Part shown: positions 1 to 64,000 of the stretch, piece by piece
Layout: the number at the start of each line of letters is the position of its first letter
Position numbering within the stretch: position 1 is the first letter of the stretch
From: Leptolyngbya sp. SIO1E4
Lineage (GTDB): Bacteria; Cyanobacteriota; Cyanobacteriia; Phormidesmidales; Phormidesmidaceae
NCBI GenBank assembly: GCA_010672825.2
Contig: JAAHFU020000001.1
Coordinates: 62,001-126,000 of the forward strand
DNA: 64,000 nt
Direction of reading: 5' to 3'
Program-made: the position numbers and the translations under genes
The notes under the pieces: generated by a model
Databases searched by the model: none
What the model saw: the letters and a program-made list of their open reading frames with translations, nothing else
Told to the model about the DNA's origin: nothing

Positions 1-3000
1 TTCCCAATCCCACCGCTCAACTGATTGATGTGCTGCGCCAGCGCGCCCGCCAAAGCCAGGGGTTTTATGCCCTGCTGTCCTGTGACCAGCAGCAGCGCTC
101 CTGGGAGTTTCCGGAGCTGGGCCATGGCGTATTTTCCTACTTTTTAATGCAGGGACTGTTGGGGGCAGCGGCCAATGGTCAGGGCATTGTTGAGGCGGAT
201 GCCCTCTACAAATATGTCTATTACCAAACGCTGCGCTATATCGACACGGCCAATCAGCAGCTGCGGCTGATTAACCAGCAGCGACGCAGCCGGGGCGATA
301 CCCAGCTGCTATCGGAGTATCCGCTACAAACCCCCAAGCGCATTGTCGAAGGGGTGGGGGAACTGGTGCTGGGGGTAACCCCGTCCTCACCTGCGATCGC
401 TCCCTCCCGTCAGGCCATGATGGTGGCGGCAGACACGCCCACTGCCGAGCTGTTGCGCCTCAGCCAACAGCTTCAACAGCAGGGGGGGTTTGCCCTCCAC
501 TACTGGTCACCGGGGCAGGGTTCTGAGTCGGTGCAGGAAAGTTTGGAGGCGAGGCTGAATGGGGCCATCGCCACTGAATTCCAACTCACTGCAGAAGACA
601 TCAGCGGCGGTAAAGGCACCGGTGCACCGGAGAAGCCTACAGCCCAACCCTGGAAAGTTGCTGACAAATCGCTGCCGGGGATGCCATCTAATACTGCAGG
701 CACCCTATTACTGTATCTACAGGGGGTGCTAGAGCAGACCCCAACCGGGGAAGCCTGGCTGCGCTTAGGCTCTGACACGCGATTGAGCCTGGCCTGGCTG
801 CGCCAGCGCCTCCGGAGATCGCCCTACCCTCAGCAAATCATCCTTCTCGACTGCCCCGGTGCAGACACCCTGGAAGACTGGGTGGATGACCTCCAGCTCA
901 ACGCTGATCACAACCAGGCCATTGTGGCTGGGGCTGCCCCGGAACCTGCCCAGTTTGCCGCCCTGCTACTCAATAGCCTCACCGCCCCCGAGCCCGAAAC
1001 CGGGCTGTCGATCGCAGGCTGGATAGCGCAATTACAGCAGCAGGCGGCAGAGACTGAGCTAACCTTACACACCTGGCTCTCTAGCCCGCGCGTGATTGAG
1101 GTGTTGTTGGGGCAGACCCGCGAGCGTGGGGCCTCTGAGCCAACAGCGGTGGATTTGGGCCTCTGCCCCTATCGGGGACTGCGGGCCTTTCAAATCGCCG
1201 ATGCCCCCTACTTCTTTGGGCGAGAGTCGCTGGTGCAGCAGCTCATGGCGGCACTACACCAGCAGTCTTTAGTGGCGGTGGTGGGGGCCTCCGGCAGCGG
1301 CAAATCGTCTGTGGTGCAGGCTGGGCTGCTGGCCCAGCTACGGCAGGGGCAGCAGATTCCCGGCAGCGATCGCTGGTGGCTGGGGTCCCTGCGCCCTGGG
1401 GAACAGCCGCTGACCGCCCTGGTGCAAACCCTGATCGATCCGGGGACAGAGCGGGAGCAGTTTTATCAGCAGCAGCAGTTGGAAGGGGTGCTGCATCAGG
1501 ACGTTGAAGGGTTTGTGCACTGGCTCCGCTCCCGACCTGAGCCCATGGTGGTGCTGGTGATCGATCAGTTTGAAGAGCTGTTTTCTTTAGCCGCCGCGAG
1601 CGATCGCCACCAGCTATTAACCCTGCTGCTCGGGGGTCTGGAGCATGCCCGCGATCGCTTCAAGCTAGTGCTGACCCTGCGCTCTGATTTTATGGCCACC
1701 GCCCTAGAAGACCCCGCCTTGGCAACCCGGCTGCCCCCGGCAACGGTGCTGGTGCCCCCAGTGTTAGCTGGGGAGGAGTATCGTCAGATCATCCTCAAGC
1801 CCGCCGAGAAAGTGGGCCTACAGGTAGAGCCTGCTTTGGTGGATGTCCTGCTGCAGGACTTAGGTCAGGGCATTGGCAACCTGCCCCTGCTGGAGTTTGT
1901 GCTAGAGCAGATCTGGCAGCAGCGACAAGCAGGCACGCTGCCCCTGGCAGCCTATCAACGCACTGTCGGTGGCCTGCAAGGGGCCCTAGAGCGCAAAGTC
2001 CAGGCCGTCTATGAAGGCCTGGACCCTGACGCCCAAGACTGCGCCCGCTGGCTGTTTTTGTCCCTCACTCAGCTAGGGGATGGCACCGAAGATACTCGCC
2101 GCCGCCTCCCCCTGAAGGCGCTCACCGTACCCCGCTATTCTGCTGCCCTGGTGGAGCAGACCCTGCAGGCATTTGTCACCGCCAAGCTGATAGTCATCAA
2201 CGCCGAGACCGACACAGCCCTCGCCACCGGCCACCCCAAAGCCCCCCCAGAGTCCCAGCCCGCTTCCCCTCCTCCTATCCCCGCTTCGCCAGACTCCCCC
2301 GCCCCTATCACCCTCGAAGTCGCCCACGAAATCTTAATTCGCAGCTGGCCCACCCTGCGCTGGTGGCTAGAGGAAAATCGTGCCCGCCTGCGATCGCAGC
2401 GCCAGGTTGAGCAGGTGGCTCAGCAGTGGCATCGTGCCGGACGACAGCCAGACTATCTGCTGCAGGGGGTACGGCTAGACGCTGCTGTCGAACTCTACGT
2501 GCACTACACCGATGAGCTGTCTGAGCCTGTGCAGCAGTTCATCGAAGCCTGCCTCACCGCCCAGCAGGAAGAACAGCAGCGTCAGCGTCAGCAGCTGCGG
2601 CGGGCGCGGCTAGCAGTGGCAGCCATTAGTGGCTTAGCCCTGGTGGCCTTGGGTTTGGGGGGCCTGACCTACCGTCAGCGCCAGCAGGCGATCGCCCATG
2701 AAATTTCAGCGCTGAATTCCCTGGCGGCGGCGCAGCTACAATCCCAGCAGCCGTTGGAGTCTCTCCTCACCAGTGTTCGTGCTGGGCGACAGCAGCAGCG
2801 CCTGAACGGGTTTGGCCTGAGCCGTCAGGTACGGGCCACCGGGAGATCGCAGACCCTGGCTACCCTGTATCGAACCGTCACTCAAATCAGCGAACGCAAT
2901 CGCCTGCTGGGGCACACCCAACCGGTGAATCGCGCAGCATATAGCCCCGACGGCAGCCAGATTGCCTCTGCCAGCGACGATGGCACCGTGCGCCTGTGGC

Positions 3001-4760
3001 GGAGTAATGGGGAACTGCTGCAGGTGTTTGAGGGCGGCGATCGCTTCACTGATCTGACCTTTAACCCTGAGGGCACCCAGCTTGCTGCAGCCAATACCGA
3101 TGGCTCGGTGTGGCTCTGGCCGCTGGGCACGGAGACGGCACCGACGGTGTTTACGGCTCACTCTGACTGGGTTCACCGCCTCGCCTTTAGCCCCGATGGG
3201 GCATCCCTGGCCACCGCGAGTCGTGATGGCACCGTGCGCCTGTGGCGGGTGGCAGATCAGCAACTGCTGCACACCCTGAGGGGGCATCAGGGCTGGGTAA
3301 ATGCGCTACAGTTCAGCCCCGATGGCCAGCGGTTGGCTTCAGGCGGCGAAGACGGCACCCTACGCTTTTGGGCAGTGGACACGGGTCAGGGGTTGGCCAG
3401 CCACGCAATTCATCGAGATCGCATTAACGCTATGGCCTTCAGCCCCGATGGTCAGTTTCTGGTGACAGTTAGTGATGATCAAACCCTGAGGCTATGGTCT
3501 TTTCAAAGCGATCGCGGGATGACCCTGGATAACAGTGCCAACCGCCTGACCAGCGTTCACGTCAGCCCCGATAGCCAGATCATTGTCGCGGGGGAAGCCG
3601 ATGGGTCTCTGCAGCTATGGCGAGCCGGTGGTGAACGCCTGACTCGGTTGCCAGGCCACAGCGCGGCGGTTCATAGCGTCGCCTTTGCCCCCACCGTCAC
3701 CCTTGAACCAGATACCCAATCCCGACAGCAAGTGCCGCTGCTTTCAGCAGGCGCTGACAACACGATTCGCCTCTGGGTAGCCCCGATCGCCCCTGAGGCC
3801 CCCACCCCCACTGACCCCAGCAGCTATCCAGTGGCGCTGCAGGCTGATGGAGAGACCTACGCCATCGGCGGCTGGGAGGGGGAAGTGATTATTCAATCCA
3901 CCGATCAGCGCCAAATTCTGACTGGTCACGAAGGGCCAGTGCTGGCAGTGGCTTTCAGTGCTACGGGTCAGCGGCTGGCAACGGGAGGCGACGACCACAT
4001 GGTGCGACTTTGGGAAGGGGAAAGTGGCCGCCCAGGCAGCGTTTTGGCGGGGCATGACGATCGCATCACCAGTCTTAGCTTCAGCCCTGATGAACAGCAG
4101 CTGATCTCTGGCAGCGCTGACCAGAGGGCCATCATTTGGGATGTTGCCACTGGCCAACCCCGACAGACCCTAAGCGGCCATCAGAGTGGCCTCACCAGCG
4201 TAGCGTGGAGTCCTGAAGGCACTGTACTGGCCACCGCAGGTGAGGACGCCACCATCAAACTGTGGCAGCCAGACGGTCGCCTGCTGCAGACCCTAGAGGC
4301 CCCTGACCTGGCCATTTCCGATCTTGCCTTTAGCCCCGATGGTCAGATCTTGGCGGCGGCGAACTGGGATCATGCTATTCAGCTCTGGCGCGTCGCCGAT
4401 GGCACCCTGCTGCAGACCCTGACCGGCCATCAAGACGGAGGCGTGCGGCTGCAGTTTAGCGCCGACGGCCAGACGTTGATTTCTGAAGATCGCACCGGCA
4501 TGATTCATCTATGGAGCCCAGCGACGGGGCAGCTAATCACCGCTTTTACCCCAGCCCCCGCGACGCTCACGCCATCTCTCCTGACTGGGGATGGGGTTGT
4601 ACTCCCCCCGCCGTTGGCTCTGTGGCAGCCTCTGAACGACCCAGATGCGCTGGCATCGTTGCTGGCGACCGGCTGCAATCATTTACAGGACTATCTGGCC
4701 AGCAATGCAGCGTTATCTGCCCGCGATCGCGCCCTCTGTGATGAATTCCAGGTGCCCTAA
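1..4760 (+). CDS. Caspase-like / nSTAND NTPase / WD40-repeat protein (5' end outside window)
   Basis: The reading frame is open from the first bases, so the start lies upstream. The first ~110 residues match the C-terminal half of a cyanobacterial caspase-like (peptidase C14) domain, around SCDQQQRSWE and GHGVFSYFLMQGL; the catalytic His/Cys would be upstream. An nSTAND-type P-loop NTPase follows: entry motif CPYRGLRAF, Walker A GASGSGKSS near base 1290, Walker B VVLVIDQFEELF near 1550. A hydrophobic segment near 2600-2660 suggests a membrane anchor. About 13 WD40 repeats (ends such as VRLW, IKLW), one degenerate, fill 2900-4540, enough for two seven-bladed propellers. The family is thought to sense a signal through the WD40 part, oligomerise, and activate the protease; the trigger is unknown. 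The product call is firm, the physiological role is inference. Confidence 0.9.
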   Translation, partial: PNPTAQLIDVLRQRARQSQGFYALLSCDQQQRSWEFPELGHGVFSYFLMQGLLGAAANGQGIVEADALYKYVYYQTLRYIDTANQQLRLINQQRRSRGDTQLLSEYPLQTPKRIVEGVGELVLGVTPSSPAIAPSRQAMMVAADTPTAELLRLSQQLQQQGGFALHYWSPGQGSESVQESLEARLNGAIATEFQLTAEDISGGKGTGAPEKPTAQPWKVADKSLPGMPSNTAGTLLLYLQGVLEQTPTGEAWLRLGSDTRLSLAWLRQRLRRSPYPQQIILLDCPGADTLEDWVDDLQLNADHNQAIVAGAAPEPAQFAALLLNSLTAPEPETGLSIAGWIAQLQQQAAETELTLHTWLSSPRVIEVLLGQTRERGASEPTAVDLGLCPYRGLRAFQIADAPYFFGRESLVQQLMAALHQQSLVAVVGASGSGKSSVVQAGLLAQLRQGQQIPGSDRWWLGSLRPGEQPLTALVQTLIDPGTEREQFYQQQQLEGVLHQDVEGFVHWLRSRPEPMVVLVIDQFEELFSLAAASDRHQLLTLLLGGLEHARDRFKLVLTLRSDFMATALEDPALATRLPPATVLVPPVLAGEEYRQIILKPAEKVGLQVEPALVDVLLQDLGQGIGNLPLLEFVLEQIWQQRQAGTLPLAAYQRTVGGLQGALERKVQAVYEGLDPDAQDCARWLFLSLTQLGDGTEDTRRRLPLKALTVPRYSAALVEQTLQAFVTAKLIVINAETDTALATGHPKAPPESQPASPPPIPASPDSPAPITLEVAHEILIRSWPTLRWWLEENRARLRSQRQVEQVAQQWHRAGRQPDYLLQGVRLDAAVELYVHYTDELSEPVQQFIEACLTAQQEEQQRQRQQLRRARLAVAAISGLALVALGLGGLTYRQRQQAIAHEISALNSLAAAQLQSQQPLESLLTSVRAGRQQQRLNGFGLSRQVRATGRSQTLATLYRTVTQISERNRLLGHTQPVNRAAYSPDGSQIASASDDGTVRLWRSNGELLQVFEGGDRFTDLTFNPEGTQLAAANTDGSVWLWPLGTETAPTVFTAHSDWVHRLAFSPDGASLATASRDGTVRLWRVADQQLLHTLRGHQGWVNALQFSPDGQRLASGGEDGTLRFWAVDTGQGLASHAIHRDRINAMAFSPDGQFLVTVSDDQTLRLWSFQSDRGMTLDNSANRLTSVHVSPDSQIIVAGEADGSLQLWRAGGERLTRLPGHSAAVHSVAFAPTVTLEPDTQSRQQVPLLSAGADNTIRLWVAPIAPEAPTPTDPSSYPVALQADGETYAIGGWEGEVIIQSTDQRQILTGHEGPVLAVAFSATGQRLATGGDDHMVRLWEGESGRPGSVLAGHDDRITSLSFSPDEQQLISGSADQRAIIWDVATGQPRQTLSGHQSGLTSVAWSPEGTVLATAGEDATIKLWQPDGRLLQTLEAPDLAISDLAFSPDGQILAAANWDHAIQLWRVADGTLLQTLTGHQDGGVRLQFSADGQTLISEDRTGMIHLWSPATGQLITAFTPAPATLTPSLLTGDGVVLPPPLALWQPLNDPDALASLLATGCNHLQDYLASNAALSARDRALCDEFQVP

Positions 4761-4798
4761 ACCAACGGCTCAAACCCATGGCCTAAACCAATGACTCA

Positions 4799-4891
4799 TA
4801 GCGGTATGCATTTGGATCAAGTACACCCTAGACCCCAAACCCTAGACCCCGCCTTCACCAAAATGTACTGGATTGAACTGAATAGGGCTAT
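4799..4891 (+). repeat. Dispersed intergenic repeat, copy A
   Basis: Full-length member of a family seen at least eight times in the window. It runs from ATAGCGGTATGCA, through GTACACCCTAGACCCC and AAACCCTAGACCCC, to AAAATGTACTGG and AATAGGGCTAT. Outer ATAGC/GCTAT and inner AGTACA/TGTACT are inverted pairs, so the copy can fold as a long hairpin. It lies between the convergent WD40 and barrel genes. Confidence 0.8.
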
Positions 4892-6303
4892 CAAAATAGA
4901 GGCAGATTAAAGCCCACTGTGAGCCCAACCGTGAGCCCATCCAGAGCCACATCGCTCTCTGACGAGGCGCCCAGCAGGTAAGACACGAGCCCCGACACGT
5001 AGAGATCTCGACTAGGCCGATAGGTTATCCCAGCCCGCAATCGATGCTTGGTATCAAACCGCACGGTCTGAGTATAGTCTTCTAAAGCCAGCTGATAGCC
5101 CACCAGGCTCTCGACTTGAGGGCTGAGGGTGTAGCGCAAGTTGGTGCCCAGGGTATGGGTCAAGCGGCTAAAGTCATCAGGGTTCACAAAGTGAGCCTGC
5201 AGCCGGTAGAAAGAATCTAGCCGCAAACGGTCAGACAACCAATCCTGCCGCCCCAGGGTCAGGTTGACGGCGTGGGTCGAGGATAGCTGGTCATCGTCAC
5301 CCGCTCGATGCAGCTGACGGTGATTCCAGCCGATGCGGCCATAGGTTTCTCGATTCAGCTGATGCTGAATGCCCGCAGAGAAATCCAGGGCGTTGTAGTT
5401 GGCAGACCCATTGCCGGGAAAGCGCGTCAGCCCCCCACCCGCGGAGGCAATCAACCGGGTACCCGGCCCCAGAGGAGGCGTGAGCAATAAGGTGGCCCCG
5501 CTGCCTAAGGGATAACCGCCCTCACTCGGCGCTTCTAGGCCGGTAATGTTGGTGCTGGCGAAAGCAGAGGCTTGCAGCAGCAGTTGGGCGATCGGGGGTT
5601 GGGGCGGTGGCGGGGTTGCCTGGGGTCGCAGAATACGAATTTCCCCTAAATCTTCGTCGCGAATGTCAGGGTCGGCTTCCAGCTCAACGGAATCGGCATC
5701 AGGAACCGGATCCGTCTCTTCTGCCAACTCCTGCCCGTCTGGAGCCAAAACGTCTGGAGTCAAGGAGCTTTCAGGGGATGGAGCCCTCTCGACATCGGGG
5801 AATACCCCTGGGGCGGTAATTGCAAGGGCAGGGGCGGTCAGGTTCTGCGGTGAGGTGGGGGCGATCGCCCCCTTTGGATTACGGGGTTTAGCGGCAGCGA
5901 CCTCAGCGATGGGGGCGGGCGGGCGGGCGGATAGTGAAGGAGAAAGGTCGGGAGCGATCGCACTTGCCGCCAGGGGTGTCGTCGCGGGTTCAGAGACGGG
6001 GTGGCGCGGAGACAACCCCGATTCCCCAGCGGTGAGAGCCGCATCTGCCAGAGGAGCCGATACCGAGGGGGTTAGAGCAGGCACTTTTGCAGGGGTCTTG
6101 CCCCCCAGGGGTGCCGTCGTTTGTGTCGGCGATCGGCTCCACTGGGGGGCAAACGGGGCTTCTGGGGGTGCGATCGGGCGGGGCGCGATCGCTGCCGTCT
6201 TCAGCTGCAGGGCCGACGCAGCAGTCACTGGAGCTGCCACAGGGGACTCCAGAACCGGTGGCACAGTGGCCATATCACAGGGGGGCGGGGGACCAGGAAT
6301 CAT
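4891..6303 (-). CDS. Proline-rich protein with C-terminal outer-membrane beta-barrel-like domain
   Basis: About 470 residues. The first ~230 are Pro/Ala-rich and low complexity, followed by an acidic stretch. The last ~240 show alternating amphipathic strands and end in ...GLTVGFNLPLF, with a terminal Phe as in outer-membrane barrels. I use ATG at 6303; a TTG at 6315 sits directly after an in-frame stop. Neither start has a good ribosome binding site, and no signal peptide is present, which is odd for a barrel. It lies 28-40 bases downstream of the FecR-type gene, so translational coupling or loss of an original N-terminus is possible. Similarity to a named family was not recognised; the barrel call rests on strand pattern and C-terminus. 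Confidence 0.6.
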   Translation of the reverse strand: MIPGPPPPCDMATVPPVLESPVAAPVTAASALQLKTAAIAPRPIAPPEAPFAPQWSRSPTQTTAPLGGKTPAKVPALTPSVSAPLADAALTAGESGLSPRHPVSEPATTPLAASAIAPDLSPSLSARPPAPIAEVAAAKPRNPKGAIAPTSPQNLTAPALAITAPGVFPDVERAPSPESSLTPDVLAPDGQELAEETDPVPDADSVELEADPDIRDEDLGEIRILRPQATPPPPQPPIAQLLLQASAFASTNITGLEAPSEGGYPLGSGATLLLTPPLGPGTRLIASAGGGLTRFPGNGSANYNALDFSAGIQHQLNRETYGRIGWNHRQLHRAGDDDQLSSTHAVNLTLGRQDWLSDRLRLDSFYRLQAHFVNPDDFSRLTHTLGTNLRYTLSPQVESLVGYQLALEDYTQTVRFDTKHRLRAGITYRPSRDLYVSGLVSYLLGASSESDVALDGLTVGLTVGFNLPLF

Positions 6304-6343
6304 GGATGGGGGCAATTAAGGGTTCGGCGTCGAACCGAGTGGG

Positions 6344-7402
6344 CTACTGGGGGACGGGATCAGGCAGAGTGCCGGGTAGAGTGGGGCTGCCTCCCCCCGT
6401 AACATCAGGGCCGCCGATAGTCGGGGCTGTTGGCGCTGTTGGCTCAGGCTCGGTACTGAGTTCTCGATCGTCTTCAAAGGTGTTAAGGGGGGTATTGTCA
6501 GTAGTGATGCAGGCATCCGCCTCAATCGCGGCCTGATCTTGATGGCAGAATCCGGCCAGCTGACTGGCCTGAGCGTTGGCGGCGGCGACCGTTTCAGCCC
6601 GAATCTGGTTCAGCACAGCCTGAACCTGGGCGCTCTCATTGTCAAGCTGATCGGCTTGATTAGGGCCGAGGCCCAGGGCTAAGCCGCTGGTTTGATAGAA
6701 ATGATTTAAATCGAAGGTGTCTACTGCGCTGAACACCCCCTCAGTGACACTCAGCGTTTCACCGGCTCCGAGGGTGACGGTTTCGGTTCCACCAGGCGCA
6801 GAGATAGTGGTGGGGTTTTGCGTCAGGTTAAACACCTGGGTCGTTGCCAGGGTGGGAGAATGCACAATCACCACCGCAGTGCTAGTTGGGGGAACCGGGG
6901 CATCATCGGGCAGATCACCCCCCGCAATAGTAATCTCGGCCTCCGGCGTTTGCACCTGATTGGTGGCGCTGCCTGCAGGCCCCATGACCAGCGCAATGCC
7001 CTGCTCTAGCTGCAGCACCGCCTCTGCGCGGGTTGAGCCATCCGGCAGCTGATACCGGCGCAGCCCTGGCACAAAGCGAAAAATAGAGTTGGCCCCAATT
7101 CGAGCCAAAGACCCTTCGTTAAATAACAGCTCTGCCCGCGATTGGCTTTGGGTCTGAACCCCATCCCGAGGCAATAGCGGATCAGCGATCGCAGCGGGGC
7201 GAGAGGGCTGCTGGTAGGGCAATAGCTGAACCTGATTTTGCAGGCGATAAAGCTCTGCCCGCGTTAGGGCTTCTGACTGGGCGATCGCCGGGCTCTCGGA
7301 GAGTATCCCGCAGGACATAGCCAGCCCTACCCCCATCGCCCATTTGATGACAGTCCCCTGGAGCGGGTATTTTTTCCAAAGCATTGCCAGGTGCAAAACC
7401 AT
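6344..7402 (-). CDS. FecR-domain secreted protein
   Basis: 352 residues. It starts with a basic N-terminus and a hydrophobic segment ending SPAIAQ, a signal peptide. A FecR-like domain follows (AELLFNEGSLARIGANSIFRF, then VLQLEQGIALVMGP). The tail is Pro/Thr-rich and ends TLPGTLPDPVPQ. In cyanobacteria such FecR-domain proteins are envelope proteins of unclear function, not necessarily iron sensors; no sigma factor is next to it. ATG at 7402 is preceded by AGGAAC at suitable spacing. It is probably co-transcribed with the barrel-like gene just downstream, which suggests a shared envelope job (inference). Confidence 0.75.
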   Translation of the reverse strand: MVLHLAMLWKKYPLQGTVIKWAMGVGLAMSCGILSESPAIAQSEALTRAELYRLQNQVQLLPYQQPSRPAAIADPLLPRDGVQTQSQSRAELLFNEGSLARIGANSIFRFVPGLRRYQLPDGSTRAEAVLQLEQGIALVMGPAGSATNQVQTPEAEITIAGGDLPDDAPVPPTSTAVVIVHSPTLATTQVFNLTQNPTTISAPGGTETVTLGAGETLSVTEGVFSAVDTFDLNHFYQTSGLALGLGPNQADQLDNESAQVQAVLNQIRAETVAAANAQASQLAGFCHQDQAAIEADACITTDNTPLNTFEDDRELSTEPEPTAPTAPTIGGPDVTGGGSPTLPGTLPDPVPQ

Positions 7403-7528
7403 GCCGAAAGTTCCTAGGTGCTAGGGTCAAAGCCTATTAAAAAGGGATACAGCCAAGGCCAAAATGGTTCCGGATTTCCTCGGAATCTTAACCCGTCTGT
7501 GATCTCAGAGTCTGACGACGCTGCCCCA

Positions 7529-8281
7529 TCAAACAGCGAGAAACTCTTGAATCACGGCGTTGCTGAGTTCCGTTGTGGGGCCAGAAGCCACAATGCCGCC
7601 CTTTTGCATGGCATAGTAAAAATCAGCCTGACGGACAAAGTGCAGGTGCTGTTCTACCAACAATACAGAAATACCCGTTGTTTCAATAATGCGCCGGACT
7701 GCCGCTTCAATATCCAGAATGATAGAGGGCTGAATCCCCTCAGTGGGTTCGTCGAGTAACAGCAGTTTAGGGCGGCTCATGAGGGCGCGGGCGATCGCTA
7801 GCTGCTGCTGCTGCCCCCCACTCAGATCACCCCCCATGCGACCCAGCATCGTTTTTAGCACCGGGAATAGCTCAAACACCTCGTCTGGAATCGCCTGACT
7901 CACTTTGCCGCGATCGCCCAGCGCCTCCTGCCCGATAATCAGGTTTTCGCGCACGGTGAGACGGGGAATAATCTCGCGACCCTGGGGAACATAGCCAATG
8001 CCCATGCGAGCGCGCCTGTCCGTAGAAAACCCTGTGATGGGCTCACCTTCATAGTGAATGGTGCCTGCGCGGGCAGTCAGCAGACCCATCACATTTTTCA
8101 GCAGGGTCGTTTTGCCGACGCCATTGCGGCCAATCAGGCACACCATCTGCCCCTTCGGCACGGTCATGTCCACATTGCGGAGAATATGACTTTCTCCATA
8201 GAAAAAGTTCAGCCCCGAGATTTTCAGCATGGCTGCTGTTGGGTCAGTGGACGGGGCAGGGGCAGGCATCGTATGGGTCAT
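7529..8281 (-). CDS. urtE: Urea ABC transporter ATP-binding protein UrtE
   Basis: 250-residue ABC ATPase of the branched-chain-amino-acid/urea type. Walker A is GRNGVGKTT, the Q-loop region GYVPQGREI, the signature LSGGQQQQLAIARAL, Walker B LLLLDEPTEG, and the switch His lies in VEQHL. It powers high-affinity urea import at the inner membrane with UrtABCD. Its ATG overlaps the urtD stop by four bases (ATGA), supporting this start and translational coupling; an internal Met 18 residues later is where family similarity begins. It is the last gene of the urt cluster. No obvious terminator follows. Confidence 0.93.
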   Translation of the reverse strand: MTHTMPAPAPSTDPTAAMLKISGLNFFYGESHILRNVDMTVPKGQMVCLIGRNGVGKTTLLKNVMGLLTARAGTIHYEGEPITGFSTDRRARMGIGYVPQGREIIPRLTVRENLIIGQEALGDRGKVSQAIPDEVFELFPVLKTMLGRMGGDLSGGQQQQLAIARALMSRPKLLLLDEPTEGIQPSIILDIEAAVRRIIETTGISVLLVEQHLHFVRQADFYYAMQKGGIVASGPTTELSNAVIQEFLAV

Positions 8282-9399
8282 GATTTCAGGTTTTCTAGGG
8301 CAGCCGCTTCTAAACGGCTCACGGTTTCAGGGGGTAAGGCGAGCAGGGTCAAGAGGGTTTGGTAAACCGCAGCCTCTGCTGCATTGATCTGGTTAGCGCT
8401 GATGACCTCATAACTGAGCATTAGCGCCTGCTCTCGCTGAGCGGGCGATCGCAGTTGGGGCACGAGATCTTCCAGAGGGATTTCTTTGGCCAGCAGGTTT
8501 TTGAGTTCGTCTTTTAAGCTGGCCTGCTGATGAGCCTCGTGGGCAAACTGCTGGCTCAGCCGGTCTAAGATGAGCGTTTGCTCGATCGGGTCAAAATTTT
8601 TGTCCGCCCAAGCCATGGTGGCGGCAATGCGCAGCATGAGCGTTTGCTCTGGGGTAATGGAGGTTTCTTGCCCCAGGTACACTTCAATCACGCGCGGGTC
8701 GTTCTGCACCTCATCCATCGTGCCTTCAAACAGGACAGAGCCTTCGTGCAGCACCGTTACCTGACGGGCAATTTGCCGCACAAACTCCATGTCATGCTCA
8801 ATCACGATGATGGAGTGGCTTTCGGCCAAAGACATCAGCAAGCGCCCCGTCTGTTCTGTCTCTTCATCAGTGAGCCCTGCAACGGGTTCATCCACCAGCA
8901 ACAAGTCAGGAGACTGGGCCACGAGCATGCCAATTTCCAGCCATTGCTTTTCTCCATGGGAGAGCAAATCAGCTGGGATGTCAGCCTTGTGATCTAGGCC
9001 AATGGTTTCTAACAGCCCGCCCACGGTACGTTTCTCGGCAGCGGGTGTCTTCTTAAAAAGAGTGGAGAAGACGTTTTTGGTGCGATTGCAAGATAACTCC
9101 AAATTCTCTCGCGGGGTCAAGTTGAGATATACCCGAGGGGTTTGAAACTTACGCCCAATGCCCAGACGGGCAATGGTGTGCTCTGCCTGTTTTCTCAGGT
9201 CTTTGCCTTTGAAGCGTGCTTGCCCCGTAGTCGGCTGCACTTTGCCCGTAATCACATCTAGAAAGGTAGTTTTACCCGCTCCGTTCGGGCCGATGATGAC
9301 CCGCAGTTCCCCCTCTGCCATGCTGAAGTTCAACTGGTTGAGGGCTTTGAAACCATCGAAGCTAACGGTGACGTTTTCAATGTCGAGCAGTGGAGTCAT
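8278..9399 (-). CDS. urtD: Urea ABC transporter ATP-binding protein UrtD with C-terminal TerB-like domain
   Basis: 373 residues from ATG at 9399; a TTG-initiated extension to 9489 looks non-coding. Residues 1-~245 are a standard UrtD/LivG-type ATPase: Walker A GPNGAGKTT, signature LSHGEKQWLEIGM, Walker B LLLVDEPVAGL, ending VIEVYLGQ where this subunit normally stops. The remaining ~120 residues form a TerB-like helical domain: LMLRIAATMAWADKNFDPIEQTLI, then EQALMLSYEVISANQINAAEAAVYQTL. That pattern is typical of TerB, although the acidic metal-site residues are partly replaced in the second half. The fusion is in one open frame with no junk between domains. It probably adds a regulatory or membrane-stress input to urea uptake; that role is inference. 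Confidence 0.9.
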   Translation of the reverse strand: MTPLLDIENVTVSFDGFKALNQLNFSMAEGELRVIIGPNGAGKTTFLDVITGKVQPTTGQARFKGKDLRKQAEHTIARLGIGRKFQTPRVYLNLTPRENLELSCNRTKNVFSTLFKKTPAAEKRTVGGLLETIGLDHKADIPADLLSHGEKQWLEIGMLVAQSPDLLLVDEPVAGLTDEETEQTGRLLMSLAESHSIIVIEHDMEFVRQIARQVTVLHEGSVLFEGTMDEVQNDPRVIEVYLGQETSITPEQTLMLRIAATMAWADKNFDPIEQTLILDRLSQQFAHEAHQQASLKDELKNLLAKEIPLEDLVPQLRSPAQREQALMLSYEVISANQINAAEAAVYQTLLTLLALPPETVSRLEAAALENLKS

Positions 9400-9528
9400 G
9401 GGCGGGGTAAAGAGGAGGATGGAGGAGAGAGGGCAAGGGGGATGAGCTATGAATTCATTTCGGGGTTGAGCGTGTATCGAATGGTTCAATTAGCAATTAA
9501 CCAGCAACCAACCCCCCATAACTAAACC

Positions 9529-10704
9529 TTATTCAGACAGTTCCTGGCGTTCTTTTTGTACGTCGGGGTCAAGTTCGATGCTGGGATAGGTCAAGAGGGG
9601 TTCGGGCCGCCCCACCAGCGATCGCAGCTGTTGGGGTGCCCGCTGACGCAACCAACCCACGATGCCGTCGGGCAGCGCAGTCACCACCAACAAAAAGAGC
9701 GCACCCTGAAAAAATAGCCACACTTCGGGAAAATTCTCACTCAGCCCGGCTCGGGCCGAATTCACCAACACAGCACCGAGAATAGCCCCCACCAGGGTGG
9801 CACGCCCCCCCACCGCCACCCAAATCACCATCTCAATCGAGAAGGCAATATCCATATATTGGGGTGAGACGATGCCAGACTGCACTGTGTAAAGGGCACC
9901 CGCAATGCCTGCGATCGCCCCCGATACTGCAAACACCAGCACCTTAAAGCCCGTGGGGTCGTAGCCGGAGAAGCGCACCCGGTTTTCATCATCCCGAATC
10001 GCGATGAGCAGTCGCCCAAATCGGCCACTGGTCAGCCAGCGACAAAGGACGTACATCAGAACTAATATGGCAACCGTCATGAAGTAAAAGGTCAGCTGCA
10101 TACGACCACTGCCGACCTGCTGGCCCATAAATACGCTGGTGTCAGTCTTGAGTCCGTTGGTGCCGTTAATCCACTTTTGCTGACCGTTAAACAGGTTAAA
10201 AAAGACCACCAGCGCCGCCTGGGTCAGGATGGAGAAGTAAACGCCTCGAATTCGGTTACGAAAAACGAGATAGCCTAAGATCCCCGCTACCAGCGAGGGA
10301 ATCAATATGATGGCCAGCAGCGTAAAGGGGAACGAATAAAACGGCTGCCAAAACCAGGGCAGGGTTGAAACGCCATACAGCCCAAAAAATTCAGGAATTC
10401 GCCCGGTATCTAAGCTGTTGAGCTGCAGGAACATGGCGAAGGCATAGCCGCCCAAGGCAAAGAAAATGCCGTGCCCCAGGCTCAATAGCCCCGTAAATCC
10501 CCAAATCAGATCAATGCCCAGGGCCACGATCGCCAGGGAGAGAAACCGCCCCAGCAGCCCCAATCGAAAGCTGCTCAATGCGAGAGGCAAAATCACGACC
10601 AGCAGTAGAACAATGCTGACCACACCGATGATCTCGATCAGGCGTTGTTTAGATTTCTGGGCCTGAATCGCTTTGCGGGGGCGAATGGGTGCTTCAATGA
10701 CCAT
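9529..10704 (-). CDS. urtC: Urea ABC transporter permease UrtC
   Basis: 391-residue LivM-type permease with 9-10 hydrophobic segments and the family stretch GIDLIWGFTGLLSLGHGIFFALGGY. It also has WINGTNGLKTD and GRFGRLLIAIRDDENRVRFSGYD, the cytoplasmic coupling loop contacting the ATPases. With UrtB it forms the urea channel. ATG at 10704 lies nine bases after the urtB stop, so the ribosome binding site is within the end of urtB. The 130 bases between its stop and the urtD start hold no gene. Confidence 0.94.
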   Translation of the reverse strand: MVIEAPIRPRKAIQAQKSKQRLIEIIGVVSIVLLLVVILPLALSSFRLGLLGRFLSLAIVALGIDLIWGFTGLLSLGHGIFFALGGYAFAMFLQLNSLDTGRIPEFFGLYGVSTLPWFWQPFYSFPFTLLAIILIPSLVAGILGYLVFRNRIRGVYFSILTQAALVVFFNLFNGQQKWINGTNGLKTDTSVFMGQQVGSGRMQLTFYFMTVAILVLMYVLCRWLTSGRFGRLLIAIRDDENRVRFSGYDPTGFKVLVFAVSGAIAGIAGALYTVQSGIVSPQYMDIAFSIEMVIWVAVGGRATLVGAILGAVLVNSARAGLSENFPEVWLFFQGALFLLVVTALPDGIVGWLRQRAPQQLRSLVGRPEPLLTYPSIELDPDVQKERQELSE

Positions 10705-10713
10705 GGCTGTTGC

Positions 10714-11886
10714 CTAAACCTCCACCGTGCGACCTTTCTGCGGAAACATTCCAGCAGGCTTCAACTGCAGGAAGGCGATGATCAAAGCAAAGACCATCAC
10801 TTTTGCCATGCTGGTAGTGGCAAAAAAGGTAAAGAAGTCGACTAGAGGCTGAAGCCCTTCAAACGGGGTCAACATCAGCGCGATCGTGCCGGATCCCATC
10901 AGGTAAGTCACAATGCCGATGACCACCGCCGCCACGATGCTGCCCACGAGTTTACCGACGCCGCCGACAACGACCACCATGAAGGCATCCACAATGTAGT
11001 TGCTGCCCAGATTGGGCCCGACAGAGCCCAGTAGCGTCACCGCACAGCCAGCAACCCCCGCCAACCCTGAGCCCAAAGCAAACGTCAAAGCATCTACCCG
11101 AGCAGTGGGAATGCCCAAACAGGCACTCATACTGCGATTCTGAGTAACAGAGCGAATTCGCAGCCCCCACGTCGTACCGTTAAGGAACCAGTAAACCCCC
11201 ACCAGACAAAGAATCGTCAATGCGATAATGAAGAGCCGAGCATAGGGGAACTGCAGGGTTGTGCCGACAGACAGGCCGCCCCGCAACCAGCTAGGGGCTG
11301 TCACATCCACATTGCGGGCACTAAACCAGGCACGGCTGAGGGTGGTTCCACCGGTTTGGTTCATGAATAGCCCGGTGGCGATCGCGATCGCCATTGACAA
11401 TCCTAAAATCACCGGGTTTGCGACGCGGCGCATCTGCGCCCAATTGACCTGTCGCTGTAGTAGCCAGCGTCCCCCAAAAAATAAGACACAAAATAGCCCC
11501 AGCCCCAGCACCATGGCCCAATTCACGCTGCGGACAAACTGCCGCAGAATCAAGCTTACCCCCCAGGTCGCCAACAGAGTCTCTAAGGGGCGTCCATACA
11601 AATAACGAATTACGCCACGCTCTAACGCCAACCCAACCAGGGCTGCCACTAAGAAAGACAACGGTAAAGCCGCAAAAATATAAAATTCTGACGCGCCGTC
11701 ACCCAGGGCTTTGGCCCCGTTTTGCACCACGTAAGTCGTGTAAGCGCCCAGCATCATGAGTTCGCCATGGGCCAGGTTAATGACCCCCATGAGCCCAAAT
11801 ACGATCGCCAATCCTAGGGCTACAATCAACAACACGGCCCCAATGCTGATGCCGTTAAATAACCCGCCAATGAGTCCCTCAATCAC
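10714..11886 (-). CDS. urtB: Urea ABC transporter permease UrtB
   Basis: 390-residue LivH-type permease. GTG start at 11886 follows CAGGTGAC. The N-terminus GLFNGISIGAVLLIVALGLA is followed by IVFGLMGVINLAHGELMMLGAY, diagnostic of the family. Later come NRSMSACLGI and GVGKLVGSIVAAVVIG. It is a partner of UrtC in the membrane channel. It is separated from urtA by 515 bases that hold a copy of the dispersed repeat, so urtBCDE expression may partly depend on read-through from urtA. Confidence 0.94.
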   Translation of the reverse strand: MIEGLIGGLFNGISIGAVLLIVALGLAIVFGLMGVINLAHGELMMLGAYTTYVVQNGAKALGDGASEFYIFAALPLSFLVAALVGLALERGVIRYLYGRPLETLLATWGVSLILRQFVRSVNWAMVLGLGLFCVLFFGGRWLLQRQVNWAQMRRVANPVILGLSMAIAIATGLFMNQTGGTTLSRAWFSARNVDVTAPSWLRGGLSVGTTLQFPYARLFIIALTILCLVGVYWFLNGTTWGLRIRSVTQNRSMSACLGIPTARVDALTFALGSGLAGVAGCAVTLLGSVGPNLGSNYIVDAFMVVVVGGVGKLVGSIVAAVVIGIVTYLMGSGTIALMLTPFEGLQPLVDFFTFFATTSMAKVMVFALIIAFLQLKPAGMFPQKGRTVEV

Positions 11887-12401
11887 GCCGTCACCTGCAG
11901 TATTTGCTTAATTTTTGCCTTAGCTAGTTGGTTGCTGGCGGTAATTCGTTACGCGTTAATCGCGATTTATGCGCCACATTCATTCATTGCGACGAGACGC
12001 CTCAATTAACTGATAGCGATCAATCTCCAGCATTAACCATGAACGAATCCCTTTTCAAAGCATTAAACCCGGCTTACCCAGCGAGGACTTAGATGATTTC
12101 TGAGAAAGAAAATACCCTTCTCGTTGAGCAGGTTTAGCCAAAATCCATTACTCATCACCGATATAGCAGTTTGCATTGGGAGCAAGTACACCCTAGACCC
12201 AGCCTTGGCCGAAATGTACTGGACTCAACTGCACAAAGCTTAGATATCAGTAAAACCTGCCCGTTCCGGTGCTTTAGTTCACGAGAAACCTCTTCAGCGT
12301 AAGCCTTATGAAAAAAAGAGGACAGCCAATCAAACCCATTTCTGGCGAAGCGCTATCCCCCTTTTCCTCAGTCAGATTGCATGCTCACTCAAAAGAGCAG
12401 C
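11887..12401. other. urtA-urtB intergenic region
   Basis: 515 bases without a convincing gene. The only structured part is dispersed-repeat copy B at 12161-12240. An unusually long gap inside an otherwise compact operon. I see no clear terminator or second NtcA box in it. Confidence 0.6.
12161..12240 (+). repeat. Dispersed intergenic repeat, copy B
   Basis: Shorter member: ATATAGCAGTTTGCA, AAGTACACCCTAGACC, GAAATGTACTGGACTCAACTG. It lacks the second CCCTAGACCCC unit and keeps the AGTACA/TGTACT inverted pair. It sits between urtA and urtB. Confidence 0.75.
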
Positions 12402-13733
12402 CTATGCACCCTCAAGCTCATACTGTTCACCCTTTTCAGGATCAGACCAGTCACAGCCCAGCCCCTGGGTTTCAGGCACGTACTGGTTCCAGGGTTCTGG
12501 ATCAACCGGGCCATCCGTCTCAGACACAATATCAAAGAGGCCATCATCCCGAACCTGTCCGATCCGCACAGTCTTAGAGATGTGGTGGTTTGGATTCATC
12601 GTCACCAACCCTTCTGGTGCCTGGAAGGTCTGACCATAGGCAGCTTCGCGGACTGCTGAGATGTCAGTGCTACCGGCCTGTTCAACAGCCTGCTTCCAGA
12701 GATAAACCATGATGTAAGCAGCTTCCATGGGGTCATTGGTGACGCGATCGTCCCCATACTCAGCCTTAAAGTCAGCCACCCACTTTTCGTTTTCGGGAGT
12801 TTCTACCGTCTGGAAATAGTTCCAAGCCGCATAGTGACCGATAAGGAAGTCTTTCCCAATCTGGCGGACTTCTTCTTCAGCGATGCTGACAGACATCACT
12901 GGATACTTGTCAGGGGTGAGACCAGCCCCTTGCATCTGTTTAAAGAAGGCCACGTTGCTATCACCATTCAGGCTATTGAAGATAACGCCGCCATCCGGTA
13001 GTGCGGCCCTAATTTTAGTGATAATAGGCGTTACTTCAGTGTTGCCCAACGGCAAATAGTCTTCGCCAACGGTGTTGCCGCCTTTAGCAGCTAACTGCTC
13101 TTTGATAATGGTGTTAGCCGTCCGAGGGAAGACATAGTCAGACCCGACGAGGAAGAAGTCTTGACCCTTATTTTCTAACAGCCAATCTACCGCGGGTTCA
13201 ATCTGCTGGTTAGGAGCAGCTCCGGTATAGAAGATGTTCTTGGAACATTCTTGCCCTTCGTACTGCACCGGATACCACAACATGTGGTCTTTTGATTCAA
13301 ACACGGGCAAGACCGCCTTGCGACTCGCAGAGGTCCAGCAACCAAAGACAACTGCAACTTGGTCTTGATCGATGAGCTTTTCTGCTTTCTCGGCAAAAGT
13401 GGGCCAGTCAGAAGCGCCGTCTTCTTGAACGGGCACAATTGTTCTCCCGAGCACTCCACCCGCTTCATTAATTTCTTTAATGGCCAGCAGCTCGGCATCA
13501 ATGACCGTGGTTTCGCTAATGGCCATGGTGCCGCTCGAAGAATGGAGAATTCCGACTGTGATGGTTTCACCGTCGTCCCCCGCAGAGGCCGCAACGTCCT
13601 CGCCGCCTTCCCCTTCAGCAGGTTCTGTTGTTGCTGTATCAGAGGGAGTACCACAAGCTTTTAACAGCAAGGCTGTACCCAGCGTGGCGGATCCGTACAG
13701 CAAAAACCGTCGCCTTCCAAATTGAGATGTCAT
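12402..13733 (-). CDS. urtA: Urea ABC transporter substrate-binding lipoprotein UrtA
   Basis: 443 residues from ATG at 13733, preceded by AGGAG about ten bases upstream; an upstream extension is not needed. The N-terminus GRRRFLLYG resembles a twin-arginine motif and leads to the lipobox LLKAC, so it is an envelope-anchored, possibly Tat-exported lipoprotein. An acidic Glu/Gly/Asp linker follows. The mature part is the Leu/Ile/Val-type periplasmic fold with UrtA signatures such as [38 protein letters not shown] and [13 protein letters not shown]. It binds urea and delivers it to UrtBC. It is the first gene of the cluster and is controlled by the NtcA-type promoter at 13895-13937. Confidence 0.95.
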
Positions 13734-13894
13734 TTGTGCTGTTGCTCCTGACTTAATATGTCCAACCACAGTGATGCAGCTGTGAAGCAATCCAGCAAAG
13801 CCCCTCAGGGTTTCTAGCTGATAACAGCCCCTGCAGAAATGCTACTTTCTGAGGGCTGCTGCAAGTTCACTCTCAAGCACTGCAATCGTCCGTG

Positions 13895-13937
13895 ATAGTA
13901 AAGTCAGGGAAATTACTGGAATGTAGCCTAGAATACA
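13895..13937 (-). promoter_or_regulatory. NtcA-activated promoter of urtA
   Basis: Reading the minus strand, TGTA-N8-TACA (13937-13922) contains the exact NtcA core GTA-N8-TAC. After 22 bases it is followed by TACTAT (13900-13895), which fits the TAN3T -10 box. This is the canonical spacing of class II NtcA-dependent promoters of nitrogen-scavenging genes. The predicted start of transcription is ~13888, leaving a leader of about 150 bases before urtA. Confidence 0.85.
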
Positions 13938-14072
13938 AAATAATGTTTTGACGTTTAAATCTTCCTGAGAATATATCAATTTTCCTTGGTTGATCATCAG
14001 CGCAAAGTCGCACTGGGCCTTTGTACTCAAGTAGCGTGCCTCTTTATACCAGGATTTTGAAAAACCCTGGAA

Positions 14073-14157
14073 AATATAGCGGTGTGCATTTGGATCAAGT
14101 ACACCCTAGACCCCGCCTTCACCAAAATGTACTGGATTGAACTGAATAGGGCTATAT
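14073..14157 (+). repeat. Dispersed intergenic repeat, copy C
   Basis: Nearly identical to copy A, except that one CCCAAACCCTAGACC unit is absent. It lies between ureG and the urtA promoter, immediately before a second ATAGCGGTTTGTATG motif and a perfect palindrome. Confidence 0.8.
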
Positions 14158-14180
14158 AGCGGTTTGTATGCGGATAAAAC

Positions 14181-14222
14181 CGCCACTCTACCGCCTGCGG
14201 TGCCGCAGGCGGTAGAGTGGCG
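14181..14222 (-). terminator. Perfect 20-bp inverted repeat, probable terminator after ureG
   Basis: Arms 14181-14200 and 14203-14222 are exactly complementary, with only TG between them. Read on the minus strand, the stem is followed at once by GTTTTATCC. It lies ~120 bases beyond the ureG stop and ~280 bases upstream of the urtA NtcA box, so it probably insulates urtA from ureFG transcription. Confidence 0.6.
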
Positions 14223-14339
14223 ATAGGTAGCGCTGCTTTGGAGAATTGGGATTAAAGCCCCGATATCCCCAAGCTTGAAAATATCAGGGCGATCCGCCCT
14301 GGAATAGCCTGTGAGCTGACGGATGTGTACCCAGAAGTT

Positions 14340-15002
14340 TTAGTGGGGGTGTGTATGGGCATGGGCAAACTCTGCTGCAGCCACGGCCACGGCGGGGCTG
14401 GGGCCAAGCTTATATTGATGCCGAATCAGATCGATGATGGTATTTAAGCCTTCACGGGTTTTGAGATTGGTAAAGATGAAGGGGCGATCGCCGCGCATTT
14501 TCTGGGCATCTCGCTGCATCACAGCCAGATCAGCCCCAACGTGGGGAGCCAGATCCACCTTGTTAATCACCAGCAAGTCTGATCGCATGATGCCGGGGCC
14601 ACCTTTGCGAGGAATTTTATCGCCAGCGGCCACATCAATGACATAGAGGGTCATTTCCACCAGCTCTGGGCTAAAGGTCGCTGCCAGGTTATCGCCCCCA
14701 CTTTCGACAAACACAATATCGGGGGAAAACTGCTGCACCAAAGTGTCGATCGCATCCAGGTTGATAGAGGCATCGTCACGGATGGCGGAATGAGGACAGC
14801 CTCCGGTTTCGACCCCAATGATGCGGTTACCGGCCAGGGCTTCATTTCGGACTAAAAATTGAGCGTCTTCTTGGGTATAAATGTCATTGGTGACGACGGC
14901 CAGCTCGTACTCTTCACGCATGGCCTTGCAGAGTGCCTCAATCAGCGCTGTTTTGCCAGAGCCGACGGGGCCTGCCACCCCAACTCGAAAGGGTTTTGCC
15001 AC
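14340..15002 (-). CDS. ureG: Urease accessory GTPase UreG
   Basis: 220 residues. P-loop GPVGSGKT at residues 11-18; then [13 protein letters not shown], the metal-binding [13 protein letters not shown], the [15 protein letters not shown] motif and guanine-specificity NKVD. The tail is His-rich (HAHTHPH), which may store nickel. UreG hydrolyses GTP to deliver nickel into the urease active site with UreD, UreF and UreE. GTG start at 15002 has GAGGTGAT just upstream. It is 230 bases downstream of ureF on the same strand. Confidence 0.96.
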
Positions 15003-15232
15003 AGGATCACCTCAAATTTGTTTTTGACAAGTTTGGTCTTAAAGGGGTTTAAGCAGGCATTATAGCGATTTGAAATCGCGGTTCGAATTAGCCTTCTGAC
15101 TTCTTAAGCTTGATGGCGCTACTGCTTTTTCCAATGGCGCTGCTATCACCTTTTTCAATCAAGTGCGGTGCCTCCTGGTTAAGGCAGGGGCAAAGGGGAG
15201 AGATAGTGAGCCGTCAGGGAGTTCCTCGGCAT

Positions 15233-15928
15233 CTAGCTCCGAAAAAGACGGCTGTACTGGGTTTCGTGCTGCATACTCGCGAGGGAAACCCCCCAGCTAC
15301 AGGCCGTCAAGTCTGCTGGGGTGAGGGTTTGGATGGCGGCATGGGCCGCCTGTAATGGATCAGTCAGCTGTCTCAGGAGTCGCTGCCCTTCGGTTTGCCC
15401 CAAGGGGACGACCCGCACCCCTACACTGATCAAATTGGCGGCCCAACTCTGGAGGTAGGCCAACCCTGCCACCTCTAAAGGCATCTCCCAGGCCTGGGCA
15501 ACAATGCCGTAGGCGATCGCGTAGTTACAGTTTCCTTGCCGCATCCCTTTAGGTAGCCTCTCGGCCAGGGCAGGCTCCAGATCTGAGAAGAGGCGCAGCA
15601 GCGATCGCCCCATCTGCCAACTCTGCGATCGCATCTCTTCCGTTTCTCGAAAGGCTGACAGCCACTGGTTCCAATCCTCAAGGGTGGCTGAATTTTGCTC
15701 AGCAGCAGCCTCATAGCCCCACCCCATAATGGCTGTTTCGACCCGAATGGCCCCCGTAGCCAGCTCTTGAGAAAGCCAGTGCAGCAAATCTGCACTGTTC
15801 TGAATCACCCCTTGCATGACCAGCGTTTCGATCCCTTCGGAGTAGCTGTAGGCCCCGACGGGGAGGGCAGGGCTAGCCAGCTGCAGCAGGGTCAGCAGAT
15901 GAGAATGAGTCGGGATGGTTGGGGTCAC
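15233..15928 (-). CDS. ureF: Urease accessory protein UreF
   Basis: 231 residues, all-helical UreF family. Signatures are LLQLASPALPVGAYSYSEGIE, then QGNCNYAIAYGIVAQAW and SWAANLISVGVRVVPLGQTEGQRLL. UreF joins UreD and UreG in the apo-urease maturation complex and controls UreG GTPase fidelity. GTG start at 15928. It is divergent from ureD across 273 bases holding dispersed-repeat copy D. Confidence 0.95.
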   Translation of the reverse strand: MTPTIPTHSHLLTLLQLASPALPVGAYSYSEGIETLVMQGVIQNSADLLHWLSQELATGAIRVETAIMGWGYEAAAEQNSATLEDWNQWLSAFRETEEMRSQSWQMGRSLLRLFSDLEPALAERLPKGMRQGNCNYAIAYGIVAQAWEMPLEVAGLAYLQSWAANLISVGVRVVPLGQTEGQRLLRQLTDPLQAAHAAIQTLTPADLTACSWGVSLASMQHETQYSRLFRS

Positions 15929-16040
15929 AGTACTTTAGGCTGAAGGTTCACCCCCTGCCAGAGCCAAATCCCAGAGGGCTATCGGGACTATACAAAGACA
16001 GTGAGGGCGATGCCAAGCCCCCCGAATGCTTTACCCCCCT

Positions 16041-16112
16041 AAAGTACACCCTAGACCCCAAACCCTAGACCCTGTATTGACCCAGAGGTCCTGAACTCAA
16101 CTGAACGATGCT
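16041..16112 (+). repeat. Dispersed intergenic repeat, copy D (5'-truncated)
   Basis: AAGTACACCCTAGACCCCAA, CCCTAGACCC, then TGAACTCAACTGAAC. It lacks the ATAGCGGT start. It lies in the ureF-ureD divergent spacer. Confidence 0.65.
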
Positions 16113-16201
16113 CTGACTCGCCCCAACTGAACCAGGCCTCCCCCATCCGCGAAGTGAATACCCTAAAATTAGCCCGCTAGCGACATTAGAGAATCCTAGA
16201 T

Positions 16202-17089
16202 TTGGCTCAGAAAAGTTTGGCTCGCAACAATTTAGCCCACGGCACTACCGTCCACGATGCCCCCCAATCCTGGCACGGGAAAGCGGCGCTAACCTATTGC
16301 CGACAGGGCGATCGCACCGTGCCCCAGGTGCAAACCCAGGCTCCGCTTAAAGTGCAGCGCCCATTTTATCCAGAGGGGCCAGCGGTCTGTCATTCAGTCT
16401 TGCTACATACTGCAGGGGGCATGGTAGGGGGCGATCGCTTAACCTACGACATTCACCTCACCCCAGGCACCCATGCCCTCATCACCACCGCTGCCGCCGC
16501 CAAAATTTATAGCGATCATCCCCAACCGGCCCAGGTAAACGGCACCGTGCGGGTAGACACAGGGGCCTGCTTAGAATGGCTCCCTCAAGAAGCCATTGTG
16601 TTTGAAGGTGCCCAATATCATCCCAGTTGGCGAATTGAGTTGGCCCCAGAGGCCCACTGGCTGGGGTGGGATATTCTACGGCTAGGACGCACCGCTAGGG
16701 GAGAGCAGTTTCGGCGAGGCGCGGTGCGATCGCACTGTGAGGTGTGGCAAGACGGCACTCGCATCTGGCTCGATCCACAACACCTAGTCGGCAGTGAAAC
16801 CCTTTGGCAAAGTCCCCATGCCTTAGGAACCTGCCCGGTTCTGGCAACGCTGACTTGGGTTGGGGCTTGGCCCGACACCGCCCTCATCACCGCTGCCCGA
16901 GACGCCTGGGAGACCCTACCAACCTCCACTGGCACCGCTGGAGTCACACGCCTACAGCGGGGACTGCTCTGCCGTTATCGGGGGCAGTCAACAAGAGAGG
17001 CCCGGCGCTGGTTCACCACCGTTTGGAACCATCTGCGGCCCCACTATGCAGAGCGCACCTGTACACTGCCTCGGGTCTGGCAGCGTTAG
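16202..17089 (+). CDS. ureD: Urease accessory protein UreD (UreH)
   Basis: 295 residues with UreD signatures: WHGKAALTY, LHTAGGMVGGDRLTYDI, TTAAAAKIYS, WLPQEAIVFEGA and GWDILRLGR. UreD scaffolds the apo-urease activation complex. The frame is closed by a stop five codons upstream, and the only early start is TTG at 16202, an uncommon choice. The urease structural genes ureABC, often adjacent in cyanobacteria, do not follow; about 760 gene-free bases come next. Confidence 0.94.
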   Translation: MAQKSLARNNLAHGTTVHDAPQSWHGKAALTYCRQGDRTVPQVQTQAPLKVQRPFYPEGPAVCHSVLLHTAGGMVGGDRLTYDIHLTPGTHALITTAAAAKIYSDHPQPAQVNGTVRVDTGACLEWLPQEAIVFEGAQYHPSWRIELAPEAHWLGWDILRLGRTARGEQFRRGAVRSHCEVWQDGTRIWLDPQHLVGSETLWQSPHALGTCPVLATLTWVGAWPDTALITAARDAWETLPTSTGTAGVTRLQRGLLCRYRGQSTREARRWFTTVWNHLRPHYAERTCTLPRVWQR

Positions 17090-17210
17090 AAAGCGGAAGG
17101 CAGGGGGCAGAAGGCAGAAAGGAATTCCCATCCATCCACTGTGACAAAGGGGAATGTGACGAAGGGAACTGTGGCAAAGGGACTACAGCAACTTGTCATC
17201 GGATAAAGAG

Positions 17211-17340
17211 ACCCCAGACCCTAGACCCCAAACCCTAGACCCCAAACCCCAAACCCTAGACCCCAAACCCCAAACCCTAGACCCCAAACCCCAGCCCCTC
17301 CCTTGATCCACAAGCCCTGACCCCAACTGAACAAAGCCAT
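17211..17340 (+). repeat. Dispersed intergenic repeat, copy E, with tandemly expanded core
   Basis: The core unit CCCCAAACCCTAGA is repeated about four times, interleaved with extra CCCCAAA units, between 17213 and 17292. It is followed by the usual tail CTGACCCCAACTGAACAAAGCC. It is the only copy with such expansion, as expected for slippage. Confidence 0.75.
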
Positions 17341-17773
17341 ACATGCAGATTTGGCATCAAGCGCTTCCGCCAAATTTCAGGGATTTGACAATACCCAATC
17401 CCTGAAGTCAGTGCTTTACGTAAAAATTTTATCGGTGCAACCCACAGCCGCTAGCTCAAACGATAAGAAGAAACAGGATTCCAGACTTTTCAACAGTGGA
17501 AGCCAGTCACTAAAGATACAAAACAAGCGTCACAAACTTTCATGAAAACAATGTGAAGCATTGAGTTTAGAAAGCGCCCGCCTTCAAGGAGGTGCGCTTC
17601 AATGAATTGCTCACGCCTGCTGCGACCTTTCCTAGCTAAAGAACCGCCCCACTGATTAACCTTGTAAGCCTTGTAAGGTGAGCCCTGACAGGCTGCTCTG
17701 CTCTGCTCAATCCATCGTGTAAGCGCGATCGCCCGCTGTTGAAAAATCAAGGCTTCTCGCTGGTCTTAAAAAG

Positions 17774-17804
17774 TTGGGAGATGCGCTCAAGGCACATCTC
17801 CCAA
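17774..17804 (-). terminator. Rho-independent terminator of the small zinc-ribbon gene
   Basis: Ten-base perfect arms TTGGGAGATG / CATCTCCCAA; on the minus strand they are followed by CTTTTTAAG. It lies ~50 bases after the stop at 17851. Confidence 0.75.
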
Positions 17805-17850
17805 ATCACAAAACCTTTATTTGAAAGGCTATTCTAACAGGCCAAAAAGC

Positions 17851-18036
17851 TTACCTGTGAGCCGCAACTAAGCCAGGCGCATAGGCTTCAACAACATTGC
17901 CAGTCTTCTGACAGGTAATCATCAAATAATCACAATGAGGACACTGAGTTCGCACTAAGACTTGCTCAGAGAGATAGTGGCGAGTCGCGTGACCGCCACA
18001 GTTGGGGCAATTAACAATATGAGATGAATCGTTCAT
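17851..18036 (-). CDS. Small zinc-ribbon protein (cyanobacterial 'PriA-like' family)
   Basis: 61 residues from ATG at 18036 (MNDSSHIVNCPNCG); a 12-residue upstream extension is less likely. Two CxxC knuckles, CPNCGG and CPHCDY, form a zinc ribbon, followed by LMITCQKTGNVVEAYAPG. This short cyanobacterial family is often auto-annotated as replication restart helicase PriA, but it is far too short to be a helicase. The real function is unknown. It is monocistronic, with its own terminator and a long AT-rich upstream region. Confidence 0.8.
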   Translation of the reverse strand: MNDSSHIVNCPNCGGHATRHYLSEQVLVRTQCPHCDYLMITCQKTGNVVEAYAPGLVAAHR

Positions 18037-18673
18037 GATGGGCTTCTGCAGGCAGTGTGAGAGTGACGACAAGTGCTGGACCCGACTAGGAACAAACGAT
18101 AGAAAGCAAACTTCTATGATCCATAGTTACGGGATCGCAACAGGCGCAACAGTTAAGAACAACTGTTAATACTTATAGATGGTATTTCAGAAAAACTGAT
18201 ATCGGCAACAAAAAATACGAAAAAATATTTTTGTAAAAAGCGACTACCTGCGATCCCCATTGGGTTAACGGTCATTTAAAGTCCTTAGGCATCGCCTTAA
18301 GAACCAGAAATGTAGAAATTGCTACCAAAATTTTTCGAAAACATTAATTAATTCTGTATTTGCGGCTACCTAATAGCAGCCATTAAGGGAGGCGCGAAGT
18401 ATCTCGATAAATGGCAGATTTTTACGGGAAATCAAGGGGATCACCCATAAAAGTCAGCTCTAGAAATACCGCTTCTGACTCAAAAATCCTCCGCAATTTC
18501 GCTTAATTCTTAATGATCTTTTAATTAATAAGTGCATCCACTTAAGTTAAGGAATTAATTTGCGGTATGGGTTTTGGGGAGCAGTACAAAATTGACTCAA
18601 CTCAACGCTTGCCCTGAGGTTTTCATGACCTGAGTGAGGCCCTTAGTTCGGTTGAGCCCAGGGCATCTGGGCA

Positions 18674-18990
18674 AGGTAGGGTTTGGGGTCTGGGGCTAGG
18701 AATGATTCTCTATCGCAAGAAAATTGTATGGCCGCGGCTGAGAGACGGATAATCGCTTTGGCCAGGGCTGTAAGACGACAGCGCGTCGTAAGGTTGACTG
18801 AGGGTATTTCGCTACCCCCAGACCCCTAGGGATGATTCTCTGCTAGAAGGAAATCGCATTGACGTTAGAAAGGAAAGCTGATGGCATTTCTGGTGAAGGC
18901 GGTAAGGCGAAGAGTCAGGTCTGGTTAAGGGGGGTTACCTGGGGGCATTTCGCTTGCCCCCAGACCCCTTCTACCAGGACGTTCCGCCGT
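18674..18990. repeat. Imperfect tandem duplication
   Basis: Two similar segments: AGGAATGATTCTCTATCGCAAG (18698) against AGGGATGATTCTCTGCTAGAAG (18829), and GAGGGTATTTCGCTACCCCC (~18801) against TGGGGGCATTTCGCTTGCCCCC (~18941). The period is about 130-140 bases. An inverted fragment of the dispersed-repeat core (GGGTTTGGGGTCTGGGG) lies at its left end. Confidence 0.5.
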
Positions 18991-19155
18991 CCTGGACCTC
19001 GCGGAAGTAGGGGGTTGGCAAGGCTGATAGACCAGATGGTTTCAGCTTGATCTGGGTCGAGATATTCGAGGCACAGCAGCAGGTTAACGGCAATAATAGC
19101 CGTTTGAAGTATTTTCTCTGTTGAATGAATCAGCCCTACCCCAGACCCCGGCTTC

Positions 19156-19250
19156 TATAGCGGTATGCAGGCTAATCAAGCACACCCTAGACCCCAAACC
19201 CTAGACCCTGTCTTGATCCAGATGTACTGGACTCAACCGAAGTTGAACCG
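19156..19250 (+). repeat. Dispersed intergenic repeat, copy F
   Basis: Full-length: TATAGCGGTATGCAGGCTAA, CACACCCTAGACCCC, CCCTAGACCCTG, GATGTACTGGACTCAACC. Its 3' end abuts the stop codon of the HD-domain gene. It resembles copy H more than copy A in the GCAGGCTAATCAAGCACA segment, so the family has subtypes. Confidence 0.8.
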
Positions 19251-19251
19251 C

Positions 19252-20115
19252 CTATGCTCCTTTGTGGATCAGAGGCGCCGGGTGAGACTCGTGCTCAATC
19301 TCAAAAACATGGCCGTAGAGGTTCGAGAGAATTTGTTTGCCTTCTTGGGTCAGCTTCAGATAAGCGATCGCGTCCTTGATGTAGGGATACACGGTTTTCC
19401 AATAAAAGCTGGGATAGTTGAGCCGCAAATCTTCTGGGTGACGATATCCGAGCTGCTGATTAACCCCAGTTTCCTCGAACTCATAGAACAGGGCTGGAAT
19501 TTTGTGGAGATAGCGGGGGTCTGATAGCTGCCCAATGAGGTCAGCTGCCCGCACCAACCCTGGGTAATTCATGGTGTCTTGGTGATCGGTATCCAGGGGC
19601 ACAGGAAAGCGAGTAAGCTCAACGTTGCGCCTGATGGCCTCCGCATTTAACAGGTCATGCCCCCCAAACCGCTCTTTCACAAACAACTTGCCGCGGTCTA
19701 CGTGATAGGGGGTAAGGCTGGCATCGGTCGTCCCTTCCGGCAGCTGGACCGTTTCATCTCCAGCCCCGGTGGCATAAATTTGCAGTGAGGTCACATCCTG
19801 TCGGCAGACGCCTTTGACATAGCCAATGTCATGGCAAACCAGAGAGAGGGTGAAGTGTAACCAGTCTTCACTGGAAACATGCCCTTCTCGAATGTGCTTG
19901 CCGCGCAGAATTTGCTGGCCTACCAGGGTCACAAAAATGGTGTGCTCGACATCGTGATAGAGGGCATCGCTGTTGGCGATCGTTTCTACTCCCATGTTGC
20001 CGACCCAGGCAATAATGTCTGCGTAATTTGTTTTCAGGCCGCCATAAGCCTGCTCATAGTTGGCTCGCAATTCCTCGACAAAGGCATTACACAAAATTTT
20101 GTTGGGGTTCAGCAT
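19252..20115 (-). CDS. HD-domain metalloprotein (Npun_R2479-like)
   Basis: 287 residues from ATG at 20115 (MLNPNKILCNAFVEEL). Metal-binding HD-superfamily motifs are visible: ALYHDVEHTIFV, LVCHDIGYVKG and later AADLIGQL. The family, widespread in cyanobacteria, is predicted to be a metal-dependent phosphohydrolase; its substrate is unknown. The frame stays open upstream to 20322 and would add a hydrophobic segment, but that extension overlaps the divergent TetR gene, so I reject it. Confidence 0.8.
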   Translation of the reverse strand: MLNPNKILCNAFVEELRANYEQAYGGLKTNYADIIAWVGNMGVETIANSDALYHDVEHTIFVTLVGQQILRGKHIREGHVSSEDWLHFTLSLVCHDIGYVKGVCRQDVTSLQIYATGAGDETVQLPEGTTDASLTPYHVDRGKLFVKERFGGHDLLNAEAIRRNVELTRFPVPLDTDHQDTMNYPGLVRAADLIGQLSDPRYLHKIPALFYEFEETGVNQQLGYRHPEDLRLNYPSFYWKTVYPYIKDAIAYLKLTQEGKQILSNLYGHVFEIEHESHPAPLIHKGA

Positions 20116-20309
20116 GGATTTTGGAGAAACATTCACTCCGCGATTAAGGGGGCTCACTGGTTTTCTATACGATTTTGCCGGGGCATAACAAGATGGCTGG
20201 GACACTTCATTACGGCATGTCATGACTATTAGACACAGACAAAGCCAGAGGATGATTATTGAACATACATTCCAAAATTTGTTACGGTGGAACGCGGGAG
20301 GTGATTGTG

Positions 20310-20891
20310 ATGGCTCGTCCAAAAGCGTTTGACCAAGAGACTGTCTTATCTAAGGCGATGGAAGTCTTTTGGGAAAAAGGCTATGAAGCAACCTCAATGC
20401 AAGACCTGGTGGCCGCTATGGGCATTCACCGGGGCAGTTTGTACGACACCTTCCAAGATAAACGCCATCTTTTTCTGGCAGCGATCGCCTATTACAACAC
20501 CACGGTGACCAAGGCGGCGATCGCCCCTTTGCAGGCCCCAGGTGCCTCTCGATCAGTGATCGAACAGCACATCATCGCGTTTGCAGAACAGGCAGCCACC
20601 GATCCCCATCGACGTGGCTGTTTGATGACTAACTCCATTATAGAGTTAGCAACCCAGGATCCAGAGGTGGCGATCGCGCTGCGCAGAAGCCTGAGATCGG
20701 TGGAAGATGCCTTTTACCGAGCACTCGGGCGGGCTCAAGACAACGGGGAAATCAGCCCCGATAAAGATATTCGGGCACTGGCCCAGTATTTGACCAGCAG
20801 CCTCCAGGGGTTGCGGGTGATGTCTAAGGTCAATCCTGACCGCGAAGCCCTGCGGCAGACCGCACAGCTAATTTTGCAAGTGTTAGATTGA
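20310..20891 (+). CDS. TetR-family transcriptional regulator
   Basis: 193 residues from ATG at 20310, preceded by GGGAGGTG at ideal spacing. N-terminal TetR DNA-binding domain: ETVLSKAMEVFWEKGYEATSMQDLVAAMGIHRGSLYDTFQDK. The C-terminal ligand domain contains RRGCLMTNS, as in the AcrR/YxaF-type group. It lies 52 bases before the peroxiredoxin gene on the same strand and divergent to the HD gene, so it probably controls its own operon in response to a small molecule or oxidant (inference). Confidence 0.9.
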   Translation: MARPKAFDQETVLSKAMEVFWEKGYEATSMQDLVAAMGIHRGSLYDTFQDKRHLFLAAIAYYNTTVTKAAIAPLQAPGASRSVIEQHIIAFAEQAATDPHRRGCLMTNSIIELATQDPEVAIALRRSLRSVEDAFYRALGRAQDNGEISPDKDIRALAQYLTSSLQGLRVMSKVNPDREALRQTAQLILQVLD

Positions 20892-20943
20892 GTAATTTTT
20901 TTACTCTATTTTTGACCATTTGTTCCAAAAAGGAGATTTTCCG

Positions 20944-21588
20944 ATGAATTTGACTCAGGCTCTGGCAGACTATCAAGCCCAATTCCTGGCTAAGCGCCCT
21001 CAGGAGGTTCTAGCCGTCATGCGGCAAACCACGGAGGATTTAGCGCAGTCAGGAATTGTCAATAAAGCCCTGACGGTTGGCGATGTGATTCCCCCCATTG
21101 AGTTGCCGAATGCGGTGGGCGATCGCATTTCTGTGCCACATCTTTTAGGGCAAGGCCCAGTGGTTATTAGCTTTTATCGAGGCGGCTGGTGCCCCTATTG
21201 CAACCTAGAATTGCGGGCACTGCAGCAAGTATTGCCGGAAATTCAGGGACTGGGTGCCCAGATGGTGGCAATCTCCCCAGAAACCCCTGACAGCTCGCTA
21301 TCTACCCAGGAGAAAAATGCGCTTTCCTTCCAAATTCTCAGCGATGTAGGCAATCAGGTTGCTCAAGCCTTCGGCCTGGTGTTTACCCTGCCTGAGGTGC
21401 TGCGCCCGATTTATGAAGGATTTGGAATTGATATCCCCGCCCACAATGGCGATGACACGTTTGAGCTGCCAATTCCAGCCACGTATGTGGTGAAGCCTGA
21501 CGGGGCGATCGCCTATGCCTTTGTGAATACGGATTACACCCAGCGTCTGGAACCTCAAGCGCTGATCCCGGTGCTGAAAGCCCTTTAA
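20944..21588 (+). CDS. Peroxiredoxin-like (AhpC/TSA-family) protein
   Basis: 214 residues from ATG at 20944 with AAGGAGA upstream. Thioredoxin-fold AhpC/TSA domain with an active-site-like GGWCPYCN (Cys83 and Cys86), then MVAISPETPDSS and a C-terminal ATYVVKPDGAIAYAFVNTDYTQR. The CxxC arrangement marks a peroxiredoxin-like subgroup rather than classic 2-Cys AhpC. The predicted job is thiol-dependent peroxide reduction or disulfide exchange in the cytosol. Probably co-transcribed with the upstream TetR gene. A deleted second copy follows. Confidence 0.9.
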   Translation: MNLTQALADYQAQFLAKRPQEVLAVMRQTTEDLAQSGIVNKALTVGDVIPPIELPNAVGDRISVPHLLGQGPVVISFYRGGWCPYCNLELRALQQVLPEIQGLGAQMVAISPETPDSSLSTQEKNALSFQILSDVGNQVAQAFGLVFTLPEVLRPIYEGFGIDIPAHNGDDTFELPIPATYVVKPDGAIAYAFVNTDYTQRLEPQALIPVLKAL

Positions 21589-21668
21589 TTCCTCAAGTTC
21601 TTAGAGAAGGCTCAGATATTTTTGAATGGGCATTCCACTACAGGCAAAACGACAGGAGACCCATCATT

Positions 21669-21859
21669 ATGAGTTTGACTCAAGCGCTCGCTCAGTTTGC
21701 GGCAATGACACGTTTGAACTGCCAGTGCCTGCAACTTATGTGGTCAACACAGATGGTGTGATTGTCCATACGTTTGTGAATGTGGACTATACCCAGCGAG
21801 AAGAGCCTGAAAAGATTGTGGCTGTTCTCAAGCAGCTTCAGGTGGCGGCATCGGGGTGA
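21669..21859 (+). pseudogene. Internally deleted second copy of the peroxiredoxin gene
   Basis: Begins like the preceding gene: ribosome site ACAGGAGA, then ATGAGTTTGACTCAAGCGCT (MSLTQAL, compare MNLTQAL). After about ten codons it jumps to the region encoding NDTFELPVPATYVVNTDGV...NVDYTQR. About 150 codons including the CPYC active site are gone, and the two parts are in different frames. The C-terminal part keeps its frame up to the stop at 21859. It is distinct enough from the intact gene to be a diverged paralogue rather than a fresh duplicate. Confidence 0.85.
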
Positions 21860-21864
21860 AGAAC

Positions 21865-21893
21865 GATTGGGGCACAGGCTGTGTGCCCCAATC
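21865..21893 (+). terminator. Hairpin after the peroxiredoxin operon
   Basis: Twelve-base perfect arms GATTGGGGCACA / TGTGCCCCAATC with a five-base loop, right after the pseudogene stop. The following bases are AATTTAAAG, so there is no strong U-tract. Confidence 0.55.
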
Positions 21894-22097
21894 AATTTAA
21901 AGTCACGCTGAACTCGACCTCTCGTCTCGGGCAGGGGGCTTAAGGATGCGTGGCTCAGTTAAATAGAGCTTGACACTCAGCTTTCTCAGGAAGCCATTAG
22001 GGTGTACTTATTTCTCGGTCAGGGAGGGCTCAGAGGCGGGCTGCACTATAGAACTCAAGATGATTGAGTTGCTTAAGCAACCAAAGGAGCCCCAACT

Positions 22098-22622
22098 ATG
22101 AAACGCATTGCCCTCGCTTTAACTGCTTTGACCGCTGTCTCTATCGCGATCGCGCCTGCTGCCTACGCCACACCAGATTTTGATGAATTGCGCCGCGAAA
22201 ATCTCGATAAGGATGCCGTCAACTTCGACGAACTACGCAGAGAGAATCTGGACAAAGATGCGGTGGCTGAGATTCAGCTCAAGGCGATCGACTTTGATGA
22301 GCTACGTCGTGAAAACCTCGACAAAGACGCGGTCAATTTCGACGAACTGCGTCGCGAGAACTTAGATAAGGATGCCGTCGTGGAAATTCAGGTCAAAGCC
22401 GTTGACTTCGATGAATTGCGTCGGGAGAACCTGGATAAAGACGCGGTCAACTTCGATGAGCTACGTCGCGAGAATTTAGACAAGGATGCCGTCGTTGAGC
22501 TGCAGGTCAAAGCTGTTGACTTTGATGAACTGCGTCGGGAGAACCTGGATAAAGACGCTGTAGATTTCGACCAACTGCGTCGGGAGAACTTAGATAAGGA
22601 TGCCGTTGTTGAGCTGCAGTAA
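22098..22622 (+). CDS. Secreted tandem-repeat protein (FDELRRENLDKDAV repeats)
   Basis: 174 residues. Cleavable signal peptide MKRIALALTALTAVSIAIAPAAYA. The mature protein is almost nothing but eight copies of FDELRRENLDKDAV. They are arranged as four pairs; the first three pairs are followed by a short linker such as EIQVKAVD. The repeat is highly charged and predicted helical. At DNA level the copies differ mainly at synonymous positions, so the peptide is under selection and the array is not a recent slippage product. A good ribosome site (AAAGGAG) precedes the ATG. Function unknown; an extracellular or periplasmic structural or binding role is possible. It does not resemble a transporter or enzyme. 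Confidence 0.85.
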   Translation: MKRIALALTALTAVSIAIAPAAYATPDFDELRRENLDKDAVNFDELRRENLDKDAVAEIQLKAIDFDELRRENLDKDAVNFDELRRENLDKDAVVEIQVKAVDFDELRRENLDKDAVNFDELRRENLDKDAVVELQVKAVDFDELRRENLDKDAVDFDQLRRENLDKDAVVELQ

Positions 22623-22680
22623 GGTGACCGTATTTGCTTTTGGCATCTACCTTTTCCGTTCAGTTCACACTCACACCCTT

Positions 22681-22714
22681 GCCCCCTTGATGCAGAAATT
22701 GAGGGGGCTTTATT
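22681..22714 (+). terminator. Rho-independent terminator of the repeat-protein gene
   Basis: Stem GCCCCCT / AGGGGGC (22681-22687, 22702-22708) followed by TTTATT. Confidence 0.75.
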
Positions 22715-22765
22715 GAAGCTTGGTGCCGGAACTCCTTGTGTGTTCAATCATCTTGAGGTGCCAGG

Positions 22766-22796
22766 GGCTCCGATCAGTGATGGTTGGAGCCTTTTT
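22766..22796 (+). terminator. Second Rho-independent terminator
   Basis: Stem GGCTCC / GGAGCC followed by TTTTT at 22792-22796. It stands ~50 bases after the first terminator with no gene between them. Confidence 0.7.
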
Positions 22797-22848
22797 GTAC
22801 TGCTTACCAGGAGGGGGACAGCGCTTACCAGATTGTTTTGATTCTTAA

Positions 22849-22885
22849 CCGAAAGCCCTCTGGCTAGAAACCAGAGGGCTTTCGG
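22849..22885. terminator. Strong symmetric hairpin between convergent genes
   Basis: Fifteen-base perfect arms CCGAAAGCCCTCTGG / CCAGAGGGCTTTCGG with a seven-base loop. There is no U-tract on either side. Its position between convergent genes suggests a bidirectional transcript end or an mRNA-protecting structure. Confidence 0.5.
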
Positions 22886-22952
22886 CATCGGATATATCGG
22901 ATAAAGTCCACCCAAATTCCAGATGAGTTTTTACGTTAGTTATGCACATGCC

Positions 22953-23168
22953 CTAAATCATGGCCAGTGCCACAAGGATGGCCAACAAGATTCCAAGGAA
23001 CCCAGCAGCAGCCCCACCACGACCACCAACCGCCACATCGTGCCGGAAACCACATTGATGATCGAGACAGACATAGTCGCTGTCCCCATGCAAGACAACA
23101 GACGACTTGCCACAACGTGGACAAACCAATCTATCCTGCAGCAACTCTGGACGATATTGAACTGGCAT
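22953..23168 (-). CDS. Small zinc-ribbon protein with C-terminal membrane anchor
   Basis: 71 residues from the ATG at 23168, which has GGAGG five bases upstream; the ATG at 23180 is less suitable. N-terminal zinc ribbon: CPRCGKSS... and a second metal-binding pair around CLDHQCGF. It is followed by a glycine hinge and a single hydrophobic helix GFLGILLAILVALAMI at the extreme C-terminus, so it looks tail-anchored with the ribbon in the cytosol. Not recognised as a named family. It is divergent from the HTH gene at 23368. Confidence 0.7.
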   Translation of the reverse strand: MPVQYRPELLQDRLVCPRCGKSSVVLHGDSDYVCLDHQCGFRHDVAVGGRGGAAAGFLGILLAILVALAMI

Positions 23169-23367
23169 AAAAACCTCCATCGTGAGAGCAAGGTCGATGT
23201 TTATTACCTTTGACTAAACTATAACATAGCTTACCTAAATTATTTTAGGGTATTTTTTTTAGTAAAACTCTTCACGTAATCTTGTTTAGGCTTTATAATT
23301 TACACAAATTGCTTCACCTAAGAGGTGTTAGGATATTCCCTAAACTCAAGCAACACACGAGGTTTCA

Positions 23368-23841
23368 ATGGTTTGGGAGTGCAGATCAGCGATCGCAGCC
23401 TTGCGAGAGCAAAAGAATCTTACGCAACTCCAGTTAGCACAGGAGGTGGGAGTTACAGAAACGACCATTGCCAACTGGGAAAAGGGAAGAAGTGGTCTGG
23501 AGTGGATTGATCGTTTAATCCGACTGTGTGCCGCCCTGGAGTGCACCCCGGAAGATCTGATTCGGTATGTGCCTCGCATTGATGAAGGAGAGGGTCATAA
23601 TTCGCCCGGAGTCTTTAGTGAAATGCTTAATCTGATCGAGCATGGCAAAAGCACGACCTCATCATCATTAAGCAAAGAAGATATCGAACGTATTGAAAAA
23701 GACGGAGGTAAGTTTTCTGACATCATCAAACTAATTGGAGCCAATAAGGCTTGCAAACATGAATTTCCTTTTTCGCCTGATATGACTCTGTTCCAAGGAA
23801 CAACAGGTAAGCGGTTAGGTAAGAAATCTCGGGGAAAATAA
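23368..23841 (+). CDS. XRE-type helix-turn-helix regulator
   Basis: 157 residues. The N-terminal HTH_3 domain reads AIAALREQKNLTQLQLAQEVGVTETTIANWEKGRSGLEWIDRLIRLCAALECTPEDLI (residues ~8-65). The C-terminal ~90 residues are not recognised and end in a basic tail GKRLGKKSRGK. It is 141 bases upstream of the PIN-like/DUF1822 gene on the same strand and is the likely regulator of that gene pair. Cyanobacterial DUF1822/CHAT pairs often have a regulator or sigma-factor gene next to them (from memory); the link here is by position only. Confidence 0.85.
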   Translation: MVWECRSAIAALREQKNLTQLQLAQEVGVTETTIANWEKGRSGLEWIDRLIRLCAALECTPEDLIRYVPRIDEGEGHNSPGVFSEMLNLIEHGKSTTSSSLSKEDIERIEKDGGKFSDIIKLIGANKACKHEFPFSPDMTLFQGTTGKRLGKKSRGK

Positions 23842-23982
23842 AGGCTTAAGCGCTCTCTGGGTCTCTTAGAACGAGTAATTTGTTCAGGTGTTAAAGGCCA
23901 CTAATCTTTCGTCACTGATTAGTGTGTCCCTGTACCACTGCGGTAACAAGTCAGGTTCGCTCTACTACCAGTAAGAGAGCAT

Positions 23983-24966
23983 ATGAGAGTTCTAGTGCAT
24001 TTCCGTGTCTTGCGAGACACATTACTTAATTTCTTTGAAACCCCGCAACCCTGCGAACAGCTCGACAGAGTTGCGGAGGTTCTCAAAGGAAGAAATCCAG
24101 AAGTCTATGTTTCTGCTTGGGGGCTTCAAAGCATTCAACGAGATCTTGCTTACTATTGCTCACGCCCAGATGTTCCTTATAAAGTTGCTGAGATGCTGGG
24201 CCAATTTTTGCAGATAGCCCCCCTTTCCGAGCAAAAAAAGGTTGAAAACCTTGTTCATCTCCAAGGAACTGTACTTAGTCCTGAAACTTTCGAATTTCAT
24301 CAGGCATGTGAAATATCAGCAGATGCTATTCTGACTGGAAATCCTCGCTCATTTTCACAATTCAATCTGAGTGTTTCTTATCTAAGTCATCAAACAGATC
24401 TGAGTGCCATAAAACAAGTATCAATCATCAGTACCCTGCCAATTCTACTTGTTGGAGAGTTCTCCGATCTCTGGTTTTTAGTAGATTCCGCTCAGAAAAT
24501 AACTGGCTTAGTATGTCCTCCTCAAACTTTACACTCATCGCAGCCTGTCCTGACGCAGTGGTTACGAGATGATTGGTCACAACTCGGATGGTATCTGCCT
24601 AAAGAAGTCCCTGATCTATTCAGATCAAGAACTCCATGTAGAAAGAAAATCACCTCAAGAGTCAAGCTTATTCCAATCAGATCAGGCTCTCTTAAGAGTG
24701 AGGAAACTGTTGCTCTCAGTGTAGCAATAGAGAAAAGACATTTAACATATCAGGTTTCCATAGAGCTAACAGCTTCAATAATGGGTTACGTACTACCATA
24801 TCCATTATCGCTGAAAGTCATGGATGAGAATGGAAAATGTGCAATAGAGCAAAGCACACTTAATAAAACACGAATACAATTTGAAATTGAAGTTAAAAAG
24901 TCCGAAAAGTTTAGTGTTGTCATTGGAAATCGATCTTTCAAGCACAAGGAAGATTTCATCGTTTGA
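23983..24966 (+). CDS. Degenerate PIN-like domain / DUF1822 protein
   Basis: 327 residues. The N-terminus MRVLVHFRVLRDTLLNF aligns with PIN-domain starts (MRVLLDxNVLLDALL), but the first catalytic Asp is His6. A later ADAILTGNPRSFS keeps the typical PIN Asp. The C-terminal half fits DUF1822, a cyanobacterial family: QWLRDDWSQLGWYLPKEVPDLF, repeated beta segments, then MGYVLPYPLSLKVMDENGK and KSEKFSVVIG. No transmembrane segment. It lies 35 bases before the CHAT gene, so the two are probably co-translated partners. AT-rich and without HIP1 sites, unlike most neighbours. Function unknown; substrate or adaptor of the CHAT protease is an inference. Confidence 0.75.
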   Translation: MRVLVHFRVLRDTLLNFFETPQPCEQLDRVAEVLKGRNPEVYVSAWGLQSIQRDLAYYCSRPDVPYKVAEMLGQFLQIAPLSEQKKVENLVHLQGTVLSPETFEFHQACEISADAILTGNPRSFSQFNLSVSYLSHQTDLSAIKQVSIISTLPILLVGEFSDLWFLVDSAQKITGLVCPPQTLHSSQPVLTQWLRDDWSQLGWYLPKEVPDLFRSRTPCRKKITSRVKLIPIRSGSLKSEETVALSVAIEKRHLTYQVSIELTASIMGYVLPYPLSLKVMDENGKCAIEQSTLNKTRIQFEIEVKKSEKFSVVIGNRSFKHKEDFIV

Positions 24967-25001
24967 GATATATTCCATTGAATCCACAAGGAACCAAGGG
25001 C

Positions 25002-26657
25002 ATGAGTAAGCAAGTCATTTTAAGATTGAACCGGTCTCTGCTAGGCAGTTATGAAGTGATCGCTGAAATTGGCAAGAAAGGGGTAATGCATGATGAGATT
25101 CAAGCGTGTTTACCTGCTTTACCCATTGATATAAATCATACCCTTAGAAAATGGCGTGACTCTTTCAGAAGACTCAATTATTCGCGACGATTAAAGGTTC
25201 TTTCTGTAAATACAGAAAGTATATTACCTGACTCTATTTTAGGGTGCGAATCTTCTGAAACTCAATTTAACCAATTATCTAATCTTCTGACAGATCAAAT
25301 GCAAACATGGTTGAGGGCAAAAGAATTCCAGAAAGTCCTCTCTAGAATGAAAGAAGTGCTTAGCCTTAATGATGAAATTCAAATCATTATTCGTACAGAC
25401 GATGATCTAATTTTCCGTCTTCCTTGGCATCATTGGGAGTTTCCCAAGCAATATCACCTTACTGAAATTTCATTCAGCACATCCAGTCATAGTTACTCTC
25501 TGGTGCGAAACCAAGACTTAAAGCCTCTTCAGAGCCTGAAAATCTTAGCTATTTTTGGCGACGATATAGGAATCAACCTCAGACGAGATGAATCTCTTTT
25601 AGACAGCAATATACCCAACGGTTCAGATATTTTCCTCAAGAAGCTCCATAGACCTAGCAAAGAAAAGCTAGGAGAAGAACTGAGAGAGAACATGTGGGAT
25701 ATCTTGTTCTTCTCAGGACATAGTGAGAGCCAGCAAGGAAAAGGAATCTTATATTTAGAGGGTAGTCGCTCTATATATCTTGATGAACTCAAAGATGACC
25801 TAGAGACAGCTATTCATAAAGGACTTAAGTTAGCTGTTTTTAATTCTTGCGATGGTTTAGAATTAGCAAAATATTTACAGAATCTACAACTCCCTCAAGT
25901 AGTTGTCATGAGAGAGCCCATCCCAGATGAGATAGCGCATGACTTTCTAGCTGCATACATTGAGGGCATTCTTAAGTTATCTCCTGAAACTCCCCTATAC
26001 CTAGCCACTAGATATGCACGAGAGAAGTTAGCTCAAAATAGCCGTGTCCCTTGTGCAGACTGGTTGCCAGTAGTATTTCAGAATCATAAGGTTTTATCAC
26101 CTGTCAGAGGTATCATTTCTAATTCATATAAAAGGGAAAAGAAGCGGATAGAGAAGAAGCAACCTTTAGCAATTAGTTTTGAACCAAAACCGAAGGTCTG
26201 TAGAGTAATCAATACGCTGACTAAAAATACTGTTGGAAGAGTGCAGGTTGATGGAGTAGTATGGAGGGCTCAAATATTCTCTAATGATTACAATTCTGGG
26301 AAAGAAGAAACCATTTCTGCTGGAGCGAGTGCTTTAATGGTGGCAAGACGAGGAAACCTATGCCTGGTCTTGCCAAAGAGTGAAGAATTTCAGAACTATT
26401 CTCCAGCAAAGTCACAGAAAAAATTCTTCCAAACTTTCTTAGATCTTATGCCCAGAAAGATCACTCTAACTTCAGATAGCATAATTCATCTTATATTTTT
26501 CGGGATTTCATGCGCTTTAATGATTCTCTCAGTTACCTTGTTTAGGAGCATCCTATCCCAGCCCACGACTACAAATGGAAACAGGCAGATTTTTGTCTCA
26601 AAAGTATCATTCTGGACTCCCAATAAAACTCTTCAGAGTGATGTACTCTCTATCTGA
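25002..26657 (+). CDS. CHAT-domain protease with NfeD-like domain and C-terminal membrane segment
   Basis: 551 residues from ATG at 25002, preceded by AAGGA; a TTG at 24963 would overlap the previous stop. The N-terminal ~120 residues contain a conserved-looking NLLTDQMQTWL region, then a CHAT caspase-fold domain. The catalytic dyad is His240 in ILFFSGHSE and Cys283 in AVFNSCDG; DFLAAYIEGI and LATRYAREKL follow. Residues ~405-465 (GRVQVDGVVWRAQIFS...GNLCLVLP) resemble an NfeD OB-fold. One hydrophobic helix near residues 494-515 anchors it, leaving a short tail outside. Architecture CHAT-NfeD-TM suggests a membrane-tethered protease controlled by the upstream HTH and PIN/DUF1822 genes. Similar CHAT proteases act in bacterial immunity and in heterocyst control (HetF); the role here is open. 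Confidence 0.85.
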   Translation: MSKQVILRLNRSLLGSYEVIAEIGKKGVMHDEIQACLPALPIDINHTLRKWRDSFRRLNYSRRLKVLSVNTESILPDSILGCESSETQFNQLSNLLTDQMQTWLRAKEFQKVLSRMKEVLSLNDEIQIIIRTDDDLIFRLPWHHWEFPKQYHLTEISFSTSSHSYSLVRNQDLKPLQSLKILAIFGDDIGINLRRDESLLDSNIPNGSDIFLKKLHRPSKEKLGEELRENMWDILFFSGHSESQQGKGILYLEGSRSIYLDELKDDLETAIHKGLKLAVFNSCDGLELAKYLQNLQLPQVVVMREPIPDEIAHDFLAAYIEGILKLSPETPLYLATRYAREKLAQNSRVPCADWLPVVFQNHKVLSPVRGIISNSYKREKKRIEKKQPLAISFEPKPKVCRVINTLTKNTVGRVQVDGVVWRAQIFSNDYNSGKEETISAGASALMVARRGNLCLVLPKSEEFQNYSPAKSQKKFFQTFLDLMPRKITLTSDSIIHLIFFGISCALMILSVTLFRSILSQPTTTNGNRQIFVSKVSFWTPNKTLQSDVLSI

Positions 26658-26769
26658 GAACTCTGAACATGATCTTCAGTTTTCTGATTCTTGATAGTAA
26701 GCATTTGTCCTATAAGGAGATACACCCACTCCAACTGATAGACAAGAAACATAGCGTCAGAGACAACCC

Positions 26770-27279
26770 TTATCCCTGCAAAACCCTCAAAATCTCCTCA
26801 ACAGATCGCCGCTCGTTTAGCATATGGCGCACTGCGGCTACCTTCGACACCTTCACATACACCTTCTGCCGTCGCGTTTCTCCAGCGGCAACGACTTCAT
26901 CCCAACAGTAGTAGTAGCTAGTGCTGGGGTGCTTGCGGGTTTTGTTGCCGATGCGGGTTTCTAGCCACCCTGATGCCTGGCCTTTGGGGGAGTGTCTGCG
27001 CAGCTCTCCTTCAGTAGAGTCAGCCACGGAGGGTGACACCACTCTAACCAAGACATCCGGTTCTGGGGGAGATACAGAACGGCCCTCTTTAGGTGCATCG
27101 CCCTGGTAGGGCAAGCCAAAGGGGGCTACCTGGCCCGGTAAGAGGGATAACTGCAAACCTTCGCTGGCGGGGTCATCGATGCAGAGCTGACCTTCTCGCT
27201 CTCGCTTCAGCATCTGCTTGCGGGGCATTTGGCCCAGGTCATAGCGACAGTGGCAAGGGTGGCACCAGGCGCGGAGCAT
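26770..27279 (-). CDS. Hypothetical protein with CHxCHC-type N-terminus
   Basis: 169 residues. The N-terminus WCHPCHCRYDLGQMPRKQ resembles the end of HNH-like zinc-binding sequences. The middle is low complexity. The C-terminal ~65 residues (GWLETRIGNKTRKHPSTSYYYCWDEV...QKVYVKVSKVAAV...RRSVEEIL) resemble a short cyanobacterial domain of unknown function with YYYCW and a KVYV strand; I recognise the pattern but not a name. It lies downstream of the DNA ligase on the same strand, separated by an AT-rich simple repeat. It could be a remnant of a larger nuclease. Confidence 0.55.
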   Translation of the reverse strand: MLRAWCHPCHCRYDLGQMPRKQMLKREREGQLCIDDPASEGLQLSLLPGQVAPFGLPYQGDAPKEGRSVSPPEPDVLVRVVSPSVADSTEGELRRHSPKGQASGWLETRIGNKTRKHPSTSYYYCWDEVVAAGETRRQKVYVKVSKVAAVRHMLNERRSVEEILRVLQG

Positions 27280-27308
27280 CGGTATGGGGGATACGCTCTA
27301 TTTTCTCT

Positions 27309-27372
27309 AGGTGGAAATCAATTTGGGATTTGGAATTTGGGATTTCCGATTTTGGATTTGGGATTTGGAAAT
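27309..27372. repeat. GATTTGGGATTTGG-type simple repeat
   Basis: Degenerate tandem array of GGATTT / GGAATTT units between the DNA ligase 3' end and the hypothetical gene. A shorter similar array (GATTTCTGATTTTGGATTTC) lies at 31518-31548 after gnd. Confidence 0.7.
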
Positions 27373-27400
27373 CCTTGTTGTCAAAGGCTTCCGTTTGGAA

Positions 27401-29011
27401 CTATCCCTGATAGCTGCGGAGAAGCGCGTGAGCAGTTTCCAAAGTGTCGGCTTCCTCAACGGGCTTGTCCGTGCGCCAGCGGAGGATACGAGGAAAACGG
27501 ACTGAAATGCCTGACTTGTGGCGTTTTGACTCTGCGATGCCCTCAAAGCCAATTTCAAAAACGTGGATAGGGGCGACCGATCGCACCGGGCCAAATCGCT
27601 CAATCGTATGGCGGCGAATCCATTTGTCCAGGGTCTCGATTTCAGCATTATCTAAGCCAGAATAGGCTTTGGCAAAAGGCACCAGTTCCTGGCCTTTCCA
27701 GAGGGCAAAGGTGTAGTCAGTAAAGAGGTTTGCCCGCTTACCGCTGCCTGCCTGGGCATAAATCAGCACCGCATCCAGCGTCATTGGGTCTACCTTATAT
27801 TTCCACCAGTAGCCGCGCTTGCGCCCCACCAGATAAGGGCTGTCCACGGCCTTAATGACCAACCCTTCCGCCCCGGATTGACGCGACTGCTCTCGCAGGG
27901 CGGCTAGATCTTCAAACGAGGCAAACGCTAACGGAGTTGACTGGTTCACGCAGGCATCGTCATGGGCGGTCACCAGTTGGTCGAGCAAATGCTTGCGATC
28001 GCCCAGCGGCTTCTCTCGAATGTCGTGGCCGTCATGCTCCAGCAGATCGTAGGCGATAAACCGCACCGGATTTTCCGCCATCACCTTTTTAGTGACGCGC
28101 TTGCGGCCCAGACGTTTTTGTAAATGGTTGAAGCTGAGGGGGCGATCGCCCTGCCAGCACAGAATTTCCCCATCCAACACGTGGCCGTTGGGAAAGGATG
28201 CGAAGGCGGTGACAACCTCAGGAAACTGCTCGGTGACCAAATCTTCCCCCCGTGACCAGATGAATACCTCATCAGCCCGCTTGATCACCTGAGCACGGAT
28301 GCCATCCCACTTCCACTCCGCCAGCCATTGGCTGGGGTCTTCCGCCTGAAATTTTTCCACATCAATCTGTGACGCCAGAAAGAACGGGTAGGGCTGGCTG
28401 GGCGCTGTTGCCACTGCCTCTTCGCTCACCAGGGTGTTGTAAAAAGCCACCGTGGGCTCAAAGTCTCCCATGAGGCGATGGGCCAGCACCGCTCCGGGAA
28501 TGCCTGATGCCGCCGAGAGCCCTTTAATCACCAGCTTTTCAGACGCCCCGACCCGAAATGCCCCGGTCAACACCTTGTTGAGCACAAAAATTTCGGTGTC
28601 GTCCAGCGATCTCCACCAGGAGATAATCAACCCATGCCGTTCTTCCTCCGTTTCCACCACTTTCACCAGGGGAATGATCTGCTCCATCCATTCGTGCAGG
28701 GGAATGTCAGCCGCAGACTGCCCTTTGAGCGGGGTATCGCGCAGCAGCAGCGCAATCACCTCAGCAGAGTCGCCCACATGGGCATAGCAGTCTTTAAACA
28801 GCCATTCTGGCAGGTTAGAAATGCTGAGGTATACATCTCGCAGCACCCGCGAGGTAACCAGTCGCCGTCGGGTTTTGTTCAGCAGCAGGTACAGCGCCCA
28901 CACGGCGTTAACGGGCGCTTCTTCGACAAAATACTGACGCAGCGCTTCAACTTTGGCATTGGTGGAGGGGGTGGCGTCGATCGCCTGAAAAAGCTGCGTA
29001 AACCGCTTCAT
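27401..29011 (-). CDS. ATP-dependent DNA ligase
   Basis: 536 residues from ATG at 29011 (MKRFTQLFQAID). N-terminal DNA-binding domain, then nucleotidyltransferase motif I EWKWDGIRAQ carrying the AMP-accepting Lys, motif III around HVLDGEILCW, motif IV GAEGLVIKA, and motif V YWWKYKVDPMTLDAVLIYAQ. A C-terminal OB domain ends in RFPRILRWRTDKPVEEADTL. This is the LigC/LigB-like stand-alone bacterial ATP ligase type, supplementary to the essential NAD-dependent LigA and thought to act in DNA repair. In many bacteria it is linked to a ligase-associated exonuclease and helicase; neither is here. GNAT gene 40 bases upstream on the same strand. Confidence 0.93.
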   Translation of the reverse strand: MKRFTQLFQAIDATPSTNAKVEALRQYFVEEAPVNAVWALYLLLNKTRRRLVTSRVLRDVYLSISNLPEWLFKDCYAHVGDSAEVIALLLRDTPLKGQSAADIPLHEWMEQIIPLVKVVETEEERHGLIISWWRSLDDTEIFVLNKVLTGAFRVGASEKLVIKGLSAASGIPGAVLAHRLMGDFEPTVAFYNTLVSEEAVATAPSQPYPFFLASQIDVEKFQAEDPSQWLAEWKWDGIRAQVIKRADEVFIWSRGEDLVTEQFPEVVTAFASFPNGHVLDGEILCWQGDRPLSFNHLQKRLGRKRVTKKVMAENPVRFIAYDLLEHDGHDIREKPLGDRKHLLDQLVTAHDDACVNQSTPLAFASFEDLAALREQSRQSGAEGLVIKAVDSPYLVGRKRGYWWKYKVDPMTLDAVLIYAQAGSGKRANLFTDYTFALWKGQELVPFAKAYSGLDNAEIETLDKWIRRHTIERFGPVRSVAPIHVFEIGFEGIAESKRHKSGISVRFPRILRWRTDKPVEEADTLETAHALLRSYQG

Positions 29012-29051
29012 TGCTGCTAAGGAACTCGTTAGGTGACTCTCTCTGGCAACA

Positions 29052-29600
29052 TTATGACGCTGGTTTCGGATCGGTTGCCGCCCGCCGGAACAGCCGCAGC
29101 CGATGGCCGCCGTAATAGGCTTCACTGATCCCCAGGTCGGCCATACCCAGGCGCTGGGTGACGCGCACCGAGCGATCGTTGTCGGGTAATGTCACGGCAT
29201 ACAGGGCGGGCAGCGCTAACGTTTCAAACCCATAGGTGACCAGGGCACGGGCCGATTCCGTCGCGTATCCATGGCCCCAGCTAGCGGGTCGAAAGTGCCA
29301 GCCAATCTCAACATGGCCGCTGGGGGTATTGTCCTGATCGGGCAGGGGCATCAGCAGCACCGTGCCGATGGGCGTCTGGTCAGTCTGGGTCACCACTGCC
29401 CAGCAGCCCAATCCGGGGAAGGTGGCGGCGCGATCGCAATACCGCTGTAATCGGGCCTGAATTGCCTCAATGGTCGTGTCCAGTGATTGATCCCCAATCC
29501 ACTGAGTCACCGCCGGATCGCCATAGATAGCGATCGCAGCCGCAGCATCTTTCTCGGGTTGCCAATCTCGAATCAGCAGTCTAGCCGTTTCTAGATACAT
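29052..29600 (-). CDS. GNAT-family N-acetyltransferase (RimJ/RimL-like)
   Basis: 182 residues. Begins LETARLLIRDWQPEKD, typical of RimJ/RimL-type acetyltransferases. The acetyl-CoA site region is IGWHFRPASWGHGYATESARALVTYGFE, followed by YAVTLPDNDRSVRVTQRLGM. It transfers an acetyl group from acetyl-CoA to an amine; the substrate cannot be told. It is upstream of the DNA ligase on the same strand and may be co-transcribed. Confidence 0.88.
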   Translation of the reverse strand: MYLETARLLIRDWQPEKDAAAAIAIYGDPAVTQWIGDQSLDTTIEAIQARLQRYCDRAATFPGLGCWAVVTQTDQTPIGTVLLMPLPDQDNTPSGHVEIGWHFRPASWGHGYATESARALVTYGFETLALPALYAVTLPDNDRSVRVTQRLGMADLGISEAYYGGHRLRLFRRAATDPKPAS

Positions 29601-30030
29601 CGTTTATTGCTCCCCCCCTGTCGTCTTGGTTGGCCAGGGCAGGGTTTGTCATGACCTGTGGATAGAGTCTTGAAGCAGCCAGGTTGGCCTGTGATGCCTG
29701 CCTCCATCCTCAACATGACCCCGAAGGCTGCCCGGCTAAACCTTTACCCATGCCCCTTACAGAGATTTGCCGGAGATCTGTCGGAAAAAGCAGCGCGCTC
29801 TCTTTAGGTCAATCTGCGACCAATCATATAGATATTTCATCCCATATCCCAAAGAAAACCTTATGGGATAAATCCCCCCCCCGATAAAGTTGTCTACCCT
29901 AAACACAACCCGACGTAACGCACTGCCCTGGGATGTGCCTGGGCAAGCACCCCAACAGATGTCGTTTGAGGGCACCCCCTGTTTTCAGCCTCCACGTCGT
30001 TAGCTTAGGCAATTTAAGAGAGACTTCACT
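29601..30030. other. gnd upstream region
   Basis: 430 bases between divergent GNAT and gnd. An eight-base hairpin ATCCCATA/TATGGGAT lies at 29839-29869. No gene or clear promoter boxes recognised. Confidence 0.5.
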
Positions 30031-31449
30031 ATGGCACAGAGTTTTGGTGTAATCGGCCTAGCGGTCATGGGTGAAAACCTGGCCTTAAACGTAGAACGGA
30101 ATGGTTTTCCCGTGTCCGTGTACAACCGATCGCGGGAGAAAACCGATCGCTTCATCGCCAATCGAACCCAGGGCAAAAACGTCCAAGCGACCTATTCCCT
30201 CGAAGAATTCGTGGCGTCTTTAGAGCGTCCCCGGCGCATTCTAGTGATGGTAAAAGCCGGTGGCCCAGTTGATGCTGTGATTGGCCAACTCAAGCCCCTG
30301 CTGGATGATGATGACATGATCATTGACGGCGGCAACTCCCTCTATGAAGACACCGAGCGCCGAGTCAAAGAACTCGAATCGACTGGCCTTCGCTTCATCG
30401 GCATGGGCGTCAGCGGCGGCGAAGAAGGAGCCCTCAACGGCCCCAGCTTAATGCCCGGCGGCACCCGCGCGGCCTACGACCTGATTGAGCCCATCGTCAC
30501 TAAAATTGCAGCCCAGGTAGATGATGGCCCCTGCGTCACCTACATCGGCCCTGGCGGTGCCGGTCACTACGTCAAGATGGTGCACAACGGCATTGAGTAT
30601 GGCGACATGCAGCTCATTGCAGAAGCCTACGACCTGATGAAAAATGTCTTGGGCCTCAACCACGAACAGCTCCATGAGGTGTTTGCAGAATGGAACATGA
30701 CGGAGGAACTCGACTCCTTCCTGATTGATATCACCTCCGACATCTTCACCAACGAAGAGGCCGGTAAGCCTCTGGTCGAGATGATTTTGGATGCCGCTGG
30801 GCAAAAGGGTACCGGTCGCTGGACGGTTGTTAATGCGCTGGAACTGGGGGTCGCGATCCCCACGATCACAGCGGCAGTGAACGCGCGCATTATGTCTTCT
30901 ATCAAGCCAGAGCGCGTGGCGGCCTCTAAAGAACTCAGCGGCCCCACCGCCAAATTTGATGGTGATATCAAAACCACCATCAGCAAGATTCGGGATGCCC
31001 TGTATTGCTCTAAAATTTGCTCCTATGCCCAAGGGATGGCGCTGATCAGCAAAGCCTCTCAAACCTTTGATTACGGCATTAATTTGGGCGAAACCGCCCG
31101 CATCTGGAAAGGCGGCTGCATTATTAAAGCCCGCTTCTTAGGCAAGATTAAGCATGCCTACGACGAAAATGCCAATTTGGCGAATCTGCTACTCGCCCCT
31201 GAGTTCAAGCAAACGATTCTCGATCGCCAGGCTGCCTGGCGCGAAGTCGTAGCCATGGCCGCCGGGCTCGGCATTCCGGTCCCCGCTTTCAGTGCCTCCC
31301 TCGATTATTTCGACAGCTACCGTCGCGATCGCCTGCCCCAAAACCTGACCCAGGCTCAACGCGACTACTTCGGTGCCCACACCTACGAGCGGGTCGATAA
31401 AGAAGGCGTCTTCCATACCGAGTGGACGAAGGCTCCGGCAAAGGTGTAG
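30031..31449 (+). CDS. gnd: 6-phosphogluconate dehydrogenase (decarboxylating)
   Basis: 472 residues, full length for the family. N-terminal NADP-binding fold ([16 protein letters not shown]), substrate motifs [21 protein letters not shown] and [20 protein letters not shown], catalytic Lys in that segment, and C-terminal [11 protein letters not shown]. It oxidises 6-phosphogluconate to ribulose 5-phosphate with NADPH production in the oxidative pentose phosphate pathway, the main dark carbon route of cyanobacteria. Single gene with its own ~430-base upstream region. Confidence 0.97.
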
Positions 31450-31567
31450 AAGGTTAGGGGGATGAGGGGATAGTGGGGAGATAGCACCATGGGCTATTAG
31501 CCATCAGCTATCAGATTTTAGATTTCTGATTTTGGATTTCTGATTTCCCCACTCCCTCCATTCCCGA

Positions 31568-31664
31568 TAGCGTTTCTCACTCTGATGAAGTACTCGCCTT
31601 AGACCCCAAACCCTAGCCCCTATTGCGACCAGGATGTCCCTCACTCCGCCCAAAAAGGCTGTAT
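31568..31664 (+). repeat. Dispersed intergenic repeat, copy G (diverged)
   Basis: GAAGTACTCGCCTTAGACCCC, AAACCCTAGCCCC, GACCAGGATGTCC, CCAAAAAGGCTGTAT. It is the most diverged of the clear copies, located between gnd and the DUF3288 gene. Confidence 0.55.
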
Positions 31665-31709
31665 TCCCTTCTTCAATCCCTTCCCACTCTGCCCCCCTCC
31701 CCCACCGCC

Positions 31710-31994
31710 ATGTCTGAACAAAAAGAACAAGCCCATCCCCAATACCGCAGCGATCGCGCCACGGTCAATCAACTATTGGCGGAAGGCCCGACAGACTTTA
31801 ATCTGGCTGAGTTAGGCAGGCTCATCATTCGCTATAAAGGGTTTCCAGGGGCGCGGGATATTCAGAAAGATTTGGAGAAGGTACTGAGCACCTGGAAGCT
31901 GACGGAAGATGAGCTTTATGAAAAAACCCGAGTGCTCCACCAAAGGGCTGACATCTATCAAAATTTAGGGCGCAACCGCGAAGATTGGAGCTAG
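31710..31994 (+). CDS. DUF3288 family protein
   Basis: 94 residues from ATG at 31710 (MSEQKEQAHPQYRSDR). It matches the cyanobacteria-specific DUF3288: TVNQLLAEGPTDFNLAELGRL, IIRYKGFPGARDIQKDLEKVL, WKLTEDELYEKTR. Cytosolic, no known function. An upstream in-frame extension to 31623 lies in Pro-rich non-coding sequence and is not used. Confidence 0.85.
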   Translation: MSEQKEQAHPQYRSDRATVNQLLAEGPTDFNLAELGRLIIRYKGFPGARDIQKDLEKVLSTWKLTEDELYEKTRVLHQRADIYQNLGRNREDWS

Positions 31995-32086
31995 GGAATC
32001 TAGCAACAGACTTAGCTATCAGCATTGCTGAGAAAGTAAATATCCCTGCCGTTTGCTGGAAGTTCGCTGACTGACCGAGGCTGCCG

Positions 32087-35000
32087 ATGGAATTCGTGGT
32101 TGAAAAAGTCATCGATGCAGTTTTAGAGGCCTCCGGCATTAAGGAAAGAGTGGGTCGCAGTCAGCGGGTTATTCGCCTGCTGCGACGTTTTGGCCTGGAT
32201 TCCGTCGATGCTCTGACATCCTTTGAAGATATCTACGCCTATGCCCTGGTGGAATATGCCTTTGATGAAGCCGGGTTATGTAAGCCTGCGCCGCTGGTGA
32301 AGTTCTTTAAAGCAAAGGAAGTCCGAGCGCTGTTTCAGGCAGCCTATCGTGAGAATGATCCCCGGGAATGGTTGCGAAAGGGAGAAGCGATCGCTCAGTT
32401 CAAGCTGGGGAAACAGCTGCCAGGGCTCGACCCGAAACGGGAGCTAGGAACGTTCGCGGCGGTTTTTGTCGAAATCGTGAAACAAACGCGATCGCCCAAA
32501 GAGATCCGTCAAGACCAAAAACTCGACAGCCTGCAGCAACAGCTCCAATCCCTACAAACCCAAATCCAGCAGTTGCCGAGCCTGGAAGCCATCAATCAGC
32601 AGGTGACCCAGCTAGCAGGGGTTGAAACCTTGGCCCTTCCGGCGGCAGCCCAGACCAGTAACGCGGTGGATCTGGCCCATCAGCTCGGGGAATGGTTTGA
32701 GGTGCTGGACTATGACCGCGATCCCGATTACGAAGTTTGGACGACCGACTACTTTGAATGGATCATCAACTTTCCCCTGACCCGCCGAAAATTTTCTCGC
32801 ATTCTGGTGCGGGGGGTCGCGGGGGAAGTGGGCATGGCAGACCTGCACGGGTTCCAGCAAGCCATTGAAGAAACCGGAGCTGACGAAGGCTGGCTGGTAG
32901 GGAACCGCCGGATCAGTAAAGCTGCCCGCACCGCAGCTCAGCAGGATAGTACCTACGAAGACATCACCTGCTACACCTTTGATGAGCTGTTGGATGAAGA
33001 CGCTGACTTCAGCAAATATCTGGATTGGCTGGCGGCGGATATCAAGGTCAAGGGGGTAGATACAGGATATTTGCCGTTGGGCTGTCGTAAAGATGAGCTG
33101 GATCCGTTCAGCCAGCAGAAGATTGGCGTCAGCGTCTACGGAGAAGAAGATGGCTGGATTGACGGCTATGTAGATCAGTGGCTGGATGACCCGGCCAAAG
33201 AGCACCTATCCATTTTGGGGGAATTTGGCACCGGCAAAACCTGGTTTGCCCTGCACTATGCCTGGGTTGCACTGCAGCGCTATCAAGATGCCAAGCGACG
33301 TGGCATTGAGCGCCCCCGCGTGCCGATTGTGGTACCCCTGCGAGACTATGCCAAGGCCGTAACGGTCGAATCTCTATTCTCTGAGTTCTTTTTCCGCAAG
33401 CACGAGATTCTGAAAACCTATTCCGTTTTTGAGCAGCTAAACCGCATGGGCAAGCTGCTGTTGATTTTTGATGGGTTTGATGAAATGGCGGCACGGGTAA
33501 ACCGGCAGGCCATGATTGACAATTTTTGGGAGCTGGCGAAGGTGGTGGTGCCGGGGGCAAAGGCCATCTTGACCTGCCGGACTGAGCATTTTCCAGATGC
33601 GATTGAGGGGCGTCAGCTGCTGAATGCGGAGCTGCAGGCATCTACAAAAAACCTGACCGGAGAACCGCCCCAGTTTGAAGTGCTGGAGCTGGAGAAGTTT
33701 AGTGACGGGCAAATCGCAGAGTTGCTAGGGCACAAGGCGCAAGAGCGCACCGTGCAGGAGGTGATGGGCAACCCGCAACTGCTGGATCTGGCCCGACGTC
33801 CGGTGATGGTGGAGCTGATTTTAGAAGCCCTGCCGGAGATTGAGGCGGGGAAACCGGTGGATATGGCGCGAGTATATCTCTACGCGGTAACCGCCAAGAT
33901 GGAGCGGGATATCAAAAGCGATCGCACATTCACCTCCCTTGCAGACAAGCTCTACTTTTTGTGTGAGCTGTCCTGGGAAATGCTGTCGAGCGATCGCATG
34001 AGCCTCAACTATCGAGCGTTTCCAGAGCGGCTGCAGCAATTATTTGCGGATCGGGTGAAGGAAGAGAAAGAGTTGGACCACTGGCGCTACGACATGATGG
34101 GCCAGACGATGCTAATCCGCAATTCGGAGGGGGACTACAGCCCAGCGCACCGATCGCTGCTGGAGTTTTTTGTGGCGTACAAGATTGTAGCGTCGCTGGG
34201 GGCGATGGCGGAGGATTTTACGGAGGTGGCGCGGCGGCAGTCGCATTTGGATGAGGCAGCAACGCCTCAGGGATATACGTGGGATGGGTATTTCCGAAGA
34301 GAGTGTGATGAAGCGGGGGTACCTGAGGCGATCGCACCGTTGAATCAGTTTGAGAGTATGGCCTTCGATGATTTGCTGCCGCTGTTGAGTGAGGCGAAGT
34401 TGGCCAGAGCAATATTAGATCTGGCGTATCCGATGTTGGATCAAGATACGATGCTAGAAAAACTTTTGCCGTTGTTGTGGGCAACACAAGAGAAACCCCT
34501 AGGAAAAATCGGTTACCTGGGGGGTAATGTGACTCAGCTGATGCTGGCCCAAAGTCCTTATGCTTTAGTAGATAATGACCTGAGCGGTACAAAGTTGCTA
34601 GGAGTTGATTTCACTGAAACCTATTTACACCGGGTGAACTTCCAGGGTGCTCATTTAACAGAAGCTATATTTTCCAAATCAATAGGCAGTGTTAACACCT
34701 TGGCGTTTAGCCCAGCAGAACCTTATCTTGCAATTGGTGATAGTAAAGGAAGCGTACAAGTTTACGATGTTGAAACTAAACAAGTTATTTTATTGTGTTC
34801 GGGCCATTCAGATTGGGTGAGATCTATCGCCTTTAGCACAGATGGAAAGACTCTTGCATCGGGCGGTAGTGACAGGACCTTAAAGCTGTGGTCAATGGAC
34901 AGTGGCAATTGCATTCGTACCTTCAAAGGTCATACAAGAGGAATTTCGTCTGTCGCTTTTAGTCCAAATGGAGACGTCATAGCATCGAGTGGTAATGACA

Positions 35001-36544
35001 AGACTATAAAGCTGTGGTCGACGGTCACCGGCAATTGTATTCGCACTATTGAAAGTCATTTAAAGGGGGTTTCATCAGTTGCTTTTAGCCCAAACGGAGA
35101 CGTTTTAGCATCGAGTAGTAACGATCAGACTATAAAGCTGTGGTCAATGGACAGCGGTGATTGTATCTCTACTCTCGAAGGCCATTTAAGCTGGGTAAGA
35201 GCCATAGCCTTTAGTCCGGATGGGGAGACCTTGGCATCGAGTAGTAATGACAAGACTATAAAGCTATGGTCGATGGCCACGAGGAATTGTATTCGCACCC
35301 TTGAAGGTCATTCAGCTTGGGTTAGGTGTGTTGCCTTTAGCTTAGACGGAAAGATCCTTGTTTCTGGCAGTGGCGATAGTACAGTCAAGCTATGGTCGAT
35401 GGCTAACGGCAAGTGTATCAGTACTCTCAAAGGTCATTCAAATAGGATTTGGTCCGTCGCCATTAATCCGAATGGAAAGGTCTTAGCATCCGGTAGCTAT
35501 GCTAACACTGTTAAGTTTTGGTCAATTGCAGAAGGAGATTGCATCGGTACTCTCAAAGGTCATTCAAATAGGATTTGGTCTGTCGCTTTTAGCCCAGATG
35601 GGAAAAAGATAGCCTCTTGTAGTGATGATAAAACCATAAAGCTATGGTCTACAACAAGTGGCAACCATATCCGCACCTTCGAAGGCCATTCAGATTGGGT
35701 TAGATCCATTGCCTTTAATCCAGATGGAAAGACCCTAGCTTCAAGCAGTAACGACCAAACCATAAAGTTGTGGCTGATAGCCAGCGGCGATTGTATCTGC
35801 ACCTTCGAAGGTCATTCAAACTGGGTTAGATCCGTTGCTTTTAGCCCAGATGGAAAGACTCTGGCTTCCGGCGGTGAAGACCAGACTGTGAAGCTGTGGT
35901 CAATAGTCAGTGGCAACTGTATCAGTACCTTCCAAGTTCATTCACACAGGGTCTGGCCTGTTGCCTTTAGCCCAGATGGAAAGATTCTAGCCTCCGGCGA
36001 TGATAACAAGACCGTAAAGTTATGGTCGATAGCCAGTGGTGACTGTATTCGCACTTTTGAAGGTCATTCAAACTGGGTTAGATCCGTCACTTTTAGCCCA
36101 GATGGAAAGACCCTGGCTTCGGGCAGCGATAATAAGCTCGTGAAGCTGTGGTCGATAGCCAGTGGTGATTGTATCCGCACTTTTGAAGGCCATTCAGATG
36201 GGGTTAGGTCTGTCGCCTTTAGTCCGGATGGGCATACCCTAGCCTCAAGCAGTAGTGATAAGAAAATTAAGTTATGGTCAATAGCTAATGGCAACTGTAT
36301 CCACACACTCGAAGGCCATTCGAATGGTGTTGGCTCAGTTGCGTTTAGCCCGGATGGAAAGATTTTGGCATCTGGCAGTTATGACGAAACAGTAAGGCTC
36401 TGGAGTATGAAAACAACTGAATGCTTGAGAGTAATCGACGATCGCGTATGTGCTGGAATGGATATTACCGGCACAATGGGGCTGACGGCGGGGCAGCGGA
36501 CGGCACTGAAGTTGATGGGAGCCGTTGATAAGGCAGAAGGATAA
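32087..36544 (+). CDS. NACHT NTPase with N-terminal nuclease-like domain and 14 WD40 repeats
   Basis: 1485 residues. Residues 1-~110 are an alpha-helical domain seen at the front of cyanobacterial NACHT proteins. Residues ~140-165 look coiled-coil (Gln/Leu-rich). Residues ~200-310 (FEVLDYDRDPDYEVWTTDYF, RILVRGVAGEVGMADLHGF, RRISKAARTAAQ, CYTFDELLDEDADF) resemble a restriction-endonuclease-like fold. NACHT follows: Walker A GEFGTGKTW with Lys384, Walker B LLLIFDGFDEMA with Asp462. A short pentapeptide-like stretch (DLSGTKLLGVDF...VNFQGAHL) precedes 14 WD40 repeats of 42 residues (868-1445). The tail CAGMDITGTMGLTAGQRTALKLMGAV is the usual ending of such proteins. Probably a STAND-type sensor whose WD40 part recognises a ligand and whose N-terminus is the effector, as in anti-phage systems; target unknown. 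Confidence 0.9.
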   Translation: MEFVVEKVIDAVLEASGIKERVGRSQRVIRLLRRFGLDSVDALTSFEDIYAYALVEYAFDEAGLCKPAPLVKFFKAKEVRALFQAAYRENDPREWLRKGEAIAQFKLGKQLPGLDPKRELGTFAAVFVEIVKQTRSPKEIRQDQKLDSLQQQLQSLQTQIQQLPSLEAINQQVTQLAGVETLALPAAAQTSNAVDLAHQLGEWFEVLDYDRDPDYEVWTTDYFEWIINFPLTRRKFSRILVRGVAGEVGMADLHGFQQAIEETGADEGWLVGNRRISKAARTAAQQDSTYEDITCYTFDELLDEDADFSKYLDWLAADIKVKGVDTGYLPLGCRKDELDPFSQQKIGVSVYGEEDGWIDGYVDQWLDDPAKEHLSILGEFGTGKTWFALHYAWVALQRYQDAKRRGIERPRVPIVVPLRDYAKAVTVESLFSEFFFRKHEILKTYSVFEQLNRMGKLLLIFDGFDEMAARVNRQAMIDNFWELAKVVVPGAKAILTCRTEHFPDAIEGRQLLNAELQASTKNLTGEPPQFEVLELEKFSDGQIAELLGHKAQERTVQEVMGNPQLLDLARRPVMVELILEALPEIEAGKPVDMARVYLYAVTAKMERDIKSDRTFTSLADKLYFLCELSWEMLSSDRMSLNYRAFPERLQQLFADRVKEEKELDHWRYDMMGQTMLIRNSEGDYSPAHRSLLEFFVAYKIVASLGAMAEDFTEVARRQSHLDEAATPQGYTWDGYFRRECDEAGVPEAIAPLNQFESMAFDDLLPLLSEAKLARAILDLAYPMLDQDTMLEKLLPLLWATQEKPLGKIGYLGGNVTQLMLAQSPYALVDNDLSGTKLLGVDFTETYLHRVNFQGAHLTEAIFSKSIGSVNTLAFSPAEPYLAIGDSKGSVQVYDVETKQVILLCSGHSDWVRSIAFSTDGKTLASGGSDRTLKLWSMDSGNCIRTFKGHTRGISSVAFSPNGDVIASSGNDKTIKLWSTVTGNCIRTIESHLKGVSSVAFSPNGDVLASSSNDQTIKLWSMDSGDCISTLEGHLSWVRAIAFSPDGETLASSSNDKTIKLWSMATRNCIRTLEGHSAWVRCVAFSLDGKILVSGSGDSTVKLWSMANGKCISTLKGHSNRIWSVAINPNGKVLASGSYANTVKFWSIAEGDCIGTLKGHSNRIWSVAFSPDGKKIASCSDDKTIKLWSTTSGNHIRTFEGHSDWVRSIAFNPDGKTLASSSNDQTIKLWLIASGDCICTFEGHSNWVRSVAFSPDGKTLASGGEDQTVKLWSIVSGNCISTFQVHSHRVWPVAFSPDGKILASGDDNKTVKLWSIASGDCIRTFEGHSNWVRSVTFSPDGKTLASGSDNKLVKLWSIASGDCIRTFEGHSDGVRSVAFSPDGHTLASSSSDKKIKLWSIANGNCIHTLEGHSNGVGSVAFSPDGKILASGSYDETVRLWSMKTTECLRVIDDRVCAGMDITGTMGLTAGQRTALKLMGAVDKAEG
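36430..36540 (+). repeat. Direct repeat, left copy (NACHT-gene tail)
   Basis: The last ~110 bases of the NACHT gene are repeated at 37270-37386 with about a dozen mismatches, flanking the VapBC-type pair. Confidence 0.9.
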
Positions 36545-36634
36545 AGGCGGAGGGCAGAATTTGTGAGCGTAATGGAGTAAAGGAGTGGATGAGTAGATGG
36601 GTGAATGAGTAGATGGGTGATGGGAGGAAGTTTG
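36545..36634. repeat. GGATGGGT-type simple repeat
   Basis: GGAGTGGATGAGTAGATGGG-like units just before the antitoxin gene, related to the array at 54190-54285. The antitoxin ribosome site GGGAGG lies at its end. Confidence 0.6.
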
Positions 36635-36844
36635 ATGACAACAGCAGAGATAATTTATGAGTTAGTCAAAACCATGCCGGAAGAAAAAGCTCACATGGTT
36701 TTGAGGTTTGCGAGGTTTTTGCGTCAAGATACATCCAACCTATCTGATCTTTATGGCTCATGCGCTGATGATGACTTTAAAGTGGACAACGAGGGTATCT
36801 CAGATGCTATGGATGAAGACCTGACTGGCGTTTTCGATTCATAA
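36635..36844 (+). CDS. VapB-like antitoxin
   Basis: 69 residues from ATG at 36635, preceded by GGGAGGAAG. It begins MTTAEIIYELVKTMPEEKAHMVLRFARFL, a short helical segment common to antitoxins paired with PIN toxins (DUF2281-like), followed by an acidic C-terminus (CADDDFKVDNEGISDAMDEDL) suited to wrapping a toxin. It lies 12 bases before the PIN toxin gene. Assigned largely by size and context. Confidence 0.75.
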   Translation: MTTAEIIYELVKTMPEEKAHMVLRFARFLRQDTSNLSDLYGSCADDDFKVDNEGISDAMDEDLTGVFDS

Positions 36845-36856
36845 TTAATCCGCCGA

Positions 36857-37264
36857 ATGAAGTATCTACTAGACACCAATGTTTGTGTCGTGTATCTGAA
36901 GGGAAACTCTTCTAACGTTCGAGAGAAGCTTCATGCAGTTCCGTTAGAAGACGTTGCGATATGTTCAGTTGTAAAAGCAGAGCTTTTATATGGCGGAAAA
37001 CGGAGCAACAATCCAGAGAGGACGTTAGAGAAGCAAAGAGCCTTTCTCAATCAGTTTGTATCTCTGTCATTTGATGATGCAGCAGCTGAATTTTACTCGG
37101 ATGTTCGTGCCAGCCTAGCAAAGCTTGGAACACCCATTGGATCGAATGATTTACAAATTGCCTCAATTGCTTTGGCAAGCAACCTGACGCTTGTTACCCA
37201 CAACATCAGAGAGTTCAAGCGCGTTGAAGGATTGCAATTGGAAGATTGGGAAGCAGTGGGTTAA
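36857..37264 (+). CDS. vapC: VapC-type PIN-domain toxin
   Basis: 135 residues with all expected PIN acidic residues: Asp6 in YLLDTNVCV, Glu42 in VVKAELLYG, Asp98 in IGSNDLQIASIA, and the closing VTHNIREFKRVEGLQLEDW. It is a metal-dependent RNase that typically cleaves tRNA or rRNA when released from VapB. The fold is intact, so it is probably functional. It is inserted with its antitoxin between two copies of the NACHT tail. Confidence 0.92.
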   Translation: MKYLLDTNVCVVYLKGNSSNVREKLHAVPLEDVAICSVVKAELLYGGKRSNNPERTLEKQRAFLNQFVSLSFDDAAAEFYSDVRASLAKLGTPIGSNDLQIASIALASNLTLVTHNIREFKRVEGLQLEDWEAVG

Positions 37265-37509
37265 ACAGGTTGTTGCAAGTTATTGACGATCGCGTGTGTG
37301 CTGGCATGGATATTACCGGCGCAGTGGGGCTGACGTCGGGGCAGCGGACGGCACTGAAGTTGATGGGAGCCATTGATAAGGCAGAAGCACGGAATGCCCT
37401 GCTAGGCGTTATTCCCCTGGAAGCCCTGGGGATTGAGTTGGACTTGCGAAAACAGAAACTCAAACTATTGCCTGAAGAGTCTGTTGATACTTATCTCACA
37501 ATCCTCTAG
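37265..37509 (+). pseudogene. Chimeric gene remnant: NACHT-type tail plus aspartic-protease-like end
   Basis: The frame begins within the vapC 3' end and reads LLQVIDDRVCAGMDITGAVGLTSGQRTALKLMGAIDKAEA, a second copy of the NACHT protein tail. It then continues RNALLGVIPLEALGIELDLRKQKLKLLPEESVDTYLTIL, which looks like the C-terminus of cyanobacterial clan AA aspartic proteases. Both pieces lack their catalytic or sensor parts. It looks like a recombination scar left by insertion of the toxin-antitoxin pair and neighbouring deletions. Confidence 0.75.
37270..37386 (+). repeat. Direct repeat, right copy (NACHT-gene tail)
   Basis: Partner of 36430-36540; the shared core includes GACGATCGCGT, GGATATTACCGGC and GGGGCAGCGGACGGCACTGA. 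Confidence 0.9.
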
Positions 37510-37609
37510 TTGAGTAGGGGACATTGGGGAGTGTCGAGTGTGCTGGGATGGTATTAGGGGCACAGCGGGTGTCATGGCAGGGCGATCGCCCCGCCGCAGT
37601 TTAGCCACT

Positions 37610-37717
37610 TCAACGATTCATACTGTTGACACCGCTCAGCAACAACAAAAGACCCCCACCGAGTATGACGATCGCGATCGCACCCAATAGCCAGTCTGCC
37701 AAAGAAGTCATTTCCAT
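37610..37717 (-). CDS. Candidate 35-residue single-span membrane protein
   Basis: ATG at 37717 (or a second ATG two codons later), with GGAGA about ten bases upstream. Product MEMTSLADWLLGAIAIV, then ILGGGLLLLLSGVNSMNR. One hydrophobic helix with charged or polar ends, the size of small photosystem or cytochrome-complex subunits, but I cannot match it to one. It lies just beyond the chlP terminator on the same strand. Confidence 0.45.
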   Translation of the reverse strand: MEMTSLADWLLGAIAIVILGGGLLLLLSGVNSMNR

Positions 37718-37743
37718 CAGATTTATATCTCCAACTGAAAAAA

Positions 37744-37769
37744 ACCGTGCTGAATTAGCTCAGCACGGT
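37744..37769 (-). terminator. Rho-independent terminator of chlP
   Basis: Perfect ten-base arms ACCGTGCTGA / TCAGCACGGT, loop of six. On the minus strand they are followed directly by a run of six to seven T. It lies 35 bases past the chlP stop. Confidence 0.9.
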
Positions 37770-37803
37770 GGGGGAGTGTGTCAACAGCGTTAACGCGAAT
37801 GGC

Positions 37804-39039
37804 TTACCAAGTTCGAGTAGGCGAGAGGGCGTTGCCGCGCAATAGGCTAGCAACGGTTTTCGCCGTAATCTTAAGCTGAGTCAATGGATTAGCCGGAACC
37901 ACCGTTTTATACAGGTAGCTGTCAAAGGTCAGCTTCTGAACATCAATGTCAGAGCACATTTCCACAAAGGCTTCGCGAGTGGCATCGGTGCGATAGAAAA
38001 CCCGCTGCAGCAGATCTAGCACCAGATAGGTGGCACCATACTGCTTATCCCAGCGCTTCAGGTAGACCTTGAGGTCATCTTCAGTCGGCACACACTGACC
38101 TGCTTTAGAGAACTCTACAATAGTCTCAGCACACATCCGAGCTGACTTAGCGGCAAAGTAAATACCTTCACCCGAAGACTTGGTCACAGTCCCTGCGGCA
38201 TCACCCACCAGCGCAACCCGACCCACAACCCGGCGCGGACGCGGATGCTCAGGAATGGGGTGAGCTTCAACCTTGATAATTTCGCCGCCTTCAATGCGCT
38301 TAGCCGCCCGCTTGCGAATGCCGGCCTGCAGCTGCTTGATTTTTGCTTGGTTGACCCGCATGGTGCCAGTGCCGACAGCCACGTGGTCATACTTCGGGAA
38401 AACCCAAGCATAAAAGTCGGGTGAGACATCGTTGCCCACATACATTTCGGCCAACTCTTCGTAGTAAGCCATCTTGTCGTCGGGAATGCGAATGCGCTCT
38501 TGGAAGGCGATCGCGTAGTTATAGTCTCCCGCTTTGATGGCCTTAGCCACCCGAGAGTTCGCGCCATCTGCACCAATCACGAGATCAACCTGGAGTGTCC
38601 TACTCTCACCCACCAAACCATCAGGTCGATGCTCGGTGTAATGCAGGGTGTAAGGCTCGCTGCTGCTTTGGGGCAACTCTAACGTATGCATCGTGCCGTT
38701 AATCAGCTTGGCCCCTAACATGGCGGCGCGATCGCGCAAGAAGCCATCTAATACTTCCCGGCGGCACATCCCAATATATTCATCAGACTTGAGAGTGCTA
38801 CCGATGTTGACCTCAACATTGGAGGGTGAGATCATCTTCATCTTGCGCACCCGGCGATCGATAATCTCAGGGGGCAAGTCAAATTCTTCCACCATGCAAA
38901 GGGGGATGGCCCCACCGCAAGGCTTTGCATTATCGAGCTTACGCTCTAGCAAATAAGTTTCAATTCCGGCTTTTGCTAAGGTTTCAGCAGCAGAGGAACC
39001 CGCTGGCCCACCTCCGACGACGGCAACTCGCAGTGTCAA
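37804..39039 (-). CDS. chlP: Geranylgeranyl reductase ChlP
   Basis: 411 residues. FAD-binding GGGPAGSSAAETLAKAG at the N-terminus; CGGAIPLCMVEEF, IGADGANSRVAKAI and GRVALVGDAAGTVTKSSGEGIYFA complete the oxidoreductase fold of the family. It reduces the geranylgeranyl chain to phytyl for chlorophyll a, tocopherol and phylloquinone, using NADPH, at the thylakoid membrane. It has its own terminator and a 650-base upstream region. A probable phytol/polyprenol kinase at 51794 acts in the related phytol salvage route. Confidence 0.97.
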   Translation of the reverse strand: MTLRVAVVGGGPAGSSAAETLAKAGIETYLLERKLDNAKPCGGAIPLCMVEEFDLPPEIIDRRVRKMKMISPSNVEVNIGSTLKSDEYIGMCRREVLDGFLRDRAAMLGAKLINGTMHTLELPQSSSEPYTLHYTEHRPDGLVGESRTLQVDLVIGADGANSRVAKAIKAGDYNYAIAFQERIRIPDDKMAYYEELAEMYVGNDVSPDFYAWVFPKYDHVAVGTGTMRVNQAKIKQLQAGIRKRAAKRIEGGEIIKVEAHPIPEHPRPRRVVGRVALVGDAAGTVTKSSGEGIYFAAKSARMCAETIVEFSKAGQCVPTEDDLKVYLKRWDKQYGATYLVLDLLQRVFYRTDATREAFVEMCSDIDVQKLTFDSYLYKTVVPANPLTQLKITAKTVASLLRGNALSPTRTW

Positions 39040-39689
39040 GAGAACCTCTCCAGATCGTTCAAAGGTACGGGAAGCATCGTATCACGGGCATTTGGTCACT
39101 TCCGCCAGAAATCCAGAGGTTGTAACTGGAATGAAACAGTCGTTAACATTCTGACACTCAGATCGGGAGTTTCTTTATAGAAGAGGGGCTTTCGGTTCTA
39201 TGGCCCTATGCCCCCGCTTTAAGCGGCTGCCTGGATGCTGCCTCAGTCAGGTATCCCATTGGATGGAATGTCACGAAATGCCACTTCTGAATCCATCTCA
39301 ATGTCGCATCCCGCCGTACAGCATTCAGAGACAATATCGATAGAAAGTACAAAGTTTTTATAATTAACTGCGAATATGCAGTGAAAATGTGATCTGGTGA
39401 TCACATATTTTAAGAAATCGTTGCTAAGGTACTGAATAAAGCCATAGAGATTCAGAGGGTCTCGACGGGCACCCTAAGGCTGGACAGTATGAACAAGGTT
39501 GCATAATCCTAGGCCTCGGGTCTGCTTCTTCAGCAGAAGCACTTTCAGGGCATTCCTACCAAGCTCGCACCCTAAGCATAGAGAGCCACATCACTGAGAT
39601 CTCATGAGAACTCAGTTAAGATGTTGGACGAGCCTGTTAGGTTAACCGGTTGATGGTGCATTCTGAGGCGGAGGTATCCAAGAGAAGAC
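39040..39689. other. chlP-STAS divergent spacer
   Basis: 650 bases, no gene recognised. It should hold the promoters of chlP and of the STAS gene. No HIP1 site or dispersed-repeat copy is seen in it. Confidence 0.5.
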
Positions 39690-40049
39690 ATGGACCAGAA
39701 GACGCACACTACTGATGATGGAAGGCAAGTCATCATCATTACACCTGCTGGGCGCTTGGATATCACAACAGCTTGGCAGTTTCGGCTAAAGCTGCAAGAG
39801 TGTATTTCGCAGGTTAGCCCCCATGTAGTCGTTAACCTGAGCCAGGTAAATTTTATTGATAGCTCCGGCTTAACCTCCTTAGTAGCAGGCATGCGTGATG
39901 CGGATAAAGTTAAGGGCAGCTTCCGCATTTGTAACGTTCATCCTGAAGCGAAGCTGGTGTTTGAAGTCACCATGATGGATTCGGTTTTCGAGATTTTTGA
40001 AACTGAGGAAGAAGCGCTTCAAGGGGTTCCTCGGCGGGTTGCTAGCTAA
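39690..40049 (+). CDS. STAS-domain anti-sigma factor antagonist
   Basis: 119 residues. STAS fold with the phosphorylatable Ser in VNFIDSSGLTSLVAGM, preceded by RLDITTAWQFRLKL and followed by FRICNVHPEAKLVFEVTMMDSVFEIF. Such SpoIIAA-like proteins bind an anti-sigma factor or kinase when unphosphorylated and release when phosphorylated. No partner kinase or phosphatase is nearby. Converges on the CpcT/CpeT gene with only nine bases between stops. Confidence 0.9.
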   Translation: MDQKTHTTDDGRQVIIITPAGRLDITTAWQFRLKLQECISQVSPHVVVNLSQVNFIDSSGLTSLVAGMRDADKVKGSFRICNVHPEAKLVFEVTMMDSVFEIFETEEEALQGVPRRVAS

Positions 40050-40058
40050 GACTGGTTG

Positions 40059-40703
40059 CTAGCTAAACAGGGAGAGAGAAGCACTCAAGTCTTCGACTTT
40101 CTGCAGCTCAAAGGGGCCTCTTAAAGCCCCCCAGGTGGCTTTTCCGGTATCCGGATCCATGCCTTTGTCATACATCAGAAAGGCAGCCTGTTCCTGGCTG
40201 TTCGCCACAGGTGAGATCGCATCAAAGGCTAGCTCTACATATTTAATCTCGCCATCAATAGCAAACTGACAGCGCTCCCCCGGGTAGTGCCGGGCTTCAA
40301 AGCAGGTTGCAGCAGATCGCAGCTGAGGGGTAACCTGCAGACGGCTGCCTGTTAGCGGCTGCAAGTCATCTGGCGTCAGCGCCTGCAGCCGTTCAGGGGC
40401 TTGAGCAGCCCCTTGAAAGGCTTGAGGCTGTTTCAACGCGTAGTATTCAGCGGTGAGATCCCCTGTAAATGCAGCCTGTGACCATCGCACCCGTAACAGC
40501 CGCTGGCGATAGGGAGGCTGTGTAAAGGCTGCACTCGCTTGCTCAATAAAAAAAGTAAAGCTGTCTTCGGTGAAGAGAGCAACCGGACAACTCCAAAGTC
40601 TGAGGTGGACAAACCAAGCGGGTGCTGCCAGAGCCTGCTGACGGTTTTGAAAAACCCCTGCCAAACATTGCCCTAATTGATTAAGTTGCGTGACATGATC
40701 CAC
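40059..40703 (-). CDS. Phycobiliprotein chromophore lyase, CpcT/CpeT family
   Basis: 214 residues. Family signatures: GVFQNRQQALAAPAWFVHLRLW, FFIEQASA, QPPYRQRLLRVR and the FEARHYPGERCQFAIDGEIKYVELAF region with LMYDKGMDPDTGKATWGALRGPFEL. These lyases attach bilins to the beta subunit Cys153-type site of phycocyanin or phycoerythrin. It points to phycobilisome-based light harvesting. The exact member (CpcT or CpeT) cannot be decided by eye. Confidence 0.9.
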   Translation of the reverse strand: MDHVTQLNQLGQCLAGVFQNRQQALAAPAWFVHLRLWSCPVALFTEDSFTFFIEQASAAFTQPPYRQRLLRVRWSQAAFTGDLTAEYYALKQPQAFQGAAQAPERLQALTPDDLQPLTGSRLQVTPQLRSAATCFEARHYPGERCQFAIDGEIKYVELAFDAISPVANSQEQAAFLMYDKGMDPDTGKATWGALRGPFELQKVEDLSASLSLFS

Positions 40704-40836
40704 AGTTGCCTACCCGTTGTCTTGGCCAGCTTCATCGTAAATTGCCGGGTTATCCCAATAAGTATCTCAATACCATAACTTGGCAAACCGCCGACTAAAG
40801 GTGAGAATGGTATAACTGTATTCTCGGCCAGTTTCT

Positions 40837-41616
40837 GTGAGTAACGTCCGTACCGTTTCTGATACCAAGCGCGCCTTCTACGGTCACTTTGAGCGACCGA
40901 TTGCATCTGTCTATCGCCGCGTGATCGAGGAATTGATGGTGGAGATGCACCTCCTCTCCGTCAGTACAGACTTTATCTACGATTCACTCTACGCCTTGGG
41001 AATTGTCACCACCTTTGATCGCTTTATGGACGGCTATCGTCCTGAGGGCGATCGCGAAGAGATTTTTAAGGCGCTGTGCCAATCCGTTGAATCTTCTGCC
41101 GAGCAGTATCGCAACGATGCCCAGCATTTACTCAACGCTGTTGAGGGCACGACGCTAGAAGCGCTTAAGGAAACCGTTGCGAACCTTGAAACGGCTTCTT
41201 CAGAAGGGTTTCCGGGTCTCCTAAAGAGTATCTCCGAGCGGGAGTCCTTCAAATACAGTCGGGCCTTTGGCATTGGGCTCTACACCCTGATTGAAAAAAT
41301 TGCCCCTGAGTTTGTGCAAGATAAAGAGAATCTCATGGCCTTCTTAAAAGACGGGGCTGAGACTGTCTCTATCTCCTTTGACAAACTTCAGAAAGATATC
41401 GAACTTTACTGCAGCAATCTGGACAAGATGACCCAGGCCAAGGCCATCATGGCAGATATGCTCGAGGTAGAACGGAAAAAGCGAGAGGAGCGCGCCCAAG
41501 CAAAGACTGAAAAAGAGGCGACGCAATCCTCTTCTGAAGAGGATAGTAGTGCCCCAGTCTCTACCCCAACCGGAGACGCTGGGGAGAGTGACGAGCCGCC
41601 AGCGTCTCCAGAGTAA
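40837..41616 (+). CDS. thf1: Photosystem II biogenesis protein Thf1/Psb29
   Basis: 259 residues. GTG start at 40837. Diagnostic VSDTKRAFYGHFERPIASVYRRVIEELMVEMHLL, then LGIVTTFDRFMDGYRP and the all-helical Psb29 core. It ends in a coiled-coil and an acidic Ser/Pro-rich tail longer than in many homologues. Thf1 interacts with FtsH during photosystem II repair and with phycobilisomes. A GGAGACGCTGG / CCAGCGTCTCC inverted pair is embedded in the last codons (41572-41609); it may end transcription from both converging genes. Confidence 0.96.
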   Translation: MSNVRTVSDTKRAFYGHFERPIASVYRRVIEELMVEMHLLSVSTDFIYDSLYALGIVTTFDRFMDGYRPEGDREEIFKALCQSVESSAEQYRNDAQHLLNAVEGTTLEALKETVANLETASSEGFPGLLKSISERESFKYSRAFGIGLYTLIEKIAPEFVQDKENLMAFLKDGAETVSISFDKLQKDIELYCSNLDKMTQAKAIMADMLEVERKKREERAQAKTEKEATQSSSEEDSSAPVSTPTGDAGESDEPPASPE

Positions 41617-41619
41617 CCG

Positions 41620-42600
41620 CTAGGTCTCAAGGGCTCTGAGTTGATGGTGCAGCATGGCAATGCGGGGCGTCTCTATGTCTGCCCAGCGAGCTGCTTTGAG
41701 TGGATTCCCGAAAATAGCCTCGACTTCTAAGGGGCGACCCTCATCAAAGTCAATTTTCATGCTCGTGCGATAGGGCTCCATTTTGGCCGTATGAGTCAGC
41801 ATGGTGTCGATAATGGCAGGATCCAGGCCGCGATCGCCCGTTGGGGTGATTTTTTGAGCGCAGCCGTTTGCCGCGATGACCACTTCTTTCATCAGGTCAG
41901 CCGCCAGTTGGCGAGCATGGGGGTTGGCCATCATCGCTGTCGTGGTGGCGTTCAAAACAACCGATAGGCCGTTGAATGGAATATTCCAAACGAGCTTGCG
42001 CCACCGCGCCATGTAGAGATCCGGGGTGAGATCAATCGCAATCCCTGCCGCTGTGAAATCTTGGGCTACGGCTTTTAGGATCGGGGGAATCTCTACGGGG
42101 TAACGCTGGGGATTATAGACACCAAGGAGAATGCTGCCATAGTCTAGATGGCGAATGTGCCCTGGCCCCATCTTGTTGGAACAAATAAAGCAGAGACCCC
42201 CGAAGATCGGGGTCTCAGGTGCAATCTCTGCGATCACCCCTTCGATATCTAACCCATTCTGGAGGGTGATGATGACCGTCTCTGGCCCGATCAGGGGGGG
42301 CAGCAGCATCGGCAATAGTTTGGCGTTTTGAGTCGTTTTGAGGGCAATCACCACAACATCCACCGGGGGCATTTCTTGCGCCTGGCGGTAGCCCTGCACC
42401 TGGGGCAGCTCAAAATCACCCTGTATCGACTCTACTCGCAGCCCGTGCTGACAAATGTGGTCATAATCTCGATGCAGCAGAAAATGAACATCTTGACCCA
42501 CCCTCTGAAGACAAGCGCCATAGTAGCCCCCGATCGCGCCTGTTCCCAAAATGGCGTATCGTCTTGTGGTTGAGTCAGTTACCAAAGCCATAGACGTCAT
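41620..42600 (-). CDS. 2-dehydropantoate 2-reductase-like oxidoreductase
   Basis: 326 residues. N-terminal NADP fold (YAILGTGAIGGYYGACL), then VVIALKTTQNAKLL, IITLQNGLDIE and the ketopantoate reductase C-terminal domain with KLVWNIPFNGLSVVLN and SMKIDFDEGRPLEVEAIFGNPL. It probably reduces 2-dehydropantoate to pantoate in coenzyme A synthesis, but many panE-like proteins have other substrates. Its stop lies three bases from the convergent thf1 stop. Confidence 0.85.
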   Translation of the reverse strand: MTSMALVTDSTTRRYAILGTGAIGGYYGACLQRVGQDVHFLLHRDYDHICQHGLRVESIQGDFELPQVQGYRQAQEMPPVDVVVIALKTTQNAKLLPMLLPPLIGPETVIITLQNGLDIEGVIAEIAPETPIFGGLCFICSNKMGPGHIRHLDYGSILLGVYNPQRYPVEIPPILKAVAQDFTAAGIAIDLTPDLYMARWRKLVWNIPFNGLSVVLNATTTAMMANPHARQLAADLMKEVVIAANGCAQKITPTGDRGLDPAIIDTMLTHTAKMEPYRTSMKIDFDEGRPLEVEAIFGNPLKAARWADIETPRIAMLHHQLRALET

Positions 42601-42683
42601 TTAAAGCTCAGACTTTTCACCCTACCACTCCGTTCACCGCTTCTAGCCTCCCACCCCTCTACCCAGGTCGTGATCCCCTGGTA

Positions 42684-43454
42684 TTAGCTGATCTGGTAAG
42701 TAGAGCGCAGCAAAATATCCTGCACCTGTACATACTCGGGTTGAGCCAAGACATAGGCAACCGCATTGGCAACATCTTGGGGCTGTAATACGGGAAAGCG
42801 ACTGTAGATTTCTTGAGCCGTCTCTGGGCTATTGTGATACTTCTCTGCGAACTCGGTTTCTGTGAACCCCGGGCTAATCGCTGAAATGCGAATGGCGCTA
42901 TTAGCCGCCCGCAGCTCCTGACGCAGCCCTTCTGTCAAGGCCCGCACGGCGAATTTCGTCGCCGCATACACTCCACTGGCACCCGGCACCCGGTGACCCG
43001 AGAGAGAACTGATATGGACGATATGCCCCCGATCGCCCCGTTGTTGCATATCTTGGATGGCTTCCCGCGTACAGATGCAGAGGGCCAGCACATTGACGTC
43101 TAGCATTTCTCGCCAAGCCTCTGTCTGTCCAGACATGAGTGGGGCTTTGTAGCCTAAACCAGCATTGTTAATTAAGGCATCTACCCCACCCCATGTCTGG
43201 CGGATCGTCTCAAAGAGGGTGAGAATGTCGGATTCTTGACGGAGATCCGTTGGGTGAATTAACACCTCTGCCCCCCCTGCAATCAGCTCTGTTTTCAAGG
43301 CTGCCAGGCGATCGCCGCGACGAGCACACAACGCAACTCGATATCCTTGCTGGGCTAAAGTCTGGGCGATCGCCTGGCCAATACCGCTGGAGGCCCCGGT
43401 GATCAACGCCACCGGAGAAGGCTGATCTGAATCTGAAGAAGAAAGCGTAACCAT
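42684..43454 (-). CDS. Short-chain dehydrogenase/reductase
   Basis: 256 residues. Classical SDR: TGASSGIGQAIA cofactor motif, NNAGLG, catalytic Ser/Tyr/Lys in HISSLSGHRVPGASGVYAATKFAV, and SPGFTETEFAE. NADP preference is suggested by the ARR after the second strand. Substrate unknown. Its ATG overlaps the stop of the TIGR03643 gene (TAATG), so the two are translationally coupled. Confidence 0.9.
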   Translation of the reverse strand: MVTLSSSDSDQPSPVALITGASSGIGQAIAQTLAQQGYRVALCARRGDRLAALKTELIAGGAEVLIHPTDLRQESDILTLFETIRQTWGGVDALINNAGLGYKAPLMSGQTEAWREMLDVNVLALCICTREAIQDMQQRGDRGHIVHISSLSGHRVPGASGVYAATKFAVRALTEGLRQELRAANSAIRISAISPGFTETEFAEKYHNSPETAQEIYSRFPVLQPQDVANAVAYVLAQPEYVQVQDILLRSTYQIS

Positions 43455-43720
43455 TAAGACCCCTTCTGATTAGCTGAGCGAAAGCGACTTGCAACAAATC
43501 CACGCCGCAGTCCATGTTTTGTCCCCCGGCCACTGACCCGTTTGCGCCACATGCGAAAGCTGCTGGCTTTCATTTCTCGACGCATGAGGGCAATCACGTC
43601 TTTTTCTTTAAGGCCATATTGAAGCTCGATCGCCTCAAACGGGGTGCGATCTTCCCAGGCCATCTCAATAATGCGATTGCGATCGTCTTGATTTAATTCA
43701 GGGGTGAACTTTTTGACCAT
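43454..43720 (-). CDS. TIGR03643 family protein
   Basis: 88 residues from ATG at 43720 (MVKKFTPELNQDDRNRIIEMAWEDRTPFEAIELQYGLKE). The family is a short, basic, HTH-like protein of unknown function with the pattern VIALMRREMKASSFRMWRKRVSGRGTKH. It could bind nucleic acid (inference). First gene of a two-gene unit with the SDR. Confidence 0.88.
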   Translation of the reverse strand: MVKKFTPELNQDDRNRIIEMAWEDRTPFEAIELQYGLKEKDVIALMRREMKASSFRMWRKRVSGRGTKHGLRRGFVASRFRSANQKGS

Positions 43721-43835
43721 GCCCACGCTGCTAACATCCGTATTCTCATTTTTATCCTAACGAGCCCCCGGAGGGCACAGAGACGTCCCCCAGCAGGTAT
43801 CGTTGATCTGGCTATTTATCCACAGGAAAGCGACC

Positions 43836-44777
43836 GTGCCTGCAACCTTCTTTGATCGGGATCCTGACCTCCAATCCATATTGGAGCAAGTATTAGAAGC
43901 GGCTTGGGCAGAATTTCCCCGGTTAGCCCGCAATCAGATTGCAGCAACCTGGATTGTGTACGATCCGCCCTTTCCCATCCACACGGGAGGAGCGATTACC
44001 CCCGCTGAATTTTGGCAGCACCGCCCGCGAGGGGGCAGCTATCGCGGCGTAGAGTGCATCTATCCGGCCAGCGTCGTCAAGGTGTTCTATCTGGTCGCTG
44101 CCCATGAATGGATGGAGCGACAAATGGTGACCCCCACGCCGGAATTAGACCGGGCGCTGCAAGACATGATTGTAGACTCCAGTAACGACGCCACCGGGTT
44201 GGTGGTAGACATTCTCACTGGGACGACTAGCGGTCCGGAGCTGCCCCCTGGCCCATTGGAAACCTGGCAACACCAGCGCAACTTGGTGAACCGCTATTAC
44301 CAATCTCTGCAGTGGCCAGAATTGGAAACCATCAATGTGAACCAAAAAACCTGGTGCGACGGCCCCTATGGTCGGGAGCGTCTATTTGTCGGGGAAACCT
44401 TTGAAAATCGCAACAAGCTGACCACAGAAGCCACGGCTCGACTGCTCCATAGTATTGTCGGAGGGGTTTCGGTGACGGGGGCGCGATCGCAGGCCATGAT
44501 GACCTTAATGAAGCGTTCCCTCGATCCTAGAGCGCTGGCCGCTGACCCCGAAAACCAAGTCACCGGCTTTTTGGGGGCGGGGCTGCCATTGACAGCAACC
44601 CTCTGGTCAAAAGCCGGGCTCACGAGTAAAGTCCGCCACGATGCCGCCTATATTGAGGGATCAGAGCACTCTCCATTTCTGCTGGTGGTGTTCACTGAAG
44701 GGGAAGACCAAAGTAAAAATGAAGAAATTTTGCCGTTTATTACACAAACCTTACTGCAGCAGTGGGCAGCTGCATGA
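43836..44777 (+). CDS. Serine hydrolase of the class A beta-lactamase/PBP fold
   Basis: 313 residues from GTG at 43836, with AGGAAAG upstream; a TTG at 43803 is possible. Active-site motifs: SVVK (SxxK, in YPASVVKVFYLVAA), SSND in place of SDN, and SKAG in place of KTG (LWSKAGLTSKVRHDAAYIEG). No signal peptide is evident, so it may be cytosolic. It is probably a peptidase or esterase-like enzyme, not a resistance lactamase. Confidence 0.8.
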   Translation: MPATFFDRDPDLQSILEQVLEAAWAEFPRLARNQIAATWIVYDPPFPIHTGGAITPAEFWQHRPRGGSYRGVECIYPASVVKVFYLVAAHEWMERQMVTPTPELDRALQDMIVDSSNDATGLVVDILTGTTSGPELPPGPLETWQHQRNLVNRYYQSLQWPELETINVNQKTWCDGPYGRERLFVGETFENRNKLTTEATARLLHSIVGGVSVTGARSQAMMTLMKRSLDPRALAADPENQVTGFLGAGLPLTATLWSKAGLTSKVRHDAAYIEGSEHSPFLLVVFTEGEDQSKNEEILPFITQTLLQQWAAA

Positions 44778-44993
44778 ATTCTCGACATCTTAACGGCTAC
44801 AAGTGTCAAGCAGGATGCCAGTTGACCAAAACGACAATGGTAAAATCTCAAGGCATTAATATTGCAGCGATCTCAGAAAGATTTAGAGGCAAAAGCGATT
44901 GATTTTGCAGCTTTGTGGTGGCTTTAGCCTTTAATTCCCTTCTGAGTCAGTGCTGGATAATATCCCCTTGGTGATTGAGGAGTAATAATACAC

Positions 44994-45851
44994 ATGGCTT
45001 CCATCAGGCGCATTTTCCTCTTGGCAAGCGGCGCGACTACGGCGTTGGTTGCAGCGTTTCCGGCGCAGGCTGAAGACTTGCTAGCAGCCCCTTCTGCCAT
45101 GGCTGAGTCTACAGAGACCACTGCTGCAGTTGAGTCTGAAGCGGCAGCTACCAGTGTCGAAACCACTGAACTGGAGACCCACCACCACCTGACCCATGGG
45201 TCTGTAGCTACGATTTTGCCAACAGGCCTAGACCACTCTAAAGAGATCAATAACGAGACCCATGCCGCTACACAGCAGGTTGATCAACCCTCAGCGGCGG
45301 CGGCCATAGATGTCTCAACGGTGACCTTTGAGGGGGCCGCTTCAACCTCTGCTGAAACCTTCTTTACAGAAACTGAAGTCGCTGAGACCCCAGTAGATAT
45401 GGCAGCAGGGCAGGAAGTTGCTCAGGTAACCCGCCCGCTCTATCGCGGCGTCTCCCCCTTCTACGTGGGCATTGGCGGCAACATTGGCATTGTGGATAGC
45501 GATGAGAGTGCCATTGGTGATTTTGGCTTTAACGTCATCAGCAAGATTTCCCTCGGGCCTCGGTTTTCTGTCCGGCCCATGGCGAGTATCTCAGAGGATG
45601 ATTTCAGCCTGGCCATTCCTTTGACCTATAACTTCAACCCGGTCGAAATTGGTGAACTCAACGTCTACCCTGCTCTGGGGGCTGGTGTAGACATTGCCGA
45701 TGATATTGGTTTGCTGGTTAACGGGAGCGTTGATCTGCCGATTTCCCGCGAATTTACGCTCAATGGGCAGCTTAACTGGCGCGCTACCAACGATACCGGA
45801 TTAGGGCTCTCGCTAGGGATTGGGTATAACTTTCCCTTCTTCTTTGAGTAG
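44994..45851 (+). CDS. Secreted protein with C-terminal outer-membrane-barrel-like domain
   Basis: 285 residues. Signal peptide MASIRRIFLLASGATTALVAAF ending PAQA. A Thr/Ala/Glu-rich linker runs to about residue 145. The C-terminal ~130 residues alternate short strands (FYVGIGGNIGI, FGFNVISKISLG, VYPALGAGVDI, LGLSLGIGYNF) and end in FPFFFE, like a small OmpA/OmpW-type barrel. Single gene followed by a strong terminator. Function unknown. Confidence 0.75.
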   Translation: MASIRRIFLLASGATTALVAAFPAQAEDLLAAPSAMAESTETTAAVESEAAATSVETTELETHHHLTHGSVATILPTGLDHSKEINNETHAATQQVDQPSAAAAIDVSTVTFEGAASTSAETFFTETEVAETPVDMAAGQEVAQVTRPLYRGVSPFYVGIGGNIGIVDSDESAIGDFGFNVISKISLGPRFSVRPMASISEDDFSLAIPLTYNFNPVEIGELNVYPALGAGVDIADDIGLLVNGSVDLPISREFTLNGQLNWRATNDTGLGLSLGIGYNFPFFFE

Positions 45852-45966
45852 GTCTGAAAGTCGGGGTTCGATGGGGCAAGGCTTGCCCGCGATCGCAGCC
45901 CTTGTCTAACGCTCAAGCCCTCTAGTTTGAATAACGGGTAGAGAGGTGCGATCGTGCGTCTCTCTT

Positions 45967-45994
45967 AAGCGAGGCTGGTATCAGCCTCGCTTTT
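45967..45994 (+). terminator. Rho-independent terminator
   Basis: Perfect eleven-base arms AAGCGAGGCTG / CAGCCTCGCTT with a four-base loop, followed by TTTTCG. It lies between the barrel-like gene and recQ. Confidence 0.85.
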
Positions 45995-46018
45995 CGATTG
46001 AGGCGTGTTTAGCGGGGA

Positions 46019-47500
46019 ATGTTTAGAACGGATGCATCTTCAAGATCTGTGACACTCACCCCTTTGCCCAATTGGGCGACCGTCCAAGCTCGCCTCAAAG
46101 AAATCTGGGGCTATGCCCACTTTCGGCCCCCTCAAGACACGGTAATTCAGTCTCTACTGCAGCGGCAGGACGCACTGATCATTCTGCCGACGGGGGGCGG
46201 TAAATCACTCTGTTTTCAACTCCCCGCCTTGCTACAAACCGGGGTGACGTTGGTTGTTTCACCCTTGGTGGCGCTGATGGAGAACCAGATTCAAGAGCTG
46301 CGTCAGCTGCACCTACCCGCCGCCACCTTGCACAGCGAACTGCCCAAGCAAGCACGCTATCGCGTCTTCAAAGCCCTGGAACGACAGCAACTGCGCCTGC
46401 TATATCTCTCCCCAGAAGGGCTGCTAAGTCAACCAGTTTGGGAGCGTCTGATAGCACCGACCCTCCGCATCAATGGGTTAGTGCTCGATGAAGCCCACTG
46501 TTTAGCCCAGTGGGGGGAGACGTTTCGCCCTGCCTATCGGCGCTTAGGGATTGCCCGACAAGCTTTGTTGTCTGCGAAGCCTGAGGGCACTCAGATCCCA
46601 ATTGCCGCATTCACTGCCACGGCGGATCCCACGGCTCAGCAAGTCATTCGTCAAACCTTACAGCTCACCGCGCCTAAAGTCATACGACTGAGCCCCTATC
46701 GCCCCAATCTTGACCTCACGATCCAGACGGTCTGGACGCCCCGAGGGCGACAGCAAGCGCTTCTCAAATTCATCCAGCGGCATTCTCAATACACGGGGTT
46801 GGTGTATGTGCGGACTCGTCGCGACAGCGAGGGCATTGCGGATTGGTTAAGCCAGAAAGGTTACCGAGCGACGGCCTACCATGGGGGGCTACCGGCCCGC
46901 GATCGCCGCCATCGAGAACAGGCTTGGATTCAGAATGACGTTCAAGTAGTTGTGGCCACGAATGCCTTTGGGATGGGGGTTAACAAGCCAGATCTCCGCT
47001 GGGTGGCCCATTTCCATGTGCCCTGCCTGCTCACAGAATACGTGCAGGAAATTGGCCGGGCGGGACGAGACGGGCAGCCGGCTCAAGCCCTTTCACTGGT
47101 TAGCGAACCCACCGGGTTATTTGACCCGACGGATCGCCAGCGATCGCAATTTTTTCGCAGCCAGGCGCAGAAACTGCAGCAAAAAGCAGCGCAACTGGCC
47201 ACCCAAATTCCCCAAGCAGGAACGATTCAAGCGGTGCAGCAACAGTGTAAGGAAGGGGCGATCGCCCTCTCCTATCTGCACAGTCAGGGGCGACTAGAAT
47301 GGCAAGACCCCTTCCGGTATCGCTTGTCCCCTGGAAAACTCTCCTCAAGGGGGTCTGCAGCAGAGCCAGAGAAAGCCATGAATCGGTTTCTTCACAGCCG
47401 CGACTGCCGCTGGCGCTTAATCTTGGAGCAGTTTGGCTTTCGCCAGGACGCCCAGCAACTGGGCAAGTGTGGCCACTGCGATAACTGCAGGCGGTGCTGA
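46019..47500 (+). CDS. recQ: RecQ-family ATP-dependent DNA helicase
   Basis: 493 residues. Walker A LPTGGGKS (residues 56-63), DEAH box LVLDEAHCLAQWGETFRPAYRRL with the RecQ aromatic loop, SAT-like AAFTATADPTA, motif V VVATNAFGMGVNKPDLRWVAHFH and motif VI QEIGRAGRDGQ. The zinc-binding end is reduced to CRWRLILEQFG...KCGHCDNCRRC. There is no HRDC domain and the winged-helix part is short, so it is a compact RecQ. Unwinds DNA 3'-5' in recombination and repair. HisA follows 35 bases later. Confidence 0.93.
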   Translation: MFRTDASSRSVTLTPLPNWATVQARLKEIWGYAHFRPPQDTVIQSLLQRQDALIILPTGGGKSLCFQLPALLQTGVTLVVSPLVALMENQIQELRQLHLPAATLHSELPKQARYRVFKALERQQLRLLYLSPEGLLSQPVWERLIAPTLRINGLVLDEAHCLAQWGETFRPAYRRLGIARQALLSAKPEGTQIPIAAFTATADPTAQQVIRQTLQLTAPKVIRLSPYRPNLDLTIQTVWTPRGRQQALLKFIQRHSQYTGLVYVRTRRDSEGIADWLSQKGYRATAYHGGLPARDRRHREQAWIQNDVQVVVATNAFGMGVNKPDLRWVAHFHVPCLLTEYVQEIGRAGRDGQPAQALSLVSEPTGLFDPTDRQRSQFFRSQAQKLQQKAAQLATQIPQAGTIQAVQQQCKEGAIALSYLHSQGRLEWQDPFRYRLSPGKLSSRGSAAEPEKAMNRFLHSRDCRWRLILEQFGFRQDAQQLGKCGHCDNCRRC

Positions 47501-47535
47501 CGATACAATAAGCGGTGCTGTTTAAGACTGCACCT

Positions 47536-48306
47536 ATGGACGTTATTCCTGCCATTGACCTGTTAGAAGGGCGATGCGTGCGCCTGTATCAAGGTGACTA
47601 TGACCAGTCTCAAGTCTTTAACGAAAATCCCGTCGAGGTAGCTCGGCAGTGGGCCGCAGAGGGAGCCACGCGGTTGCATCTGGTTGATTTGGATGGGGCT
47701 AAAGTCGGCAAGCCTGAAAATTGGCAAGCGATTCAGGCGATCGCTGGCGCAGTTGATATCCCTATTGAAGTGGGGGGCGGGTTGCGGGATCGCGATCGGG
47801 TCGCAGCTCTGTTTGATCTCGGTGTACAGTACGCCATTTTGGGCACTGCGGCAGTCGAAAATCCTGATCTGGTCAGTACCCTCAGCGCAGAATTTCCGGG
47901 GCGCGTGATTGTGGGGATCGATGCCAGGGATGGCAAAGTGGCCACTCGCGGCTGGCTAGAGACCTCCACAGTAGAGGCGATCGCCCTGGCGCAAGATATG
48001 GCGCAGCGAGGCGCAGCGGCCATTATCTATACCGATATCAAACGCGACGGCACCCTGAAAGGCCCCAATCAAGACGCCCTCAGAGCAATGGCAAATGCCA
48101 CCGAAATTCCCATCATTGCCTCGGGAGGCGTCAGCTCTGTAACCGATCTGCTCAGCTTGTTATCCCTGGTTCCACTCGGGGTCACGGGCGTCATTATCGG
48201 TAAAGCGCTCTACACCGGAGATGTGTCCCTCAAAGAGGCACTCAGGGCAGTGGGGCCAGGTCGTTGGCAAGATGTTCCCACCGATCTCGGCTCTTCTTTT
48301 GCGTAG
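47536..48306 (+). CDS. hisA: Phosphoribosylformimino-5-aminoimidazole carboxamide ribotide isomerase HisA
   Basis: 256 residues from ATG at 47536 ([22 protein letters not shown]). A (beta-alpha)8 barrel with catalytic Asp in AIDL and in [14 protein letters not shown], phosphate-binding VEVGGGLRD-like and IIASGGVSS. It catalyses the fourth step of histidine synthesis. It is directly downstream of recQ but functionally unrelated to it; other his genes are not near. Confidence 0.96.
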
Positions 48307-48405
48307 TGCCAACGATTCAGCGGCTAAATATTCAAAAGCCTGTATACAGCGTTTCTGAATCCAGTGAGGGACACAGCTCTACCTAGAACCCTTGATCTCA
48401 GGAAA

Positions 48406-48502
48406 TATTGCGGTATGCAGGCTAATCAAGCACACCCTAAACCCCAAACCCTAGACCCTGCCTTGACCCAGATGTACTGGACTCACCTGAACAAGGCTAT
48501 AA
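48406..48502 (+). repeat. Dispersed intergenic repeat, copy H
   Basis: ATTGCGGTATGCAGGCTAAT, CACACCCTAAACCCC, CCCTAGACCCTG, GATGTACTGGACTCACCTG, AAGGCTATAAG. Nearly the same as copy F although 29 kb away; it lies between hisA and a convergent gene. Confidence 0.8.
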
Positions 48503-48608
48503 GCTGTCCCTCACCTAGAAAGGAAATGCTGCATAAAAGTCTGCAGGGATGAGAGGCGTAACCCATAACGTCTCTCACCCCACTTAATCACCTTCACTTA
48601 GCCACCTT

Positions 48609-49001
48609 TTAGCTACCTTGCTGAGCTTTCAGCGTTTCAATTTCTTGACGCAGCGCAGACAGTTCCTGGGTTAAGGCGTCTAATTCCATTTGCATAGAGG
48701 CATCGGTAACCGGTCTCGCCACAGTATCGACAGTGGCGTTAGACGCGGGCGTTTGGACAAACGGATTCGGCATCTGACCCATTTGACCCATCATAGAATC
48801 TACGATCGCGCGAGCTTCACGCTCCGTATCCGCCCCTTTAGCCTCCAGTTCCTGAGTCAAGAGTTCGACATCGGTACCAATGGCAGAAAATTTCGCTTGG
48901 GAGCCTTGCGGGTCTCGAATCGCATCCATGAGAGACGCCGTTGCACCAAGGGTGACGCGAAATCCTTTTTGAATTGTCTCAGTCAGCGTGTCTGGGTTCA
49001 T
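48609..49001 (-). CDS. Phasin-like coiled-coil protein
   Basis: 130 residues, helical. Residues 1-75 (TLTETIQKGFRVTLGATASLMDAIRD...DVELLTQELEAKGADTEREARAIVDSMM) resemble phasin-like or apolipoprotein-like amphipathic helices. A Met/Pro/Thr linker follows, then a C-terminal heptad coiled coil (MELDALTQELSALRQEIETLKAQ). Cyanobacterial proteins of this type are annotated as hypothetical; a granule- or membrane-surface role is possible. ATG at 49001 lies close to the long sigA leader. Confidence 0.65.
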   Translation of the reverse strand: MNPDTLTETIQKGFRVTLGATASLMDAIRDPQGSQAKFSAIGTDVELLTQELEAKGADTEREARAIVDSMMGQMGQMPNPFVQTPASNATVDTVARPVTDASMQMELDALTQELSALRQEIETLKAQQGS

Positions 49002-49715
49002 AAGAAAACGTTGAGCCTCTTAAACTTATATGACTCTCAGCGTCTAGATTTTAACGCGAGGCCATGACAGGCAGACCAACAACCCAACAGCGATCTTGCT
49101 TCTGCAGCCTTATAGCGATGGAATATTGAGGGCATGACCAGCCACAGAGGCAGACTTTAGTTCAGCTGACTACCCAGAAACCCGAATTTTGTAGGCGTCA
49201 CGCATGATTATTTTTGATGTGATTAGATTAAATTAATAAGTTCTTGAAAAGAATAGAACATTTGAACCACAAAAGTTCAATGAGCAAATGTTCTTAAAAA
49301 AGGCTTGCATATCAGTGTTTTCAGGGATGCAGTTATGCAGAACAATACTTTTGTATCACATCTAACAGGAAGAATTTTAGTTAAGCACACTTTGGAATCT
49401 CGATAGGCACAGTGGTAGTCACTTTGTTCGACCGGCTACAATTGTGGGGGCAGACCTGCAATCTCTATCAGAAGTTCCTCGGAATCTGGGACATTGCAGG
49501 TGATCTGTTGTCCATTCCCTAAGAAGGGTTTTTAAGTTTTAGTCTTTTTGTACTTTGAGCCTGATGGATATTGCTGTGTAGTGACTTGTATCAGCGCTGT
49601 CTGATACAGGTTCTCCAATATTTATCCCTGAGGTGACAGAAAAAATGAAATGCTAAGCTTGACAAACCTTTGATTACTGGAAGCATCACGCACGAAGGAG
49701 CACGAGGAATACGGC
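49002..49715. other. Long upstream region of sigA
   Basis: 714 bases without a gene. AT-rich around 49200-49330, with a ten-base inverted pair AGAACATTTG / CAAATGTTCT at 49255-49294. It probably contains several promoters and a long leader for the primary sigma factor. Confidence 0.5.
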
Positions 49716-50828
49716 ATGACTCAAGCGAATGAACTGCTCGGCACAATCAAGCCAGAGAGCGAACTGGATCTTCTGATTGAAGGTGATGGAGATGCAAAGT
49801 TTGAGGATGCATCGGATGGCGATGCTCCGGCGAAGACAGCTAAGGGTAAGGCAACTCGACGGAGTCAATCTAAAAAGAAGCACTACACCGAAGACTCCAT
49901 TCGGCTTTATCTGCAAGAAATCGGCCGTATTCGTTTGTTGAGAGCTGAAGAAGAAATTGAACTCGCTCGTAAGATTGCTGATTTGCTGGAACTAGAGCGC
50001 ATTCGCGATCAGCTGATGGATAGTTTGGAGCGTGAGCCCAACGATGCCGAATGGGCTGAAGCAGTGGATATGCCATTGCCGGCTTTCCAAAAGCGGCTAT
50101 ATATTGGCCGTCGGGCAAAAGACAAGATGGTGCAGTCCAACCTACGTTTGGTGGTCTCCATCGCGAAAAAGTATATGAACCGTGGGCTATCTTTCCAGGA
50201 TTTAATTCAGGAAGGAAGTTTGGGCCTGATTCGTGCAGCCGAGAAGTTTGACCACGAAAAAGGTTACAAGTTCTCTACTTATGCAACCTGGTGGATTCGT
50301 CAGGCAATTACGCGGGCGATCGCGGATCAGTCTCGAACGATTCGTCTCCCCGTTCACCTATACGAAACGATTTCTCGGATTAAGAAAACCACTAAGTTGC
50401 TGTCTCAAGAATTGGGTCGTAAGCCCAGCGAAGAGGAAATCGCCACTCGCATGGAAATGACCATCGAGAAGCTGCGGTTCATCGCCAAGTCTGCCCAGCT
50501 ACCCATTTCTTTAGAAACGCCTATCGGCAAAGAAGAAGACTCCCGCTTGGGTGACTTCATTGAATCAGATGGAGAAACCCCTGAAGACGAAGTTTCTAAG
50601 AACCTCCTGCGCGAAGACCTTGAGGGCGTTCTGGGAACCTTGAGTGCTCGTGAACGTGACGTGCTGCGCTTGCGCTACGGCCTGGATGATGGTCGCATGA
50701 AGACACTTGAGGAAATTGGTCAGACCTTCAATGTTACCCGTGAGCGCATCCGCCAGATTGAGGCAAAAGCGCTTCGCAAGTTGCGCCACCCGAACCGCAA
50801 TAGCGTTCTGAAAGAATACATCCGTTAA
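49716..50828 (+). CDS. sigA: RNA polymerase primary sigma factor SigA (RpoD)
   Basis: 370 residues. Variable acidic N-terminus, region 1.2 ([16 protein letters not shown]), region 2 ([57 protein letters not shown]), region 3, and region 4 helix-turn-helix ([27 protein letters not shown]). Length and sequence fit the cyanobacterial housekeeping group 1 factor; a group 2 paralogue cannot be fully excluded by eye. AAGGAG precedes the ATG. Followed by a terminator at 50868. Confidence 0.93.
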
Positions 50829-50867
50829 TTAAGTCAACGTTTGTTGACCGTTATTGAATACACCTGC

Positions 50868-50895
50868 GCCCCAGCCAATGTGTCTGGGGCTTTTT
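50868..50895 (+). terminator. Rho-independent terminator of sigA
   Basis: Arms GCCCCAG / CTGGGGC with a nine-base loop, followed by TTTTT. A smaller GTCAAC/GTTGAC pair lies just upstream. Confidence 0.88.
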
Positions 50896-50942
50896 CATGA
50901 TCTGCCTGCCCCCCCGCTCTCTATCGTGATCCCGAATCCACT

Positions 50943-51749
50943 ATGCATGGCTTTATTCCCCCCCATCGCTTTTTCCCTTACCTCACCTGGTCAATGGTTG
51001 AGGCTATGCCAGATAAGGAAAATGTCGTGATTATCCAACCAGCAGGGGCGATCGAGCAGCATGGCCCTCACTTGCCACTGGTGGTCGACGCTGCGATCGC
51101 AGCGGGGGTTCTTGGCAAAGCGCTTTCCCAGCTTGCAGAGGCGATCCCAGCCTATGCCCTACCCCCGCTTTACTACGGCAAGTCTAATGAGCACTGGCAT
51201 TTTCCGGGCACCATCACCCTCTCGGCTCAAACCCTACGCCAGGTCTTGCTGGAGTCAGCAGAAAGCCTGTACCGAGCTGGATTCCGTAAATTGGTGTGGA
51301 TGAATGCCCATGGCGGGCAACCCCAAGTCTTTGAAATGGCCGCTCGGGATTTGCACCAGCAGTATTCTGACCTGATGATATTTCCTTTATTTACCTGGCA
51401 GGTTCCCAACCAAGCAGCAGAACTGCTCACCCCTAAAGAACTGGAACTGGGCATCCACGCAGGAGATGCAGAAACCAGCTTGATGCTGTCCCTCCTGCCT
51501 GACCAGGTACAGATGGACAAAGCCGTTTGTGAATATCCCCAAGGGCTGCCCGAAGATAGCCTCCTGAGTATGGAAGGAGCCCTGCCGTTTGCCTGGGTAA
51601 CCCGCGACCTAACCCGCAGCGGCGTTTTGGGTGATGCCACCACCGCTACGCGAGAGAAGGGCGATCGCCTACTGCACTCTTTAGCGGCAGGATGGGTGCA
51701 GCTAATTCAAGATGTCTATCGATTCCGGCAGCCATCAGCATGGCAATAA
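50943..51749 (+). CDS. Creatininase-family amidohydrolase
   Basis: 268 residues. Metal-binding pattern of the creatininase family: PAGAIEQHGPHLPLVVDAAIA, PPLYYGKSNEHWHFPGTITL, MNAHGGQPQVFEMAARD and IHAGDAETSLML. Members hydrolyse cyclic or linear amides; this cyanobacterial member has no known substrate and is unlikely to act on creatinine. The short gap after the sigA terminator leaves room for its own promoter. Confidence 0.9.
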   Translation: MHGFIPPHRFFPYLTWSMVEAMPDKENVVIIQPAGAIEQHGPHLPLVVDAAIAAGVLGKALSQLAEAIPAYALPPLYYGKSNEHWHFPGTITLSAQTLRQVLLESAESLYRAGFRKLVWMNAHGGQPQVFEMAARDLHQQYSDLMIFPLFTWQVPNQAAELLTPKELELGIHAGDAETSLMLSLLPDQVQMDKAVCEYPQGLPEDSLLSMEGALPFAWVTRDLTRSGVLGDATTATREKGDRLLHSLAAGWVQLIQDVYRFRQPSAWQ

Positions 51750-51793
51750 CCCATCCGTAAAGACCCAATCAGGAGTAACACGATATATCGAAC

Positions 51794-52495
51794 TCATACC
51801 CACCAAAGACTTAACCCATAGGCTAAAAACGCACTGCCCAGGGGCACCGTGAGATTATCAATGCCTAGTTTTGAAAAAGCTTCTAGCAAAGTCGCAAACA
51901 TCGCAACCAGCAGCGCGATCGCGAAGCCGGTTACCGTCGATCCTTGGGCGACGGTCAGCACTGCGTAGCTTGTCATAAAACTCGCCAGCAGCATAGCACC
52001 ACTGCCCTCCCAACTTTTCTTTATGCCCCAAACTTTATAGGGATGACGACCATAGGCTTGCCCCACCAAAGCAGCCAATCCGTCTCCCCAAGTCATGGCC
52101 AAAATACCCAGAGCTGTAAATTCCGGATGCCCTTGGGGCCAAAACACTGCCGTTAAAATCCCAATGCTAACCGCGTAGAAAAAAGTCCCGAGGCTAGTGC
52201 GTCCAACACTGTTGATGCCCGGCAAAATGGGAAGCCAGTAGGACATCAGCGCCACCAGACTAAAAATAACTGACGCAGCAATGCCCATCCACGTGGGGGT
52301 TTGGAGCCACCAAGCCAGCAAAATGACATTGCCTGCCCCGATGTGTACAATCTTGCGAGTGATTTCCGAGGAGACAGACCGCGTAAGATAAAGCCCTTCG
52401 GTCACCAAACCAAGCACGCCTAACCATGCTCCGACAACGACTATCTGAACCACCGGGAGTGGCCATCCTGTGAATCTAAGGAGGGCGTCTAACAA
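51794..52495 (-). CDS. Phytol/polyprenol kinase-like membrane protein
   Basis: 233 residues with six to seven hydrophobic segments. SEC59/VTE5-like signatures: SSEITRKIVHIGAGNVI near the front, TWGDGLAALVGQAYGRHPY with the catalytic acidic cluster, KKSWEGSGAML, and EAFSKLGIDNLTVPLGSAF at the end. It phosphorylates phytol or another prenol with CTP in the membrane, salvaging phytol from chlorophyll for tocopherol synthesis. It fits functionally with ChlP elsewhere in the window. Single gene. Confidence 0.87.
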   Translation of the reverse strand: MLDALLRFTGWPLPVVQIVVVGAWLGVLGLVTEGLYLTRSVSSEITRKIVHIGAGNVILLAWWLQTPTWMGIAASVIFSLVALMSYWLPILPGINSVGRTSLGTFFYAVSIGILTAVFWPQGHPEFTALGILAMTWGDGLAALVGQAYGRHPYKVWGIKKSWEGSGAMLLASFMTSYAVLTVAQGSTVTGFAIALLVAMFATLLEAFSKLGIDNLTVPLGSAFLAYGLSLWWV

Positions 52496-52747
52496 AAAAC
52501 TGCCTCAAACCGCTGGGCTACTGTATTTCTTTGTACCAAATTCGGGGATTGTTATTCGTGTTCGTTATTGGTTGTTTATTTGTTACGGATAGTTGTTGAG
52601 GGGTATCACTTCACGAATGCCACCCCTCACTCATCCCCCATCCACTCCTTCACTCCTCCACCCATCCACTCCTTCACCTGCTACCTGCCAAACAAAAACC
52701 GCTGTAAAGTGAAGGGGCATTTGGGGAAACGGGAGGCGATCGCGCCC

Positions 52748-54190
52748 ATGCTGGCTTATGTACTTGCAATTGTTATCGCCATTGGTAGCTTTAGCTTTTA
52801 CATGGCGGCATTTTTTGTGCCAGAAATCCATCGTCGGCAGGACTTTGTCTGGAGCGGTGTGGGCATGTTCTACGCTGTGGTGCTTTGGTTTTGTGCAGGG
52901 CGCATCACCGGGGCAGTGCTGCTGGGGCAAATCGCCAGTGTGGCGTTGCTGGGGTGGTTGGGATGGCAAACATTAGCGTTGCGCCGTGCTTTAACCCCTA
53001 AGTCTGTCAGAACCCCCGTCTCTTCAGAAGACTTGCAGCATTGGGCGCAGACAGCTCAAAAGCAGCTCAGCCAGTATTTAAAGATGGGCTCTCTGCTAAC
53101 AGGACTCAAGGCGATTTGGGCAGATGTCGGCCGTGCTATCGATGACATGAGCGATCGCGTGGCAGGCCCCAAAGGTCAGGCTCGATCCCGCTCTAGCGTA
53201 CCGCCTTTGCGCCGCTCCCCTGCCTATGAGTTTGAAACAGAAACCGGCCAGGGAGAATCTGTCCCCTCAGAGTTTGCGACCGTACCAACCCGTACTCGGA
53301 CTCAAGCCACGTCCAGCAGTATTCCGGAGAATACTGAGCCCTCTCAACCACCAAAAGCGACTCCTACAGCCCCTGCATCTGAAGCCCCTGCGTCTGAGAC
53401 AGACACACCCCCTGCCGTTCCAGACCCGATCCCCAACAGCCTTTCCGAGGCAGCAACAGGTTCTCAGGCGGAAACTGACAAACCGGTAGAAGCGACCATA
53501 GCAGACGGGGCTCAGGCAGACGTAGTTGAAGCGGGCAAGGTTAACGCAGCGAGAAGCGGCCAGGCAGAAACGGCTCAAGCCACTACCAACAAAGACGCAG
53601 AAATACCCCCCTCTCCCAAGGTTTCAGCTAGCGCTGCGGCAAAGTCTTCCTCCACCAAATCAAACAAGCTGGTTATCCTCAAAGACTGGTTCGGCGACCT
53701 CTTGCAAAGCTTCCGTAAACCTAAACCCGAACGCACCGTCATTGAGATTCCCCGCCGCCCGCCCTCAATTCCTCGCTCTTCTGATAAATCTGATAAAGCA
53801 GATACCTCAAAGACGCCAAAATCATCTTCCAAACGAGCGGTTATCGATATGCCCCCTCGTCCGCCCTCAATTCCCCGTCCTCCTAAACCTGCTCAGGCCG
53901 ATGCGGTCACAGAATCGGCTACATCAGAGACCAACTGGGTTGATGTTGGAGATGATGATCAAAATTGGCCTACCGAGTCCCCTGAATCCACCCCGCTCAC
54001 GGAAAAATCACAGGACAAACCGGTTGAAGTAGATTCCCCCTCCAATCAGGCCGCTGCTTCACCTCCCCCTGCAACCCCATTAGATGAAGATGAACCCGAA
54101 ACCAACTGGCCAGATGAAGTAACAGATGGGACAGCTTCCCAAAATTGGTCGATCGACGATGACTCTGAAACGAACTGGCCGGATGGTTAG
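52748..54190 (+). CDS. ycf66: Ycf66 family protein with long charged tail
   Basis: 480 residues from ATG at 52748 (GGGAGG upstream); the in-frame part before it is low-complexity intergenic sequence. The first ~100 residues are the Ycf66 domain: three hydrophobic segments, [48 protein letters not shown] and [16 protein letters not shown]. The rest is a long Ser/Thr/Pro/Glu-rich, disordered-looking tail. It contains duplicated motifs RPPSIPR (twice) and ETNWPD (twice, plus related QNWP/QNWS). The tail is much longer than the typical domain. Function unknown; a photosynthesis-related membrane protein conserved in some plastids. Confidence 0.88.
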
Positions 54191-54285
54191 GGTGGATGGG
54201 TGGATGGGTGGATGGGTAAAAGGGTGGATAGGTAAAAGGAGTGGATGGGTGGATGGGTGGATGGGTAAAAGGGTGGATGACTGAA
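54190..54285 (+). repeat. GGATGGGT minisatellite
   Basis: TGGATGGGTGGATGGGTGGA-type tandem units with interspersed AAAAGGG, right after ycf66. Reverse-complement versions (CACCCATCCACTCCTTCACC) lie at 52640-52680 before the gene and at 54497-54535 after it. Confidence 0.85.
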
Positions 54286-54690
54286 GGTTTTTTAGCCTCA
54301 GGGGAGGGTTTGGGAAAGCGTGTCAGAGGGCGCTGGAGCCTCGGATTTTTCGTGGAAAAATCGATGTTGACCCAAGAATCTGAACGCTCCTGATTAAGAC
54401 TTCGATGGTGAAGTCAGCCGAACCGCTTAAGTCTTTGGCGAACTCAACCGAGCTGTCAAGAGTTCACAAACCTCTAAGACCCAAAACCAACCTCCCACTC
54501 ATCCACCCATCCACTCCTTCACCCTCCCACCCGCTCGTATTTACGACAAATCCAACAATCCCGATCTCAATTCACCGCGTCTGGCCTACGCTAGAGAGAA
54601 GAATTTTTACAGATGTCAGTTTGGGCTGCTTGAAGCTGTGAAGTCTGTGAAAGATAATCGTCTAGAGCAAAAATACTTGTCCTGCAGGCC
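54191..54690. other. ycf66-ileS spacer
   Basis: 500 bases: the minisatellite, then sequence without a recognisable gene, then a reverse-oriented minisatellite fragment about 150 bases before ileS. No T-box-like leader is evident. Confidence 0.5.
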
Positions 54691-57597
54691 GTGACAGACA
54701 CCAAAAGCTATAAAGAAACCGTTCTCCTTCCTAAGACCACGTTTGAAATGCGGGCCAACGCCTCTAAGCGGGAGCCTGAGATTCAGCAGTTTTGGAAAGA
54801 GAACGCCATTTATGAAACGCTCGCGGAAAGTAACCCTGGCGAGTCGTTTGTGCTGCATGATGGGCCTCCCTACGCTAATGGCTCTCTGCACATCGGCCAC
54901 GCGCTCAACAAGATTTTGAAGGACACCATCAACAAGTATCAGATCCTCCGGGGGCGTAAGGTGCGCTACATCCCAGGGTGGGACTGTCATGGCTTGCCGA
55001 TTGAGCTGAAAGTGCTGCAAGCAATGGACGCTGAAGTCCGGGCTAATCTGACGCCTATCAAGCTGCGGCGCAAGGCCAAGGCATTTGCGCTAAAAACCAT
55101 TAACGAACAGCGAGAGGGTTTCAAGCGATACGGCGTTTGGGGAGATTGGGATGCCCCTTACATGACGCTGCAGCCAGAGTATGAAGCGGCGCAAATTGCA
55201 GTCTTTGGGGAGATGTATCTGAAGGGTTACATCTATCGGGGGCTGAAGTCGGTGCATTGGAGCCCAACGTCGCAAACGGCATTGGCAGAGGCAGAGCTGG
55301 AGTACCCTGAAGGCCATACTTCCCCCAGCATCTATGCCGCTTTCCCAATGGTGAAGGCGTCTGATGCTGCTGAAGCGGCCCTGGCTCCCTACCTATCAGA
55401 GTTGGGTGTAGCGATCTGGACAACGACACCGTGGACCATTCCGGCCAACATGGCGGTGGCGGTGAATCCTGACCTCACCTATGCGGTGGTGGAAGTCGCT
55501 GCAGGTAAGCCATTCAAGTATTTGCTAATTGCTAAGGATTTGCGCGATCGCCTCAGTCAAGTCTTGGATAGCGAACTCACCGTCAAGGCAGAACTCAAAG
55601 GGGCTGATCTGGAAGGCGCTGCTTATCGCCATCCGCTGCAAGATCAACTCTCCACGGATAAGCGGGGTGAGACCAGTCCGATCGTGATCGGTGGCGACTA
55701 CGTCACCACTGAGTCTGGAACGGGCCTGGTGCATACAGCCCCTGGCCACGGGCAAGACGACTTTCAAGTCGGGCAACGCTATGGATTGCCAGTGCTATGC
55801 CCGGTTGATGAACGGGGCGATATGACGGAGGAAGCAGGGCCGTTTCAGGGCATGAACGTGCTGAAGAATGCGAACCCTGCCGTCATCCAGGCTTTGGAAG
55901 AGGCCGGATCGCTGCTTAAGCAGGACCCCTACGTCCACAAGTATCCCTATGACTGGCGGACTAAAAAACCGACCATCTTCCGGGCTACAGAACAGTGGTT
56001 TGCGTCAGTAGAAGGGTTCCGAGACGAAGCGCTGAAAGCCATTCAAGGCGTGCAGTGGATCCCTGCCCAGGGGGAAAATCGCATCACGCCGATGGTGGGC
56101 GATCGCTCGGATTGGTGCATCTCGCGCCAGCGCACCTGGGGCATGCCCATCCCCGTGTTCTATGACGAAGCGACGGGGGAACCTCTACTCAACCAAGAAA
56201 CCCTGGAGCACATCCAGACAATCTTTGCTGAGCGGGGATCCGATGCCTGGTGGGAATTACCTGAGGCGGAACTCTTGCCGGAACCCTACCGGAATAACGG
56301 CCACACCTACCGCAAGGGGATGGATACCATGGATGTGTGGTTTGATTCTGGGTCGTCTTGGGCTGCCGTTGCCCGGCAGCGCGAGGGCATGCAATACCCC
56401 GTAGATATGTATCTGGAAGGGTCGGATCAGCACCGGGGGTGGTTTCAGTCCAGCTTGTTAACTAGCGTGGCAGTGAACGGCTGCGCGCCTTACCAAAGGG
56501 TACTAACCCACGGCTTTACCCTGGATGAGCAGGGACGCAAGATGAGTAAGTCTCTAGGGAATGTGGTAGACCCTCGCGTTGTCATTGAAGGGGGCAAAAA
56601 CCAAAAGAAAGAGCCCGCTTATGGAGCAGATGTGCTGCGCCTGTGGGTGTCGTCAGTGGACTACTCCTCGGATGTGCCGTTGGGTGGCAATATCCTGAAG
56701 CAGATGGCGGATGTGTATCGCAAGATCCGCAATACGGCTCGCTTTTTGCTGGGCAACCTGCACGACTTTGACCCGGCTAAAGACGCGGTGGCCTATGACG
56801 AGCTACCAGATCTGGATCGATACATGCTGCACCGCATCACGGAAGTGTTTGATGAAGTGACAGACGCGTTTGACACCTATCAGTTCTTCCGCTTTTTCCA
56901 GACGGTGCAAAACTTTTGCGTGGTTGACCTATCCAACTTTTATCTCGACGCGGCCAAAGATCGTCTGTATATCAGTGCAGCGACTTCTCCCCGCCGTCGG
57001 AGTTGTCAAACCGTGTTGGCTGTTGCTATCGAGAATCTAGCGCGGGCGATCGCACCCGTCCTCTCTCACATGGCAGAGGATGTCTGGCAAAATCTGCCCT
57101 ACGCAACTGCCTACCAGTCGGTGTTTGAATCTGGCTGGGTCACGTTGAAAGACGAGTGGCGGCAGCCTTCCCTGGCTGAAAAATGGGAGCAGCTGCGCAC
57201 TGTCCGCCAGGAAGTCAACAAGGTGCTGGAGCAGGCGCGGGCAGAGAAGGCGATCGGGTCGTCTCTGGAGGCCAAGGTGCTGCTATATGTTGCCGACACC
57301 GATTTGCGCCAAACTCTGAAGACCTTGAACCCAGAAGATAGCATTGCCGCTGGCAGTGTCCATGTGGACGAATTACGCTACCTATTCCTGGTGTCGAAAG
57401 TGGAGGTGCTAGATTCACCTGAGAGGCTGTCCGGTCTGAAGTACCGCAGTGAGGCCGATGACCTGGGGATTGGTGTGGTGGATGCCAATGGCAAGAAGTG
57501 CGATCGCTGCTGGAACTATTCCACCCATGTGGGCGAATCGACGGAGCATCCAACTATCTGTGAGCGCTGCGTTGAGGCATTGGCAGATCGGTTCTAA
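54691..57597 (+). CDS. ileS: Isoleucyl-tRNA synthetase
   Basis: 968 residues from GTG at 54691. Class I synthetase: HIGH motif in YANGSLHIGHALNK (residues 67-70) and KMSKS at 617-621. The editing domain includes TTTPWTIPANMAVAV and HTAPGHGQDDF. A C-terminal zinc ribbon CDRCWNYST...CERCVEAL completes the bacterial type. It charges tRNA-Ile with isoleucine. Length is normal. The toxin-antitoxin pair follows 14 bases after the stop. Confidence 0.97.
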   Translation: MTDTKSYKETVLLPKTTFEMRANASKREPEIQQFWKENAIYETLAESNPGESFVLHDGPPYANGSLHIGHALNKILKDTINKYQILRGRKVRYIPGWDCHGLPIELKVLQAMDAEVRANLTPIKLRRKAKAFALKTINEQREGFKRYGVWGDWDAPYMTLQPEYEAAQIAVFGEMYLKGYIYRGLKSVHWSPTSQTALAEAELEYPEGHTSPSIYAAFPMVKASDAAEAALAPYLSELGVAIWTTTPWTIPANMAVAVNPDLTYAVVEVAAGKPFKYLLIAKDLRDRLSQVLDSELTVKAELKGADLEGAAYRHPLQDQLSTDKRGETSPIVIGGDYVTTESGTGLVHTAPGHGQDDFQVGQRYGLPVLCPVDERGDMTEEAGPFQGMNVLKNANPAVIQALEEAGSLLKQDPYVHKYPYDWRTKKPTIFRATEQWFASVEGFRDEALKAIQGVQWIPAQGENRITPMVGDRSDWCISRQRTWGMPIPVFYDEATGEPLLNQETLEHIQTIFAERGSDAWWELPEAELLPEPYRNNGHTYRKGMDTMDVWFDSGSSWAAVARQREGMQYPVDMYLEGSDQHRGWFQSSLLTSVAVNGCAPYQRVLTHGFTLDEQGRKMSKSLGNVVDPRVVIEGGKNQKKEPAYGADVLRLWVSSVDYSSDVPLGGNILKQMADVYRKIRNTARFLLGNLHDFDPAKDAVAYDELPDLDRYMLHRITEVFDEVTDAFDTYQFFRFFQTVQNFCVVDLSNFYLDAAKDRLYISAATSPRRRSCQTVLAVAIENLARAIAPVLSHMAEDVWQNLPYATAYQSVFESGWVTLKDEWRQPSLAEKWEQLRTVRQEVNKVLEQARAEKAIGSSLEAKVLLYVADTDLRQTLKTLNPEDSIAAGSVHVDELRYLFLVSKVEVLDSPERLSGLKYRSEADDLGIGVVDANGKKCDRCWNYSTHVGESTEHPTICERCVEALADRF

Positions 57598-57611
57598 GTT
57601 CTTTGGATACC

Positions 57612-57923
57612 ATGAGTCACCCTCATTCATCTGACCTCCAATCTCTTCTGAAAGAGAAACGTGACGAAATCATTCAGATCGCGTCACGCCATGGGGCCTT
57701 CAATGTACGGGTTTTTGGCTCTGTTGCAAGGGGTGAGGCGAATGAACACAGTGATATTGATTTTCTAGTTGATTATTCACTTGATCGGATTACACCTTGG
57801 TTTCCTGCAGGGCTAATGCTGGATCTAGAGAAATTGCTGGAATGCAAGATTGATATTGCAACGGAAGAATCTCTGAAAGAACGGATACGCGATCGTGTCC
57901 TTCAAGAAGCAGTTCCTCTATGA
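57612..57923 (+). CDS. MNT-type nucleotidyltransferase (antitoxin of HEPN/MNT pair)
   Basis: 103 residues from ATG at 57612. Minimal nucleotidyltransferase with VRVFGSVARGEANEHSDIDFLVDY, carrying the GSxxRGE and DxD motifs, then the LEKLLECKIDIATEESL region. In MntA/HepT systems this enzyme AMPylates the HEPN toxin and neutralises it. It overlaps the HEPN gene by four bases (ATGA). Confidence 0.92.
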   Translation: MSHPHSSDLQSLLKEKRDEIIQIASRHGAFNVRVFGSVARGEANEHSDIDFLVDYSLDRITPWFPAGLMLDLEKLLECKIDIATEESLKERIRDRVLQEAVPL

Positions 57924-58255
57924 GAGATGATCAAGAACGTTTGCAAGACATTCTGGAGGCTATTGCCCAGGTTGAGAGATATGCAATTCAGGGTCAGATA
58001 GCTTTTCAGACGGATGAACTCATCCAAGTTTGGATTGTTCATCATCTCCAAATTATTGGAGAAGCAACCGCCTCATTATCAAGGGAGTTCATCGCCCAAC
58101 ATAAAGATGTCCCATGGCCAGAAATCATTGCCTTTCGTAATATCTTGGTTCATGAATACTTCCGTATTGATTTAAAGACGGTCTGGCGGGTTGTGGAGCG
58201 TGATTTACCTGTTCTCAAAACCAAACTAAAAGCGATCCAATCAAAGCGTAATTGA
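57920..58255 (+). CDS. HEPN-domain (DUF86) RNase toxin
   Basis: 111 residues. Helical HEPN/DUF86 protein with the RX4-6H RNase motif in AFRNILVHEYF, preceded by HHLQIIGEATASLSREF. It is the HepT-type toxin partner of the overlapping MNT gene. The Tyr in the HEYF context is the expected AMPylation target. Intact, so the pair is probably active. Confidence 0.92.
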   Translation: MRDDQERLQDILEAIAQVERYAIQGQIAFQTDELIQVWIVHHLQIIGEATASLSREFIAQHKDVPWPEIIAFRNILVHEYFRIDLKTVWRVVERDLPVLKTKLKAIQSKRN

Positions 58256-58392
58256 CTAAGAAGGAGAGTGATCGCGATGGTTGAAGATCTGACAGGAATA
58301 TTGTTGAGTTCGTCCAGGAAGCGATCTGCTTGTAGGCAATGCCTATAAACAGATCGCGTTTCTAGCACTTCCTCAGCTCCCTCAACGCTCCT

Positions 58393-58626
58393 TTACGGAA
58401 TCGTCCGCTTACGAGTCATGACGCTGATAAATTCGCCGTTTCTGCCCGTGGGCAGCGGGTCGCTCCAGGCAATGCGTTCGCAGTAGCCCAGCACCGCCAT
58501 GCGATTGATGGCCTCAATCAGGGCACTGTAGTCGCCCAACAGAATGTGGCGCACTGTCTCCTGATTAAAGGACGGCAGGTTAAAACCGGAAGGGGCATTG
58601 GCCCCTCCACCAGAAGATTGAAACAT
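58393..58626 (-). CDS. Small conserved-looking hypothetical protein
   Basis: 77 residues; GGAGAG before the ATG. Begins with a Gly/Asn/Ser-rich stretch, then FNQETVRHILLGDYSALIEAINRMAVLGYCERIAWSDPLPTGRNGEFISVMTRKRTIP. The composition and clean start suggest a real gene; similar short proteins occur in cyanobacteria but I cannot name a family or function. Confidence 0.6.
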   Translation of the reverse strand: MFQSSGGGANAPSGFNLPSFNQETVRHILLGDYSALIEAINRMAVLGYCERIAWSDPLPTGRNGEFISVMTRKRTIP

Positions 58627-59204
58627 ACGGGTCTCTCCGTTTTCGGGTTAAGGAAAACGGGGAACTATCCAGATCCCTTTTTTTGAAGCGGTAAGGACAA
58701 GATAGTGGGTACGATGATCCCAGTCATCTCGACTTACCTACGCTAAGTTGGGATGATCAGGGGTTTTGAGGAGCCGCTAACTCCTCTCTTCCCCGCCTAG
58801 AATCATTCCCCGTGGGACATAACCTACAAGAAGCTGCCCGCGAGTTCAACCGTATTGACAAGCCGACAGAATTTTTCGGGTGCAAGGCTAAAGTGCTCTA
58901 GCCGAGCAACTTTACTGGATGCGATCGAGCAAGCGTGGCGGCTTTGATGGTGCCATGGTAAACGTGTATAACTCCCCTAGATGGGGGCTTAACTGTCAAA
59001 AGTGACGCATAAGTAAGTACCCCACTCACCATACTTAACTGTCAGAAGTGACATATAACACTCTGCTTTCCCAGAGTTGCACGTCAAAAATCGTATATAA
59101 GTTCTATGAATGGGGGTGTTATTACCCAAAAGTGACGGATAAGATCCGGAAACATGGATATTATCAGCCGGATCTGACGGTGCCCTTGTGTAGCTCTGCT
59201 TGAA
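58627..59204. other. 578-base gene-free region with repeats
   Basis: No gene recognised. The left part (58627-58950) shows no clear structure; the right part holds three related ~25-50 base repeats (next entry). Confidence 0.5.
58961..59143 (+). repeat. Direct repeats resembling transposon-end binding sites
   Basis: Core CTTAACTGTCAAAAGTGACG (58988), CTTAACTGTCAGAAGTGACA (59034) and TTACCCAAAAGTGACGG (59122), each followed by ATAA or ATATAA. The first and third also share an upstream ATGGGGG and GTATATAA-like segment, giving ~50-base repeats with a period of about 130. Such spaced AGTGAC direct repeats look like transposase (TnsB-type) sites at the end of a Tn7-like element. No transposase is present. 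Confidence 0.5.
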
Positions 59205-59972
59205 TTAGAGAAACATGCCGCCAGAGACTTCAATCCTTTGACCGTTGATCCAGCGGTTGTCTTCAGAGAGTAAAGATGTGATCGCACCCCCAATATCATC
59301 GGGTACACCCACGCGGCCTAAAGCTGTTTGAGAGGCGATAAAGTCATTCATATTTTTGTTGTCACGCACTGCGCCACCACCGAAATCCGTTTCGATTGCG
59401 CCAGGAGCGATTGTATTAACGGCGATTTGTCTTCCACCCAGTTCCTTCGCCAGGTGTCGGGTTAGTACCTCTATTCCCCCCTTCATTGCGCCATAGGCAG
59501 AGAATCCTGGTAGCGCAAATCTGGCAAGACCCGTTGAAATGTTGACGATTCGTCCGCCATCTTTGATCATCGGGAGAAGTTTTTGCGTTAGGAAGAAAAC
59601 GCCCTTTAGCTGAATATTCATTAAGAGATCAAAGTCTTCTTCAGTTGTCTCAGCAAAGGGCTTATTGATGCCGATTCCGGCGTTGTTAATCAGAAAATTA
59701 AACTGTTCCGTTTGCCAGATATCTTGAAGGACCTGATTAACCTGTATGACAAACCCATCAAAGGTCTGGGTATCAGCACTATCCAGCTGCAGGGCAAACG
59801 CTTTGCGGCCCATTGCTTTAATTTCAGAGACAACCTCGTTAGCTTCAGCCTGTCTGCTGTGATAGGTCGCAATCACATCGATGCCTTTCTGGGCCAGCAT
59901 CAATGCGGTGTTTTTACCCAACCCCCGGCTCGATCCGGTCACTAACGCGATTTTTTGAGTATTCTGTGTCAT
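59205..59972 (-). CDS. Short-chain dehydrogenase/reductase
   Basis: 255 residues. SDR motifs TGSSRGLGKNTA, NNAGIG, catalytic Ser...Tyr-xxx-Lys in NISTGLARFALPGFSAYGAMKGG, and APGAIETDFGGG; ends in the common NGQRIEVSGGMFL. Substrate unknown. It is divergent from the AraC-family regulator across 175 bases, a common arrangement in which the regulator controls the oxidoreductase. Confidence 0.92.
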   Translation of the reverse strand: MTQNTQKIALVTGSSRGLGKNTALMLAQKGIDVIATYHSRQAEANEVVSEIKAMGRKAFALQLDSADTQTFDGFVIQVNQVLQDIWQTEQFNFLINNAGIGINKPFAETTEEDFDLLMNIQLKGVFFLTQKLLPMIKDGGRIVNISTGLARFALPGFSAYGAMKGGIEVLTRHLAKELGGRQIAVNTIAPGAIETDFGGGAVRDNKNMNDFIASQTALGRVGVPDDIGGAITSLLSEDNRWINGQRIEVSGGMFL

Positions 59973-60147
59973 TGCCTTATCCTTTCAGTCTTTGCTTAAC
60001 ATGGGTTAATCGTAGACAGGAAGAACTTAGCTCTAAATACCCAAACCTGGCAGGTTATTGCCTAATCCTCTTAAATTAGAGGTTGACCGAGAGCCTATTT
60101 CTCTATGATGAGCCTGTAGGCAACGATTACAGTCGTCGAAACCCAGC

Positions 60148-61092
60148 ATGAAAACTGAAACGATTAACCACGACGCGATGGCACAACGCCACTCCGACAA
60201 GAGTATCGCTCGTCGCTGTGCTGAATTGGCGGCACGGGCAGCTCGGCACACGGACGGCAGGGGGAATGGAGTTCATCCCACCGCGATCGCTCAGCTAGAG
60301 TTCATGCGAGACGATGCCTCTACAACGATATGCAACGTCTATGAACCGGCACTCGCCATCATCGTTCAGGGAAAAAAGGAGATATTGCTCGGAGAGGAGA
60401 CCTACCACTATGGTGTCGCTCAATATCTGGTGGTTTCTGTTGAACTGCCCGTCAGGGGATTTATCGTGGAGGCGACGCTCGACAAGCCATACTTGGGCTT
60501 GCTACTAAAACTATCTCCCCTCCAACTCTTCGACATTGTTGCCCAGATCCAACCCAGAACAGGTACAAAAGCATGCTCATGTCGAGGTTTGTTCGTCAGC
60601 GATGTCGATCTGCCCCTGATTGATTGCGCCCTCAGACTGACCCAGCTTTTGGATACGCCGCAGGATATTCCATTTCTAGCGCCGATGATTATCCGCGAAA
60701 TCTACTACCGTCTGCTCATGGGTGAACAAGGTGAAGCGATTCGTCAGATTGCCACCACTGGAAGCCACATGCAGCGGATCGCTGGCGTGATCGAACTGAT
60801 CAAAGCTGACTTTGCCCAAGCACTACGGGTTGAGGCGCTGGCAGAGCAAGCTAACATGTCTGCCTCATCCTTCCATCGCCATTTCAAAGCCGTCACCTCA
60901 ATGAGCCCGCTGCAGTATCAAAAACAATTGCGGCTGTTAGAAGCGCGTCGCCTGATGCTCGCTGACGACGCCGATGCGACCCATGCCGCCTATCAGGTGG
61001 GGTACGAAAGCCCCTCACAGTTCAGCCGTGAATATTCCCGTATGTTTGGTGCACCCCCTATCCAGGATATTCAACGGTTACGGATAGCCTGA
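60148..61092 (+). CDS. AraC-family transcriptional regulator
   Basis: 314 residues. N-terminal AraC ligand-binding domain (YEPALAIIVQGKKEILLGEETYHYG, VSVELPV). The C-terminal pair of HTH motifs is VEALAEQANMSASSFHRHFKAVTSMSPLQYQKQLRLLEARRLML and HAAYQVGYESPSQFSREYSRMFG. The probable target is the divergent SDR gene. Confidence 0.92.
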   Translation: MKTETINHDAMAQRHSDKSIARRCAELAARAARHTDGRGNGVHPTAIAQLEFMRDDASTTICNVYEPALAIIVQGKKEILLGEETYHYGVAQYLVVSVELPVRGFIVEATLDKPYLGLLLKLSPLQLFDIVAQIQPRTGTKACSCRGLFVSDVDLPLIDCALRLTQLLDTPQDIPFLAPMIIREIYYRLLMGEQGEAIRQIATTGSHMQRIAGVIELIKADFAQALRVEALAEQANMSASSFHRHFKAVTSMSPLQYQKQLRLLEARRLMLADDADATHAAYQVGYESPSQFSREYSRMFGAPPIQDIQRLRIA

Positions 61093-61158
61093 ACAGCAAT
61101 CGCCCGTTTATGATTTACGCGAACGGGTTCAGGTTTCGTTGAATGCGATTGCCGCCTA

Positions 61159-62010
61159 ATCGGGATAGGGAGAATCCTCACGAATCCCCCCTCCCACACC
61201 ACCCTGCAAGCGGGTCCGCACAGGGCGGTTCAGCATCAAGGAGCACACCTTAATCTGAGTCGTCAAACATAGCCCTGGACTTTCATCCACAGGTCTCGAA
61301 TCGACAACAATCCCTGTTGTGCTAACCACTCATTAGTCATCCCGGTTTGCGTCGCCAGCGTTCTCGACAGGTGCCAATAGCCTTTGCGACTAATGCCCGT
61401 CAAAATTGCATGACGCTTGTCCGTCCCCAATTCCAAGAGCTTCTGGATACGCGTGCGGGGTCGGCGCCACTGCTTCCAGTCACACATCCGAATCCGCCGC
61501 CTCAACCATCCATCTAAGTCCGGAATCGGGTGATACTGCGAGATGCCAAAGTAATCCCATCCAACCTCTTAGATACTGATTCAGGCGCGTCAGACGGTAT
61601 GCCATTGAGACGCCCCAACTGCGGGAGGTTAGCCCCTTCAGTCGGTGTTTGAAGTAAGACCGTGAACTGTCGCTGCACAACCGCGTCAAATGCCCTTGCT
61701 CCCTGAACCAGTGGGCTTCGTTATGTTGTGCCAACTTACCTAGGAGTCCCGGCCTTCTATGACGTTTCTATTCGTTGGCTCACAGCTTTGCCGCTGGCTT
61801 CCTCCAGACCCTCCCTCACGGGAACGCCCTTGCCTTAAGCTAGTCGTTGGTGTCTCTCGGCTCCCATTAATTTCGAGCATTTGGACACTGGTTCTCCGAC
61901 AGGGGACTTGCACCCCATTAGTTCATGCCCATGCCGGGCGTACACAATCCGCTTTCACCTGACCGTATTGAAGCTGCTGGCTAAGTTCAACAACCCTTTT
62001 GCGACAGGTG
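61159..62010 (-). mobile_element. Decayed group II intron
   Basis: The minus strand reads, from ~62010, a group-II-type RNA domain I region (GGGGTGCAAGTCCCC near 61905 and ACGAATAGAAACGTC near 61765). A truncated maturase reading frame follows, then the 3' structure CCGCCCTGTGCGG/CCGCTTGCAGGGTGG (domain V-like, ~61200-61232). A domain VI-like GGAGGGGGGATTC/GATTCTCCCTATCCC hairpin ends in GAT at ~61159. It sits directly behind azoR. Both ends are approximate. Most of the reverse transcriptase is deleted, so it cannot move on its own. Confidence 0.75.
61263..61734 (-). pseudogene. Group II intron maturase remnant (frameshifted)
   Basis: Upstream piece: YFKHRLKGLTSRSWGVSMAY, then RLTRLNQYLRGWMG. 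Downstream piece in another frame: YFGISQYHPIPDLDGWLRRR, IRMCDWKQWRRPRTRIQKLL, ending LAQQGLLSIRDLWMKVQGYV. Together they are the thumb/maturase and C-terminal part of an intron-encoded protein. One extra base near 61553 (in GGGATTAC on the minus strand) breaks the frame, and the reverse transcriptase palm with its YADD motif is absent. Confidence 0.8.
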
Positions 62011-62020
62011 AAGCGGGACG

Positions 62021-62674
62021 TTAGGCTCCCAGTTTCTGGGTTAACTGCTGTACGAGTTCAGGAATGGCCACATGTGCTGCTTGTACGGACCGCTGGTGGC
62101 GATCGTCCCCAAACTCTTGATATTCAATGCGAATGATGTGATGCTCGCTGACACCCAGTAGCCGCGAAGCTGTAATGATGGCGGTATCAAGATGATTTTG
62201 GGCGGCATGAACACCATCGATTTCAAAGCCACCTTCACCGGATGAGGTTAAAATCACTAAAATTTTGTCAGTCAAGATAGGCTCAATCGGTTGTTCACCC
62301 CGTGCAAGGTCAAACGAAAACGTGCGGCCAATCCGAATCACTTGATCAATCCAGGCCTTGAGTGCGGCTGGCATGCCGTAGTTATACATGGGGGTGCCGA
62401 TCACAATAATATCCGCTGGTTCCAGTTCCGCCAGCAGCTGATTGGATTCCTGGAGTACAGTCTGTTGTTCGGACGTCCGCTGATCTGTTGACTTGAAAGC
62501 GGCTGCAATCCAAGCCTCGCTGATGGCAGAGGGGGGATTTAGCCCCACATCGCGTTTGATCACGGTGTCATTGGGCCGGGACGCCAGCCAATTTTCCATG
62601 AAAGCATTGGTTAGCCCTCGACTAAGGGATCGTGTAACCCGAGCACTAGCATCGATTTGTAGAAGTGTTGTCAT
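62021..62674 (-). CDS. azoR: FMN-dependent NADH-azoreductase (AzoR/AcpD family)
   Basis: 217 residues. Flavodoxin-like: LLQIDASARVTRSLSRGLTNAF at the FMN site, GTPMYNYGMPAALKAWIDQVIRIGRTF, and LTSSGEGGFEIDGVHAAQNHLDTAI. It reduces quinones and azo compounds with NADH and may protect against thiol or quinone stress. It is divergent from a LysR regulator. The group II intron remnant starts about ten bases past its stop. Confidence 0.93.
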   Translation of the reverse strand: MTTLLQIDASARVTRSLSRGLTNAFMENWLASRPNDTVIKRDVGLNPPSAISEAWIAAAFKSTDQRTSEQQTVLQESNQLLAELEPADIIVIGTPMYNYGMPAALKAWIDQVIRIGRTFSFDLARGEQPIEPILTDKILVILTSSGEGGFEIDGVHAAQNHLDTAIITASRLLGVSEHHIIRIEYQEFGDDRHQRSVQAAHVAIPELVQQLTQKLGA

Positions 62675-63067
62675 GATAAGTGTCCTCAGAGTTGGTGGTG
62701 AGGGGGTTTAAGCAGCGGAACTAGCTGGGAACCAGGCGGCTGGTTCTGGATATTCAAAGCCTGAATGTGGGTGAATGGACTGTGAGGCAACAGCAGTTAT
62801 TTCCGCACTTCAGCCCTAAAATTGCACAGGTACTCCCATCCAACGACGTAACCCTCGCTGTTGATTGGACTAACAGTTGGTGAATTAAAGGCTGAAGGGT
62901 AATGCCGGAAAAACCGGTTTTTGTTTAGAAAAACTAATTCTCCTTAACGATTCGGATATGTTTCATCTGCCTTAATTCGAACAATAGCGAGTACTTTAAA
63001 GGATATGCAAAGTTAATTTGCTTAGGCTAGGATGAGAAAAATTCATCTACATTGAAGTTAATAATCA
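62675..63067. other. azoR-lysR divergent spacer
   Basis: 393 bases, no gene. AT-rich from 62920 to 63060; it should hold the operator for the LysR regulator, but I cannot fix a site. Confidence 0.5.
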
Positions 63068-63976
63068 ATGTCTATGCGACAGCTTTGTTCTTTGAATGCG
63101 TTACAAGTGTTTGAGGCAGCAGCGCGACATCTTAGCTTTCAGCAGGCGGCAGCAGAGTTGGATGTCACCTCTACGGCAGTGAGCCATCAAATCAAACTGC
63201 TGGAAACGGAATTGGGTATGTCGCTATTTCGGCGGCGTCCCCGCCCATTGACGTTAACCGACGCAGGAGAACAGCTTTTTCCTGCTGTCCAAGAAAGCCT
63301 GGATACTTTGGCTGCCGCGCTCGCTCGCCTCAAACAGGCTAATGCCCCTAGTGACCTCACGGTAAGCGTGCTTAATGTCTTTGCGGCCAAGTGGCTCGTG
63401 CCGCGCTTACCAGACTTTCAGCAGCAATACCCAGAGGTGGACGTGCGGCTGCAAACGTCGAATTCAGCCGTCGATTTGCAGACCCGTACCGTTGATATGG
63501 CAATCCGTTACGGGAAAGGCTATTACCCTGAACTGGAAGCTCATCACCTGGTGAAGGACGAGTTTACCCCGGTATGTAGCCCAAGATTGCTAGTAGATGA
63601 ACAACTGCTGGCGGTACCAGAAGACTTAGCTCGTCATTCTCTCATTCATTTTGAGTGGCTAAACTATGGTTCAGATGCCCCTAGTTGGAAAAACTGGTTC
63701 GCATTGACAGGGCTCGATAATGTCTACTATGACAGAGGACTAAAATTTGATGACGAGAGCTTAGCGATTCAAGCTGCGATCGCAGGCCAAGGAATTGCCC
63801 TTTGTAGCAGCATCCATGTCTCTGATGATGTAAAGTTGGGATTCCTCACTCAACCCTTCGACATCGCTTTGCCAGGACTCACCTATTCTGCGGTCTATCT
63901 CAAAAAACATCCTAAAGAGACGTTGATTCTCAAGTTTGTAGCTTGGTTAAATGAGCAGATACAAGACTTGGAATGA
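63068..63976 (+). CDS. LysR-family transcriptional regulator (GcvA-like)
   Basis: 302 residues. N-terminal winged HTH: LNALQVFEAAARHLSFQQAAAELDVTSTAVSHQIKLLETELGMSLFRRRPRPLTLTDAGEQL. The substrate-binding domain has VSVLNVFAAKWLVPRLPDFQQQYPEVDVRL and VDMAIRYGKGYYPELEAHHL, as in the GcvA subgroup. It probably regulates the divergent azoR. It ends 24 bases before the window edge and is complete. Confidence 0.93.
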   Translation: MSMRQLCSLNALQVFEAAARHLSFQQAAAELDVTSTAVSHQIKLLETELGMSLFRRRPRPLTLTDAGEQLFPAVQESLDTLAAALARLKQANAPSDLTVSVLNVFAAKWLVPRLPDFQQQYPEVDVRLQTSNSAVDLQTRTVDMAIRYGKGYYPELEAHHLVKDEFTPVCSPRLLVDEQLLAVPEDLARHSLIHFEWLNYGSDAPSWKNWFALTGLDNVYYDRGLKFDDESLAIQAAIAGQGIALCSSIHVSDDVKLGFLTQPFDIALPGLTYSAVYLKKHPKETLILKFVAWLNEQIQDLE

Positions 63977-64000
63977 CTGATAATCATGCTGAAAAGGCAG

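Follow-up and report, generated by a model that had tools for sequence, protein, structure and literature searches.

A candidate self-regulated CHAT-protease switch with a degenerate PIN domain in Leptolyngbya sp. SIO1E4

Positions 23368–26657 of the window, the 64,000-nucleotide stretch of Leptolyngbya sp. SIO1E4 DNA analysed here, hold a plus-strand block of three genes encoding an XRE regulator, a PIN-DUF1822 protein and a CHAT protease, as identified from the ORF list and profile matches (Table 1). Judged by sequence, the module is a variant of the ECF sigma/DUF1822/EACC2-caspase system predicted in 2021, as far as the published text describes that system (PMC8195603). The initial annotation had put the block forward as undescribed, a label that does not wholly hold because this sigma-type parent had already been predicted. 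Two features appear to be new here. In the examined loci each half of the middle protein is exchanged together with its partner, PIN going with XRE and the C-terminal DUF1822 domain with CHAT; and a short predicted helix motif of the XRE tail occurs as an internal repeat in CHAT modules. Tentatively, the module may be a self-regulated CHAT-protease switch derived from a toxin–antitoxin pair, in which a dead PIN domain would link repressor to protease.

The gene block and its proteins

The three same-strand genes are present as first annotated, and the reported gaps of 141 and 35 bp are correct when the CHAT gene begins at ATG 25002, the start that orthologue alignment prefers over the upstream TTG 24963. 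The block is also AT-richer than its surroundings, as had been claimed. The GC contents of its genes (0.458, 0.405 and 0.388, in order) rank lowest among the 41 window ORFs of at least 150 aa (mean 0.538, SD 0.048), and 1 of the 74 HIP1 sites in the window falls within it, at position 23389 at the start of the HTH gene.

Table 1. Features of the module and its upstream region (window coordinates)
Feature	Position	Strand	Basis
Fourth gene, 71-aa zinc ribbon (CPRCGK...CLDHQCGF) with C-terminal hydrophobic helix	22953..23168	-	ORF 22953-23180
Putative operator 1, CCTAAATTATTTTAGG	23234..23249	.	Overlaps weak minus-strand promoter-like -10
XRE promoter-like site, TTCACG-17-TATAAT	23271..23299	+	10/12 matches
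Putative operator 2, CCTAAGAGGTGTTAGG	23317..23332	.	~18 bp downstream of XRE promoter-like -10
XRE/HTH_3 regulator, 157 aa	23368..23841	+	HTH_3 45.5 bits
XRE tail motif copy 1, FSEMLNLI, aa 83-90	23614..23637	+	Missed by PSSM
XRE tail motif copy 2, FSDIIKLI, aa 116-123	23713..23736	+	Also found by PSSM
Middle gene, PIN-DUF1822, 327 aa	23983..24966	+	ORF
Degenerate PIN domain, ~aa 1-125, His6 replacing first Asp	23983..24357	+	Profile comparisons, alignments
DUF1822 C-terminal domain, aa 178-326	24514..24960	+	Profile E 1.3e-14; Pfam 26.3 bits
CHAT protease gene, 551 aa	25002..26657	+	ATG start; TTG 24963 also open
CHAT N-terminal region common to CHAT-CHASE2 proteins	25002..25511	+	Alignment; equated with EACC2 from alignment alone
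CHAT catalytic pair, His240 codon 25719-25721 and Cys283 codon 25848-25850	25719..25850	+	Alignment
NfeD-like region	26226..26360	+	Pfam NfeD 13.0 bits, below cut-off 29.1
Transmembrane helix, IIHLIFFGISCALMILSVTLF	26481..26543	+	Read by eye

The XRE assignment holds well above the HTH_3 cut-off of 23 bits. PADLOC matched this protein to HTH-bearing models (RmrA, capH, HTH_VI and others; best E 2.4e-7) through its HTH part, and a PDB sequence search returned HTH repressors and repeat proteins. Matches over the whole profile, tail included, occur only in G000, G045, G049 and G050 among 388 genomes. The tail contains an internal repeat in 7/7 CHAT-type modules (p 0.001–0.031) and at p<0.05 in 1/12 XREs outside such modules. 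A tail PSSM trained on PIN-only XREs, whose twelve seed tails match by construction, did not detect the first copy in the window or in L054, and its sole match in L054 was not significant (p 0.29).

The middle protein was initially described as a PIN-like start without its first Asp joined to DUF1822, and both parts are supported by the alignment of His6, the PIN profile matches and a DUF1822 score just above the Pfam cut-off of 25, limited to residues 211–326. The stronger DUF1822 match was obtained with a profile of seven proteins from sigma-type loci. For the PIN half, the Pfam search of the middle protein gave no PIN model at E <= 1. Three orthologues matched the N-terminus of L165 with probability 95.9 in a profile–profile comparison, and L165 itself scores 59.1 bits against PIN_3. 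Additionally, a profile of eleven N-termini (window included) detects four proteins that are not among its rows, namely L054, L137, L130 and the stand-alone PIN ORF L095, at E 1e-25 to 3e-39. A PDB sequence search with the PIN-DUF1822 profile gave two weak matches (E 0.27 and 0.84), and a tblastn search of plasmids with the middle protein gave none.

In the CHAT protein, the claimed His240/Cys283 pair, numbered from the ATG, is intact. The domain scores 34.4 bits (cut-off 24), and both residues are invariant in 10/10 aligned proteins. The CHAT profile was built partly from proteins that the same profile finds. The PDB sequence search gave no match for this protein, and tblastn against plasmids matched 42 plasmid records, the first-listed being a Nostoc sp. 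UHCC 0870 plasmid. The C-termini after the peptidase vary, with a transmembrane helix in the window, NfeD-like regions in L054 (24.7 bits, E 2.7e-5) and L130 (16.6 bits), a pentapeptide region in L137 and CHASE2 in the sigma-type L050. An NfeD-like region in the window protein is plausible; the OB fold that had been proposed is not established, since the window, L054 and L130 matches all lie below the cut-off, and Pfam did not report NfeD in the L055 or L137 proteins. The membrane helix was recognised by eye in the window and in L055, but none is evident in L054. Together with the other C-termini of L130 and L137, this indicates that membrane action is not general.

The zinc-ribbon/TM gene and the palindromes described below were overlooked in the initial annotation. 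This gene is divergent from XRE in the window, L054, L055 and L056, and its L055 copy exceeds the Zn_ribbon_NUD cut-off of 24.8 (25.2 bits), with the window copy below it (17.4 bits). The gene is not exclusive to the module, as matches at E <= 0.01 occur in 49/143 genomes, its own included, and an apparent orphan was read by eye in L188. The plus-strand ORF 22923-23213 was set aside, as it runs antisense to the zinc-ribbon gene.

Linkage, domain exchange and the candidate operator

XRE and PIN/DUF1822 are linked in seven cyanobacterial genomes of three sequence lineages, found partly via the modules' own XRE genes. CHAT is present in six of the seven, and one module is interrupted by a contig end. 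The HTH-DUF1822-CHAT order thus recurs across genomes, which rules out an absence of conserved linkage; clade 1 keeps it at 27–57% identity to the window proteins, and it is also found in two further lineages.

The two halves of the middle protein follow different partners. PIN accompanies XRE in 7/7 modules. At other DUF1822 loci, PIN-profile matches number 0/25 and XRE genes 0/25, and an upstream sigma-like gene is present in 21/25, scored with a profile from six loci and with L058, L057 and L060 recurring as L069, L073 and L082 among the positives. By Pfam, the sigma-like gene of L049 is above the cut-off (29.3 bits), those of L050 and L059 are below it, and those of L057 and L052 give no match. 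The DUF1822 C-terminus is found in 5/5 resolvable XRE-PIN loci with CHAT and in 0/16 without, one of the latter (L165) ending 239 bp after its PIN gene; the association has a Fisher value of 6e-5 (5/0 vs 0/15) with related genomes counted as independent. Neighbours were inspected for 28 of many DUF1822 matches and at 20 of 70 XRE places. Of the earlier proposal that the PIN/DUF1822 protein is an adaptor or substrate, the adaptor part is compatible with this co-variation with the HTH regulator and CHAT.

The gap between the zinc-ribbon and XRE genes contains two copies of a 16-bp palindrome, CCTAA-N6-TTAGG, a candidate operator that sequence searches found in 7/7 modules. It occurs at three places in the 8.2-Mb genome, two of them in this gap (reversed control, 61). 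A palindrome-defined regulon was sought across this genome and none was found, the third place lying between two convergent ORF ends. The looser CCTAAA-N(3-6)-TTTAGG has four places, one in the gap. Because the palindrome is almost confined to the module promoter in its own genome, the output is expected within the module, not in a distant regulon. The palindrome lies 5' of 6/699 non-XRE genes, all six divergent from an XRE-like gene, and at 8/16 XRE-PIN-only loci; it is present at L132 too, where no PIN was recognised. The strict form CCTAAA-N4-TTTAGG lies away from the module in G085 and G181, and one of its two sites is at the XRE gene in both G045 and G189. A promoter scan of the region gave 5 sites against 7.9 in shuffles, so the promoters in Table 1 are suggestive only.

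A proposed mechanism and its alternatives

If the module is a protease switch, XRE would act at the two palindromes to repress both the operon that encodes it and the divergently oriented zinc-ribbon/TM gene. The XRE tail helices may dock on the dead PIN domains, much as VapC is bound by the tail of its antitoxin, and the DUF1822 C-terminal domain may dock on the CHAT protease. The middle protein would then connect repressor with protease. CHAT could be activated by a trigger that is perceived at the membrane or through the putative OB part, and would then cleave either the adaptor or the tail of XRE; repression would collapse, module products would rise, and the invaded or stressed cell could undergo growth arrest or death. 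The output would lie inside the module, as the protease or the zinc-ribbon/TM protein.

A wider and more speculative possibility is that, throughout the cyanobacteria, dead VapC-like PINs act as docking adaptors that can be exchanged. They would join a self-regulating XRE, which binds CCTAA-N6-TTAGG and has a PIN-docking tail helix, to interchangeable outputs, namely the DUF1822-CHAT protease, pentapeptide, RTX-repeat or unknown C-terminal domains, and divergent small membrane proteins, including the CyanoTRADDas_TM found in three XRE-PIN loci. In the CHAT version the tail helix would have been duplicated separately in three lineages, and one repressor dimer would thus collect several adaptors and proteases, turning a toxin–antitoxin pair into a proximity-activated bacterial caspase switch.

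Among the alternatives, a stress or developmental signalling protease, using CHAT as HetF does for a physiological response and not for immunity or death, survives best, though it is unlikely. By neighbourhood and PADLOC scans, the window looks like ordinary chromosome. Over 36 window ORFs at E <= 1e-10, PADLOC matched HEAT-ARM_XIII in two members as well as helicase-type models (DpdF, PsyrT and others), which are ascribed to the RecQ-like gene at 46019, members being unnamed in the PADLOC table. The 49 CHAT matches in the genome suggest that CHAT use is broad in this host, and the CHAT protein has a weak HetF match. However, the distribution is patchy, with a full-length middle protein in 4/388 genomes, and the five other CHAT-bearing loci include one on a named plasmid next to an MkoC-like gene (G181), one within BREX (G049) and a third whose contig carries CRISPR-Cas (G045). 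Neighbours across module loci comprise BREX PglX, BrxC and PglZ, an MkoC-like gene for a Mokosh-like helicase, NERD-UvrD and Cas3/Cas8e/Cas7e genes, and CyanoTRADDas_TM in three XRE-PIN loci. A defence role, one of the two initially proposed, is suggested by these neighbours through guilt by association; PADLOC placed neither the middle nor the CHAT protein in a family at E <= 1.

Less probable still is a plain addiction module for element maintenance, with CHAT or the small TM protein as toxin and XRE plus PIN-DUF1822 as antitoxin complex. The near-confinement of the palindrome to its own promoter would fit, as would low module GC in 4/4 clade-1 hosts and the Nostoc sp. UHCC 0870 plasmid copy, which adjoins relaxase genes with ParD/ParE ~5 kb off. 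However, a two-part adaptor with separately swapping halves exceeds the needs of an antitoxin, the contigs that carry the window and L130 copies measure 2.7 and 5.5 Mb respectively, and the L130 module is GC-rich.

It is very improbable that PIN is still an RNase effector with CHAT just its activator. Although 8/11 aligned XRE-linked PIN rows retain the first Asp and some retain the Asp of the DFE motif, the first Asp is His in 4/4 clade-1 members (window, L054, L055 with His6, and L150/L056), and the Asp of the L095 TRD..F motif is substituted in 11/11 rows. We take both of these residues to be catalytic, and the window protein lacks a PIN nuclease active site of the type II toxin–antitoxin kind. 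A chance neighbourhood of unrelated genes, for which nothing was found in favour, is refuted by the gene order conserved in clade 1 and two further lineages.

Should the switch model be correct, a toxin–antitoxin pair would have become a protease-gated switch for immunity or death, with the killed toxin reused as connector. The two nameless halves of the middle protein would gain suggested jobs, PIN docking the regulator and the DUF1822 C-terminus docking CHAT. The model would also supply a precise DNA palindrome and tail motif, and the four-gene cluster would make the 2021 DUF1822/EACC2 prediction testable.

Relation to known systems

VapBC and XRE-PIN type II modules pair a DNA-binding protein bearing a short tail helix with an adjoining PIN, have their own operator and are sometimes plasmid-borne. 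The present module resembles them in its tail-helix DNA-binding protein next to PIN, its putative own operator and its plasmid copy. Unlike in VapBC, PIN here has a degenerate active site and is fused to other domains. The cyanobacterial CHAT protein HetF shares the CHAT region, but the NCBIfam CellDiv_HetF match is 28 bits against a cut-off of 1200, and architecture and neighbours differ.

In Craspase (type III-E Csx29-Csx30-CASP-sigma), a CHAT protease is proven to cleave an adaptor to which a transcription factor is bound (PMC10028731). As far as the published account goes, both systems combine a CHAT protease, an adaptor and a transcription regulator, and the Craspase adaptor both binds the regulator and undergoes cleavage. 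Here, however, the regulator is an XRE protein whose palindrome is almost confined to its own promoter in the genome. The PADLOC tally of the 36 window ORFs contained no Cas family except 'poss. alt. Cas3', and Cas7-11 was not noticed among them.

The closest relative is the predicted ECF sigma/DUF1822/EACC2-caspase system (PMC8195603). The published passages on that system mention no XRE or PIN alongside DUF1822. In the system as described there, as in the module, a DUF1822 gene adjoins a caspase-superfamily (CHAT) gene with a regulator gene alongside, and the peptidase has a common N-terminal region and a variable C-terminus, the His/Cys pair being kept here. Unlike that system, the module has XRE in 7/7 cases instead of an ECF sigma factor, PIN replaces the N-terminal part of the DUF1822 (TPR) protein, a putative OB part with TM replaces CHASE2, and a divergent zinc-ribbon/TM gene is added.

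Gene content and the N-terminus of the middle protein

The XRE-PIN/DUF1822-CHAT arrangement is a conserved module. Its three ORFs in the window lie where the initial annotation placed them, and Pfam assigns HTH_3 to the XRE protein (45.5 bits), DUF1822 to residues 211-326 of the middle protein (26.3 bits; cut-off 25), and CHAT to the third protein (34.4 bits; cut-off 24). Orthologue alignment favours an ATG at 25002 as the CHAT gene start, from which the previously reported 35-bp gap and His240/Cys283 numbering follow. That annotation missed a fourth gene, a zinc ribbon (see table) with an equivalently placed divergent counterpart in L054, L055, and L056, the related loci of genomes G049, G045, and G050. 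In loci L130 and L131 its place is taken by a different small divergent protein (RSDYRRLVKL...), which contains a hydrophobic stretch and reaches the cut-off of no Pfam family.

Features in and around the module (window positions unless a locus is named)
Feature	Position	Strand	Description
Fourth module gene	22953-23168	minus	71-aa zinc ribbon with hydrophobic C-terminus
Repeat protein	22098-22622	plus	174 aa, secreted-looking, built of imperfect FDELRRENLDKDAV repeats
HEAT-ARM_XIII protein	32087-36544	plus	1485 aa, 167 bits (PADLOC), 5.4 kb from module
ORF after HEAT-ARM_XIII protein	36857-37264		VapC-type PIN-like by eye
Small protein, L130	8568-8924		replaces zinc-ribbon gene
Small protein, L131	4957-5256		replaces zinc-ribbon gene

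The N-terminus of the middle protein has no Pfam score on its own. In a profile-profile comparison, three orthologues match the N-terminus of L165, a protein with PIN_3 at 59.1 bits, with a probability of 95.9 over 119 columns. A single protein in L137, named a PIN domain-containing protein in its database record, scores for both PIN_3 (34.4; cut-off 27) and DUF1822 (49.1; cut-off 25). PIN_3 is above and DUF1822 below cut-off in L130, both are below in L131/L166, and L151/L055 has DUF1822 at 34.0 and no PIN score. A profile of eleven N-termini matches L054 (3e-28), L137 (8e-26), and L130 (3e-39), as well as the stand-alone PIN ORF L095 (1e-25), none of which are rows of that profile. Among the PIN positions that we take to be catalytic acids, the first Asp is kept in 8 of 11 aligned rows and is His in all four clade-1 members (the window, L054, L055, and L056); all 11 rows have another residue in place of the TRD..F motif Asp. 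These matches and lost acidic residues thus identify the N-terminus, by sequence, as a PIN fold that is very likely without nuclease activity.

Distribution and partners of the two halves

Middle-protein and XRE profiles were searched across 388 genomes of the class. Full-length middle-protein matches occur in only four (G000, the window's own genome, G045, G049, and G050), that in G050 being broken by a stop; some match at E <= 0.001 occurs in 114, and the DUF1822 part accounts for most listed places. The XRE profile (E <= 1e-10) gives 70 listed places in 54 genomes. The 20 neighbourhoods viewed add the complete arrangement in G085 (L130) and G181 (L137) and, in G259 (L131), an XRE and middle gene followed by the contig end. 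In 8 of these 20 places the gene immediately downstream of XRE is PIN-like (profile A2). A PIN-like gene also directly follows XRE in 16 of 26 XRE loci from a named-genome scan, some of which are the same places. Named carriers include Nodosilinea sp. LEGE 07088 (L150), Phormidium sp. FACHB-1136 (L151), and plasmid unnamed4 of Nostoc sp. UHCC 0870 (the module of G181:C5). The Nodosilinea module (L056/L150) appears to be decaying, with a stop splitting the middle gene and a shortened CHAT.

The gene upstream is an XRE in 7/7 PIN/DUF1822 loci. From 28 DUF1822 loci fetched, two window-type and one PIN-only were dropped; among the 25 left, there are no PIN profile matches (0/25) and no upstream XRE (0); 21 have a sigma-like gene upstream, and 19 have CHAT downstream. 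XRE and sigma-like partners divide by N-terminal type as 7/0 against 0/21 (Fisher 8e-7). In two of the 25, L078 and L088, the DUF1822 profile match is confined to the C-terminus. With a profile built solely from DUF1822 proteins of sigma-type loci (seven sequences), the C-terminal domain is recovered in 6/6 module-group PIN proteins (E 1e-14 to 1e-22; the split L056 protein was left out) and in 0/16 other XRE-PIN proteins. CHAT is present in 5/5 resolvable loci with this C-terminus versus 0/16 other XRE-PIN loci; taken as 5/0 against 0/15, Fisher gives 6e-5. The 16 include L165, whose sequence stops 239 bp beyond the PIN gene, and several that are closely related to one another. CHAT proteins of XRE-type and sigma-type loci share an alignable region that starts at the N-terminus and includes the dyad. 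The middle protein in these loci behaves as two modules, one accompanying the DNA-binding partner and the other the protease.

Upstream palindrome and XRE tail

The palindrome CCTAA-N6-TTAGG occurs <=220 bp upstream of XRE in 7/7 modules (17 bp in L130/L131), in 8/16 XRE-PIN-only loci, and in 1/10 XRE homologues that have no recognised PIN immediately downstream (L132); it is absent upstream of XRE in L136, L138, L139, L140, L142, L143, L146, L147, and L167. Two of these PIN-lacking homologues, L136 and L147, carry another palindrome there, CCTTAAAGTTTTAAGG. The window's own genome contains the 16-bp palindrome at 3 places, two in the module's gap, and its reversed control 61 times. The stricter CCTAAA-N4-TTTAGG occurs once each in G049 and G050, at the module, and in G085 and G181 at other places. 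Among XRE-like upstream regions, 16/28 have the palindrome, as do 6 of 699 other upstream regions, each of these 6 lying in divergent orientation to an XRE-like gene. By this distribution, XRE most likely regulates the operon it belongs to plus the divergently oriented gene, and hardly anything more.

VapB tails dock on VapC. Behind the HTH, the XRE tail carries a short motif, roughly [ST][FL]x[ED]-hydrophobic-x-x-[LM][ILMY]. With a PSSM trained on twelve PIN-only XREs, two copies rank first and second in L055, L056, L130, L131, and L137; the second copy alone ranks first in the window XRE (p 0.05), and in L054 the second copy alone is found, not significantly (p 0.29). A motif-free test, which compares the best internal 10-residue repeat with shuffled sequences, yields p 0.001-0.031 in 7/7 CHAT-type tails and p<0.05 in 1/12 non-CHAT-type tails (L152), the best repeat lying just before the motif in L137 and shifted within it in L054. 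XREs without an adjacent PIN are a poor control: the motif is weak in two and strong in L167, and two tails are too short.

Genomic surroundings and related systems

The four-gene module of G049 (L054, L176; contig 2) lies between the BREX genes PglX (1618 bits) and BrxC (1479 bits). PglZ follows (a partial ORF scores 400.7 bits; the ORF in L176 has 912 aa), and a transposase-like gene, named by eye, is also present. The gene next to the G181 module is MkoC-like (281.5 bits). G045 has a NERD-UvrD gene (305 bits) 1.4 kb past CHAT, with Cas7e, Cas8e, and Cas3 at a distance of about 14-21 kb. PADLOC scans of the surroundings covered G049, G181, G045, and the window. Across 36 ORFs of the window, they show one further HEAT-ARM_XIII member as well as helicase-type models that we ascribe to the RecQ-like gene at 46019.

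The middle and CHAT genes have a GC content of 0.38-0.43 in 4/4 clade-1 hosts versus 0.53-0.57 in the flanks; the L130 module is GC-rich (0.61-0.64). Elsewhere in the own genome, G000:C4:713398-794037 (~80 kb) holds 14/49 of its CHAT matches and three DUF1822 genes. RTX (HemolysinCabind) repeats occur in XRE-linked proteins of L140 and L155 and in the divergent neighbour in L144.

In three Nostoc XRE-PIN loci (L160, L161, and L164), CyanoTRADDas_TM (52 bits; cut-off 24.3) occupies the divergent position, and its name links the family with the TRADD-N network of PMC8195603. Palindromes lie in the gap between XRE and this gene. The module is a new variant of the ECF sigma/DUF1822/EACC2-caspase system predicted in that paper. 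From the co-variation and the Craspase precedent (PMC10028731), we infer a mechanism in which an XRE repressor would be linked to the CHAT protease through a dead PIN-DUF1822 adaptor, and CHAT would cut the adaptor or the XRE tail. Craspase differs in that its CASP-sigma motifs were found at several promoters (PMC10028731), whereas XRE would control little beyond the module and its divergent neighbour.
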